NCBI GenBank assembly: GCA_018396695.1
Contig: JAGTQU010000011.1
Span: 9,916 to 53,181, forward strand
DNA from: Candidatus Bathyarchaeota archaeon
GTDB taxonomy: Archaea; Thermoproteota; Bathyarchaeia; TCS64
DNA length: 43,266 nt
Reading direction: 5' to 3'
Shown in pieces: positions 1 to 43,266 of this stretch (position 1 is the stretch's first letter; each line of letters begins with the position of its first letter). A program made the translations under genes and the position numbers. Under the pieces are notes generated by a model. It saw nothing but the letters and a program-made list of their open reading frames with translations, had not been told where the DNA came from and searched no databases.

Positions 1-272
1 CTGAATAGGATGAAGCTAGAGATCAAAATCTTGGTTTTTCCATATCTATCAGCTAAGAAGCCTGCAGGAATTGAGATTAATGCGGTTCCAGTGAATTTCA
101 GCATGAAAATAGCGCCTAACTCAGAACTGTCAAATCCTAAGGAGATTAGATAAAGCTGAGCAATCACTAGGATTACGCCGTCGCCTAAACCGGTCATGAA
201 CGTCCCTGCTTGAAATAGCCTAGCATTCCTCGAGAACCTATTCTGTCTAAACTGATTAGAGCCAGATTTCAC
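1..272 (-). CDS. MFS transporter, N-terminal part (cut by window edge)
   Basis: Major facilitator superfamily permease; only the first about 90 residues lie in the window and the substrate cannot be told. I translated the minus strand from a GTG at 272. A short basic N-terminus is followed by a first membrane helix (FQAGTFMTGLGDGVILVIAQ), a second helix, and then GFLADRYGKTKIL. That last string is the classical MFS motif A (G-x-x-x-D-R-x-G-R/K-R/K) in the loop between helices 2 and 3. The family usually has about 400 residues and 12 helices, so about three quarters of the gene is missing. No ATG lies in frame nearby, so GTG is the chosen start. It is divergent from the beta-lactamase-fold gene. 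Family assignment is firm; transport specificity is unknown. Confidence 0.8.
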   Translation of the reverse strand, partial: MKSGSNQFRQNRFSRNARLFQAGTFMTGLGDGVILVIAQLYLISLGFDSSELGAIFMLKFTGTALISIPAGFLADRYGKTKILISSFILF

Positions 273-661
273 ATCAACACCACGCTGAGTGGGTTTGGTT
301 AAAAACAAGATCAGGAGTTATTTTAAAAGTATTTATGTTTAAATGCCTTATTTCAGAACTCGATTTTCCGCGACTAGTTAACAACTGCATAGCTAGTGGA
401 TTTAGAGTACGGTTTCAGATAAAAATCTTATAAAGCTGGAATTGGAAGATAAAAGTTTCAAGGTTGAGAGTATATAGTGTATTCCAGTAGAATTTTTTTC
501 TAAAAAAGAAAAAAGGAGCTAATGAATCGGAAAGTAAAGGAATGTAATCCTATTAAATTAGCGTATTTTTTTCAGAGGATAGTCTTTTTTATTTTCCGAG
601 TCAAAGCCTGATCAGGGTTTTAATTTTAAATTGGTCGCTAGAGATTATTGTATTGAGCTGT
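273..661. other. Divergent intergenic region
   Basis: AT-rich non-coding stretch between the MFS gene (minus) and the serine hydrolase gene (plus). A TATA-like tract (ttttaaatt, about 624-632) lies about 26-30 nt before the hydrolase start region, fitting an archaeal promoter with a very short leader. I see no RNA gene, repeat or convincing small ORF in it. Confidence 0.5.
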
Positions 662-2317
662 ATGTTGGATAAACATGCTGTCGAAGATATTGAGAGATTC
701 GTATCCGCTGAATTGGCTTGTAGAAGACACCCGGGGTCAAGTTTATCGGTTATAATGGATGGAAGATTGGTTTGGGCGAGGGGGTTCGGCTACGCCAATA
801 TGGAAAAGAAGATACCTGCTGAGCCTAAGACGGTCTACAGGTGCGCTTCAGTGACTAAGCCCATTATCACTGTTGGCCTCCTCCAGTTGATGGAGAAGGG
901 GAGGTTCCTCCTTGACGATGAGGTGAATGCTCATCTAGATGTTAAAATTAAGGATGTTAAGGGGGAAGAGCCTACTATTAGAGATCTACTAACCCATCGG
1001 AGCGGTATGCCTACTAGGGTTCCACCTATTTACTTATTTGATGAGAAGCCCCAAACCATGAAGGGGTACTTAGAATCCGCTGCGCGAGCAGTCAGACCTA
1101 GAGGTCAATCCTGGGCCTATTGTAATACGGCTTATATGATCGTCGGATATTTGATAGAGTTGTTCTCTGGGGTCTCATATGATAAATATGTTACTGAGAA
1201 CGTGCTTAAACCCTTAGAGATGCATTCGAGCTCCTTCACCCTGACTCAGGAGATGCGTGAAAATTTAGCTCAAGGTTATAAAAGGGATGGGGGTCCAGAG
1301 AAACCGCTGATTCCAGTTAGTCCCTACATTCTAGGAACGCTTCCTGAGGACCCAGCTGGGAGCCTATACTCGACCGTTCTCGACTTGGCTAATTTTCTGA
1401 TCATGAATATGTCTGGGGGCAGTTTTAAAGGGAGACGTATCCTTAAAGAGGAGACTATTAGAGAGATGCATCATCTTCAAGCTCCGTCGGGAGACTCGAG
1501 GAGCGGGATGGCTTTAACTTGGTTCTACAGTATACATGATGGTCATGTGATGCTGAACCATACAGGGGGGTTGCCTGATTATACGAATAACGTGTGTTTT
1601 TATCCTTCTGAGAAGGTTGGTGTCTGTTGGCTCAGTAACCTTCAGGATGGTTCGGGTTGGAGACCTCCAGCACCTACTCTGCTCAGGATTGCCTTAGGAG
1701 AGAATCCTTTCTTCGGGGCAGACCTTCAGCTCATCCCTTCAGACTGGGAGAAGATTTGCGGTCTATATGGGGATGAGACTCATAAGGTGTCACTGAATAT
1801 TCAAAACGGCTTCCTCACTATGGATAACAATGTGCTGCTTGACCGTGTAGATGAAGCTAGGTTTGTGCTTCACGGATCATTATACGATGGATATGAGTTA
1901 ACCTTGGAGTATGCCGACGATGGATACGTGAAGAGTATTAGCTTTGGGACCACACATCTTCCAAGATATATTCCAGAGAGCCTTGAAATTGATAGAAGTG
2001 CCGAACTGAAGGGTATCTGGGTTGGTGAATATCATGATTCTTATGGTTTCCATACCATGGAGCTCGTTGTCGAGGATCAAACCCACGGCTCTGTTAGAGA
2101 GCCTCAGGGAATCTTTAGGAGTCTCACCGACTTCAAAGCCATCGACGGGGAGATATCCGGAAGCTTCGTATACGAGTTGCCTAGGGAGTATGCTCGTTGG
2201 GGGACTAAAGACTACGCAGATGCGAATCTAGAGTTAAAGGCTGCGAAAGGTGAACTTAGAGGCTTTATCAAGTCTCGAGGAGCAGCATCAAGAATAACAT
2301 TGAAAAAGATTTCATAA
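662..2317 (+). CDS. Serine hydrolase, beta-lactamase/class C fold
   Basis: Penicillin-binding-protein-like hydrolase (beta-lactamase family, COG1680); probably a peptidase or esterase rather than an antibiotic-resistance enzyme. The three catalytic signatures of the family are visible: S-x-x-K in CASVTKPI (about residues 63-66), Y-x-N in AYCNTAYM (about 153-155), and H-T-G-G near residue 312 in the place of K-T-G. The catalytic domain fills the first about 350 residues. The last about 170 residues form a beta-rich C-terminal region, as in many esterase members. There is no signal peptide, so it is probably cytoplasmic. A TTG nine bases upstream (653) could also start the frame; I chose the ATG because it lies just after the expected transcription start. 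Natural substrate unknown; the neighbours give no hint. Confidence 0.8.
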   Translation: MLDKHAVEDIERFVSAELACRRHPGSSLSVIMDGRLVWARGFGYANMEKKIPAEPKTVYRCASVTKPIITVGLLQLMEKGRFLLDDEVNAHLDVKIKDVKGEEPTIRDLLTHRSGMPTRVPPIYLFDEKPQTMKGYLESAARAVRPRGQSWAYCNTAYMIVGYLIELFSGVSYDKYVTENVLKPLEMHSSSFTLTQEMRENLAQGYKRDGGPEKPLIPVSPYILGTLPEDPAGSLYSTVLDLANFLIMNMSGGSFKGRRILKEETIREMHHLQAPSGDSRSGMALTWFYSIHDGHVMLNHTGGLPDYTNNVCFYPSEKVGVCWLSNLQDGSGWRPPAPTLLRIALGENPFFGADLQLIPSDWEKICGLYGDETHKVSLNIQNGFLTMDNNVLLDRVDEARFVLHGSLYDGYELTLEYADDGYVKSISFGTTHLPRYIPESLEIDRSAELKGIWVGEYHDSYGFHTMELVVEDQTHGSVREPQGIFRSLTDFKAIDGEISGSFVYELPREYARWGTKDYADANLELKAAKGELRGFIKSRGAASRITLKKIS

Positions 2318-2733
2318 GAAGTCTAAGCCTTACCACCAATGATTATCATCGATTTATGTTTCTCCACCAAATTCATTTTTTATGCGATTTAAGCCAGGAT
2401 TAGATCTAGAGTCTCTTACGATGAAGGCGAGCTAGGAAAAAAGATAGACGAATTCGTGAAGATTTGAAGTGCGAAATATGTGTTATTAACCCTCATGAAT
2501 GATGGGATAGCCTTATAGGTTTAGACCAGCATCATTTATTCTAGTAACCTCATATAGGCTTTTGGGATTATGATACTATGTATTTTCTTTATTATGCTCC
2601 ATTATTTAACGGTCTAATAATCGCAGGGAGGTCTTGAGAAAGGGTTCCGTCTACCACTTCCAGCCGTATTTCGTTTTTAGAGTTACATTCTTCTCCAAAT
2701 TATCCTCTAATCTACCTAAGCTGCTGCTCTTCT
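2318..2733. other. Intergenic region between convergent genes
   Basis: About 400 bases between two gene ends. No ORF of useful length is present. A short open stretch near 2398-2466 reads RVSYDEGELGKKIDEFVKI before a stop and has no start. It looks protein-like and could be a decayed gene tail, but it is too short to call. No RNA gene or repeat recognised. Confidence 0.4.
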
Positions 2734-4389
2734 TCATTCAGTCCTTCTGTAGACAATTTCTCCTCCGATTATGGTCATCAAAACTTTTAGATCGATAATC
2801 TCGTCAGGATCGATGGTGAGAACATCTTTGTCCAGAACTATCATGTCGGCAAGCTTCCCAGGCTCTATAGTACCCTTCTCCTTCTCCATTCCTTCCAAGT
2901 AGGCGCCGTTCAGCGTGTAGACCTTTATCGCGTCGATAACGGGTATAGCCTCTTCCTTGGAGAGGATGTGGCCTTTAAGCGTCTTTCGAGTGACGCATCC
3001 GTAGATGCCCGTTATCGCCCAGTTACTGCCAAATCCGTCGCTGTTGCCCCCAGCCACGATGCCGTATTTCCGGAAGCTCTTCATAGGATAGTATCCTTTC
3101 ATCCTCCACTCCCCCAAGGCTTCAAGATGGCTGTCGCCAATGGGATAGCAGAAACCGATGGAGGCGGAAACATGGACGCCCAGCCTCCTCATCTTCTCAA
3201 GCTGGTTCTCCCATACTAAGCCCGCATGCTCTATTCTATGCCTGTGATCTCTCCAGTCTTTTCTCTTCGTAGCCTCCTCGAGGGAGTCTAAGGCCATATC
3301 TATAGCCCGGTCTCCAATCGCGTGGATGCATACTCTGAGTCCTGCTTCATGACATTTAACGATCTCCTCAGTGAGCTCCTCAAGAGTTACCCTTGAGATT
3401 CCGACATTATCGGGCTCATCCTCGTAGGGCTCGTTCAGATAAGCAGTCTTCGAACCCATTGCACCATCCACACCCAGCTTCACCCCGATGACCCTGAGTT
3501 TGTCGCTCCAGCCGAAACCTGTGCACAATCCTTGCCTTGAGAGGTCGCTCGTTGCATACCCTTTATATGGAGCCATACCGTCGAGCATCAGTCCAACTCT
3601 CAATCTGAGCTTGCCTTGTCGGAGGAGCTTCTGGTAAGCGAGGGCTTCAGGCGCTTTAATGTGGGCCTCATGTATCGTCGTCAGCCCCCAGCTAAGCAGC
3701 TCCTCCTCTAACCTAGGCCAGTTCTCTACCATGATTCGTGTAGCTTCCTCTGGGCTCGGAGAAGGTATCTTTCCTCTGACGAGGTTCATAGCGGCTAGTT
3801 CGTCTAGCCTTCCAGTTGGTTCCCCTGACTCGTCCTTCTCGATTCTACTCCCGGCTGGCTGGGGAGTATCTCTGCTTATTCCAGCGATCTTCAAAGCTAG
3901 GCTATTCGCAACAGCGTTATGACCTCCCGCCCGTCCTAAATATATAGGATGCTCTGTTGAAGCCCTATCAAGGTCATGTTTCGTCGGGAATCGGTTCTCC
4001 CTGAGCTTCGTGTCATCGAACCATGTTCCGATGATCCATTCCCCCTCCTTTTTCTCCGCCGCTTTCTCAGCCAAAGCCTTGATTATGTCGTCTATACTTT
4101 TCATGGGAGGAGTAGCGCAGTTCACCCAGTCTGCCTGAAGCCCCTTCGAGATGCAGTGCTCATGACTGTCTATGAAGCCGGGGAGTAGGGTCTTCCCACG
4201 GAGGTCTATGACTCGTGTACGGCTTCCTGCTAAGCACTTGATCTCGTCAGTTGAGCCTACTTTCACAATTCTTCCGTCGCGAACTGCTACCGCTTCAGCT
4301 ATGGTACCCCAAGGATCAAGTGTTATGATTTTCCCATTCAATAGGATAAGATCTATTCCAAGCTCATCGGATGAAATAATATTTGACAT
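2734..4389 (-). CDS. Amidohydrolase, YtcJ-like (amidohydrolase family 3)
   Basis: Metal-dependent hydrolase of the YtcJ/LAF3 branch of the amidohydrolase superfamily; such enzymes cleave C-N bonds in N-acyl or cyclic amide substrates, and the real substrate is not predictable here. An N-terminal beta-sandwich segment leads into GFIDSHEH with the first metal pair (H76, H78). It is followed by KLGVDGAMGSKTAYL (family K/D region), CIHAIGDRAID, HRIEHAGL with a metal-binding His, and GGNSDGFGSNW with the catalytic Asp. The C-terminus (GTIEPGKLADMIVLD) is the usual closing strand region. The length of 551 residues is typical. It stands alone, convergent with the upstream hydrolase. Family assignment is firm; function is generic. 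Confidence 0.85.
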   Translation of the reverse strand: MSNIISSDELGIDLILLNGKIITLDPWGTIAEAVAVRDGRIVKVGSTDEIKCLAGSRTRVIDLRGKTLLPGFIDSHEHCISKGLQADWVNCATPPMKSIDDIIKALAEKAAEKKEGEWIIGTWFDDTKLRENRFPTKHDLDRASTEHPIYLGRAGGHNAVANSLALKIAGISRDTPQPAGSRIEKDESGEPTGRLDELAAMNLVRGKIPSPSPEEATRIMVENWPRLEEELLSWGLTTIHEAHIKAPEALAYQKLLRQGKLRLRVGLMLDGMAPYKGYATSDLSRQGLCTGFGWSDKLRVIGVKLGVDGAMGSKTAYLNEPYEDEPDNVGISRVTLEELTEEIVKCHEAGLRVCIHAIGDRAIDMALDSLEEATKRKDWRDHRHRIEHAGLVWENQLEKMRRLGVHVSASIGFCYPIGDSHLEALGEWRMKGYYPMKSFRKYGIVAGGNSDGFGSNWAITGIYGCVTRKTLKGHILSKEEAIPVIDAIKVYTLNGAYLEGMEKEKGTIEPGKLADMIVLDKDVLTIDPDEIIDLKVLMTIIGGEIVYRRTE

Positions 4390-4867
4390 AAATACTTCGT
4401 ATTAAACAGTGTAGACAAGTTATTTAACATCAGCGCCCTTGCGAAAATAGGCTTGTGCTGAGAGAACTATGTGTACCGTCGCATTTAATTTGACCAGCTT
4501 TCTCGCCTACGATGAGGCTTTATCCAACATAAGAAAATAGAAATGAACTGTTCAGGACAACTGTAAAGAGAATGGAATATTACTCGCCGATTTATAGTCC
4601 AGCTGCCGTAAATAGACTAGGGATGTTGAAGGAGACTAAGTGATGTTTTCTGCTTCTACTACCGGCTATGCAAAGCATTGTCAATAGCATTCATCATGAC
4701 GCTATTTTTAGAGGAAAATTGAAAATCATTTAAATTGAATATTAATATGATTTTTTCAAAATTTCATATCTCTATCTTATTCAGATTCGATAAAAATTCT
4801 TCAGTTAATGCGCTTCTAATCCGTTTGTCTTAAAAATAGAATGTGTAAAATTCTACTCCGTAAGAAT
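4390..4867. other. Divergent intergenic region
   Basis: About 450 bases between the amidohydrolase and the M24-fold gene, which are transcribed away from each other. The part from 4715 to 4840 is strongly AT-rich and has several TATA-like tracts, including cttaaaaatag near 4829, which would place transcription just before the ATG at 4868. No RNA gene, repeat or gene-length ORF is seen. Confidence 0.4.
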
Positions 4868-6046
4868 ATGCCGCTAAATAAGAATCGAGCCTACGAATTG
4901 ATGAAAAGTTGGGAAGTAGATGCTATCATAGCCTCGTCGCTTGAAAACGTTTATTATGTTTCTGACTACTGGAGCTTGGCGCGCCAACTTCAATGCGGGG
5001 TTCAAGCTTATGCTTTGCTGCCTTTGAACGATGAGCCATCTCTGATCGCGCCGATCTCCGAAGCCGACCTAGTCCTAGATAGTGGGACTTGGATTAAGGA
5101 CGTATGGTTCTTCGGGCAACCTAACCTAAAGATCCCTGAATCGGGGACCGGCTCTGAAGAGACGCAGAGACTCGCTAGGTTTTACGCCGAAGCTAGTAGA
5201 TTCGATGATCCCTTCGACGCCCTATTGAAGAACATAACTGATAAAAAATTAGGTAAAGGGGTCTTGGCAGTAGAGATGACGAGAACCCCTCAGTTCTATG
5301 AGATGCTCAAAAACAAGCTTCCAGACGCTAAAATAGTTGATGGTGCGGATCTTCTAAGAGAGATTAGAAAAATTAAAACGAAAGATGAGATAGAGGTGAT
5401 CGAGAGAGCGACGGAGATTACGGAGAAGTCGATGGAGGATGCTTTAGAGATAGCTCGATCCGACATCTCCGAGCTCGACTTGGCAAGCATGTTTGAGTAC
5501 TCTGTAGCTTACGACGGGGGGAGAGTGACCTACAACCTTATAGGATTTAGGGAGAGGAGCGCCTACCCTAATCCTATACCGTCGCCGTTCGAAGCCCACA
5601 GAGGCGACTTGATAAGGTTGATTCTAGGATGCTCGTGGAGACACTACCACTCGAACATTTCTAGGACCGCCGTCATCGGTAACGCTCAGCCTATGGTTAA
5701 GAAAAGGTGGAACATAGTCCTTAAGGCTCAAGAGAAAGTTTTAGAAAAGGTGAAACCTGGGGCTCTTCTCTCTGAGCTCTATTCTGTTGCCGAGAAAGAG
5801 CTAAGCTCAGGGGGATTCAAACCACCGTGCATTTCTTTCGGGCATGGGCTTGGAATAGAATGCAATGAGAAGCCTCTAATCGAAAAAGGAAACGATGAGC
5901 GACTCCTCGAAGGCATGGTCTTGAATATTGACATTCCTCTCCTCGAACTTGGATTGGGAGGATTACAAGTGGAGGATACTATAGTAGTCACAGAAAAAGG
6001 ATATAAGTTACTCACAAAAACAGATAGAAGCCTGTATATCCTTTAG
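4868..6046 (+). CDS. M24-fold (Xaa-Pro peptidase/creatinase-like) protein with degenerate metal site
   Basis: Pita-bread fold protein related to Xaa-Pro dipeptidase and creatinase. An N-terminal creatinase-type domain (about residues 1-150) precedes the M24 domain. Active M24 peptidases use Asp, Asp, His, Glu, Glu to bind two metals. Aligned by eye, the first Asp is Ile (GDLIRLILGC), the second is Asn (HSNISRT for the usual H-S-D-x-T-R-T), the His is kept (SFGHGLG), the first Glu becomes Asp (NIDIP for the usual I-E-P-G), and only the last Glu is kept (LQVEDTIVVTE). It is therefore probably not a two-metal peptidase. Creatinase is a known metal-free relative, so a hydrolase without metal or a binding protein are both possible. 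An ATG at 4841 would add nine residues. I prefer 4868 because homologues start near this point. Confidence 0.75.
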   Translation: MPLNKNRAYELMKSWEVDAIIASSLENVYYVSDYWSLARQLQCGVQAYALLPLNDEPSLIAPISEADLVLDSGTWIKDVWFFGQPNLKIPESGTGSEETQRLARFYAEASRFDDPFDALLKNITDKKLGKGVLAVEMTRTPQFYEMLKNKLPDAKIVDGADLLREIRKIKTKDEIEVIERATEITEKSMEDALEIARSDISELDLASMFEYSVAYDGGRVTYNLIGFRERSAYPNPIPSPFEAHRGDLIRLILGCSWRHYHSNISRTAVIGNAQPMVKKRWNIVLKAQEKVLEKVKPGALLSELYSVAEKELSSGGFKPPCISFGHGLGIECNEKPLIEKGNDERLLEGMVLNIDIPLLELGLGGLQVEDTIVVTEKGYKLLTKTDRSLYIL

Positions 6047-6065
6047 GTAGAAGCTGAATAAGATT

Positions 6066-7322
6066 CTAGGTGGTCCCCTCTCTCCAAGACTTGATATACT
6101 TCTCCTGCTCCTCTGTGAGATTGTCTATTTCGACTCCCATGCTTTTAAGCTTCAGGGCAGCCACCATGGAGTCGATCTCCTCAGGAACTCGATAAACCTG
6201 AGGCTCTAACCTCTCGCTCTTCCATAGGTACTCTGCAACTAGAGCTTGATCTGCGAAGCTTAGATCCATAACCTCGCTGGGATGTCCTTCAGCTGCAGCT
6301 AGGTTCACGAGCCTCCCTTCTGCCAATAGGTAGATGCTTCGACCGTCTCTGAGCTTATACTCCTCCATATTGTCTCTAACAAGCTTTTTCGAATTCGCCA
6401 TCTTCTCTAAGGCGGGTATGTTTATCTCTACGTTAAAGTGTCCTGAGTTCGCTAGGATAGTTCCGTTCTTCATGAGCCGGATATGCTCCCCTGATATGAC
6501 ATTAATATTCCCTGTAGCCGTCACAAAGATGTCTCCAACCTTTGAAGCCTCCTTGATCGGCATCACTCTGAACCCGTCCATCACGGCTTCAAGAGCCCTC
6601 AGAGGGTTTACCTCGGTTACGATGACGTCAGCCCCCATACCCTTCGCCCTTATAGCTATCCCTCGCCCCACCCAGCCGTAGCCGCAGACGACGAACCTCT
6701 TCCCAGCTAAAAGAACAGAAGTGGCTCTTAGAATCCCGTCAATCGTGCTCTGACCCGTGCCGTAACGATTATCGAAAAGATGCTTAGTGTAAGCGTCGTT
6801 GACGGCTACTATAGGATACTTGAGGGCTTTTTCAACCGCCATAGCTCTGAGTCTTATCACACCGGTCGTCGTCTCCTCTGAACCACCCTTAATATTCGTG
6901 AGCAAGTCTGTCCGTTTTGAATGGATCGTGCTTACCAGATCAGCCCCATCATCCATAGTTAACGCGGGTCTGCACTCCAGAACCTTGTTTATACACCAGT
7001 AATACTCTTCCGTTGTCTGACCTCTCCAAGCATACACGTTCGTCCCGTTTTCAGCTAACGCCGCTACGACTTCGTCTTGGGTTGATAGTGGATTCGAGCC
7101 ACAGAGGGAGACCTGTGCCCCTCCAGCCTCTAGAGCCCTCACCAGAACGGCGGTTTCTTTCGTTGCATGTAGGCAAGCACCTATCTTCACGTTGTCTAAA
7201 GGCTTCTCTCTGCTGAACCTCTCTCTGATCTGGCTTAGAACAGGCATATGGTCTGAAGCCCATTCGATTAGAAGCTCGCCCTTATCAGCTAAGGTTATGT
7301 CTTTGATCTTATAGTCTCCCAT
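6066..7322 (-). CDS. ahcY: Adenosylhomocysteinase (SAH hydrolase)
   Basis: Splits S-adenosylhomocysteine into adenosine and homocysteine with bound NAD, removing the product inhibitor of all SAM methyltransferases. Seen in the sequence: HATKET (substrate binding) near residue 53, [18 protein letters not shown] containing the conserved Lys/Asp/Asn of the active site, the NAD loop [13 protein letters not shown] (G-x-G-x-x-G), and NSGHFNVEI. At 418 residues it matches archaeal forms and lacks the insert of many bacterial ones. The ATG at 7322 has a good ribosome site (GGAGAG) eight bases upstream. The gene runs in the same direction as the aIF2-beta and DUF424 genes. The mtnP and deaminase genes nearby act on related nucleosides, which fits a methyl-cycle cluster. 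Confidence 0.95.
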
Positions 7323-7387
7323 AAGACTCTCCTACATAGAATGATCAGCTCTTTATAAAAGAAGATTTTGAGGGCTTGGAAGCTTTT

Positions 7388-7684
7388 TCACAGGATTACT
7401 ATCTGAGTGTGAGGTACATCTCCAAAGTAGATGACTGATGACTCGTTTACTATTTTATGCTTGATAGCGGCTTCGACGATCTTCTTACCGACGAGGTTTG
7501 AAATAGTAGACTTTCGAATCGCTTCGATAGCTTCCTCGATGCTTGCTTGGATCCCGCCATAGAATCTTTCATTAACTTTAAAGGATACACGACCGCCCTG
7601 AAGAGTCTTTCCTAGAAGCTCTGCATCACAAACCGCTACGATAGTATCCCTCCCATGCTTCATAGTTTTGACATATACTTCCAA
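7388..7684 (-). CDS. DUF424 domain protein
   Basis: Small archaeal protein of family DUF424, 98 residues, the normal length. It has a compact alpha/beta pattern: an N-terminal strand (MEVYVKTMKHG), a central FKVNERFYGG segment, a helix rich in Ala/Ile, and a final strand FGDVPHTQIVIL. The biochemical role is not known. The gene lies seven bases after the aIF2-beta stop codon on the same strand, which suggests one transcript and a role tied to translation; that link is inference from position. The first codon is TTG, and the only other in-frame choice is an internal ATG eight codons in. Confidence 0.85.
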   Translation of the reverse strand: MEVYVKTMKHGRDTIVAVCDAELLGKTLQGGRVSFKVNERFYGGIQASIEEAIEAIRKSTISNLVGKKIVEAAIKHKIVNESSVIYFGDVPHTQIVIL

Positions 7685-7691
7685 GGTTTCA

Positions 7692-8108
7692 TCAGCCTGT
7701 ACCTATTGAAGACCGAGCTCCGCAAGCTTCACACTCCATGAACCAAAGCCGCTTCTGGCGCTCAAGATGCGTATCCGGTCTTTTACAGACAGGGCATATA
7801 ACGTATTTTTCAGTATATATCTTGAGTAGATTCAATACGCTCTCCAACCCGAACTTCCCCTGAAAGACTGCCTTGGTTCCGTCGAAGGTTGCGAGAGTAG
7901 CCATCTCCCCAGTCAGGAATTTTAAAAGATGGTCTGGATCCCGTCTCAACTGGTCGCAAATATCCTTGAAATTCAGGATGACGGTCTTCCTACCTATCTG
8001 CCTCACATCTGGACGAGGTATGGAAAACCTGTCATATGCCTCGACATGTTGAGGTAGTTTCGAGTAAGCCTTATCGAGTAGCGTCCTGTAGTCTTCGCTA
8101 GAGCCCAT
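7692..8108 (-). CDS. eif2b: Translation initiation factor 2 subunit beta (aIF2-beta)
   Basis: Beta subunit of the archaeal heterotrimeric aIF2, which carries initiator Met-tRNA to the small ribosomal subunit. The 138-residue protein shows the full plan: an N-terminal helix that docks on the gamma subunit (DYRTLLDKAYSKLP), the central alpha/beta domain with RKTVILNFKDIC and LLKFLTGEMAT, and a C-terminal zinc ribbon with C-x2-C (CPVC) and C-x2-C (CEAC) about 18 residues apart. An upstream GGTGAGGAG is a strong ribosome site. It heads a minus-strand group with DUF424 and ahcY. Confidence 0.95.
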   Translation of the reverse strand: MGSSEDYRTLLDKAYSKLPQHVEAYDRFSIPRPDVRQIGRKTVILNFKDICDQLRRDPDHLLKFLTGEMATLATFDGTKAVFQGKFGLESVLNLLKIYTEKYVICPVCKRPDTHLERQKRLWFMECEACGARSSIGTG

Positions 8109-8411
8109 CTTATTTAATTCTCCTCACCTAAATATAGACTCTACTATACTCGGAAAGAATGATTTAACTCTTATCCAAGATGAAAGCATCCCGTTCGATT
8201 ACAGAAGTATTCTAAGCTCCGAGTCCTTTAAAATAATTCACGAAAGAGTGCATTGTTTTAGATCTGATTCTCGGAATAGATAATTCTCAAGAGCAAATGC
8301 TTCTAACTAAGGGTCCAATACTCGACATAATTAAAACGAGTAGTAGCTTAATAATCATACATACCATAGAATCTTCGAAAAAGATTTATCTGCTTCAGAT
8401 TAAGATCACGC
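8109..8411. other. Divergent promoter region
   Basis: About 300 bases between the aIF2-beta gene (minus) and the phosphoribosyltransferase gene (plus). It holds the ribosome site of aIF2-beta at about 8121-8129 and a TATA box for the plus-strand gene near 8384. Nothing else recognisable. Confidence 0.5.
8384..8391 (+). promoter_or_regulatory. TATA box of the phosphoribosyltransferase gene
   Basis: The octamer atttatct is centred about 25 nt before the GTG start at 8412. This is the spacing expected for an archaeal TATA box when transcription starts on the start codon (leaderless mRNA). No ribosome site is present, which agrees. Confidence 0.5.
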
Positions 8412-9038
8412 GTGTCTTCGGATAAGTTCGACTGCGAAGTTATGGACTGGGAGCTTTTTTACAAACTTTCAAAAACCGTTGCGAAAAAGATAAGATATTC
8501 AAACTATAGTCCAGACCTTATCGTAGGGCTGGCGAGAGGAGGTTGGGTTCTAGCGAGGGTTCTCTGCGACCTTCTAAGAGTTAAAGATCTTGTTAGCTTA
8601 AAAGTTGAGCATTGGGGGGTTACGGCTACTCCTAATGGTAAGGCCAAGCTGAAATATTCTTTCCAAATGGATCTTAAAGGGAAGAGGATCTTGGTCGTAG
8701 ACGATATCACAGATACGGGGGAGAGCATGATGCTTGCTGTAGAACATGTCAAAACGATGAATCCTTCAGAAGTTAGGACTGCCACTCTTCGCCATATAAA
8801 CGGTTCGAAGTTCACTCCAGACTATTTCGGCGACGAAATAACTTGGCGGTGGGTGATTTTTCCTTGGAATTATGTTGAAGACATGTGTAATATACTGCCT
8901 CGAGTAGTTGACAAGTGTAAAAATTTGAGAGAAATCAAGGAGACGCTTAAAAGGGATTTCAAGATCGAAGTCGAAGAAGAGAAGATAACTGAAATCCTTA
9001 ATGAATTGAAGTATAGGTCTAGAGGAGAGCCTCTTTAA
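8412..9038 (+). CDS. Phosphoribosyltransferase (purine salvage type)
   Basis: Type I phosphoribosyltransferase of the COG2236 (xanthine-guanine/hypoxanthine-like) group, joining PRPP to a purine base. The PRPP-binding loop ILVVDDITDTGES (about residues 94-106) is intact, and the pyrophosphate-loop region LIVGLARGGWVLARVL (about 36-51) precedes it. The C-terminal tail of about 50 residues is charged and helical, longer than the catalytic core needs. Start is GTG at 8412, probably leaderless. Its end overlaps the end of mtnP by 20 bases, tail to tail. With mtnP, the deaminase and ahcY it can close a purine-recovery route. The exact base used (hypoxanthine, guanine, xanthine or adenine) cannot be read from the sequence. 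Confidence 0.85.
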   Translation: MSSDKFDCEVMDWELFYKLSKTVAKKIRYSNYSPDLIVGLARGGWVLARVLCDLLRVKDLVSLKVEHWGVTATPNGKAKLKYSFQMDLKGKRILVVDDITDTGESMMLAVEHVKTMNPSEVRTATLRHINGSKFTPDYFGDEITWRWVIFPWNYVEDMCNILPRVVDKCKNLREIKETLKRDFKIEVEEEKITEILNELKYRSRGEPL

Positions 9039-9816
9039 GGGCTTCTCCACATTTGCAGCTCCTATCCTTAGGTAGATTTGGTATCGATTCCATAATCAGT
9101 TTTTTGAAGTTTCCAGCGTTCCTGTTCATAGTATCGATTATCTCCATGGCTGAGACAGGCTTCTCAGCCCATACATCATAGTCAGTCACCATGCCGACAG
9201 AGATGTAGCAGATCTCTGCCTCCCTTGCTAGGATGCACTCAGGATAGAGGGTCATGCCTATTATATCCGCGTTCCATGAACGATAAAGCTTTGATTCGGC
9301 GCGTGTTGAGAACCTTGGCCCTTCTATGCAGACGTATGTTCCTGTTGGATGCGCTTTAAGTCCGAGCCTTTTAGAGAAGTTGATGAAAAAGCTGTGCAGT
9401 TGAGGGCATATTGGATCGGCTGCAGAGATGTGGCATATGCGTCCCCCCTCATAGAATGTGTCTGCGCGGTTCTTGGTTCGGTCGATGAATTGATCAGTGA
9501 ACACGAAGTCTCCAGGAGCATAGTCTTCTCTCAAGCTCCCGACAGCTGAAGATGCTATGATGCGTTGAACCCCAAGCTCCTTCAGCGCCCATATGTTGGC
9601 TCTATTATTTATCTTGTGTGGAGGGATCTGATGTCCCTTCCCGTGGCGTGGAATGAATGCTACTCTACGCCCCTTATACTCCCCTAAGGTTATGAGATCA
9701 GAGGGGGCTCCGTAAGGCGTGAAGATTTTAACTTCCTCCTGGTCTTCAAGGATCCCAGTATCGTAGACGCCTGTCCCTCCGATTACCGCGATCTCGGCTG
9801 AGTATTTTTTACTCAT
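9019..9816 (-). CDS. mtnP: S-methyl-5'-thioadenosine phosphorylase
   Basis: Phosphorolysis of methylthioadenosine to adenine and methylthioribose-1-phosphate, part of methionine and purine salvage. Family PNP/MTAP type 2: IGGTGVYD at the N-terminus (phosphate loop), FIPRHGKGH, ASSAVGSL, CIEGPRFSTRAESKLYR, DIIGMTLYPECILAREA (purine/ribose site) and MVTDYDVWA. The frame opens at 9840, but an ATG at 9816 has a perfect GGAGGAG eight bases before it and begins MSKKYSAEIAVIGG, so I take 9816. The fold cannot fully exclude broader purine nucleoside phosphorylase activity, as archaeal members often accept adenosine, inosine or guanosine. Confidence 0.9.
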   Translation of the reverse strand: MSKKYSAEIAVIGGTGVYDTGILEDQEEVKIFTPYGAPSDLITLGEYKGRRVAFIPRHGKGHQIPPHKINNRANIWALKELGVQRIIASSAVGSLREDYAPGDFVFTDQFIDRTKNRADTFYEGGRICHISAADPICPQLHSFFINFSKRLGLKAHPTGTYVCIEGPRFSTRAESKLYRSWNADIIGMTLYPECILAREAEICYISVGMVTDYDVWAEKPVSAMEIIDTMNRNAGNFKKLIMESIPNLPKDRSCKCGEALKEALL

Positions 9817-9946
9817 TAACTTTCTCCTCCAATCCTCCATAAGCTCTTCAATAAATTATATAGAACCATATTCAAATCAGAAGATTAAAGTTTATTAATA
9901 TTTATACAAAGACTGTTAAACCTCTAAAAGCATTATGTGAATCTGG

Positions 9947-10960
9947 ATGGAAACTGAAGACCAGATCAAGGCGCTCCCAAAGCTGGAGCAGCACATCCAC
10001 ATCGTCGGATCAGTCAGACCTGAGACTCTTCTCTGGCTCGTTGAAGAAGCCGGAGTAGAGTTCCCTAACAGCCTTAAAGAGGTGGAACAATTTTTCCAAT
10101 ACAAGGATTTTGACCATTTTATAAGCGTCTACAGCAAAGTGAACGATTGTATAACTGATGAACGTCAATTTGAGCGTATAGTCTATGAAATGCTCGAGAA
10201 GGAAGCGCAATGCAATGTGAAGCATGTTGAAGCAATATTTTCAACATACGATCATGTTAGAAGAGGCCTCAATCATGGGTTAATGATCAAGGCTCTTAAT
10301 AGAGGGATAAGGAAAGCCCGGGAAGAGTTAGGCGTAGGATGCACTATTAGAGTCGACCTGGTTAGAAACTACGGTTCAGAGGTAGGGATGAAAGTCTTGG
10401 ACTTGATCGAGGAAGAACACGAAAACATTGTGGCGATAGATCTAGGAGGATCAGAAGGAGGCTTTCCTCCAGCTCCGTATAAGGAGGCTTTCAAAAGGGC
10501 TGGAGAGATGGGGCTTCACCTTGTAGCCCACGCGGGTGAAGTCTCTGGACCTAAGAGCGTCTGGGATGCGATAAACTACCTTGGTGTTGAGCGAATAGGT
10601 CACGGGGTTTCGGTGTCAATGGATCCTTCTCTTTTAGGGTTCATTAAAAAGCAGGGTATAACTATCGAAGCCTGCCCAGTTAGTAATGTGAAGACTGGTG
10701 TAGTACCTTCTATAAACCAACATCCTATTCGGCGGTTTTATGATGAAGGGCTTAGCGTTTCAGTGAATAGCGATGATCCTTCGATGTTTAGAACAGATAT
10801 GAATCAGGAGTACCTTCAGCTTAATAGAGAACTCGGCTTCACAGTCGTAGATCTCTTCAACATAAGCTTAAATGCGGTCGCCTCGTCCTTCTTGCCTGAG
10901 ACCCAGAAGAGGAGGATGATCGAAGAGTTTCAGAAAGAGTATTTGAAGATAATCGCTTGA
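9947..10960 (+). CDS. Adenosine deaminase-like nucleoside deaminase
   Basis: Zinc-dependent deaminase of the adenosine/adenine deaminase family, forming an inosine-type product and ammonia. Zinc ligands and catalytic residues are complete: H16 and H18 (EQHIHIVGS), H195 with catalytic E198 (AHAGE), H219 (RIGHGVS), and D276/D277 (VNSDDPSMF). The residue after the second His pair, Asp or Glu in most adenosine deaminases (H-x-H-L-D/E-G), is Val20 here. In mouse ADA that Asp contacts the ribose 5'-OH, so a 5'-modified or ribose-free substrate such as methylthioadenosine, SAH or adenine is possible (inference). A TATA-like tttataca near 9900 serves as promoter. The enzyme lies beside mtnP and close to ahcY, whose products or substrates it could use. 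Confidence 0.85.
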   Translation: METEDQIKALPKLEQHIHIVGSVRPETLLWLVEEAGVEFPNSLKEVEQFFQYKDFDHFISVYSKVNDCITDERQFERIVYEMLEKEAQCNVKHVEAIFSTYDHVRRGLNHGLMIKALNRGIRKAREELGVGCTIRVDLVRNYGSEVGMKVLDLIEEEHENIVAIDLGGSEGGFPPAPYKEAFKRAGEMGLHLVAHAGEVSGPKSVWDAINYLGVERIGHGVSVSMDPSLLGFIKKQGITIEACPVSNVKTGVVPSINQHPIRRFYDEGLSVSVNSDDPSMFRTDMNQEYLQLNRELGFTVVDLFNISLNAVASSFLPETQKRRMIEEFQKEYLKIIA

Positions 10961-10984
10961 AAACAGAACTCTTCCAGAGTTAAT

Positions 10985-10993
10985 CTTTTTATT
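10985..10993 (+). promoter_or_regulatory. TATA box of metG
   Basis: The run ctttttatt is centred 26 nt before the ATG at 11015. This is the archaeal distance from TATA box to transcription start, so metG is probably leaderless. No ribosome site is seen before the ATG. Confidence 0.5.
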
Positions 10994-11014
10994 CGAGTCC
11001 ATTATGTTAAGGCT

Positions 11015-12760
11015 ATGGATAGCTCAATTAGCTATCCAAAAATATGGAACAAAATGAGGTGTCTGAAACTCGAAGTTGTGAAAGATTTGAAGTATAAATT
11101 CCCTCTTCCGAGACCTGTCCTCGTAACCTGTGGTCTTCCCTACGTCAACGGTCCATGCCACATTGCCCATCTTAGAACATATGTTCCCGCCGACATCTTC
11201 ATCAGATTCCTGCGCAAGCTTGGTCAGCAAGTAGTCTTCATATGCGGCTCAGATACTCATGGAACCCCTATTTTAGTGAAGGCGGAGGCTGAGGGGTTAA
11301 CTCCACAGGAGGTTGTTAAAAAGTATCATAAACACTTCGTTGAACTTTTCCCAAGGCTAGGCATTGATTTTGACAATTATGGGAGCACAGATGATCCACT
11401 CAATCATAATCGAACAAAGGAGATAATCTTACAGCTGTTAAAAAATGGCTACATCTATGGGAAACAACTCAAATTGCCATACTGCCCCACGTGTAATCGA
11501 TTTCTACCAGACAGGTACCAGAAAGGAACATGCCCATACTGCGGAGCCATTGCAAGAGGAGACGAATGTGATCAAGGTTGTGGACGCTATCTTGAGCCTG
11601 GGGAACTTCTAGATCCTAGATGCGTGATCTGTGGAACCAAGCCTGAGATGAGGGAGACCCGCCACTATTTTATGAAGCTAACTGCGTTCGAAGAGTTCCT
11701 TAGAGAATATCTCAAGCAGATGGATGGAACTGAGAATGCTCGAAACTATGCTCTCCAGTGGCTTGAGAAAGGTCTTCGAGACTGGAATATTACTCGAAAC
11801 CTAGATTGGGGGGTAGAGTTCCCAGGGGAACCAAATCTAGTGCTTTACGTCTGGGTTGATGCCCCGATCGGATATATAAGCTCCACCGAGGAGTGGGCTA
11901 TGAAGAAAAACGGCGACTGGGAATATTTCTGGAAGGGATCTGGATACCTCATTCATTTCATCGGTGGAGATATAATCTATCATCACTGCCTCTTCTGGCC
12001 ATCGATGCTTAAAGGCGCGGGATATAATCTTCCATACGCGGTCGTTGCTTCAGGGATGGTGAGAGTTGAAGGACATAAATTCTCGAAGAGTAGGGGCTAC
12101 GTTCTCTGGGTGAAGGAAGACTATTTGGATAAAGGTTTGGATCCTGACGCTCTGAGATACTATATAGCGTCTTACACAGGTCATACTCGAGACTTGGACT
12201 TTTCATGGAGCAGCTTCGGAGAGAAGCTGAATAAGGAGCTTGTAGGGACCCTCGGAAACTTCCTATATAGAACAATACTCTTCGCAAAGAAAAACTACGG
12301 GCATGTTCCTCAGGGGGAGGTTGAACCAGATGTTGTGGCTGAGGTTGAAGCCGTCATACGCGAGATTAGGGAGGGTCTTGACATCTACGAGTTTAAGAAG
12401 ATCTCTGATGCTATATTATCTCTTGCTGCTTTTGGGAATAAGTATCTTCAAGAGAACGAGCCTTGGCGACTTGTTAAGACGGATCCTAATAGAGCCAGAC
12501 AAGTGACATATAACTGCCTCTGGATAGCAAAAGCTTTGCAGATCCTGATCGAGCCTATAATGCCCGAGAAGGCGGATAAGCTTCATAAGCAACTTTTCGG
12601 AAGAGTTGAAAGGAACAAGCTTTTGTCAGAAGTCCTAAAACCATTGGAGACCGGGATCAAGCTTGGAGACCCGAAACCATTATTCAAACAGATATCCGAA
12701 GAGGAGATCGAAGAACTCTCCAGAATCACATTGGAGAGGGTTTCAACCGCTAAAGGCTAA
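11015..12760 (+). CDS. metG: Methionyl-tRNA synthetase
   Basis: Class I synthetase charging tRNA-Met. The Rossmann domain opens with LVTCGLPYVNGPCHIAH, where HIAH (49-52) is the HIGH signature, followed by FICGSDTHGTP. The connective domain carries four Cys-x2-Cys knuckles (CPTC, CPYC, a C-x3-C variant, CVIC) that bind two zincs, as in archaeal MetRS. The second signature is HKFSKSRG, and an alpha-helical anticodon domain follows. At 581 residues it ends without the C-terminal tRNA-binding OB domain found in many MetRS; that piece may be a separate gene outside the window. It probably shares a transcript with the PHP gene, which starts six bases after its stop. Confidence 0.95.
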   Translation: MDSSISYPKIWNKMRCLKLEVVKDLKYKFPLPRPVLVTCGLPYVNGPCHIAHLRTYVPADIFIRFLRKLGQQVVFICGSDTHGTPILVKAEAEGLTPQEVVKKYHKHFVELFPRLGIDFDNYGSTDDPLNHNRTKEIILQLLKNGYIYGKQLKLPYCPTCNRFLPDRYQKGTCPYCGAIARGDECDQGCGRYLEPGELLDPRCVICGTKPEMRETRHYFMKLTAFEEFLREYLKQMDGTENARNYALQWLEKGLRDWNITRNLDWGVEFPGEPNLVLYVWVDAPIGYISSTEEWAMKKNGDWEYFWKGSGYLIHFIGGDIIYHHCLFWPSMLKGAGYNLPYAVVASGMVRVEGHKFSKSRGYVLWVKEDYLDKGLDPDALRYYIASYTGHTRDLDFSWSSFGEKLNKELVGTLGNFLYRTILFAKKNYGHVPQGEVEPDVVAEVEAVIREIREGLDIYEFKKISDAILSLAAFGNKYLQENEPWRLVKTDPNRARQVTYNCLWIAKALQILIEPIMPEKADKLHKQLFGRVERNKLLSEVLKPLETGIKLGDPKPLFKQISEEEIEELSRITLERVSTAKG

Positions 12761-12766
12761 ACTATA

Positions 12767-13438
12767 ATGGTGCGCATCTTGAGGCTGCGGCTTGACCTAC
12801 ATGTACATACGAGTAATAGTTACGACTGCCGCTTGAGAATAAAGGATATTATTAGATTCTGCAAGTCGATAGGTATAGATGGGTTTGCTATAACTGATCA
12901 TGATAAATTAATCTCACGAATTGAGGTTAAAAGTGAAGAGATTACAATTCTCCCTGGCATGGAGGTCACAGCCAAAGGTGCCCACATACTTGCATTCAAT
13001 GTTTATGAAACCATCCCACCGAATTTATCTGTTAAAGAAACTGTTGAACTGATTCATTTGCAAGGTGGATTCGCTGCCCTAGCGCACCCTTTTTCGATGT
13101 TTCGATCCTCTTTAAAGGAATCTGAGTTTTCAAAAGCAAGGTTCGATGCTGTGGAAATTGCGAACGCGTCTCATTTCCTTTATGATTGGAATTTTAAAAG
13201 GGGGTCTTCGCTGGCGGATAGGTTTAAACTCCCACGGATAGGTGGGAGCGACGCACATTTTTTAGAAGCTGTTGGACGGGCTTTTACGATAGTTGAAACA
13301 GATTCTGTGGAGGCAGAGGATATTTTAAAAGCTATAAAAAAAGGGAATACTCTCGTTCATGGTAGAGGAATCACCATCTTAGAAAAAATTTTTTCGAAGT
13401 TAAAATTTGAATTAGACTCCCTTCATAATAGTATCTAG
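12767..13438 (+). CDS. PHP-domain metal-dependent phosphoesterase
   Basis: Polymerase-and-histidinol-phosphatase fold hydrolase. Metal-binding motifs are present in order: LDLHVHT (H12, H14), FAITDHD, GMEVTAKGAHILAF (Glu and His), AALAHPF and GGSDAHF. Such proteins cleave phosphate esters, for example nucleotide 3',5'-bisphosphates or short oligonucleotides; the substrate here is unknown. At 223 residues it is a single-domain protein with a short helical tail. It follows metG closely. Its last 27 bases overlap the end of the small gene on the opposite strand. Confidence 0.85.
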   Translation: MVRILRLRLDLHVHTSNSYDCRLRIKDIIRFCKSIGIDGFAITDHDKLISRIEVKSEEITILPGMEVTAKGAHILAFNVYETIPPNLSVKETVELIHLQGGFAALAHPFSMFRSSLKESEFSKARFDAVEIANASHFLYDWNFKRGSSLADRFKLPRIGGSDAHFLEAVGRAFTIVETDSVEAEDILKAIKKGNTLVHGRGITILEKIFSKLKFELDSLHNSI

Positions 13439-13747
13439 TTCATTTTCAATGTTCGAATACACGTCTCTTATATATATTGGCGGGGGTTTAATCTTTGAGT
13501 AGGCTAAGCCTGCCGCTATAAGTCCAGTTCCTATGATATCTGAGATTATTGGATCAGGAAACAAAATAAGCGCGATCCCTAGCTTTACTAGACCCGATTT
13601 TGAGCCACCTTGCTCCTCTCCTACAAGACTTCTAAACTCGCGAACACTATTTACTGTACCCTTCATAAGCGAGTATATCTCACTGTAAGAGGTGCTTAAC
13701 TCCTTGACGGCGTTGACGAGCTCTTTAATATTCTCATTATTCTTCAA
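13412..13747 (-). CDS. Small protein with hydrophobic segment, last gene of the ESCRT cluster
   Basis: Not recognised. It has about 111 residues: an N-terminal helical, coiled-coil-like half (NIKELVNAVKELSTSYSEIY), a polar linker with GEEQGGSKSG, and then a long hydrophobic stretch with Pro and Gly breaks (LVKLGIALILFPDP, IGTGLIAAGLAY). That stretch could be a membrane hairpin or a re-entrant segment. A short charged tail ends the protein. The frame opens at an ATG at 13780, inside cdvC. I choose the TTG at 13747 because AAGGTGA, overlapping the cdvC stop region, sits at the right distance, making it translationally coupled to cdvC. Position suggests a membrane-associated partner of the ESCRT machinery; this is inference. 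Its 3' end overlaps the PHP gene. Confidence 0.65.
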   Translation of the reverse strand: MKNNENIKELVNAVKELSTSYSEIYSLMKGTVNSVREFRSLVGEEQGGSKSGLVKLGIALILFPDPIISDIIGTGLIAAGLAYSKIKPPPIYIRDVYSNIENELDTIMKGV

Positions 13748-13757
13748 AAAACTCACC

Positions 13758-14915
13758 TTAAAGCGCTTTAAAGTTTTCATACCATTTCTCGTATGAAGCC
13801 ACCATCTCTTTGGAGACGCTCGGCCGACGCACTCTCAGAATATTGAGGAAGTCATTCATGCTAACAGATCTTGGTTGGGAATTCTGATCGTAGGCTAAGC
13901 CAGATTCGAATAGTTCTCTGATGACGTTTAAACGTACTGACTGGCATATGTCTCGTATATCGCTTCCAGAGAATCCTTCAGTTATGCTTGCAAGCTCCCT
14001 GTAATCCACGTCTCTTGAGAGTTCCATTTTTGTCGTATATAGTTTGAATATCTCGAGGCGGGTCTCGAAGTCAGGCAAGGGAACCATTATCCTCTTCTGG
14101 AACCTCCTGATGAAAGCCCAATCCAGGTCCCAAGGCTTGTTTGTTGCAGCTATTACGTAAAGGTGATAGTTTTTACCCTTATCCATGATACCATCCATCT
14201 CCTTCAAAAATTGGTTACGCATCCTGACCTCTCCTCCAACCTCTTGGTCATGTGTGCCAAACAAGGAGTCAACCTCGTCGATGAATATTATGGATGGACG
14301 CTTCTCACAAGCTTTCCTAGCCTCAGCGAATAGTCTCGCTACATTTTGCTCAGCGACCCCGAGCCATTTAGACATTATGGAGGCCGCGTCAACCATTACG
14401 AAGTCGGCTTCGATCTCTGTGGCTACGGCTGCAGCTAACAGCGTCTTACCGCAACCAGGGGGACCGAAAAGCAAGATCCCTCTCGGCCAGCCAAGGGGAA
14501 ATAGATCGGGTCTTTTTACGGGGAAGACTATGGCTTCCTTAATTGCGATCTTCGCATCGTTTAACCCTGCGACCTCATCCCATTTTATATTAGGTTTATC
14601 AGGGTTCGGCTTCTCTTCAGAATCCTCTTTTTGCTCTTCATGCGTTCGAATTATTTTTTCTTCATGGATTGAGCTTTCCATATAACCTTCTTGGAGCAGT
14701 TTGACTCGTTCCTTGTAAGTCATAACTCTTTCGATGTAGACTCTATTCAACCCGTAATCAGGGTATAGTTTAACAAGTTTCGATAGGGCATCTATGGCTT
14801 TTTTATAATACTCTGCAGCTTTATCTGTCTCACCCATCTGGTCTAGGCGCACGGCTTCGGCCGCATATTGCATAGCCATTTGCTCAAGTTGTTGAGATAC
14901 ACTCAAACCATACAT
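13758..14915 (-). CDS. cdvC: Vps4-like AAA ATPase (CdvC)
   Basis: ESCRT disassembly ATPase that remodels ESCRT-III polymers during archaeal division. An N-terminal MIT domain (about 1-75, three helices with MAMQYAAEAVRLDQMG and AAEYYKKAIDAL) binds ESCRT-III tails. A charged linker precedes the AAA core. The core contains Walker A GPPGCGKT (151-158), pore loop MSKWLG (181-186), Walker B IIFIDEVDS (209-217), sensor AATN, and the arginine pair RR at about 270. A ribosome site GGAGG lies five bases before the ATG, inside the end of cdvB, so the two are coupled. The length and order match CdvC of crenarchaea and thaumarchaea. Confidence 0.93.
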   Translation of the reverse strand: MYGLSVSQQLEQMAMQYAAEAVRLDQMGETDKAAEYYKKAIDALSKLVKLYPDYGLNRVYIERVMTYKERVKLLQEGYMESSIHEEKIIRTHEEQKEDSEEKPNPDKPNIKWDEVAGLNDAKIAIKEAIVFPVKRPDLFPLGWPRGILLFGPPGCGKTLLAAAVATEIEADFVMVDAASIMSKWLGVAEQNVARLFAEARKACEKRPSIIFIDEVDSLFGTHDQEVGGEVRMRNQFLKEMDGIMDKGKNYHLYVIAATNKPWDLDWAFIRRFQKRIMVPLPDFETRLEIFKLYTTKMELSRDVDYRELASITEGFSGSDIRDICQSVRLNVIRELFESGLAYDQNSQPRSVSMNDFLNILRVRRPSVSKEMVASYEKWYENFKAL

Positions 14916-15661
14916 TCCTCCAGTTTAGCCTTGGTTTTCGCATGTAATTCCTCTGTAACTTGCAGAAAATCATCGATGACTACATTAGGACTATTAGTTT
15001 GAGAGATTACGACAGGCTTGAAGCTTTCCTTTCTGATCCCGGCTTCATGGCTTACAGGTATTGCTTCGGCAACTATCTTCTGAGTTGATACTTTCGAGGG
15101 GACGTTAATCGGGATCGAAGGCGGAACCGGGAGATTGTCAACAATCATCTTCTCTAACTGTTCAGATACTTCTTTAAGTATCACCTCTCCACTCTCACTT
15201 GAAGAGTTATAAAGCGACTCTAAGGCTGGTTGGCTGAAGTCAACCTTGGTCTCCATCAGCGTATCGCTGACAAGGCAGTTTAACTGCTGTACCTCCGAAG
15301 CTATGCCTGGCATAACTCTAGAAACGTCTCCTGAAACGCTCTGGATCATCTTAGATACAGGTTTAAGCTCGCTGATTAGACTATGAAGCTCAATGAAGCT
15401 TTCAAGCCTAATGAGAACACATTCAATGGCAAGCTGGCTTTGGGTTATCGTTTTTATCAGCTCCCTAATCTTGGCTATCTCATTTGCATACATCTGCGCT
15501 CGGAGTTTATCGGTTTTCCTTACAGCTTCCTCACACATTTTAAAGAGGGTTCTATCTCTATTTTTTAATTTGAATATTATCTGTTCTAACTTCGCGCTTT
15601 GGATCCTTAGCTCCCCTATTTTTTCAGAGTTGAAGGATTCTTGGGCGTTTATCTCTTCCAT
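14903..15661 (-). CDS. cdvB: ESCRT-III-like protein (CdvB family)
   Basis: Snf7-type ESCRT-III subunit expected to polymerise on membrane at division. The N-terminal two thirds is a helical, charged core (LRIQSAKLEQIIFKLKNRDR, then the long basic helix with AQMYANEIAKIRELIKT). A Pro-rich stretch LPVPPSIPINVP resembles the MIM2 motif that binds the MIT domain of Vps4. The C-terminal tail is short and I see no winged-helix domain of the kind that binds CdvA. The frame opens at 15694, but the ATG at 15661 has GAGGTGG eight bases upstream and is the likelier start. A minus-strand T-run and TATA-like tract near 15757-15768 separate it from the upstream paralogue, so it may have its own promoter. 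Confidence 0.88.
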   Translation of the reverse strand: MEEINAQESFNSEKIGELRIQSAKLEQIIFKLKNRDRTLFKMCEEAVRKTDKLRAQMYANEIAKIRELIKTITQSQLAIECVLIRLESFIELHSLISELKPVSKMIQSVSGDVSRVMPGIASEVQQLNCLVSDTLMETKVDFSQPALESLYNSSSESGEVILKEVSEQLEKMIVDNLPVPPSIPINVPSKVSTQKIVAEAIPVSHEAGIRKESFKPVVISQTNSPNVVIDDFLQVTEELHAKTKAKLEECMV

Positions 15662-15809
15662 AGATGCCACCTCTTGAAAATTAGTTTTGAGCAAAAGATC
15701 TAGATGTACAGATGAATCCTAATTCATTCAAATCGTCTCCAAGCGAAGTTGAATTGAATTTAAAAAAGGAGGTAAAGATGTAGAGGCAACTCATGGCTGC
15801 TGCCTCCTT

Positions 15810-16454
15810 CTATATCCTATCTGTAACGGCTTCTCCTATCCTTGCCTTTCCAGGCAGGTCAGGGAACGTCTCTTTCATACGCTGCTCAGCGATGGCTGCT
15901 GCCTCTTCAATTATTTTCTGAGAGTCCTCGTTAGCTGATTCAAAGTTTATCGTTGAACCTGTCACAGCTCCTGCATCGACAACTATGCCACTTAGGAGGT
16001 TTCCGATCTCTCCTAACTCTTTCTCTGCTTGTGGAGATACTGTAGATATGCCTGTTTTGATGTCTCTTATAACTCCCACAACTGGGAGCAAAGTCACAGC
16101 AACATCTCCCAGCTCAGTGACCGTCTTTAACCTCAAGGTTATCTGCTCTAGGGCGAGTCTGGCATGCATTATCATTTTCTCCATTTTACGTATCTCTGCA
16201 AGCTCGTTTGCCAGTACACTTGCGCGGGCTGTATCATGCTTAGAGTATGCATCGACTATCCTGTTGAATATTGCTTTATCTCGTTCATTGAAACGATTCG
16301 AAGCTTGGTCGAGTCTTTGAATTTGAAGGTCTATTCTCTTAATAGCTGCATCTAACCTTGGCTTGAGAGGGCCTGGAGGTCTGACTGCTTCTTTGACCTT
16401 GGTGCTTAGTGAGGCATTGTCAGTCCGTTCCCATCTAGTGGCGAATGAATCCAT
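15810..16454 (-). CDS. ESCRT-III-like protein, second paralogue (CdvB1-like)
   Basis: Second Snf7/ESCRT-III homologue, 214 residues. It keeps the family's layout: a basic first helix (LKPRLDAAIKRIDLQIQRL), then SNRFNERDKAIFNRIVDAY and a long helix with SVLANELAEIRKMEKMI that parallels AQMYANEIAKIRELIKT in its neighbour. A conserved helix-breaking middle follows. It ends in an acidic helix IIEEAAAIAEQRMKETFPDL that resembles a MIM1-type Vps4-binding tail. No winged-helix domain is visible. A GAGGTG ribosome site precedes the ATG by about ten bases. It heads the cluster, separated from cdvB by about 150 bases. The two probably co-polymerise, as archaeal ESCRT-III paralogues do. Confidence 0.87.
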   Translation of the reverse strand: MDSFATRWERTDNASLSTKVKEAVRPPGPLKPRLDAAIKRIDLQIQRLDQASNRFNERDKAIFNRIVDAYSKHDTARASVLANELAEIRKMEKMIMHARLALEQITLRLKTVTELGDVAVTLLPVVGVIRDIKTGISTVSPQAEKELGEIGNLLSGIVVDAGAVTGSTINFESANEDSQKIIEEAAAIAEQRMKETFPDLPGKARIGEAVTDRI

Positions 16455-16719
16455 TTACCAAACACCTCGGCATATACTAACTTTAGGAGTAGGAATATCT
16501 CGTTGCTTTTCAGAAATAATGATTCAAGGTTTTTTTATGTTCAAACTGATATCACTTTTTCCAAGTTTTTGTAACAACAAGTCGAGACAAAAATGGGTTT
16601 GTTAACGATATGTTTAAAAAAGCGTATTTTCTCCATTAAAATTTGCATAAATTAAGCAAATATTTGTTCAGCATACTAAAATGTAACTTTCAGGCTTATG
16701 AAAATTCAGGCGGAATAAT

Positions 16720-16932
16720 ATGAGTGGAAGATTGAAGGTTTTATCCGTGTTCACGTTTCTAGGCTTCTTTGGAGGAGTTCTAGCTTACTTCACATATAAG
16801 AAGATCTTTCCCGTGTTAATACAAATATTCCCAGAGCTACTACAGGCTGAATGGTTCCTAACGGGGATTGCTGGAGCAGTAATGACATTAGTGCTGGTAA
16901 CGATCTGGGCTTCCGTAAGCCCGCCTAGATGA
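16720..16932 (+). CDS. Small two-helix membrane protein, unknown
   Basis: Not recognised. 70 residues with two clear membrane helices: VLSVFTFLGFFGGVLAYFTY near the N-terminus and FLTGIAGAVMTLVLVTIWAS near the C-terminus, joined by an amphipathic PVLIQIFPELLQAEW. GGCGG sits about ten bases before the ATG and could be a weak ribosome site. It is divergent from the ESCRT cluster and stands alone. The clean membrane pattern and compact ends suggest a real gene rather than a chance frame, but no function can be assigned. Confidence 0.55.
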   Translation: MSGRLKVLSVFTFLGFFGGVLAYFTYKKIFPVLIQIFPELLQAEWFLTGIAGAVMTLVLVTIWASVSPPR

Positions 16933-17018
16933 ACTTTAAAACCAGGAAAAAAGCTACTTAACACTCTATATTTTTCTAAACCTGAATTCAAAGTGTAAAA
17001 TTAATCAGTTTCTTGTTT

Positions 17019-17234
17019 TTAGATTTCTTCCATTTGGAAAAGATTGAAGTCTATACTTATTGAGCCCTCAGGCTCTGAGAACGGCTCCATATTGTACAGA
17101 TTAAACTCGGAAAAAATGCTCTCATGAAGTCTTTTCTGAGCCTTTTTTAATAATAAAGTTAAGTTTAAACCGTCATCTGCCGGGGATTCTTCCTTCTCCT
17201 GAAAGATTAAAACTTTTTCATTCAAAACTTGCAC
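17019..17234 (-). CDS. Hypothetical small acidic protein
   Basis: Not recognised. 71 residues opening at GTG, with a central helix (LTLLLKKAQKRLHESIFSEF) flanked by acidic segments (EKEESPADDG and SEPEGSISIDFN). There is no strong ribosome site and no membrane segment. Codon choice looks ordinary. It lies isolated in AT-rich DNA between the small membrane protein and the methylthiotransferase, so a chance ORF remains possible. Confidence 0.35.
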   Translation of the reverse strand: MQVLNEKVLIFQEKEESPADDGLNLTLLLKKAQKRLHESIFSEFNLYNMEPFSEPEGSISIDFNLFQMEEI

Positions 17235-17639
17235 CCTGCCGCATTACAAACTTAATCAATCAAGCTTAGATTCTAAACTCTTTATAACTTATAAGATGGT
17301 GGTGAGATTAATTGTTTGCATTTATAATATAAAATTTTATTGCAATTGTTATTAATTTTTTAAATCTTTATGCAATTTTCACGATTGGTTACTTATTCAA
17401 CATCTTAGGTCTCGTTTAAAAATTCGCTAAAAGATTAATTTCAGTTTGAGAGAAACCTCATTAGTAACACTTTTCTATAATAGGCATAATTATTTTCGAA
17501 CCATTAACACCTTAAAAAAGAGTGGTTAAAGGCTAAAAAAATTCGATCCTTCGAACCATTTAACATACCAAAAGATTAGAAAAATGGTTTCAAGAAAGCA
17601 TTTATTGGGAAGAATAAGCCACGAGATAAATGTATCAGA
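17235..17639. other. AT-rich intergenic region
   Basis: About 400 bases of strongly AT-rich DNA before the methylthiotransferase gene. Several A/T runs (around 17320-17370) could act as promoters or terminators. I see no RNA gene, direct repeat array or long inverted repeat. Confidence 0.4.
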
Positions 17640-18914
17640 TTGGCGAAAATCTTCATCGAAATCTTCGGATGCAGCGCGAACCTGGCTGACTCGGAGATAA
17701 TTATGGGTAAGTTGAATCAGGAAGGGCACACTATCTCTGGGTCTTTAGAGGATTCTGACGTTGCTATAGTCCTTACATGTACTGTGAAGACCCCTACAGA
17801 AGTTAAGATTTGTAAAAGACTGCGAGAGTTAAACGGTTTAGGGAAACCTCTTATAGTCGCAGGCTGCATGCCAAAAGTGGAGGCGGAGCTTGTTAGAGAG
17901 GTAGCTCCTAAAGCCTCGATGGTTGGACCAAACAATTTTCTAAACATTATAGAAGTTTTAAATGATACACTCCGTGGTAAGAGAATTGAAGCCATCGATG
18001 GAGGCCCGATAGATAAAGTCTTTCAAAACAGGGTTAGAAAAAACCCTACTATCCATATTGCTCCAATCTCTACCGGATGTCTAGGATATTGCAGCTACTG
18101 TATAGTGAAGTATGCTAGAGGACGCCTCCATTCATTTCCAATTCAAGGTATAGTTGCAGATGCAAAGAGAGCTATAAGGGAGGGGTGTAAAGAGATTTGG
18201 GTGACTGCTGAGGACACAGCCTCATACGACTGGAATGGTTACAAACTTCCTGATGTTCTGCGAAATTTATGCAAAATTGAAGGGAAATTCTATATCAGAG
18301 TCGGGATGATGACTCCAAATCATGCTAAGCAAATACTAGAAGATTTAATCAAAGTCTATGAATCTGAGAAAATATTCAAATTTTTACATCTCCCCGTCCA
18401 GTCAGGTAACGATGAGATCCTTGAGAAGATGCGGAGAAACTACACTGTAGACGATTTTAGAGAGATCGTATACGAGTTTCGAAGGAAGATACCGGGTTTA
18501 AGCCTTTCAACCGACATCATATGCGGTTTTCCTGGAGAGACGGAAGACCAATTTCGTGACTCCCTCCATCTTATAGATGAGGTTAAGCCTGACGTTTTAA
18601 ACATCTCAAGGTTCTGGCCTAGACCTGGGACAGAGGCTGAAAAGATGGAGGGGCAGATACATGGTAGAGAGACGAAGAGAAGGTCTCGGGAGATGAGCAA
18701 GTTATGGAGGCGCATCTCAAAAGAGAAAGGGTTTAAATGGATAGGTTGGGAGGGGGAAGCTTTGATTGACGAAGTAGGAGAGGTAGGAGAGGCTATTGGG
18801 AGAAACTGCTCGTATAAGACTATTGTATTGAAGGAGAATTTGCCTTTAGGTGTATTCGTAAAAGTGAAAGTTACAGGCTCAGGGATTGGATATCTTAAAG
18901 CTGTGAGAGTTTAG
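17640..18914 (+). CDS. tRNA t6A37 methylthiotransferase (MtaB/Cdkal1 type)
   Basis: Radical-SAM enzyme that adds a methylthio group to N6-threonylcarbamoyladenosine at position 37 of ANN-decoding tRNAs. N-terminal UPF0004 domain with the three cluster cysteines C11 (FGCSAN), C47 (LTCTVK) and C76 (AGCMPK). The radical-SAM motif is C-x3-C-x2-C at C147, C151 and C154 (STGCLGYCSYC). A C-terminal TRAM-like strand region (GEALIDEVGEVGEAIGRN ... GYLKAVRV) follows. 424 residues is normal for the archaeal/eukaryal e-MtaB branch. The only plausible start is TTG at 17640; a nearby ATG at 17630 is out of frame. The PIN-like gene follows 28 bases later on the same strand. Confidence 0.9.
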   Translation: MAKIFIEIFGCSANLADSEIIMGKLNQEGHTISGSLEDSDVAIVLTCTVKTPTEVKICKRLRELNGLGKPLIVAGCMPKVEAELVREVAPKASMVGPNNFLNIIEVLNDTLRGKRIEAIDGGPIDKVFQNRVRKNPTIHIAPISTGCLGYCSYCIVKYARGRLHSFPIQGIVADAKRAIREGCKEIWVTAEDTASYDWNGYKLPDVLRNLCKIEGKFYIRVGMMTPNHAKQILEDLIKVYESEKIFKFLHLPVQSGNDEILEKMRRNYTVDDFREIVYEFRRKIPGLSLSTDIICGFPGETEDQFRDSLHLIDEVKPDVLNISRFWPRPGTEAEKMEGQIHGRETKRRSREMSKLWRRISKEKGFKWIGWEGEALIDEVGEVGEAIGRNCSYKTIVLKENLPLGVFVKVKVTGSGIGYLKAVRV

Positions 18915-18942
18915 GAGTAAAAGCGTCTGGAGACTAAATGAG

Positions 18943-19233
18943 ATGAGGCTTCTTTTGGACGAGATGTTTGCGGGTTTGAAAGAGCATCTCGAGATCTTCG
19001 GATGGGAGGTGCAGACTGCTCAAGAGGCTGGATTAAAAGGATCAAAGGACAAGGATATTGTTGAGTACGCTAGAAAGCAAGATTTGGTATTGATAACTCA
19101 AGATCAGAAATCCTCTGAATTAGCTGAACTGAAGGGAGTTAAGTTTGTCTACGTTTCGAGATCAATGATTGCGAAAATAGCCGACTCCGAGATCAGGAAA
19201 AAATACCAGAAAGAAGCATTCACAGGTTACTAG
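18943..19233 (+). CDS. DUF5615/Mut7-C-like PIN-fold protein
   Basis: Small PIN-like domain protein. MRLLLDEMFAGL at the start and LVLITQDQK in the middle carry the Asp/Glu pattern (D6, E7, D54 region) of the DUF5615 nuclease-like family; AGLKGSKDKDIVEYARKQD is the typical helix between them. 96 residues is slightly short for the family. DUF5615 proteins are often toxins of toxin-antitoxin pairs with DUF433 or similar antitoxins, but no antitoxin gene is adjacent. Lying 28 bases after the methylthiotransferase, it may be co-transcribed with it and act on tRNA or rRNA. That role is inference. Confidence 0.75.
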   Translation: MRLLLDEMFAGLKEHLEIFGWEVQTAQEAGLKGSKDKDIVEYARKQDLVLITQDQKSSELAELKGVKFVYVSRSMIAKIADSEIRKKYQKEAFTGY

Positions 19234-19391
19234 ATGGCAACCTCACATTACAAGAGTACGTATAGAAAATGATGTTCTTCTATTCCTTTTTCAATATGTT
19301 TCGAAAACGCCATCTTAAAGTCTAAGCTCCTCCCATTCCTTGATTTCATTTAGGACGCGTATCTAAATAGAATATTTGTTCCTATTTTTCT

Positions 19392-21245
19392 TCAAACTTT
19401 CTCGATCTTTCTTAGATATTTCTCTATCTCCTCCTCAGCATTATCCGCGGTTATGAAGATCGGCACATTCTCCATTCCTGTAGCTATGTAACTGGAGACT
19501 AGCCACTCTCCTGGAATGAATTCCAGAGTCTTCTCCAATATAGACTTGTCTATCATGAAAGTATTGCTTATCAACCCTCTATCATAAGGGCGTGGAAGGG
19601 TTGAGATGAAGTATGTGTGAAGCTGCTGAAGTGCATTCGTGTTCAAGTAGGCTATCCGCTGAGTTGCAACACATCCTCCTAATCCGTATTTCCTTCCCTG
19701 TCTAAGGAGGCGCTCAACTTCTTCGCTACAGGTCTTATCGATCCCTTTCAAATTGCTTGGAGCGGAAACGAATTCTTGAGCCTCGTCGAAGACGAATAAG
19801 ACATAGGGTTTCACGGTAAACTCTCTTTTACGGTTGATTAATATATTATGCGTTAGATCGATCACCGCCTGCTTTAGAGTCGTAGGCTCGCTTATGGAGA
19901 AGCAGATGAGCCTGTAACCCGCCTTTACAGCATTCTCAACATCTTCAATCGAGATCCCGCTTCTCTTTCGTTCAGAGATTTTGAAATAGTCCCTCATCTT
20001 GATGCGAGAGTTGAACCATCCGTAGAGAGCGCTCTTCTCATGTATTTTATACTCTTCAACGATCCTACCAGCGTCCGATATGATTTCTTCAACTAGATCC
20101 TCAGTCAGAGGGTCTTCTTCCCTTAGACCATTCTCCTCCATATAGCTTAGAACTGTTTCCTCTATGACTCGAAGAGCCTCAACGTAATTCGGGTTCCTCA
20201 TGTTTTCATTTTTCAGAGTCTCGACATCATTTAAAAACTCGGAAAATTGAGGAGTCTGGAGCCTGCTTCTTCGGAGAAAGGAGACTCTGTTGAGGGAAAA
20301 GATCTTCCTAAACCCTTCCCTGACTCTTCCATCGTCCTCATATTTTCTAGGCTTGACGACGGAGTTGTTGAATTCATCCTCGTTTTTTATCTCGTTCTCG
20401 AAGATAATCATGGATGAAATCTCAGGGTCCGAGAACACGTCCATGAGAAGGAAAGGATACTCGCAGCTAATGTCAAATATTATAATTTTAACATCCTCAT
20501 TGTGGAGGAGTAGACGGCGTAGAATATTTGAAAGCAGATTACTCTTTCCACCGCCAGTGAACGCGAATATGCCGAAATGATATCGAACCAGTGTATCAAA
20601 GTCTATGTAGAATGGGATTTTGTGTCCTATAGCCTCGAACATTTTTATCGTTCCTAGCCGTGGATCTATCCTAGCATCAGAGCATGTTTTACCCTGTTTG
20701 AACCCTATGCGTTCCAGAACCCTCTGGTTATACATCTTCATTATGAGCTCATGATTCAGGATATAGACGCGGCTTCCAACAATCGGATAAGAGAAACCCT
20801 TCACAAACCTCAGATTAGACTCTTCAAAATAGATATCGTAATTGACCGGAATACATGAGAGCTGGATCATCATCGTCGTTTTGTCATCAGTATCCCAATC
20901 TTCAACAGACTGTTCGATAACCTCAAACTGAATAGGATAGTACTGATAATCCCTAACAGCTGAAAGGCCGAAGTGAACTGGCCAGAATCTGATGACTTCT
21001 AGAAGCGTGTAACATTGAAAGTCTGGTTTAGATTTGAAGTTGCTTACAGCTAGAAGCATTCCATCATCCAACATTCTCAAAAGCGTTCTATCGTATCTCG
21101 CCTTGACTGTGCAGAGGTATGGCGAGGAAGTCCCTAGGCTCTCATCAACCGCCATCGGTGTTAATGAGACTCGTCCAAGTTTAGCGTCGAAGATCCCATC
21201 AAAATCTGTGAAAAATTCTTTAAGATGCTTTTCTACTCTGCTCAA
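19392..21245 (-). CDS. HerA/FtsK-type ATPase (DUF87)
   Basis: Hexameric DNA-pumping ATPase of the HerA family. N-terminal beta-barrel-like region (about 1-215), then the RecA core with P-loop FAFTGGGKSN near residue 230; the first P-loop Gly is Ala here. Walker B with acidic partner is VLFVFDEAQEF (about 484-494). Next come RLLRQGRKYGLGG with the arginine finger region and ATQR (sensor). Between P-loop and Walker B lies a large helical insert (about 285-430). HerA works with NurA in end resection, and the NurA-type gene directly upstream overlaps this one. The TTG start at 21245 has GGAGGAGCG before it, inside the end of the nuclease gene, so the two proteins are translationally coupled and probably form one complex. 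Confidence 0.85.
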   Translation of the reverse strand: MSRVEKHLKEFFTDFDGIFDAKLGRVSLTPMAVDESLGTSSPYLCTVKARYDRTLLRMLDDGMLLAVSNFKSKPDFQCYTLLEVIRFWPVHFGLSAVRDYQYYPIQFEVIEQSVEDWDTDDKTTMMIQLSCIPVNYDIYFEESNLRFVKGFSYPIVGSRVYILNHELIMKMYNQRVLERIGFKQGKTCSDARIDPRLGTIKMFEAIGHKIPFYIDFDTLVRYHFGIFAFTGGGKSNLLSNILRRLLLHNEDVKIIIFDISCEYPFLLMDVFSDPEISSMIIFENEIKNEDEFNNSVVKPRKYEDDGRVREGFRKIFSLNRVSFLRRSRLQTPQFSEFLNDVETLKNENMRNPNYVEALRVIEETVLSYMEENGLREEDPLTEDLVEEIISDAGRIVEEYKIHEKSALYGWFNSRIKMRDYFKISERKRSGISIEDVENAVKAGYRLICFSISEPTTLKQAVIDLTHNILINRKREFTVKPYVLFVFDEAQEFVSAPSNLKGIDKTCSEEVERLLRQGRKYGLGGCVATQRIAYLNTNALQQLHTYFISTLPRPYDRGLISNTFMIDKSILEKTLEFIPGEWLVSSYIATGMENVPIFITADNAEEEIEKYLRKIEKV

Positions 21246-23109
21246 GTTCGCTCCTCCTGTCTCTAAAGGTGCTCATGTAGAAGAGATGTCGTCTAAGATT
21301 GCGGTTATTTGAGATCCAGACTCTGCTGGAGTCGATGATCCTGCGCATCTCCTCGCAATTCCACTTCGCTATCTTGTCAGCTATGAAGAGGGGCATATTA
21401 TGGCCGAAAACCTCAGGGATGCTCGACTTCGACATCTCTTTCAGCATCAGCATTATGAGAGTCTGTATCCTATTCTCTATATATCGGTGGCGATAAAGGA
21501 TGACTTCAACGGGCTCCTCAGCACTCCCATATTGATGTAGAAACTTCATTACAGTATCTGGTCTTAAATCAAATTCAGGGTATACGAGTCTATCTATGAA
21601 CAGCACATTACTCCTCAGTTGAGGATCGGTGGAAGCCTCCGCGAGCTGGATATAGCTTTTCAGAAAGAGCTTCTCATATATTATCCGGTTTCTCACAGCG
21701 CCGCTTACATATCCTTTCCTTCGTTTATCGAGTTCAGGGATTATCATTCTAAAAGCCGAGTCGTATTCGATCAGTGACCATGGAACTTTGAGACTCTCGT
21801 GATTCAAAGAGCTAAGATATTGAAGAAGAATCCTATCTGTGTTCGGTGCTTTCTCAAGGTGATTTAAAGATGAAGGAGGATCCCAAACATCCTCATTTAT
21901 ACAAACCGGTATGAGGTGATTCTTGAAGTCTCGAGCAGTTGTATCCTTAGTGATCCCTATGAGCATAATTCTATGCGTCCAGCACTCTTCAATCAATGCG
22001 TTTATGGAGAAGAGTGTCAAAAACGCGAGGTCTAGGCTTGTCAACCATTTGGTTTCCTCGCTAATCTCCACCTGCATCGGGTTATTACCCGCCGGCTCTT
22101 CGAATATTTGCCTCCCTAAATATTCGACTGCTTTCTTAACACGGTTCCAAGAATTACGATATCTTGAAGAAACCCTGTACTGATCATCTTCTCTCTCAAG
22201 AAAGCCTTCAGACACAGATTTCTCTAAAAGACTTGAAGCCCTTCTCTTCCTCTCAACGGTGTCTATGCCAAGTTCTCGGAATATGTCTTCAAGGCTTAAG
22301 GGACCTTTCTCCTCAACTTTGTAAGCAAGAGCATAGCGGAGATAATCCCCCCTCGGAGAAGGTATTCCGAGATCCTTGTTTATAATCCTGTGACGGTTAT
22401 ATAAGAGATCGACTTCATCGATCTCTTCCCCGCCGATTTTTAACCCGATCAAGGCAGAGGAGCGCCAAATCTTCCTCCTTCTAGTGTCATATATGAGACT
22501 ACTCACCATGGTGAGTAGGCTTCTATCCACGAAAATTATGCGTGGAGGATTCTCAGAGGACGCAAGTTTATAGGCTAGGTAGAACTCGCTAAAAGTCATT
22601 ATCCAGTTCGCAATCTCGGAGTTATTTACGATCGCCTCGTCATCAAGTATTTTATCCGCTGTTAAGCTTCTACCCTCCCCTGTCTCCAGATATCTCTCGT
22701 CGACTTCAACTATTTGATTAACATACATCGGTATGCATGAGGAGACTCCAATTCCTTTATCCATCAGCCTGTCTAAGTAATCTACTTTAGGCGGATCATA
22801 GCTGAAATCAACTGTACCTCTAGCAGCATAGGCTCCTCCGAAAAACACGACTATGTCGAATATTTTGTTAGTATACTCTGTTCCGTCGATGGCGGCGAAA
22901 GAGACTTTGGAAGATCCGAAGAACCTTTCCGCCGCGCTGAGAGCCTCTTCGTGGCTGAAAGAAGTTCTTATGAGGCGTATCAGAAACTCGCCGAAAAAAT
23001 CTTTGAGCGGCTTCAGCCTAGTGGAGTAATCAGACACCTGATTTGAGATCCCTTTTAGGAGAACTTTTCCCGCATTCTTTATCTGGCGGTTGAGAGGGTT
23101 TGCACTCAT
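21220..23109 (-). CDS. Large NurA-type nuclease with inserted winged-helix segment
   Basis: Nuclease of the NurA family, expected to degrade DNA 5'-3' together with HerA. Metal-binding acidic motifs: FAAIDGTEY (D75) and RIIFVDRSLLTM (D195). Later family segments are also visible: HRIMLIGITKDT (about 379-390), and WSLIEYDSAFRM (about 444-455). At 629 residues it is nearly twice the usual NurA length. The extra part, about 255-345, looks like a winged helix (RYALAYKVEEKGPLSLEDIF, then ASSLLEKSVSEGFLER). The gene precedes herA with a 26-base overlap. No mre11 or rad50 is in the window. It may be a repair pair or a defence-type variant; I cannot decide from sequence. Confidence 0.78.
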   Translation of the reverse strand: MSANPLNRQIKNAGKVLLKGISNQVSDYSTRLKPLKDFFGEFLIRLIRTSFSHEEALSAAERFFGSSKVSFAAIDGTEYTNKIFDIVVFFGGAYAARGTVDFSYDPPKVDYLDRLMDKGIGVSSCIPMYVNQIVEVDERYLETGEGRSLTADKILDDEAIVNNSEIANWIMTFSEFYLAYKLASSENPPRIIFVDRSLLTMVSSLIYDTRRRKIWRSSALIGLKIGGEEIDEVDLLYNRHRIINKDLGIPSPRGDYLRYALAYKVEEKGPLSLEDIFRELGIDTVERKRRASSLLEKSVSEGFLEREDDQYRVSSRYRNSWNRVKKAVEYLGRQIFEEPAGNNPMQVEISEETKWLTSLDLAFLTLFSINALIEECWTHRIMLIGITKDTTARDFKNHLIPVCINEDVWDPPSSLNHLEKAPNTDRILLQYLSSLNHESLKVPWSLIEYDSAFRMIIPELDKRRKGYVSGAVRNRIIYEKLFLKSYIQLAEASTDPQLRSNVLFIDRLVYPEFDLRPDTVMKFLHQYGSAEEPVEVILYRHRYIENRIQTLIMLMLKEMSKSSIPEVFGHNMPLFIADKIAKWNCEEMRRIIDSSRVWISNNRNLRRHLFYMSTFRDRRSELEQSRKAS

Positions 23110-23187
23110 CTTCTTTCGGTAAATCTAGAATCCTTTCACCCTTAAATTGGTTTCATGGTTTCAAAAATAGAGTAGGTTGGAGAGGCG

Positions 23188-25101
23188 TTAAGTATGCTTT
23201 GATAGCTCTACTTCATTTATTTCTTGGAGGGTATTTAGGTCATTCATTTTGATAATTTTATCAGATATCGTATATAATGTATCTTCAATGTAGAGAGACC
23301 TCTTCACAAAGTATGGAGAATCAAAGTATAGAAAACTCCTAGAGATGTAGTCGAGTTCTTCATCATGTGTGATTTTACCTCTAAGTTCTATGCCTTTTGA
23401 GGGGGAGATGCTGAACACGTAAGCTCCTTGGAAGATGAACTCGCCATAAGCATTTGGAGGAACCCCTTCAGGATAGATATCTGGATCTATCTTAGCCTCT
23501 AATACTGGAATAACGAGGAGGTTCTTCGATTTACTGAATAGGAAAGCTTTGTGATCCGTGAGAGCAGGCGAGTCGGTGCCACGATCGCCTATCTCATACT
23601 TTGCGATTTCCCGAGGCTTTGAGACATCGCTGACATCAAATAAAGATATTTTGACTCCTTGATACCAAGCAAAGTCCCCATCCTCTGCTTCGACAGTCTC
23701 TTTCCCTAAACCTATCAAATGCGTCTCATCGTAAGGATGGAGATAGTCAGAGTAGCCAGGAATCTTCAATTTTCCGAGAACTGACGGATTTGAAGGGTCT
23801 GAAACGTCGATAACGAATAATGGATCCACTTTTTTAAAAGTGACAAGGTAACATCGTGAACCCATAAATCTAGCCGAGTAGATCTCCTCCCCAGGAGCGA
23901 GGCCTTCAAGCTTTCCAACGACTTCTAGACTAGAGTCCAGCGCATAGACATTGTTCTTTAACCCCGTTCTAGGCCATTGATTACTTGTGGTGGTCGCGAT
24001 CCTAAAATAGTCTTCATGCTCGTCCATTGAAAACTGGTTTAAAACCCATCCTGGGACTACTCCTTCGGCTGCGGGCTCGATTTTGTCATCATCGATCTCC
24101 AACTTGAATATAAGTGTCTCTTCTCTATGGGATAATCCTCTTTCGGCTTTTGGAACCGTTATGTAGATAGAGTTCATAGAAACGTAGATGTCATTCGCAG
24201 AACCTGTCAAAATTGTTTCATGGGAGATCGGTTTCTTCGAATCCTTGACGTTTAATGCGAATACGTTAATGTAGTTGTATGCGTTATCGGTTGAGTTTAC
24301 GTAATGTATGGTCGACGCGGGGATCTCAACAGTCAAGTCATCCGTCTTTATTTTAGGCAGAGTTACATAGGTTGAGTTTGAGAAAACAGGCATATTAGAG
24401 ATTAGGTATACATAATCTCCTATCATTCTAGATTCGACATAGAATCCGTCGAAATCGATTCTTCGCTCAAGCCTAGGGCTATTCCTATTTGAAATGTCAA
24501 AGATCTCTACAGTCGTCGAGGGTTCGTAGAAGATTCTTGGCATAGATTTGATGCCTATTGGAAATGGGATCACCTCTTCATGAAACACTATAACAATGAG
24601 CTTATCTCCATTTATGAAAATGTTTCCCGTGGATTCGTTTAACGGTATTATCGAAGATATCTTGGCTTCCTCAGGCGGGTAAGCCTCAACGATCACGATT
24701 GAGTCTCGAACAGCCAGGTAGATGTGTCTCCCATCAGTCTTAACTTTGTCAGCCTCATCAACCCCTTCAACTTGAATATTGGTGCCTGAGAAATCAATCG
24801 ACTTTAGCGTGTCAATAGAATGCTCGGCAGTTACTCCGAACGAATTACTCCAGCCTCTAAACTTATAGTAAGGCATTACCTCTCGAGAAGCATTGTTGAC
24901 GAAAGCCTTCAACTCGTGTTCAGAAGAGAACCTGTTTAAGATTTTAGAAGAAGACGAGGGAGAGGCTGAGAACTCTATGTTTAAGACAGGTAAACTCAAC
25001 AGGACTCCTAATAAGACCCCTATAAAGGCGTATGAGAGAAGCTTTAAACGGCTCACCTGAAAGGCAAGTATCCGATACATGGCTATACAAATCCTAAGCA
25101 T
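23188..25101 (-). CDS. Secreted/membrane-anchored beta-propeller protein (COG4880)
   Basis: Extracellular beta-propeller protein of the archaeal family with a C-terminal propeller domain (PF09826). An N-terminal hydrophobic helix (LLSYAFIGVLLGVLLSLPVL, about residues 24-43) acts as signal or anchor. Then comes the family hallmark GTNIQVEGVDEADKVKTDG, followed by repeated blade strands such as IYLAVRDSIVIVEAY, MIGDYVYLISN, FRIATTTSN and FSISPSKGIELRGK. No cysteine cluster or active-site motif stands out. The function of the family is not known; binding or surface roles are likely. A TTG one codon upstream could also start the frame. Divergent from the sulfur-relay genes. Confidence 0.85.
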   Translation of the reverse strand: MLRICIAMYRILAFQVSRLKLLSYAFIGVLLGVLLSLPVLNIEFSASPSSSSKILNRFSSEHELKAFVNNASREVMPYYKFRGWSNSFGVTAEHSIDTLKSIDFSGTNIQVEGVDEADKVKTDGRHIYLAVRDSIVIVEAYPPEEAKISSIIPLNESTGNIFINGDKLIVIVFHEEVIPFPIGIKSMPRIFYEPSTTVEIFDISNRNSPRLERRIDFDGFYVESRMIGDYVYLISNMPVFSNSTYVTLPKIKTDDLTVEIPASTIHYVNSTDNAYNYINVFALNVKDSKKPISHETILTGSANDIYVSMNSIYITVPKAERGLSHREETLIFKLEIDDDKIEPAAEGVVPGWVLNQFSMDEHEDYFRIATTTSNQWPRTGLKNNVYALDSSLEVVGKLEGLAPGEEIYSARFMGSRCYLVTFKKVDPLFVIDVSDPSNPSVLGKLKIPGYSDYLHPYDETHLIGLGKETVEAEDGDFAWYQGVKISLFDVSDVSKPREIAKYEIGDRGTDSPALTDHKAFLFSKSKNLLVIPVLEAKIDPDIYPEGVPPNAYGEFIFQGAYVFSISPSKGIELRGKITHDEELDYISRSFLYFDSPYFVKRSLYIEDTLYTISDKIIKMNDLNTLQEINEVELSKHT

Positions 25102-25229
25102 CAAATGGATATAATACTAGGTTTTAGAATAAGCGTTAAAAAGTTTAGAACACAATACTCTTAGGGTTCGGATATAAGCTAAGATTCTTAACTTTCCGTC
25201 TAAAGAAAGGAATTGGAAGGGGATAGTTT

Positions 25230-25532
25230 TTGTTAATAACTATCGTGGTTTTGAATGAAAAATCCTTGGACAAAATTTACGAATTTTCTAAAGAAACTCT
25301 CTCTAGGCGCCATGAGTTAATAGTCTTCCTCTACTCTCAAGGCGTTAAACTCATCCAGCTTGAGAAGTTTGAAGATTTGGAAGCACTTGAAGGGATTAGA
25401 CTTCTAGCCTGCCAGACGAGCCTTAGAGAAAGTGGTTTTGATGCATCAAACCATCTAGAGTTGAAGACGAGTAGTTTGAGCGAGCTGGTTGAGCTCCTAG
25501 AGCGAAGCGACCGTGTGATCTTCATCAGGTGA
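25230..25532 (+). CDS. DsrE/TusD-like sulfur relay protein
   Basis: DsrE-fold protein of about 100 residues. It starts with a strand (LITIVVLNEKS), then VFLYSQGVKLI and the conserved cysteine segment LLACQTSLRESGFD, which matches the persulfide-carrying Cys of DsrE/TusD. It ends with a Ser/Leu-rich helix and VIFI. DsrE/F/H-type proteins pass sulfur as persulfide to acceptors such as tRNA-thiolation enzymes or sulfur-oxidation systems. The TTG start has GGAAGGGG upstream. First of three adjacent relay genes, overlapping the next open frame by four bases. Confidence 0.75.
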   Translation: MLITIVVLNEKSLDKIYEFSKETLSRRHELIVFLYSQGVKLIQLEKFEDLEALEGIRLLACQTSLRESGFDASNHLELKTSSLSELVELLERSDRVIFIR

Positions 25533-25537
25533 AAGGG

Positions 25538-25870
25538 ATGGATACTTTGATCATGATCAAGAGTAGAATAGACGTGGGAACTAGAGTCGAGGAAGGGTTG
25601 CGATTAGCAGCAGCTATGATTGGAATGGATCATATACCTCGCATCGTTTTCATTGATGATGGAGTTGAATGCCTCCTTCATGGAAACTCAGGCGGAGTTA
25701 TCCTTGACTATTTGAGCACTATATCAAGTCTTATAGGGATCCACGTTCTTTCAGAGTCTATGATTGAAAGAGGATTGAAACTTGAGGATCTTGACCTGAA
25801 ACCTTCTCCCATTGACACAGAACAACTTGTAGAGATGATGATCGAATGCAAGATTATAATAGCTTTTTGA
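25538..25870 (+). CDS. DsrF/TusC-like sulfur relay protein
   Basis: DsrF-type member of the trio: MDTLIMIKSRIDVGTRVEEG followed by LRLAAAMIGMDHIPRIVFI and DDGVECLLHG. This is the G-x-x-x-x-E-G-L-R-x-A pattern of DsrF/TusC proteins. About 110 residues. The frame opens at GTG 25529, overlapping the previous stop, but ATG 25538 has AGGTGA five bases upstream and aligns with the usual N-terminus. It has one Cys in the TusC-typical region (VECLL) and one near the C-terminus (IECKIIIAF). TusC-like proteins are mainly structural partners of TusD and TusB. Confidence 0.7.
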   Translation: MDTLIMIKSRIDVGTRVEEGLRLAAAMIGMDHIPRIVFIDDGVECLLHGNSGGVILDYLSTISSLIGIHVLSESMIERGLKLEDLDLKPSPIDTEQLVEMMIECKIIIAF

Positions 25871-25871
25871 G

Positions 25872-26153
25872 GTGATAAAAACGTTAGTAGTATTCTTAAT
25901 CGGATCATATAGCGGATCGAAGACTGTTTTCAACCTGGCTGAGAGAATGAAAACAAAAGGGAATGAGATAATCCTAGTCTTCTTAAAAGATGAACTCTGT
26001 CTGAACAACTGTCCAACCGAATTCGCAGATTCAATTTACCTCTTAAAAACAGATCTAAAGGGTGAAGACTCATCTCAGGAGGTCAAATCAATAGATTACT
26101 CAGGGCTCCTAGATGTTTTGGAAAAATCTGATAAAGTCGTATCTTGGACCTAG
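25872..26153 (+). CDS. DsrH/TusB-like sulfur relay protein
   Basis: Third relay protein, 93 residues. It begins with IKTLVVFLIGSYSGSKTVFN and has LVFLKDELCLNNC with two close cysteines (about residues 43 and 47). It ends in SDKVVSWT, the short Trp-containing tail typical of DsrH/TusB. The GTG start lies one base after the stop of the preceding gene. With the other two it forms the expected heterohexamer. The last four bases overlap the end of the winged-helix gene on the other strand. Confidence 0.65.
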   Translation: MIKTLVVFLIGSYSGSKTVFNLAERMKTKGNEIILVFLKDELCLNNCPTEFADSIYLLKTDLKGEDSSQEVKSIDYSGLLDVLEKSDKVVSWT

Positions 26154-26377
26154 CTTTCAACCCACCAAATCCAGCCCCTTTTCGAAGCTGAGAGTTCTCC
26201 TCTGATCGATCCCTTATTCCTGAGTTTGGTTAGAAAAACTATAGTCGAGTCAGGGCATCTCACTAGCCTCTTCTCAGTCTCCTGCTGGATCTCACGCGTT
26301 GTGAGAGGCTTACCAGCCGATCTTAAAATATCTATGATAAATTTTTCAGCCTTTTCCCCCTTCAAATCTTTTACCAT
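26150..26377 (-). CDS. Small winged-helix DNA-binding protein
   Basis: 75-residue protein that looks like a winged helix: EKFIIDILRSAGKPLTTREI (helix 1 and start of 2), then QETEKRLVRCPDSTIVFLTK (recognition helix), then GSIRGELSASKRGWIWWV (beta wing). No other domain. It is convergent with the sulfur-relay trio and divergent from the aminotransferase gene, about 70 bases away. It could control either, but nothing in the sequence proves that. The ATG has no ribosome site and is probably leaderless. Confidence 0.6.
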   Translation of the reverse strand: MVKDLKGEKAEKFIIDILRSAGKPLTTREIQQETEKRLVRCPDSTIVFLTKLRNKGSIRGELSASKRGWIWWVES

Positions 26378-26444
26378 GGTTTATATCAGCGTATAATCAA
26401 CTTTTTTAACCCTTCTAACCATATGGAAATCAAGGTGATTAGTT

Positions 26445-27512
26445 TTGAAGCTTTTCACGGTCGGCCCAGTAGCTTGTTATCCTGAGGTTCTCCAGGAGAT
26501 GGGTCGTCAAATGTATAGCCATAGGAGTAGAGAATACATCGATCTCCACTATGACACCGTAGAGAGGCTGAAGAGGTTCTTAGAAACGGAGAATGAAGTA
26601 TTCCTCTTCTCAAGCACTGGGACAGGTTTCATGGAGGCATGTATCAGAAACTGCGTCAAGGAGAGGATTCTATGCTGCATAAACGGTGATTTCGGTCAGA
26701 GGTTCGCAGAGGTTGCAGTCTCGAATGGTAGAATAGTAGAGAAACTTGAATCAAGGCTTGGCGACCCTATCCTTCCAGAGGTTTTGGAGGACGCGCTTAA
26801 GACCCATCGAGAAGTCGAGGCAGTAGCCATCACGCATAATGAGACTAGCACTGGAGTAATAAATCCTCTCAAAGACCTAGTCTCTATTGCTAAAGAGCAT
26901 GGTAAGATGGCCTTCGTCGATGCTGTAAGCTCCATGGGGGGTACCGAGATAAAAGTCGATGAATGGGGTATCGACGTATGTTTCACGAGTTCCCAGAAAT
27001 GCTTCGGAGTGCCTCCAGGTCTCGCGATGGGAAGTGTAAGCGCTGAAGCTTTGAAACGATCAGAAGCAGCGGTCAATAAGGGATACTACTTCGATTTCAA
27101 GATCTGGGAGAAGGATCAGAAGCGGAGAGTGGGGACGCCGGTAACGTCTGTAATTCCTCAGATAGCAGGGCTTAATCGAGTGTTAAGGATGATTGAAGAA
27201 AAGGGGGGTAAAGCGCAATACTTCGACCTCTATAAGAAAAGGAATGAGAGAATAAGGAGAGGATTGGAGAAGATTGGCTTATTAACCTTCCCGAAGAGAG
27301 GATTCGAGAGTCCTACAGTGAGCTGTGTCAATGCCCCCCAAAACATGAAGGGAACTGAAATCTACGCTAAGATGCGGGAGAGCGGCTACGAGCTCGCTCA
27401 AGGATACGGAACGCTGAGGGAGAAAACCTTCAGGATTGGAAACATGGGATACATAGAGCTTGAGGATATAGACTCGATGCTGACTGTTTTAAAAGACATC
27501 TTAGGTAGATAA
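26445..27512 (+). CDS. Class V aminotransferase (alanine-glyoxylate/serine-pyruvate type)
   Basis: PLP enzyme of fold type I moving an amino group between a small amino acid and glyoxylate or pyruvate. FTVGPVACYPEV is the usual N-terminus. FSSTGTGFMEA binds the cofactor phosphate, THNETSTGV contacts the PLP ring, FVDAVSSMGG gives the Asp, and K185 in TSSQKCFGVPPG is the Schiff-base lysine. 355 residues is a little short but complete, ending in GTLREKTFRIGNMGY (substrate carboxylate Arg). The TTG start has AAGGTGATT upstream. Exact donor and acceptor not decided; in archaea this family also serves serine, phosphoserine or cysteine-related steps. Confidence 0.88.
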   Translation: MKLFTVGPVACYPEVLQEMGRQMYSHRSREYIDLHYDTVERLKRFLETENEVFLFSSTGTGFMEACIRNCVKERILCCINGDFGQRFAEVAVSNGRIVEKLESRLGDPILPEVLEDALKTHREVEAVAITHNETSTGVINPLKDLVSIAKEHGKMAFVDAVSSMGGTEIKVDEWGIDVCFTSSQKCFGVPPGLAMGSVSAEALKRSEAAVNKGYYFDFKIWEKDQKRRVGTPVTSVIPQIAGLNRVLRMIEEKGGKAQYFDLYKKRNERIRRGLEKIGLLTFPKRGFESPTVSCVNAPQNMKGTEIYAKMRESGYELAQGYGTLREKTFRIGNMGYIELEDIDSMLTVLKDILGR

Positions 27513-27762
27513 TAATTAGCAAACTGCAGAATATGTTTGATAATTCTTTCTAATTCTATGAAATTCATAACTAAAAATCATTAATATATTAAAATAAGAA
27601 AGAATTAATAAAAGAAAAAAATACCAAGTTATAATAAACTAGAACTATCAATCTTAAAATAAGTATATGTCATGTTTTTAAGGCAAACTTATCCGAGATA
27701 GAATTCATCTAACCCATGAAGTCCGTCAAAAGCTTTATTCCCACTTTACAAAACCTATAAAC

Positions 27763-28917
27763 GTGTCAAGTATCGGAGAGCAGAAAAATAGTAAATTTTT
27801 GCTAACTAGGCTTCCCTTTATAGACTTCACTCGTGGTATTGCAATGGTTCTCATGGCATGGGATCACGTTTCAGGATTCTGGAATCCTGGTCATCGAGGC
27901 AGCGAAGGGTTGCTGGGCAATCGAACAGTCTATCCTGACTTCACCCAGTTTCTTTTAAGGTTCATAACGCATTATTGTGCCCCAATATTCATATTTTTAG
28001 CGGGTACATCACTGGCATTGTCTACGCATAAAAGATTATCGACTGGTGCTAAACAAAAAGAGATTTCATACCACATTTTCAAGAGGGGTGTAGTCTTGAT
28101 TCTGCTCGCTGTCTTTGTAGAGTCACCTGCATTTGGTGCTTCACCTCTATATTTTGGGGTGATATCGTGTATAGGATTATGTTTTATTATATTTAGTTTC
28201 TATCGTCGATTGCCGACTCTAGCTATTCTTACTGTTTCAATACTGATAATAGTGGCTCATCCTTTCCTAAATCTTAGTTGGATACCAGACACAAATCCTG
28301 CAGGTTACTATTTGCGAGTCATCCTACACGAACCAAGCTTTCAGAGGTATCCATATGAAGGACTATACCCCATAATCCCTTGGATAGGTGTTATGGGTCT
28401 CGGATGGTGCTTTGGCACCTTTCTATTAACTTATGATTGGTCTAATACAATCAAGCTCATAGCTAGTCTTGTCGGAGCTGGTGCGGGTTTACTTAGCGCC
28501 TGGTTTATTGTAAGGCTTTTCAACGGATTCGGCAATCTTGTCCCAAGGACTGGAGAAACGCTTGAGGATTGGCTTTTCGTATCAAAGTATCCACCAGATC
28601 TTGCCTTCATTCTCTGGACTTTAGGCGGAATGTCATTTTTATTAGCCCTCGGGCTAGCTCTTCAGCGCTGGAAAGGATTCGAAAAGGGCATAGCTGGTGT
28701 GATACTCTCCTTTGGAAGAGTCCCCTTATTCTTCTACCTCGCCCATTTATGGTTTTATCGTCTAAGACCAGTATGGATGACTAGACCGCCCTTTCAGCTT
28801 GATCTACTCTCAACAGGCGTTTTCTGGATTGTGGGGTTAACCATTCTATGGAGACTGTGTTTAAGATACGAGAGGATAAAGAGCGCGCATCCTGACTCAC
28901 TGCTCAAGTATATTTAA
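27763..28917 (+). CDS. DUF1624/HGSNAT-like integral membrane protein
   Basis: Multi-helix membrane protein related to the catalytic domain of heparan-alpha-glucosaminide N-acetyltransferase (DUF1624, acyltransferase superfamily). The signature IDFTRGIAMVLMAWDHVSGF (about 19-38) is clear. About nine to ten membrane helices follow, such as FITHYCAPIFIFLAGTSLAL, GVVLILLAVFVES and LFFYLAHLWFYRL. The family is thought to transfer acyl groups across or at the membrane; the acceptor here is unknown. The GTG at 27763 is the only reasonable start. Upstream DNA (27513-27762) is very AT-rich. Function cannot be narrowed from neighbours. Confidence 0.8.
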   Translation: MSSIGEQKNSKFLLTRLPFIDFTRGIAMVLMAWDHVSGFWNPGHRGSEGLLGNRTVYPDFTQFLLRFITHYCAPIFIFLAGTSLALSTHKRLSTGAKQKEISYHIFKRGVVLILLAVFVESPAFGASPLYFGVISCIGLCFIIFSFYRRLPTLAILTVSILIIVAHPFLNLSWIPDTNPAGYYLRVILHEPSFQRYPYEGLYPIIPWIGVMGLGWCFGTFLLTYDWSNTIKLIASLVGAGAGLLSAWFIVRLFNGFGNLVPRTGETLEDWLFVSKYPPDLAFILWTLGGMSFLLALGLALQRWKGFEKGIAGVILSFGRVPLFFYLAHLWFYRLRPVWMTRPPFQLDLLSTGVFWIVGLTILWRLCLRYERIKSAHPDSLLKYI

Positions 28918-29083
28918 ACAAACCATCAGAAAATAGGCTCTGTCGGATCGTTCAAAACACTTGCAATAATTCAAGAGGTTACGCTTAGGATTTCTCTCTA
29001 AAACAGTAACATTGATCTTTACCCCTTTTTACCTAGATGGAAGCCTTAAACTATGCCCTTGAACCGCTTTTCTTAAAAAACCG

Positions 29084-29091
29084 AATATACA
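29084..29091 (+). promoter_or_regulatory. TATA box of thiDN-tenA
   Basis: gaatatac is centred about 26 nt before the ATG at 29114, giving a leaderless transcript for the two thiamine genes. No THI-box-like riboswitch structure was noticed in the about 200 bases upstream. Confidence 0.45.
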
Positions 29092-29113
29092 CTTCTCTTT
29101 TCGGTTAAACCTT

Positions 29114-30460
29114 ATGATACCTAGAGCATTAACGATAGCAGGATCAGACTCCGGCGGGGGAGCCGGCATTCAAGCCGATTTAAAGACTTTTGCATCTCTC
29201 GGAGTCCATGGAATGAGCGCTGTGACCGCTATCACAGCTCAAAACACTGTTGGAGTGGAGAAGATTCACGATGTGCCTGTCGACGTGATCAGGTCGCAGA
29301 TTAGGGTTGTGATGGAAGATATTGGGGTAGACGCTGTAAAAACAGGTATGTTACATTCTGAGGAGATCGTCACTGCTGTTGCAGAGGAACTGAAAAAAGG
29401 AGAGTTCCCTATCGTCGTCGACCCCGTAATGATAGCTAAGAGCGGGGCAATCCTGCTCAAGCCTGAAGCGGTCGAAGCTGTTAAGAGAGAGATAATCCCC
29501 ATAGCAACAGTCATAACTCCGAATAGAAGAGAAGCCGAGTACCTAGCAGAGACTGAGATAATAAACCTAGATGATGCGAGAAGGGTCGCAAAGAAACTCT
29601 CAGAACTAGGTCCTGACGCAGTGATAGTTAAGGGAGGGCATATGCCGACTCATGGAGAATGCATTGACATTCTATACTGGAATGGATCCTTCAAAAGCTT
29701 CAGCGGTTCCTACATAGAATCTAGAACCGATCATGGAACAGGATGCACTTTTTCTTCAGCCATAGCAGCGGAGCTGGCTAAGGGTAAAGAGCTAATAGAA
29801 GCTGTGGAAGTAGCGAAGAAGTTCATCATCAAAGCTATAACTTTTGGGCTCTCCATTGGAAAAGGTCATGGTCCAGTCAACCCGATGGCTTGGCTGGAGA
29901 ATAAGGCTCAAAGATACGATGTTTTAGAAGAGATGGATAAGGCAATCAGGATCTTAGAGTCCAATCCGCATACGCCTCGGATCGTGCCTGAAGTCCAGAT
30001 GAATCTTGCAATGGCTCTCCCATATGCTACGGATCGGTCTGAAGTCGCCGCGATCCCTGGGAGAATTGTGAATCTTGGTGGATCCGTCAAAGCGAGTTCC
30101 CCTCCAAGATTTGGAGCATCCAAACACGTCTCAAGCGCGGTTCTAGCTTTGATGAAGATCGACTCTTCGTTTAGGTCTATCCTCAACATTAGATACTCTC
30201 TTGAAGCTCTCAAAGCGGCGGAGGAGATAGGCTACAAGGTATCGTTTTACGATCGCACTAAGGAGCCTGAAGAGGTTAAGAATGTCGAAGGGGCGACTAT
30301 ACCATGGGGAGTTAAAACCGCTATCGAGAAGGCGGGGAGAGTCGTGGATATCGTCTACCATCTAGGCGATGTAGGTAAAGAGCCGATGATTTTGGTATTA
30401 GGAACGAGTGCTACAAACGTCGTGGAGAAAGCGTTGAAAATAGCTCAGAGACTACCATAA
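29114..30460 (+). CDS. thiDN: ThiD-ThiN fusion: HMP kinase and thiamine-phosphate synthase
   Basis: Bifunctional thiamine enzyme. Residues 1-260 are ThiD, which phosphorylates hydroxymethylpyrimidine twice: IAGSDSGGGAGIQADLKTF (substrate loop), VVDPVMIAKSGA, VIVKGGH, and DHGTGCTFSSAIAA (anion hole and catalytic Asp/Cys). Residues about 270-448 are ThiN, the archaeal replacement of ThiE that joins HMP-PP to thiazole phosphate: IVPEVQMNLAMALPYATD and SPPRFGASKHVS are typical of it. The fusion is common in archaea without thiE. It is followed by tenA after 14 bases. Together the two give late steps of thiamine synthesis or salvage; no thiC or thiazole gene is in the window. Confidence 0.93.
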   Translation: MIPRALTIAGSDSGGGAGIQADLKTFASLGVHGMSAVTAITAQNTVGVEKIHDVPVDVIRSQIRVVMEDIGVDAVKTGMLHSEEIVTAVAEELKKGEFPIVVDPVMIAKSGAILLKPEAVEAVKREIIPIATVITPNRREAEYLAETEIINLDDARRVAKKLSELGPDAVIVKGGHMPTHGECIDILYWNGSFKSFSGSYIESRTDHGTGCTFSSAIAAELAKGKELIEAVEVAKKFIIKAITFGLSIGKGHGPVNPMAWLENKAQRYDVLEEMDKAIRILESNPHTPRIVPEVQMNLAMALPYATDRSEVAAIPGRIVNLGGSVKASSPPRFGASKHVSSAVLALMKIDSSFRSILNIRYSLEALKAAEEIGYKVSFYDRTKEPEEVKNVEGATIPWGVKTAIEKAGRVVDIVYHLGDVGKEPMILVLGTSATNVVEKALKIAQRLP

Positions 30461-30474
30461 ACTCAGGTGATCTC

Positions 30475-31143
30475 ATGAGTTTCTCAGATGTTTTGAGGAG
30501 AGAAGCTGACAGGATCTGGCAAGCCATATTTCACCACCCATTCATATTAGAGTTGTCAGATGGTACTTTGCCTTTAGAGAAGTTCAAATTCTATATTCGG
30601 CAGGACTACATCTTCCTCCACGAGTTTTGCAGAGCCCTCGCAGTCAGCGGGAGCAAAGTCGAAGACCAAAAAGAGCTGAAACAGTTTTCAGAGTTTCTAT
30701 ACAATACTGTCAATGTTGAGGTAGAATCGGAGGAAGAGTTAGCTAATATGCTTGGAATGTCTCCAAGCGAGCTTAGAGAAGCCAAACCTTCTCCGACGAA
30801 CTATGCTTATACCCGTCACCTACTAGCTTCGGCGTATGCTGATTCTGTTGGAGGATTTATGGCAAGTATAATGCCATGCGTCCAGAGCTATATGGAGATA
30901 GGTGAGAGGTTAAAATCATCGATTAACTTGAGGAGGAATCCGATATATGAGAGATGGGCTTCAACATACTGGGGGAAAGAGTATTCAGAATTAGTTTATA
31001 GGAGAAGAACCATGCTTGACGCTCTAGCGGAGAAAGCTGGAGAGGCAGAGCTCGACTTAATGAGGCGTAGATATATCATAAGTAGTAAGTATGAGTTTAT
31101 GTTCTGGGAGATGGCGTATAATCTCGAAGAATGGCCTATATGA
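30475..31143 (+). CDS. tenA: TenA family protein (aminopyrimidine aminohydrolase/thiaminase II)
   Basis: Salvages thiamine breakdown products by hydrolysing formyl-amino or aminomethyl pyrimidines to HMP. The all-helical TenA fold is complete at 222 residues. Visible active-site residues: D44 (YIRQDYIFL), C135 (IMPCVQSYMEIG), and a C-terminal Glu (EFMFWEMAY). C135 is in the same place as the catalytic cysteine of the Bacillus enzyme, which marks the Cys-containing TenA-C type. AGGTGATC precedes the ATG. It is in an operon with thiDN. Confidence 0.92.
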   Translation: MSFSDVLRREADRIWQAIFHHPFILELSDGTLPLEKFKFYIRQDYIFLHEFCRALAVSGSKVEDQKELKQFSEFLYNTVNVEVESEEELANMLGMSPSELREAKPSPTNYAYTRHLLASAYADSVGGFMASIMPCVQSYMEIGERLKSSINLRRNPIYERWASTYWGKEYSELVYRRRTMLDALAEKAGEAELDLMRRRYIISSKYEFMFWEMAYNLEEWPI

Positions 31144-31273
31144 GATTTTTAATTTCTTACATTTTAAAAGCTGGGAGGGATATTTATCTAAAAGGATTAA
31201 ACCAGCAAGTTTTATACTTACAAAGACTTCCATTGGTTTTACAAATCTAGAACTGTGTTTGAAGGTTTGAAAA

Positions 31274-32440
31274 ATGGCTAGACCAAGATTCGACGAACTA
31301 TATCCTATAAAAGGAAATTATAAGCGATTTGATCAGAGAAATACTGCCTTTGAGTTGCATCGCAGAAAAGGAGGCGTACCTTTCAGCTACGACTCGGATG
31401 AGGAGAGGGCGAAGCGAATCAACAAAAAAGTTTACGGATATTCTTTGTTAGATTACGCTTTCAAAGATGCTGCAGGGTTATACGAAACCATCCCAAACCA
31501 GAAAGGAGGCATGAACACAGGCTTCTATTCATGGAAACCTCTCATTAATAGGAATCAAAACATTTTTGAGAGATGGAAGGGCTCACCTGAAGAGGCTTCA
31601 AGGATTGTGTCTAAGGTAGCTAAATATTTTGGTGCTTTAGATGTCGGGTTCTGCGAATTAGATGAGAGATGGGTTTACAGCCACAGCTCCGATTGGAGAG
31701 AGATCGTATTCGAAGACGTTGAAGAGGGATATGTGACGAATAAGAAAGCCGTCATCCCTAGAAGCCACAGATGGGTGGTGGCTATGACAGTTCCAATGGA
31801 GTTAAAAGAGAACAGTTTTGCGCCAACAGTCCTAGACATAACAAGTAATATGGGGTACAGCCGTATGCACATTTTGGCAGGGCAAGTAGCTGAATTCATA
31901 AGAGGGATAGGATACCACGCCATCCCGATGGGAAATGATACTGCCTTAAGCGTCCCTATAGCTATTCAAGCTGGTCTCGGCCACGCAGGGCGCCATGGTC
32001 GGCTCATCACATGGAAACAAGGACCCTTAGTAAGGATCTGTAAAATCTTCACAGACCTCCCTCTAAAGATAAGCCCGCAAGCATCCCAAGGCATAATAGA
32101 GTTCTGTGAAGTCTGTAAAAAATGTGCTAAGCATTGCCCCAGCAAAGCCATCCCTTTTGGACCACGAACATGGGAAGGTAAATGTAAAGCTAACAATCCG
32201 GGCGCCTTGAAATGGTATTCGGATGAAGAGGCGTGTTTCGACTACTGGAATAGAGTTGGTTCAGGATGCGCGATATGCTTCAGAGTCTGCAGCTTCACCA
32301 AACCTAAGGGGCTGACTCATAGCATGGTAAAGTGGTTCATCAGAAATATTCCTCGTCTGAACAGGCTCTGGGTCTGGATGGATGAACATCTTGGATACGG
32401 TAAAATGGGGAATCCCGAGGAGTACTGGAAAGAGGAATAG
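31274..32440 (+). CDS. Reductive-dehalogenase-like (RdhA-type) Fe-S/cobamide protein
   Basis: Homologue of cobamide-dependent reductive dehalogenases, related more distantly to epoxyqueuosine reductase. Corrinoid-domain signatures: AVIPRSHRWVVAMTVPM, SNMGYSRMHILAGQVAEFIR (Tyr195), and LGHAGRHGRLIT followed by VRICKIFTDLPL. Two 4Fe-4S sites follow: C278-x2-C281-x2-C284-x3-C288-P, then C332-x2-C335-x3-C339 with a further C321 upstream. There is no N-terminal twin-arginine signal and no RdhB membrane anchor gene nearby, so it should be cytoplasmic, like the catabolic NpRdhA type. Respiration of organohalides is therefore not implied. A ribosome site GAAGGT precedes the ATG. Confidence 0.83.
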   Translation: MARPRFDELYPIKGNYKRFDQRNTAFELHRRKGGVPFSYDSDEERAKRINKKVYGYSLLDYAFKDAAGLYETIPNQKGGMNTGFYSWKPLINRNQNIFERWKGSPEEASRIVSKVAKYFGALDVGFCELDERWVYSHSSDWREIVFEDVEEGYVTNKKAVIPRSHRWVVAMTVPMELKENSFAPTVLDITSNMGYSRMHILAGQVAEFIRGIGYHAIPMGNDTALSVPIAIQAGLGHAGRHGRLITWKQGPLVRICKIFTDLPLKISPQASQGIIEFCEVCKKCAKHCPSKAIPFGPRTWEGKCKANNPGALKWYSDEEACFDYWNRVGSGCAICFRVCSFTKPKGLTHSMVKWFIRNIPRLNRLWVWMDEHLGYGKMGNPEEYWKEE

Positions 32441-32560
32441 AAAACTAATCATAAAAGTTTAGTTAACCTTAGGGTGGGATCTACGTAAACCGATGCTTAA
32501 AACAGCCTCTTCCTACTATGAGGTAAAACCTTAATTACTGCAAGTATTATTGACTGCTTT

Positions 32561-33007
32561 ATGTTGTATTTTTCATACGGTTCGTTTCTTGATTTTGAGA
32601 CTTTGAAGAAATACTGCCCTAATGCTCGAATCGTAGGTAAGGCTATTCTTCCAAATTGGGAGGTGCAGTTCAACTTTCTTTCCAGAACTTACAATGGAGG
32701 AGCGACTGGGATAGAACCAGCGATTGGCAAAATCGTCCGAGGCGTCGTCTATGATGTCCCAGACGAGGAAATGATCGTGCTTGACAAAGTGGAGGGGACG
32801 CATGAAGGAATATACTTTAGACAGACAGTAATCGTAGTCGATGAACAAGGCAGGCCAGTAAAGGCTGCAACGTATAGAACCACGAATCCGAGGGGTCCAT
32901 ACAAACCTACAAAAAAGTATCTGAGCCTCATGATAAAAGGTGCTAAAGAACATAGATTAGATGAAGAGTATATTAAAGAACTAGAGAAAATAGATACTTT
33001 AGATTAA
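32561..33007 (+). CDS. Gamma-glutamylcyclotransferase-like protein (AIG2/BtrG fold)
   Basis: Small protein of the GGCT-like fold, which cyclises gamma-glutamyl groups to 5-oxoproline or removes gamma-glutamyl amines. It starts with LYFSYGSFLD, the Y-G-S phosphate/substrate loop. LPNWEVQFN follows, and the catalytic Glu lies in VLDKVEGTHEGIYFR (about residue 79). The C-terminus is a lysine-rich helix. 148 residues is usual. The substrate is unknown. A short distance downstream, on the other strand, lies tRNA-Val. Confidence 0.82.
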   Translation: MLYFSYGSFLDFETLKKYCPNARIVGKAILPNWEVQFNFLSRTYNGGATGIEPAIGKIVRGVVYDVPDEEMIVLDKVEGTHEGIYFRQTVIVVDEQGRPVKAATYRTTNPRGPYKPTKKYLSLMIKGAKEHRLDEEYIKELEKIDTLD

Positions 33008-33084
33008 ACATAAAATATGTTCATATATGTTTTGTTTCGAAAATTAAACTTTTATGTTTATTAATAGTAAGCTTAAAATAATGG

Positions 33085-33156
33085 TGGGCCGGGCCGGGAT
33101 CGAACCGGCGACCGCCTCCACGTCAAGGAGGTGTCATACCACTAGACCACCGGCCC
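33085..33156 (-). tRNA. tRNA-Val (anticodon GAC)
   Basis: Complete cloverleaf read on the minus strand: acceptor GGGCCGG/CCGGCCC, D arm with TAGTGGTAT loop, anticodon stem CCTCC/GGAGG with loop TTGACGT (anticodon GAC, U33 present), T arm GCCGG-TTCGATC-CCGGC, discriminator A. The CCA end is encoded (33082-33084). No intron. A TATA-like element (catatag, around 33183) lies about 26 bases upstream on the minus strand. Confidence 0.96.
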
Positions 33157-33290
33157 TATTCTTGGTTTCTACGTTGAATCCTATATGCTTGTTGATGAAT
33201 AGTATCTCCTTTTTTATATTTTTGTTTTTAGAATAATTAACAAAGGATTTCTTATGATAAATGTAATTAGGAGCTAAATACGTTTAGAGT

Positions 33291-34094
33291 ATGATCTTGT
33301 TGTTACCGAAGCTCAGCGACGGGGAGAATAAGCTATTCTTCAAGACTGGTGGAGAATGGTGCTACATATGGACCCCGCCAAAGTTCAAGAAGCAAGGGAA
33401 GATTCCTGTCATCATTCACCACCATGGTGCGAGGGGTTATGTGAGGGAGGGAGAAGCCGACTGGCTTGACGACCCTTTGAAGAAGAGTTACCTAAAAGCA
33501 GTAATGGATGGTGTAGGATGTGCTATAGTCGGCTCTCACGCTGGCGGAGACCATTGGGGCAACCAAAAATCAGTTGAATCAAATTATGCATTGTTTAAAG
33601 CTCTAATCGAGAGCCCTTCGATAGACCCGGGTCGAGTGGGATTGATTGGAGGGGGGTCTAGGAGAGCACTCGTTTGGAACTCTATTGCTGGACCGATGGC
33701 TAACCGTATTAAGGCTGTCGCCGTAATACAAGCGGTCAGTAGTCTAGAAGCCATAATAAGAGAGCAGAAGTTTAGGAAGGCCCTCCTAGACGCCTTTGGA
33801 TTACCTGAGGAGACTAGCGATGAAGACGCTATAAAGACGATAAAGCCTTATGACCCTTTACCGAAGCTTCAAAGATTAAAGAAAGGGAGTAAACTCCCAA
33901 AGACAGCTATTTTTCATGGGGCGGAAGATGAGAATATCCCTGCTCGAACCCATGCAATACCGTTAGCGGAGGCTTTGAGGAAAGCTGCAGGAGATGTGAC
34001 TTTAGAGGTTTTTCCAGGAGTAGGTCACGCGGTTTATGCTATGGGGGAGCCGATTAAAAAACGTCTAAGAGACTTTTTCGCATCATCTCTCTAA
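33291..34094 (+). CDS. Alpha/beta hydrolase, degenerate nucleophile elbow
   Basis: Alpha/beta-hydrolase fold protein similar to acyl-peptide or dienelactone hydrolases. VIIHHHGARGY near residue 45 supplies the oxyanion region. The nucleophile elbow is GLIGGGSRRALVW with Ser123, reading G-G-S-R-R where the family has G-x-S-x-G. The acid FHGAEDENIPAR (about Asp213) and His (GVGHAVY, about 245) are in place, so the triad can still form, but the lost Gly makes the elbow unusual. There is no signal peptide. Its last 12 bases overlap the M28 peptidase gene, tail to tail. Confidence 0.75.
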   Translation: MILLLPKLSDGENKLFFKTGGEWCYIWTPPKFKKQGKIPVIIHHHGARGYVREGEADWLDDPLKKSYLKAVMDGVGCAIVGSHAGGDHWGNQKSVESNYALFKALIESPSIDPGRVGLIGGGSRRALVWNSIAGPMANRIKAVAVIQAVSSLEAIIREQKFRKALLDAFGLPEETSDEDAIKTIKPYDPLPKLQRLKKGSKLPKTAIFHGAEDENIPARTHAIPLAEALRKAAGDVTLEVFPGVGHAVYAMGEPIKKRLRDFFASSL

Positions 34095-36149
34095 CACGGA
34101 TTCCGTTCGGGTTTTGATTAGTCCCATCTTTTCTAATAGTTTGAAATACTTCATCAAATACTCTAGATTCGTTCTCCCGGCTTCTAGATTCACTAGCTCC
34201 GATATTTCGAGGAGGTTTCTCTTTCCATCGGTCCAGTAAAGAGCTAAAGTCGACAAAACTTGGTCTTGCCCGTAGTCTTTTCTCATTTTCCATGATGATT
34301 CCCTATCTTTCTCGTCGAGCCTATTCAACCAGTATCTCGTCGCCGGCGGTCCTCGGTAAAGTCTTACAGGTATCATTTTCTCTGCCTCCCTATCTAGCAA
34401 GCTCGGTTCCTGTATTTTCTTCGGCTTCAACGGCATGTTTCTCAAAAGAGCGTAATTCGCAAGGGTCTCCTCTGCCAGTCTTATACTTTTGCTTATAGCT
34501 TCGTTCAGATCTTCCATTAGACGCTCTTCAAACTTTTTGAATATCGGGTTGTCTCCACCCACCTTCTCAAAACTTTTTATCAGCTCTAATCCCCTTTTAC
34601 TGAAATACTTCTCCTTCTTCTCGAGAAGGCTTAAGGCTTCAGCCAGCTTTTCAGAGGGGTCACTGCTGACCTCTGCTTTGCGTAAAACCTCCGAGGAGAA
34701 TCTTTCCGTCGAAGACAAGACCTCTCGCTTATAGTGTAACGCTGCTTCACTCATCAACCATGATGCCTCTTCAAGCCCCATGTCAGCAATAAAATAGGCA
34801 TATGTGGCAGTGATGAGGGCAACTCTCTTCAGCATTTCAGGGTCAACTTTATCTATAGTATCAAAACTCGTATGGTAGAACTTATCTGGCCACTGGTTGA
34901 GCATGGGGCAAGGTATGCCTACAGATGGGTCGGAGAGTATGTAATGGTCGCTCCCTCCTGAGAATAGGGTAACCGAGGATCTAAACAGTGGATAGCTTGA
35001 GGTCCCCGCCAAGTTTTTAGCCTCGCCTTTAACCTCTTCGAGGATTTTCTCCAGCAACACGTTAACGAAAGATTGCGTTGATTCAGGGGTTTTCTCAATG
35101 TTCAGTGAGCTTCCGCACAGGTTCTGGTTCTCTCCGACCATATCTAGGTTCAAGGCAGCAATGACCTTTGGAATGCGATATTCATTTTCAGAGAGCCAAG
35201 CATACGTCCCCGTCATCTCCGGGACGAATAGGAACTTTATTGTCCGCTTCGGCTTTCTGAGGCTACCTGTATCTATGAGTCTCTGTAAGGCTCTTGCAGC
35301 TTCCATTGCGGCTCCAACTCCTGAAGCGTTGTCATTTGCAGAGTGTTCCGGATGGCATATGTGAGCAACAACCAGAACCTCTTCATCAGTTTCGCCTAAA
35401 ATTGATGCGCTAGCATTTTCAATATTTCCCTTTTTGAAGCTCGAATCAATCTTCGCCCAGACTTTAACAAACCCGTCTTTCTTATTCACTTTTTTCACTA
35501 AGCTTCTAAGCCATCTGCCCGTCCTTGGAGAGAGGACGAATCCGAAGCAGGGTCTCTCTGATCCCGTCCACCAAAAGCTTGTGTATTGGAGGGCGTCGTC
35601 GATATCTCCTTCTTTACGAACCGGTGGGAACGTCCGCATCCCATCGAATATTATTCCAATCGCATTTCTCCGCTCTACAGCGAGTTCATGGACGCGCATT
35701 ACATCCCCGTTTGTAATAACCATCTTTCCTTCAACGTCTAATCCCTCGTAGTCGGCTTCTTCCTCGCCGTTTTCTAGAATGATAACTTCGGCTCTGCAGC
35801 ACTCATTAGGCGTAGGATGGCTCCTCTGGATCACGCTGAATTTGGATTCCATCCATCTTGCAAGGCAACGCGCCTCATCTTTAGGCTCGATAAGCCTTAA
35901 TTCAGCGTCTCTGCATACCCATTCCGGAAACATCTGGTTACTCCAGAAAAAGATGTTCTCATCCGCTGGATATTCACTTAATTCGGTTTTAAGACCAAAG
36001 TCTCCAAGACGAGTTAAAGTTTGGTTAGCCGCAGATCTGATCCCTGGACTCGCCTGTATCCTGTGGTAACGTGTTATTTCTGAGACGAAGTTAAAAGCAG
36101 ACAAGCCTGAAACTTCATCTGACAGTTTCTCTAAGATAGGCTTAAACAT
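34083..36149 (-). CDS. M28-family zinc aminopeptidase with PA-like insert and C-terminal winged-helix-like tail
   Basis: Zinc exopeptidase of the M28/DUF4910 type, removing N-terminal residues from peptides. A PA-like lid region (about 75-245, with GKMVITNGDV) is inserted before the catalytic core. Metal ligands and catalytic Glu are recognisable: His263/266 region (VAHICHPEHS), D273 (ANDNASG), E311 (VPEMTGTYA), D336 (LNLDMVG) and H426 (FYHTSFDTID). A helical region (about 450-610) follows. The last 60 residues (YWTDGKRNLLEISELVNLEA, then FKLLEKMGLI) resemble a winged-helix domain. No signal peptide, so likely cytoplasmic. Convergent with the hydrolase gene. Confidence 0.83.
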   Translation of the reverse strand: MFKPILEKLSDEVSGLSAFNFVSEITRYHRIQASPGIRSAANQTLTRLGDFGLKTELSEYPADENIFFWSNQMFPEWVCRDAELRLIEPKDEARCLARWMESKFSVIQRSHPTPNECCRAEVIILENGEEEADYEGLDVEGKMVITNGDVMRVHELAVERRNAIGIIFDGMRTFPPVRKEGDIDDALQYTSFWWTGSERPCFGFVLSPRTGRWLRSLVKKVNKKDGFVKVWAKIDSSFKKGNIENASASILGETDEEVLVVAHICHPEHSANDNASGVGAAMEAARALQRLIDTGSLRKPKRTIKFLFVPEMTGTYAWLSENEYRIPKVIAALNLDMVGENQNLCGSSLNIEKTPESTQSFVNVLLEKILEEVKGEAKNLAGTSSYPLFRSSVTLFSGGSDHYILSDPSVGIPCPMLNQWPDKFYHTSFDTIDKVDPEMLKRVALITATYAYFIADMGLEEASWLMSEAALHYKREVLSSTERFSSEVLRKAEVSSDPSEKLAEALSLLEKKEKYFSKRGLELIKSFEKVGGDNPIFKKFEERLMEDLNEAISKSIRLAEETLANYALLRNMPLKPKKIQEPSLLDREAEKMIPVRLYRGPPATRYWLNRLDEKDRESSWKMRKDYGQDQVLSTLALYWTDGKRNLLEISELVNLEAGRTNLEYLMKYFKLLEKMGLIKTRTESVLER

Positions 36150-36221
36150 GAATTGAAATTAGTCTTTTATAGTATTAAGTATGATCCGCAAGCTTCTTTG
36201 CTTCAGGAATTTTTGGATAAG

Positions 36222-36230
36222 CTTTAAATA
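36222..36230 (+). promoter_or_regulatory. TATA box of tRNA-Phe
   Basis: ctttaaata is centred about 30 bases before the mature 5' end of the tRNA, the expected place for an archaeal tRNA promoter with a short 5' leader. Confidence 0.5.
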
Positions 36231-36255
36231 AAAAACCGGGATCCTAAATTCGTTA

Positions 36256-36360
36256 GCCGCGATAGCTCAGCCTGGGAGAGCGCCCGACTCCGTTGGCTTA
36301 TCTCCACGGAGGGCGATGCTGAAGACCGGGGTGTCGAGTGTTCAAATCACTCTCGCGGCA
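36256..36360 (+). tRNA. tRNA-Phe (anticodon GAA) with intron at 30/31
   Basis: Acceptor GCCGCGA/TCGCGGC, D arm GCTC/GAGC, T arm GAGTG-TTCAAAT-CACTC, discriminator A, and CCA encoded at 36361-36363. Read straight through, no anticodon arm forms. Removing 36287-36317 gives stem CCCGG/CCGGG with loop CTGAAGA, anticodon GAA, and a mature length of 74. The intron sits between positions 30 and 31, not at the usual 37/38 site. The exon-intron junctions form a full bulge-helix-bulge, described in the intron entry. Confidence 0.93.
36287..36317 (+). other. Archaeal tRNA intron (31 nt) with bulge-helix-bulge
   Basis: Central helix CGCC (36281-36284) pairs with GGCG (36312-36315). The 5' bulge is C-G-A, cut after CG, and the 3' bulge is A-T-G, cut after AT. 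The outer helix is AG/CT and the inner helix CTCCGT (36288-36293) pairs with ACGGAG, closing a 12-nt loop. This is the canonical hBHBh' geometry, with both cuts after the second bulge base, so the EndA splicing enzyme should remove it. Confidence 0.9.
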
Positions 36361-36448
36361 CCATTCTTAATATCGTTTTGCAGAATAAAGGGAACGAAAG
36401 CTTTTTCAGTCTTTTCGACTTCTCCGAATAAAATTAAGGTGATACAGG

Positions 36449-37378
36449 ATGAGGCTGAAGGTTATGTTTTTACCCTTGCTAAGTTTAATCCTCGTATTTA
36501 TTCTATGCGTGAACACGAATGCTCAACTACCTGAGAAGCCAGCGACCGTTATGATAGGAGTAAGACTTGCAAACGTTGAGAAAATCGACCTACAATCGAA
36601 CAGTTATAAACTTGACTTCTATCTATGGTTCATCTTTGACCCCGCTGAGATAAGTCTCAACGATGTTAAAGCTTTCGAATTTTTAAACGGTGTCCCCTCG
36701 AAAGAGCTCATATATGAGAATGAGACGGAAGGTTTCCTAGAATATCGTGTTAAAGGAGACTTCGTGAAAACTTTTGACTTCTCTCACTATCCTTTCGAGT
36801 CTCAAAACCTAGTCATCTCAATCGAGCATAAGAACATGAACACTACCTATCTCATATACGAAGTCGACCCAGATTCCAGCATAGACTCGGAGATTAACAT
36901 TGTTGGATGGGATATTAAGAGATTTGATTTACAGATTGTTGAACACCGTTTCAGCGGCACTACGTTCTCCAACTTTGTCCTAAACCTTGAGGTTCAGCGC
37001 CCTTTCTTCTCATCCTTCATAAAGAGCGTCCTACCAGTCTCAGTCATCACCACCATATCTCTCCTAACCTTCTTCATCTCTCCTCAGAATTTTTCCCAAA
37101 GGATAAGTTTAGGGGTTACAACCTTGCTATCCGCGTCGACGTTTCATCTAGCCTTAATCGGAGGGATCCCATCCACAGGTTATCTTACACTCGCCGATCG
37201 GATGATGCTATCCATATATATAATCTTCCTCTACAATCTTTCAACCTCAGTTCTCATAATGAGGCTAGTAGACTTCAAGCAAATTGAAAAGGCTCAGTTG
37301 CTAAACAAAAAGGCGGCTGAGATGCTTCTAATACTAATCATAATACTAATAGTCATACAACTAATCATAATCAATTGA
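36449..37378 (+). CDS. Pentameric ligand-gated ion channel homologue (Cys-loop/GLIC type)
   Basis: Membrane channel subunit of the pLGIC superfamily. Signal peptide at 1-25 (LPLLSLILVFILCVNTNAQ). The extracellular beta-sandwich (about 26-185) includes LDFYLWFIFDPAEI and FDFSHYPFESQNLVI; the latter is the Pro-centred loop of the family, without the two cysteines, as in prokaryotic members. Four membrane helices follow: M1 (about 188-211, with SVLPVSVITTISLLTFFI), M2 (about 217-237, ISLGVTTLLSASTFHLAL, lining the pore), M3 (about 249-271, LADRMMLSIYIIFLY) and M4 (about 290-308). The gene has AAGGTGAT before its ATG. The ligand and ion are unknown. Confidence 0.85.
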   Translation: MRLKVMFLPLLSLILVFILCVNTNAQLPEKPATVMIGVRLANVEKIDLQSNSYKLDFYLWFIFDPAEISLNDVKAFEFLNGVPSKELIYENETEGFLEYRVKGDFVKTFDFSHYPFESQNLVISIEHKNMNTTYLIYEVDPDSSIDSEINIVGWDIKRFDLQIVEHRFSGTTFSNFVLNLEVQRPFFSSFIKSVLPVSVITTISLLTFFISPQNFSQRISLGVTTLLSASTFHLALIGGIPSTGYLTLADRMMLSIYIIFLYNLSTSVLIMRLVDFKQIEKAQLLNKKAAEMLLILIIILIVIQLIIIN

Positions 37379-37540
37379 ACCTTTTAATGCCTTCAAACAC
37401 AATCTTTTTCAATTCCTTCTTTAAAGGAACATTATAAATCAATTAAAATCCAATTCGTCCATCTCAATAAATATAAGTTGTTCTATTGGAGTCTAGTTTC
37501 GAAAGAGATTGAAGAAATCAGAAAAACTCGACAACTATTG

Positions 37541-38482
37541 CTAATCCCTCACAGTCTCTCCTTGTCTCTCTTCCGGTTCGTCCGAGTCAACATCCATATA
37601 GTAGTGAACCGATACTCTGGTCGTGGATGCTGAAAAGGTTTCTCCATGTTTATCAAAGGCTAAACAGTTCATGCCACCCAGCTCTTTAAGGGAATTGATA
37701 TCCCTCATTGCTTTGATGCACGCATCTTTTACCTTCAACCCATTATCCATATAGCTGACTATTGTCCGAGCAGTGGAGAGCCTGATAGCCAACTCTCCTC
37801 GACCAGTACAGGCTGCGGCTCCAACACGGTTATCACAGTAGTTTCCTGCACCTATGATCGGTGAGTCTCCAACCCGACCCGGAAACTTCAATGCAGTACC
37901 ACTTGTAGAAACCCCTGAACATACGTCTCCTCGATCATCCATCGCCATCACATTAACTGTTCCATGATAATCGTCTGCTAGTTTGCTATACCACTCTCTC
38001 AGATCGAAGTTCTTGATGTAATCGATAATGTATCCTTTTTCGCTGAATCTCTCATCAAGCTTATCCAAAGAATCTTCCAAAAACGCTTTGTAGATTGTTC
38101 TACTCTTCTCTGTAAGAAGTTCACTTTTCTTAAAGCCCATCATCTCGGCGAAGAGCTCAGCGCCTTTACCGACGAGAAGCACATGTGGAGAGTTCTCCAT
38201 CACCTTCCTAGCTATCGATATTACGTTAACATAGTTTTCAACTGCCGCAACCGCACCCGTCTTCAGAGTGCGCCCATCCATTATTGACGCGTCCAGCTGC
38301 ACAACCCCCAGCATATTCGGAATCCCTCCGAGACCCACACTAGTATCCATGGGATTATTCTCAACTGCATTAACCGTTGCTTCGACGGCGTCTAACGCTG
38401 AACCTCCTCTTCTTAAGATCTCCTTTCCAATATGCAAAAAGTCTCGAGCATTGACAGTTCCTATAATGAATGGTTTAACCAT
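37541..38482 (-). CDS. Glycosylasparaginase/isoaspartyl peptidase (Ntn hydrolase)
   Basis: N-terminal-nucleophile hydrolase of the asparaginase-2 family, made as a precursor that cuts itself. The new N-terminal Thr should be T175 in YHGTVNVMAMD. STSGTALKFPGRVGDSP and IIGAGNYCDNRVGAAACTGRGE are the substrate-binding and oxyanion segments closest to the glycosylasparaginase (AGA) branch. The N-terminal half has GGSALDAVEATVNAVENNP, typical of the alpha chain. 313 residues. It may act on beta-aspartyl peptides, asparagine or GlcNAc-Asn; the last is less likely in an archaeon. GGAGGC lies before the ATG. Confidence 0.9.
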   Translation of the reverse strand: MVKPFIIGTVNARDFLHIGKEILRRGGSALDAVEATVNAVENNPMDTSVGLGGIPNMLGVVQLDASIMDGRTLKTGAVAAVENYVNVISIARKVMENSPHVLLVGKGAELFAEMMGFKKSELLTEKSRTIYKAFLEDSLDKLDERFSEKGYIIDYIKNFDLREWYSKLADDYHGTVNVMAMDDRGDVCSGVSTSGTALKFPGRVGDSPIIGAGNYCDNRVGAAACTGRGELAIRLSTARTIVSYMDNGLKVKDACIKAMRDINSLKELGGMNCLAFDKHGETFSASTTRVSVHYYMDVDSDEPEERQGETVRD

Positions 38483-38721
38483 TTAAAGCCTCCAATTAAG
38501 AATTCATGAATAACGTCAACTATTTAAAACCCATTCCAAGGAAGTATCAACAAATCCTAAAATTCATTTTAACCTATAATTTTTTATTTGAACGATGACC
38601 TCCTTCCTTTGGTGCTCCTATTGTCCAGTGATCATAAAATTTAACCCCATAAAAAGATGCTTCAATAGAAGCTTTCCTGACAATGATTGGAGGATGAAGA
38701 GAAACGTTCAAGCAGTTTGAC

Positions 38722-41700
38722 ATGAATATCGAGCTCCCTAAAATTGAGCATGAGATTCTAAAGTTCTGGAAAGAGAACGAGATATTTGAAAAGAGAAGAG
38801 CCAAGAATATAGGAGGAAATCGATGGAGCTTTATAGACGGTCCAATAACAGCGAATAATCCTATGGGCGTTCATCATGCATGGGGACGCACATACAAGGA
38901 CGTCTGGCAAAGATACTGGGCTCTGAAAGGATTTGATGAAAGATACCAGAACGGGTTTGATTGCCAAGGATTATGGGTCGAAGTGGAAGTTGAGAAAGAA
39001 CTTGGTTTCGAATCTAAGCGAGATATCGAAGCTTACGGAATAGCAGAGTTCGTTAAGCGTTGCAAGCAGAGGGTTTTAAACTATGCGGCGATTCAAACCG
39101 AGCAGTCTATCCGCCTCGGTATGTGGATGGATTGGGATGATCCTGAAGAGCTTAGAAAGCTTTCAAAGGCTTTAGAAAATCCAGAAGAAGAGATAGTATA
39201 TCGAAGCCCAAGAGGCTCAGTAAAGGGGAGGCCTGAGCAGATAATCGGGCGGCTAGGATCCTTCGCATTTGGTGGAAGCTATTTCACCCTCTCCGATGAA
39301 AATAATTATATGATTTGGAAAGCCCTGAAGATCTGCCATGAGAAAGGCTGGATCTACAAGGGCGCAGACTCTATGCCATGGTGCCCGAGGTGCAGCACAG
39401 GCATCAGCCAACACGAGATAGTTACAGAGGGCTATAGAGAGATAACTCACCCCAGCATATATGTTAAATTCCCGCTGCGTGAGAAAGAAGGGCATCTACT
39501 CATATGGACGACGACGCCTTGGACACTCACCTCGAACGTTGCAGTAGCCGTCCATCCAGACTTTACATACGTAAAAATAAGATTGGACGGAGAAGTATAC
39601 TACCTTCTAAAAAGCCGTCTAGGAGAAGTCTTCCGAGAAAAGAGCTTCGAAATACTAGAAGAGTTCAAAGGCATCCAAATGGAAGGATGGCGATACACTG
39701 GGCCGTTTGACGAGCTAGATCTCCCGAAGAAGCTCAGGGCCCCTGAAGCCCACAGAGTGATCCTATGGGAGGGCATAGGAGAGAACGAAGGGACGGGGTT
39801 AGTCCACATCGCCCCAGGTGCAGGTAAAGAGGATCTGATGCTAGGCAAAAAATACGGGCTACCAGTTATTGCACCTCTCGACGAGTTTGGCGTATTCACC
39901 TCAGGTTTCGGCGCTCTCTCAGGTACACACGTTTTCGAATCTGCGAAGCCATTATTCGAAGATCTTGAAAGAAAGGGACTTGTATTTCGAATCGAGGATT
40001 ATACGCACAGGTACCCTGTCTGTTGGCGTTGCGGAAGTGAATTAGTCTTCAGGCACGTTGAAGAATGGTTCGTCTCCATGGGTGAAAAACTCGATAAATC
40101 CTACGAGGAGATCACGCCTGAAGAGAAGGAGAAAAACCTCCGGTATCAGATAATGGACTCAGCATCGCAGGTCAGATGGATCCCAGAATTCGGGTTAAAA
40201 CGGGAGTTGGATTGGCTTCGAAACATGGAGGATTGGATGATCTCAAAGAAAAGGTTCTGGGGTCTCGCTCTACCAATATGGGTCTGCTCAGAATGCGGAT
40301 GGTTCGACGTAATCGGGGATGAAAGAGAGCTGAGAGAGAGGGCAATCGAAGGATGGGAGACCTTTGAAGGCCATTCTCCTCACAGACCGTATATAGACGC
40401 CGTTAAGATCAAATGCGAGAAGTGTGGCCGAACTGCCTCAAGAATACCTGATGTAGGTAACCCATGGCTAGATGCTGGGATAGTTGCTTTCTCAACTCTC
40501 AGATACCGGGATGACCCTGACTACTGGAGAAAATGGTTCCCCGCAGATTTCATCACGGAGTCATTCCCAGGACAGTTTAGAAACTGGTTCTACTCTATGC
40601 TAGCCATGAGCACGATACTCTCAAGGCAGACACCCTTTAAGACTTGTCTGGGTCACGGAAGCGTCCTCGCAGAAGACGGTAGAGAGATGCATAAAAGCTG
40701 GGGAAATGCCATCTGGTTCGATGACGCCGCTGAGACGATGAGCTCAGACGTCATGAGATGGATGTACTGTACCACCAAGCCTGAAAACGATATGTTGTTC
40801 GGGTATAAAAGAGCTGCAGAGGTTAAGCGAGACTTCTTTATACCTTTACTCAACGTTTACAACTTCTTTGCCATATATGCTGAACTGGACGGGTGGGTTC
40901 CTAAGCAGGAGCCTAAGAAGCTATCCATCTTGGATGAATGGATCATCTCTAAGCTTAACAGACTAGTAGAGGAAGTGACAAAAGCTCTGGACAACTATGA
41001 TGTGTATTCAGTGACTGTGGAAACCTGGCAGTTTTTAGATCTACTCTCAAAATGGTATGTTCGGAGGAGTAGGAGGAGGTTCTGGAAGAGCGAGGCTGAC
41101 GACGATAAGGATGCTGCCTACTCGACCCTATATACTTGTCTGAAGAAGCTGATTATCCTATTAGCCCCCATAATTCCCTTTATAACTGAGGCCATCTATC
41201 AGAAAATGGTTAGGAACGCCGAACTAGGCTCTCCAGAAAGCGTCCATCTGAACGACTGGCCGGTAGCGGATGCCCGGTTAATTAAAGAGGATCTCATCGA
41301 AGACATGGATTTAGCTATAAAGGTTGCTGGTCTCGGGAGAGCTGCACGCAACAGAGTTGGAATAAAACTCCGCCAACCCTTGAGCGAGGCTGTAATTATT
41401 TATCCTAGCAAGATAGATAGCTTGAAGAAGCTAAGCGACATCATAAAGGACGAGCTTAATGTTAAGGAGCTGAGGTTCTCCTCCGATAGAAATACTCTCA
41501 TAAAACACGAAGTTAAGCCGATTCCGCGCCTATTGGGTAGGAAACATGGTAGAATATATCAAAAAATTGTCGAGAAACTGGAGACAATGTCAAGCGAAGA
41601 TATCGAGAGACTCTCCTCAGGACGATCAATAACTCTGCAAATTGAAGATTCCTCTATAGAGATCCTCTCGGAAGAGGTCAGCATAAACGAAGTCCCATTA

Positions 41701-42036
41701 GACGGGTACTCTGTCATGGAGGAGGACATACTCGTAGGCGTGAGTACTGCCATCTCTGAAGATTTGGAGAGTGAAGGGCTCGCCAGAGACATAATCAGGA
41801 GAATACAATCTCTCAGGAAAGAAGCGAACTTTAACATAGAGGATACAATCGAGACATACTACTCTGGTGAAGCAGAGCTAGAGTCGGTATTCGAGACTCA
41901 ACATGAACTAATCTCTGCAGAAACCCTCTCAGCTGCTTTAATCAAAGGAGAACCACCGAAAGGAGCCTATGTAAAAGAGTTCGAAATCGAAGATATGGTT
42001 TTGAGGATAGGATTAGTAAAGAAAGTTAAAAGCTGA
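38722..42036 (+). CDS. ileS: Isoleucyl-tRNA synthetase, divergent form with GVHH and MHKSW signatures
   Basis: Class I synthetase of the Ile/Val/Leu group, charging tRNA-Ile. The normal HIGH motif region reads PMGVHHAWGRTYKD: positions 49-52 are G-V-H-H, so the first and third residues of H-x-G-H are swapped. The second signature is GREMHKSWGNAIW instead of KMSKS. The CP1 editing domain is present (IWTTTPWTLTSNVAVAV and GTGLVHIAPGAGKEDL). Zinc-type Cys pairs occur at CPRC, CWRC, CSEC and CEKC. The anticodon domain and a C-terminal region complete 1104 residues. This combination marks the divergent branch known from some bacteria. Whether it is the only IleRS in the genome cannot be told. Confidence 0.9.
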   Translation: MNIELPKIEHEILKFWKENEIFEKRRAKNIGGNRWSFIDGPITANNPMGVHHAWGRTYKDVWQRYWALKGFDERYQNGFDCQGLWVEVEVEKELGFESKRDIEAYGIAEFVKRCKQRVLNYAAIQTEQSIRLGMWMDWDDPEELRKLSKALENPEEEIVYRSPRGSVKGRPEQIIGRLGSFAFGGSYFTLSDENNYMIWKALKICHEKGWIYKGADSMPWCPRCSTGISQHEIVTEGYREITHPSIYVKFPLREKEGHLLIWTTTPWTLTSNVAVAVHPDFTYVKIRLDGEVYYLLKSRLGEVFREKSFEILEEFKGIQMEGWRYTGPFDELDLPKKLRAPEAHRVILWEGIGENEGTGLVHIAPGAGKEDLMLGKKYGLPVIAPLDEFGVFTSGFGALSGTHVFESAKPLFEDLERKGLVFRIEDYTHRYPVCWRCGSELVFRHVEEWFVSMGEKLDKSYEEITPEEKEKNLRYQIMDSASQVRWIPEFGLKRELDWLRNMEDWMISKKRFWGLALPIWVCSECGWFDVIGDERELRERAIEGWETFEGHSPHRPYIDAVKIKCEKCGRTASRIPDVGNPWLDAGIVAFSTLRYRDDPDYWRKWFPADFITESFPGQFRNWFYSMLAMSTILSRQTPFKTCLGHGSVLAEDGREMHKSWGNAIWFDDAAETMSSDVMRWMYCTTKPENDMLFGYKRAAEVKRDFFIPLLNVYNFFAIYAELDGWVPKQEPKKLSILDEWIISKLNRLVEEVTKALDNYDVYSVTVETWQFLDLLSKWYVRRSRRRFWKSEADDDKDAAYSTLYTCLKKLIILLAPIIPFITEAIYQKMVRNAELGSPESVHLNDWPVADARLIKEDLIEDMDLAIKVAGLGRAARNRVGIKLRQPLSEAVIIYPSKIDSLKKLSDIIKDELNVKELRFSSDRNTLIKHEVKPIPRLLGRKHGRIYQKIVEKLETMSSEDIERLSSGRSITLQIEDSSIEILSEEVSINEVPLDGYSVMEEDILVGVSTAISEDLESEGLARDIIRRIQSLRKEANFNIEDTIETYYSGEAELESVFETQHELISAETLSAALIKGEPPKGAYVKEFEIEDMVLRIGLVKKVKS

Positions 42037-42081
42037 GGCTTCATATTCCTATTGTTTTTTAAAAGACTTGAAAGGTTAAAT

Positions 42082-42115
42082 CACTTACTACCAGGCTTAA
42101 CTAAGCCTAGTAGTG
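42082..42115. repeat. Inverted repeat between convergent ileS and hsp20
   Basis: Perfect 7-bp stem aggctta/taagcct (42093-42099 and 42102-42108) with a 2-base loop, extended outward by tact/agta and cac/gtg with small bulges. It sits about 50 bases after the ileS stop and 120 bases beyond the hsp20 stop. A T6 run (42055-42060) lies just after ileS. It may be a termination or 3'-end stability element for both genes, though archaeal terminators usually need only T-runs. Confidence 0.45.
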
Positions 42116-42234
42116 GCCTCAGTTTAACTCTGATCGCTCATTTCTCGCTCTAATGCCTTCACATCATCGGCTAAATATCATTAAGCCCAAGCGGTATTAA
42201 TTAGGGTTTTCTCGATTTTGATAAAAAATTAGGG

Positions 42235-42858
42235 TTACTCTATGTCAATCTTTCTTCCAGTAGTTTTCTGTCTCTTTTTCAAAATTGTTTCCAAAATACC
42301 ATTCTTATATGTTGACCGAGCTGAGGACTCGTCAACCTCGGACGGGAGTTCCAACTCTTTGTAATACTTTCTTTGCGGGGTGTCTACGCTTATAGTTAGG
42401 GATTTAGATGTTGCATAGAGTTTAATATCATTTTTTTCAACTCCTGGAAGTTCTGCAATAATCCTGATCGTATCCCCTTCATCAACGATATCCACTAGCG
42501 GCTCCCTTTGATCCTGTAAATCTAGCGGAGGTCTACCTTCCCTTTCGAATGCAGGTTTCATATTGCCAAATTCCGTGATTATAGGTTTACCATCAGGTCC
42601 AATTTTCATCGAGTAACCATATACAAAGGGACCGTACTCTCTTCTCACAGTACCATTAGGTAGCTGGAACTCTCTAACCATGTCTCTTGGCACGATTTTA
42701 TCCATATTTTTCATAATATCTGCCATTTCTTTCTCCATTTCTTCTACCATTTTATCTATATCTGGAAAAAAGAAGGGTGTTCTTCTAACTCTCATTTTTT
42801 TTGACCATTCATCCCAAGCTTTGAACCATTCATCCCAGAATGATGACACTAACTTCAC
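42235..42858 (-). CDS. Small heat-shock protein, Hsp20/alpha-crystallin family
   Basis: ATP-independent chaperone that holds unfolded proteins. The long N-terminal arm (about 1-105) is rich in Trp, Met and charged residues (SFWDEWFKAWDEWSKK). The alpha-crystallin domain (about 115-205) carries REPLVDIVDEGDTIRIIAEL, PGVEKNDIKLYA, SLTISVD and the closing YKNGILETILKK, which is the G-x-L-x-x-x-L-x-K-x family end. 207 residues is long for a microbial Hsp20 because of the arm. GTG is the start; no clear ribosome site. Divergent from thiI. Confidence 0.92.
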   Translation of the reverse strand: MKLVSSFWDEWFKAWDEWSKKMRVRRTPFFFPDIDKMVEEMEKEMADIMKNMDKIVPRDMVREFQLPNGTVRREYGPFVYGYSMKIGPDGKPIITEFGNMKPAFEREGRPPLDLQDQREPLVDIVDEGDTIRIIAELPGVEKNDIKLYATSKSLTISVDTPQRKYYKELELPSEVDESSARSTYKNGILETILKKRQKTTGRKIDIE

Positions 42859-42903
42859 CTGAAGAGATTCAAGGTGTTCTTCCTTTAATACTTTTTCACA
42901 TCG

Positions 42904-42910
42904 CTTAAAT
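42904..42910 (+). promoter_or_regulatory. TATA box of thiI
   Basis: cttaaat is centred about 27 bases before the ATG at 42935, consistent with a leaderless archaeal transcript. Confidence 0.4.
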
Positions 42911-42934
42911 CGGTCTCTTCTTTTTATTACTGCA

Positions 42935-43266
42935 ATGGCTGTAGAGACTATACTCGTCGCTTATGGGGAGTTGGCACTGAAGAGTGACTACGTTCGCAGG
43001 AGCCTAGAGAGGAGGCTAGCATCTAATATATCTTATCATCTTAGGCGGAACGGTTATAATGGGGCGGCTGTATTATGTAGGTTCGGCAGAATTTACGTTG
43101 AAAACGCCTCATTCGATTCCGTTGGTATCATCTCCAATGTTTTCGGAGTAGTTTCAGTTATGCCTTCTCTGAGAACATTATCTGAGAAGGGTTCTATAAT
43201 TGAGCTCGCTCTTGAGGTCGCCTGTCAGAGGATAGGTGCAGGGCAATCTTTCGCGGTTAGACCTAA
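42935..43266 (+). CDS. thiI: ThiI-like tRNA 4-thiouridine synthetase, N-terminal part (cut by window edge)
   Basis: Sulfurates uridine 8 of tRNA (and in some organisms supplies sulfur to the thiazole of thiamine). I translated from the ATG: ETILVAYGELALKSDYVRRS is the hallmark N-terminal ferredoxin-like segment of ThiI, and FGRIYVE with VFGVVSVMPS leads into the THUMP RNA-binding domain. The last visible residues (SFAVRP) are the start of the usual THUMP F-x-V-R motif. About 110 of roughly 380-400 residues are present. The ATP-pyrophosphatase domain is outside the window. Confidence 0.85.
   Translation, partial: MAVETILVAYGELALKSDYVRRSLERRLASNISYHLRRNGYNGAAVLCRFGRIYVENASFDSVGIISNVFGVVSVMPSLRTLSEKGSIIELALEVACQRIGAGQSFAVRP

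Follow-up and report, generated by a model that had tools for sequence, protein, structure and literature searches.

HerA-NurA is usually treated as a single repair machine per genome. It is now a matter of dispute whether this machine resects DNA ends or destroys DNA (PMC12977600), and the locus described here raises the question of what an additional, enlarged version of it might be for. The window, that is, the whole analysed stretch of 43,266 nucleotides from a Candidatus Bathyarchaeota archaeon, lies on contig C70 of a genome assembly of 1.9 Mb in 91 contigs, and it carries overlapping genes for a long NurA-like nuclease and a HerA-type ATPase, for which a first-pass annotation had suggested a distinct resection or defence module. 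The analysis addressed whether the pair is the ordinary repair HerA-NurA in a diverged form or a paralogue standing beside it and, if the latter, which role would fit it best.

Gene coupling and predicted folds

The nuclease gene occupies positions 21220–23109 on the minus strand (629 aa, ATG start) and is directly followed by the gene of the HerA-type hexameric translocase at positions 19392–21245 on the same strand (617 aa, TTG start). Both open reading frames have the coordinates and sizes originally proposed, and the sequence bears out the reported 26-base overlap, with the herA TTG start lying within the nuclease gene. The herA ribosome-binding site was also correctly placed inside the nuclease gene: a Shine–Dalgarno sequence AGGAGG (21253–21258, minus strand) stands 7 bases ahead of the TTG, where the nuclease gene encodes its FRDRR motif, and several Bathyarchaeal and Thorarchaeotal relatives have the same layout. 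Overlap lengths recur across the 79 related nuclease–HerA pairs that were scored (29 bases in 39/79, 26 in 11/79 and 23 in 9/79), so the overlap is no chance feature. HerA follows the nuclease at all related loci with room for it, except for a broken copy at locus L121. The trees of the two proteins mirror each other (r = 0.97, Mantel 0/2000), an agreement that plain joint inheritance would also give.

AlphaFold 2 modelling of the nuclease with 50 homologues yielded a confident model (mean pLDDT 89.4, pTM 0.90), and the ten best PDB matches in a Foldseek search were all NurA structures, with E-values of 3.0e-7 to 3.5e-6 and TM-scores by target of at most 0.64; they comprise the Pyrococcus (3taz, 3tal, 3tai), Sulfolobus (2ygk) and Thermococcus (9x1l–9x1n) entries. 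The Pfam NurA model gave the window nuclease 18.7 bits, slightly under the 21-bit cut-off, and matched 7 of 14 members of the long family at E ≤ 0.1 (4.1e-8 for the best member). The putative catalytic residues, all encoded on the minus strand, are invariant among the 50 homologues: motif I contains Asp75 (AIDGT; 22885–22887), motif II Glu175 (22585–22587) and motif III Asp195 (VDRSL; 22525–22527), followed by the likewise invariant K388-D389 motif (GITKDT; 21943–21948), which corresponds to the VKR/SKDS motif of ordinary NurAs and includes the counterpart of the catalytic lysine of Sulfolobus NurA. Residues D75, E175, D195 and K388 match, in order and context, D58, E116, D133 and K202 of Sulfolobus islandicus NurA, which were reported to be critical for activity (PMC4351679). 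The conserved C-terminal motif FGHNxPLFIADKIAK (21364–21408, minus strand) aligns to the C-terminus of a compact NurA from a putative Sulfolobaceae genome (probability 97%, E 8.1e-11). Whole-protein profile comparison of the long nuclease with ordinary NurAs gave weak similarity, and homology is argued here from the fold, the motifs and this compact Sulfolobaceae intermediate. Judging by the model and the conserved residues, the protein is a NurA-fold nuclease with an intact D/E/D/K site.

The description of this nuclease as having twice the normal length holds relative to classic NurA, but not relative to the other NurAs of the same genome (355 and up to 431 aa), which it exceeds by a ratio of 1.5–1.8. 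The distance between D195 and K388 is 193 residues, versus 44 and 48 in these two proteins, and this spacing reflects an insert that separates motif III from the lysine motif (about residues 200–375; 21985–22512, minus strand). The winged-helix-like insert noted in the first reading is confidently predicted in just this place: residues of about 254–313 (22171–22350, minus strand) form a winged helix in the AlphaFold 2 model, with pLDDT mostly above 90, and Foldseek returned MarR/OhrR/MecI-like matches; profile matches of the region were of the Lrp/SloR type and weak. The insert is absent from the two other NurAs of the genome and from the other ordinary NurAs compared. Compared with the nuclease core, the winged helix shows lower conservation, and its net charge, on average +1.5 across the family and −3 in the window protein, is not consistently basic; for these reasons sequence-specific DNA binding finds no support, and a role at an interface or in gating is just as likely. 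Of the structural features of the long pair, the predicted winged helix is the chief novelty.

The relationship of the ATPase to HerA is clear, as indicated by the Pfam DUF87 model (58.7 bits, cut-off 23.2) and by the AlphaFold 2 model (pLDDT 89.1), for which Foldseek retrieved the solved HerAs 8xav, 9x1l and 4d2i (E 1e-19 to 4e-20). The Walker A motif AFTGGGKS (20541–20564) and the Walker B motif LFVFDEA (19779–19799), both on the minus strand, have an invariant GKS and an invariant D487-E488, respectively, among 42 homologues. Two features of this protein had been considered unusual. The alanine replacing the first glycine of the P-loop is indeed present, but it is common among the HerAs of archaea, is shared by the repair HerA of Sulfolobaceae (AATGSGKS), and was rejected as an oddity. 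The large helical region that separates the P-loop strand from Walker B (19806–20444, minus strand, in the AlphaFold 2 secondary structure) is also real, but it corresponds in place to the helical-bundle domain of HerA and was likewise discarded.

Paralogy, distribution and genomic context

The search for normal-length HerA and NurA elsewhere in the genome revealed two further pairs, one on contig C87 (HerA 504 aa, NurA 355 aa) and one on contig C89 (HerA 525 aa, NurA up to 431 aa); the long pair is thus a third, additional one. As the annotation had stated, it lies apart from Mre11-Rad50, with neither gene in the window and both on contig C73, and the C87 and C89 pairs are also remote from them. 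All the long-pair genomes checked hold another HerA, and genomes of some genera (e.g., g7) contain the long pair and no C89-type NurA. Membership of the window HerA in the repair-HerA equivalogs was rejected, since it scored 41.1 bits with the NCBIfam model NF040819 (cut-off 970) and 37.3 bits with NF040937 (cut-off 800). The best PADLOC model for it was a defence HerA, 'Type III coevolved' (E 7e-41), a model that also matches ordinary HerAs; the two other HerAs of the genome had their best PADLOC score with a different model.

In the HerA tree, which is unrooted and has several long outgroup branches, a branch supported at 100/99 sets the long-pair HerAs apart from the other archaeal HerAs. 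HerAs of Jordarchaeia (Asgard archaea) group with the window HerA, which suggests transfer across phyla. The distribution of the family is mixed rather than simply patchy or universal. In family f19 the long pair is near-universal (20 genomes); the long nuclease is found in 102 of the 257 genomes of the class and in 4 of the 27 genomes of its own family, three of these four having a distant form. The phylum sample contained it in 89/398 genomes, about 20 of these counted through short matches to smaller NurAs, mostly at the C-terminus. An alignment-based scan of named genomes found 157 related loci, mostly from Bathyarchaeota among the named relatives, and the best 80 of them belong to Bathyarchaeota, Jordarchaeia, Thorarchaeota, Borrarchaeum, Freyarchaeota, Nitrososphaerales and Wolframiiraptor, whereas a single-sequence scan of the same contigs found no relatives. 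Since the genome contains other pairs, most relatives lack the long pair and ordinary NurAs lack the insert, the suggestion of a distinct module stands. The long pair is an old lineage spread across Thermoproteota and Asgard archaea, and most of its members are unannotated.

A sister branch in the HerA tree is represented by two unrelated genomes, those of loci L195 and L040, and has the same order of long nuclease and HerA as the window; for L040 the identity is about 26%. The surroundings differ. In L195, the pair is flanked by a cytosine DNA methyltransferase on one side and a second methyltransferase on the other, with a type II restriction enzyme ending the row, and in L040 the pair is immediately preceded by genes for a cytosine methyltransferase and for an HhH-GPD glycosylase. 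This branch is probably a defence subtype, a suggestion based on just two loci. A different kind of relative occurs at locus L200 in the putative Sulfolobaceae genome mentioned above, where a HerA of 582 aa belonging to the long-pair HerA group is accompanied by the compact NurA (243 aa), which passes the Pfam NurA cut-off. The compact NurA shares the DR[SK]L, ITKD and C-terminal motifs with the long nuclease; unlike the latter, it wholly lacks the insert. The same genome also encodes a repair HerA, scoring 861 bits, above the cut-off of the Thermoproteota repair-HerA equivalog.

Among the neighbouring genes, only the nuclease and HerA are conserved together overall, other neighbours being kept only within lineages. 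These neighbours are housekeeping genes, including those for POR subunits and ribosomal protein S7, as well as others that we take, from inspection of their sequences, to be GatDE and RFC. The genes flanking the pair also occur in relatives, where they do not adjoin each other. No methyltransferase adjoins the window pair, and a scan of its neighbours in the window revealed no gene recognisable as a pilus or Ced component. A PADLOC search at 1e-15 of 149 neighbours from 50 loci, performed without a matched control, produced at most about a dozen matches, several of them generic. Linkage to CRISPR was rejected, Cas1 being no commoner in genomes with the pair (36/102) than in those without it (44/155; Fisher p = 0.27, genomes counted as independent). 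Searches of viral contigs, phages and plasmids, where archaeal elements are thinly sampled, found no relative, and neither did a search of viral folds.

Possible roles of the pair

On balance, we lean towards the pair being an accessory, chromosomally stable HerA-NurA paralogue, which would serve as a second complex for DNA-end processing or degradation in chromosomal maintenance. By analogy with the Thermococcus complexes (PMC12977600), a hexameric HerA ring may translocate double-stranded DNA with ATP into a docked NurA dimer, and the folds and residues suggest that NurA would cut the delivered strands at a metal-dependent D-E-D-K site. Co-translation of the overlapping genes would keep both subunits together. 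The winged helix probably lies close to the path of the DNA or where subunits meet, and could there gate access or dock a partner. The role of such a complex would be lineage-specific DNA-end processing or degradation, additional to that of the other HerA-NurA pairs. For the window branch, genome maintenance appears, with moderate confidence, somewhat more likely than defence, because of the stable housekeeping contexts and the lineage-wide presence. An essential repair system would not be expected to be missing from many sister lineages, as the pair is; this, the suggested transfer across phyla and the divergent restriction–modification branch run against a maintenance reading.

The alternative closest to the usual view is an ordinary HerA-NurA of double-strand-break resection, merely diverged and enlarged. 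The shared folds and catalytic residues would fit it, as would the g7-type genera that have the long pair and no C89-type NurA, but it is quite improbable in view of the two normal-size pairs kept by the same genome, the repair-HerA scores of 41 and 37 bits where the cut-offs are 970 and 800, the retention of another HerA by long-pair genomes, and the coexistence of a repair HerA with a separate member of the long-pair lineage in the putative Sulfolobaceae genome. Still less can be said for a function in DNA uptake or exchange, in which the pair would generate or break down single strands for use in import: HerA-NurA has been proposed to act with the Ced/Ted pili in DNA import (PMC9905601) and the window HerA matches the CedD model (E 1.4e-8), but this weak match reaches 34 bits versus a cut-off of 600 and is common to all the HerAs tested, and the scanned neighbours include no recognisable pilus or Ced gene, which makes this function very unlikely.

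Defence, which the first-pass annotation also named, deserves more attention, though for the window branch it is a possible rather than a favoured function, considering the housekeeping neighbours, the lack of a Cas1 link and the lack of viral or plasmid relatives. As in SIR2-HerA, DUF4297-HerA and TdpAB, HerA would here feed the ends of invading viral or plasmid DNA to the nuclease, and foreign DNA or a phage product would be recognised by the winged helix or by the N-terminal domain of HerA. An anti-phage HerA heads the list of HerA fold matches; PADLOC ranks a defence-HerA model first for the window HerA and a different model first for the other HerAs of the genome; the sister branch resides beside m5C methyltransferases; the distribution is patchy; and work on T. 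kodakarensis argues for the degradation of both strands and a possible defence function (PMC12977600). On the other side are the dozen or fewer PADLOC matches among 149 neighbours, the absence of a Cas1 association and of a methyltransferase adjoining the window pair, the synteny, stable within families, and the failure to find relatives in viral contigs, phages and plasmids, and we can propose an anti-virus or anti-plasmid system only tentatively. Rather doubtful is a separate DNA-degradation machine with a winged-helix sensor, which would provide restriction–modification-like immunity in the methyltransferase branch and act elsewhere as a surveillance nuclease directed at DNA that is broken or lacks protection.

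Apart from the choice between maintenance, which we prefer, and its alternatives, counts of HerA-NurA genes and functional claims about them mix at least three lineages, because a coupled paralogue lineage has escaped the standard family models or matched them only weakly. The apparent presence of a relative in Sulfolobaceae, a group open to genetics, would make the role testable there.

Comparison with known HerA-nuclease systems

What is new in the long pair is the extra winged-helix domain of the nuclease, as predicted, and an accessory paralogue lineage of the known HerA-NurA machine. With the archaeal repair HerA-NurA of Sulfolobus, Pyrococcus and Thermococcus, the pair shares the NurA fold, the D/E/D/K set, the C-terminal PLxxAD, the HerA fold and the adjacent, coupled genes. 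It differs in the size of the nuclease (600–640 aa), which has an insert of about 145 residues with the winged helix, in the placement of its HerA in a separate, well-supported group, and in its location outside an mre11-rad50 operon and alongside other pairs.

The anti-phage complexes TdpAB, SIR2-HerA and DUF4297-HerA likewise combine a HerA motor of similar fold with a nuclease or effector partner, but they are bacterial, they are found in defence loci, and their partners have other folds or are much diverged; a TdpAB chain was matched weakly by the nuclease model (Foldseek, E 0.048). In Pyrobaculum, a CRISPR-associated nurA-csm6-herA arrangement has csm6 between the two genes (PMC3396285), which was not seen in the loci sampled; like the long pair, it represents an extra HerA-NurA pair in genomes with several pairs. 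The Thermococcus HerA-NurA complex has been solved, and the T. kodakarensis study argued that HerA-NurA degrades both strands and may serve defence (PMC12977600).

Surroundings of the window pair

The gene of a small DUF5615/PIN-like protein of the Mut7-C type (window positions 18943-19233) is convergent with herA, and its product is possibly a toxin-like RNase. Cell-division genes (13758-15694), coding for an MIT-AAA ATPase of the CdvC/Vps4 type and a protein resembling Snf7/ESCRT-III, are located about 4 kb from the NurA-HerA pair; no such linkage was observed in related loci.

Related pairs and broken copies in other genomes

The HerAs of the Jordarchaeial/Freyarchaeotal loci L125, L130, L152 and L153 cluster with the window HerA type, whereas the accompanying nucleases are less near to the window type, a mismatch suggestive of swapped partners or of gene transfer between phyla; the nuclease-HerA gene overlap is gone in L125 and L130. 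Bathyarchaeal-type pairs were also found on contigs labelled Desulfobacterales (L102, 71% identity) and "bacterium" (L124, 52% identity), which are probably misbinned archaeal contigs. In a presumed Sulfolobaceae genome, the second HerA-NurA pair (L200, 7469-9930) comprises a gene for a compact 243-aa NurA overlapping that for a 582-aa HerA, which shares its lineage with the window HerA. Broken nuclease genes are present at L121 (7818-9974; truncated, without HerA) and L179 (4458-6183; split between two frames, through either pseudogene formation or a sequencing error).

Pairs linked to DNA methyltransferases

Two divergent long NurA-HerA pairs (L195, 2088-9158; L040, 840-6456) are each immediately preceded by a cytosine-5 DNA methyltransferase gene; in L195 a type II restriction-modification system comes after the pair, and the L040 pair is accompanied by an HhH-GPD glycosylase. 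Both pairs are candidates for a restriction-like HerA-NurA defence subtype.
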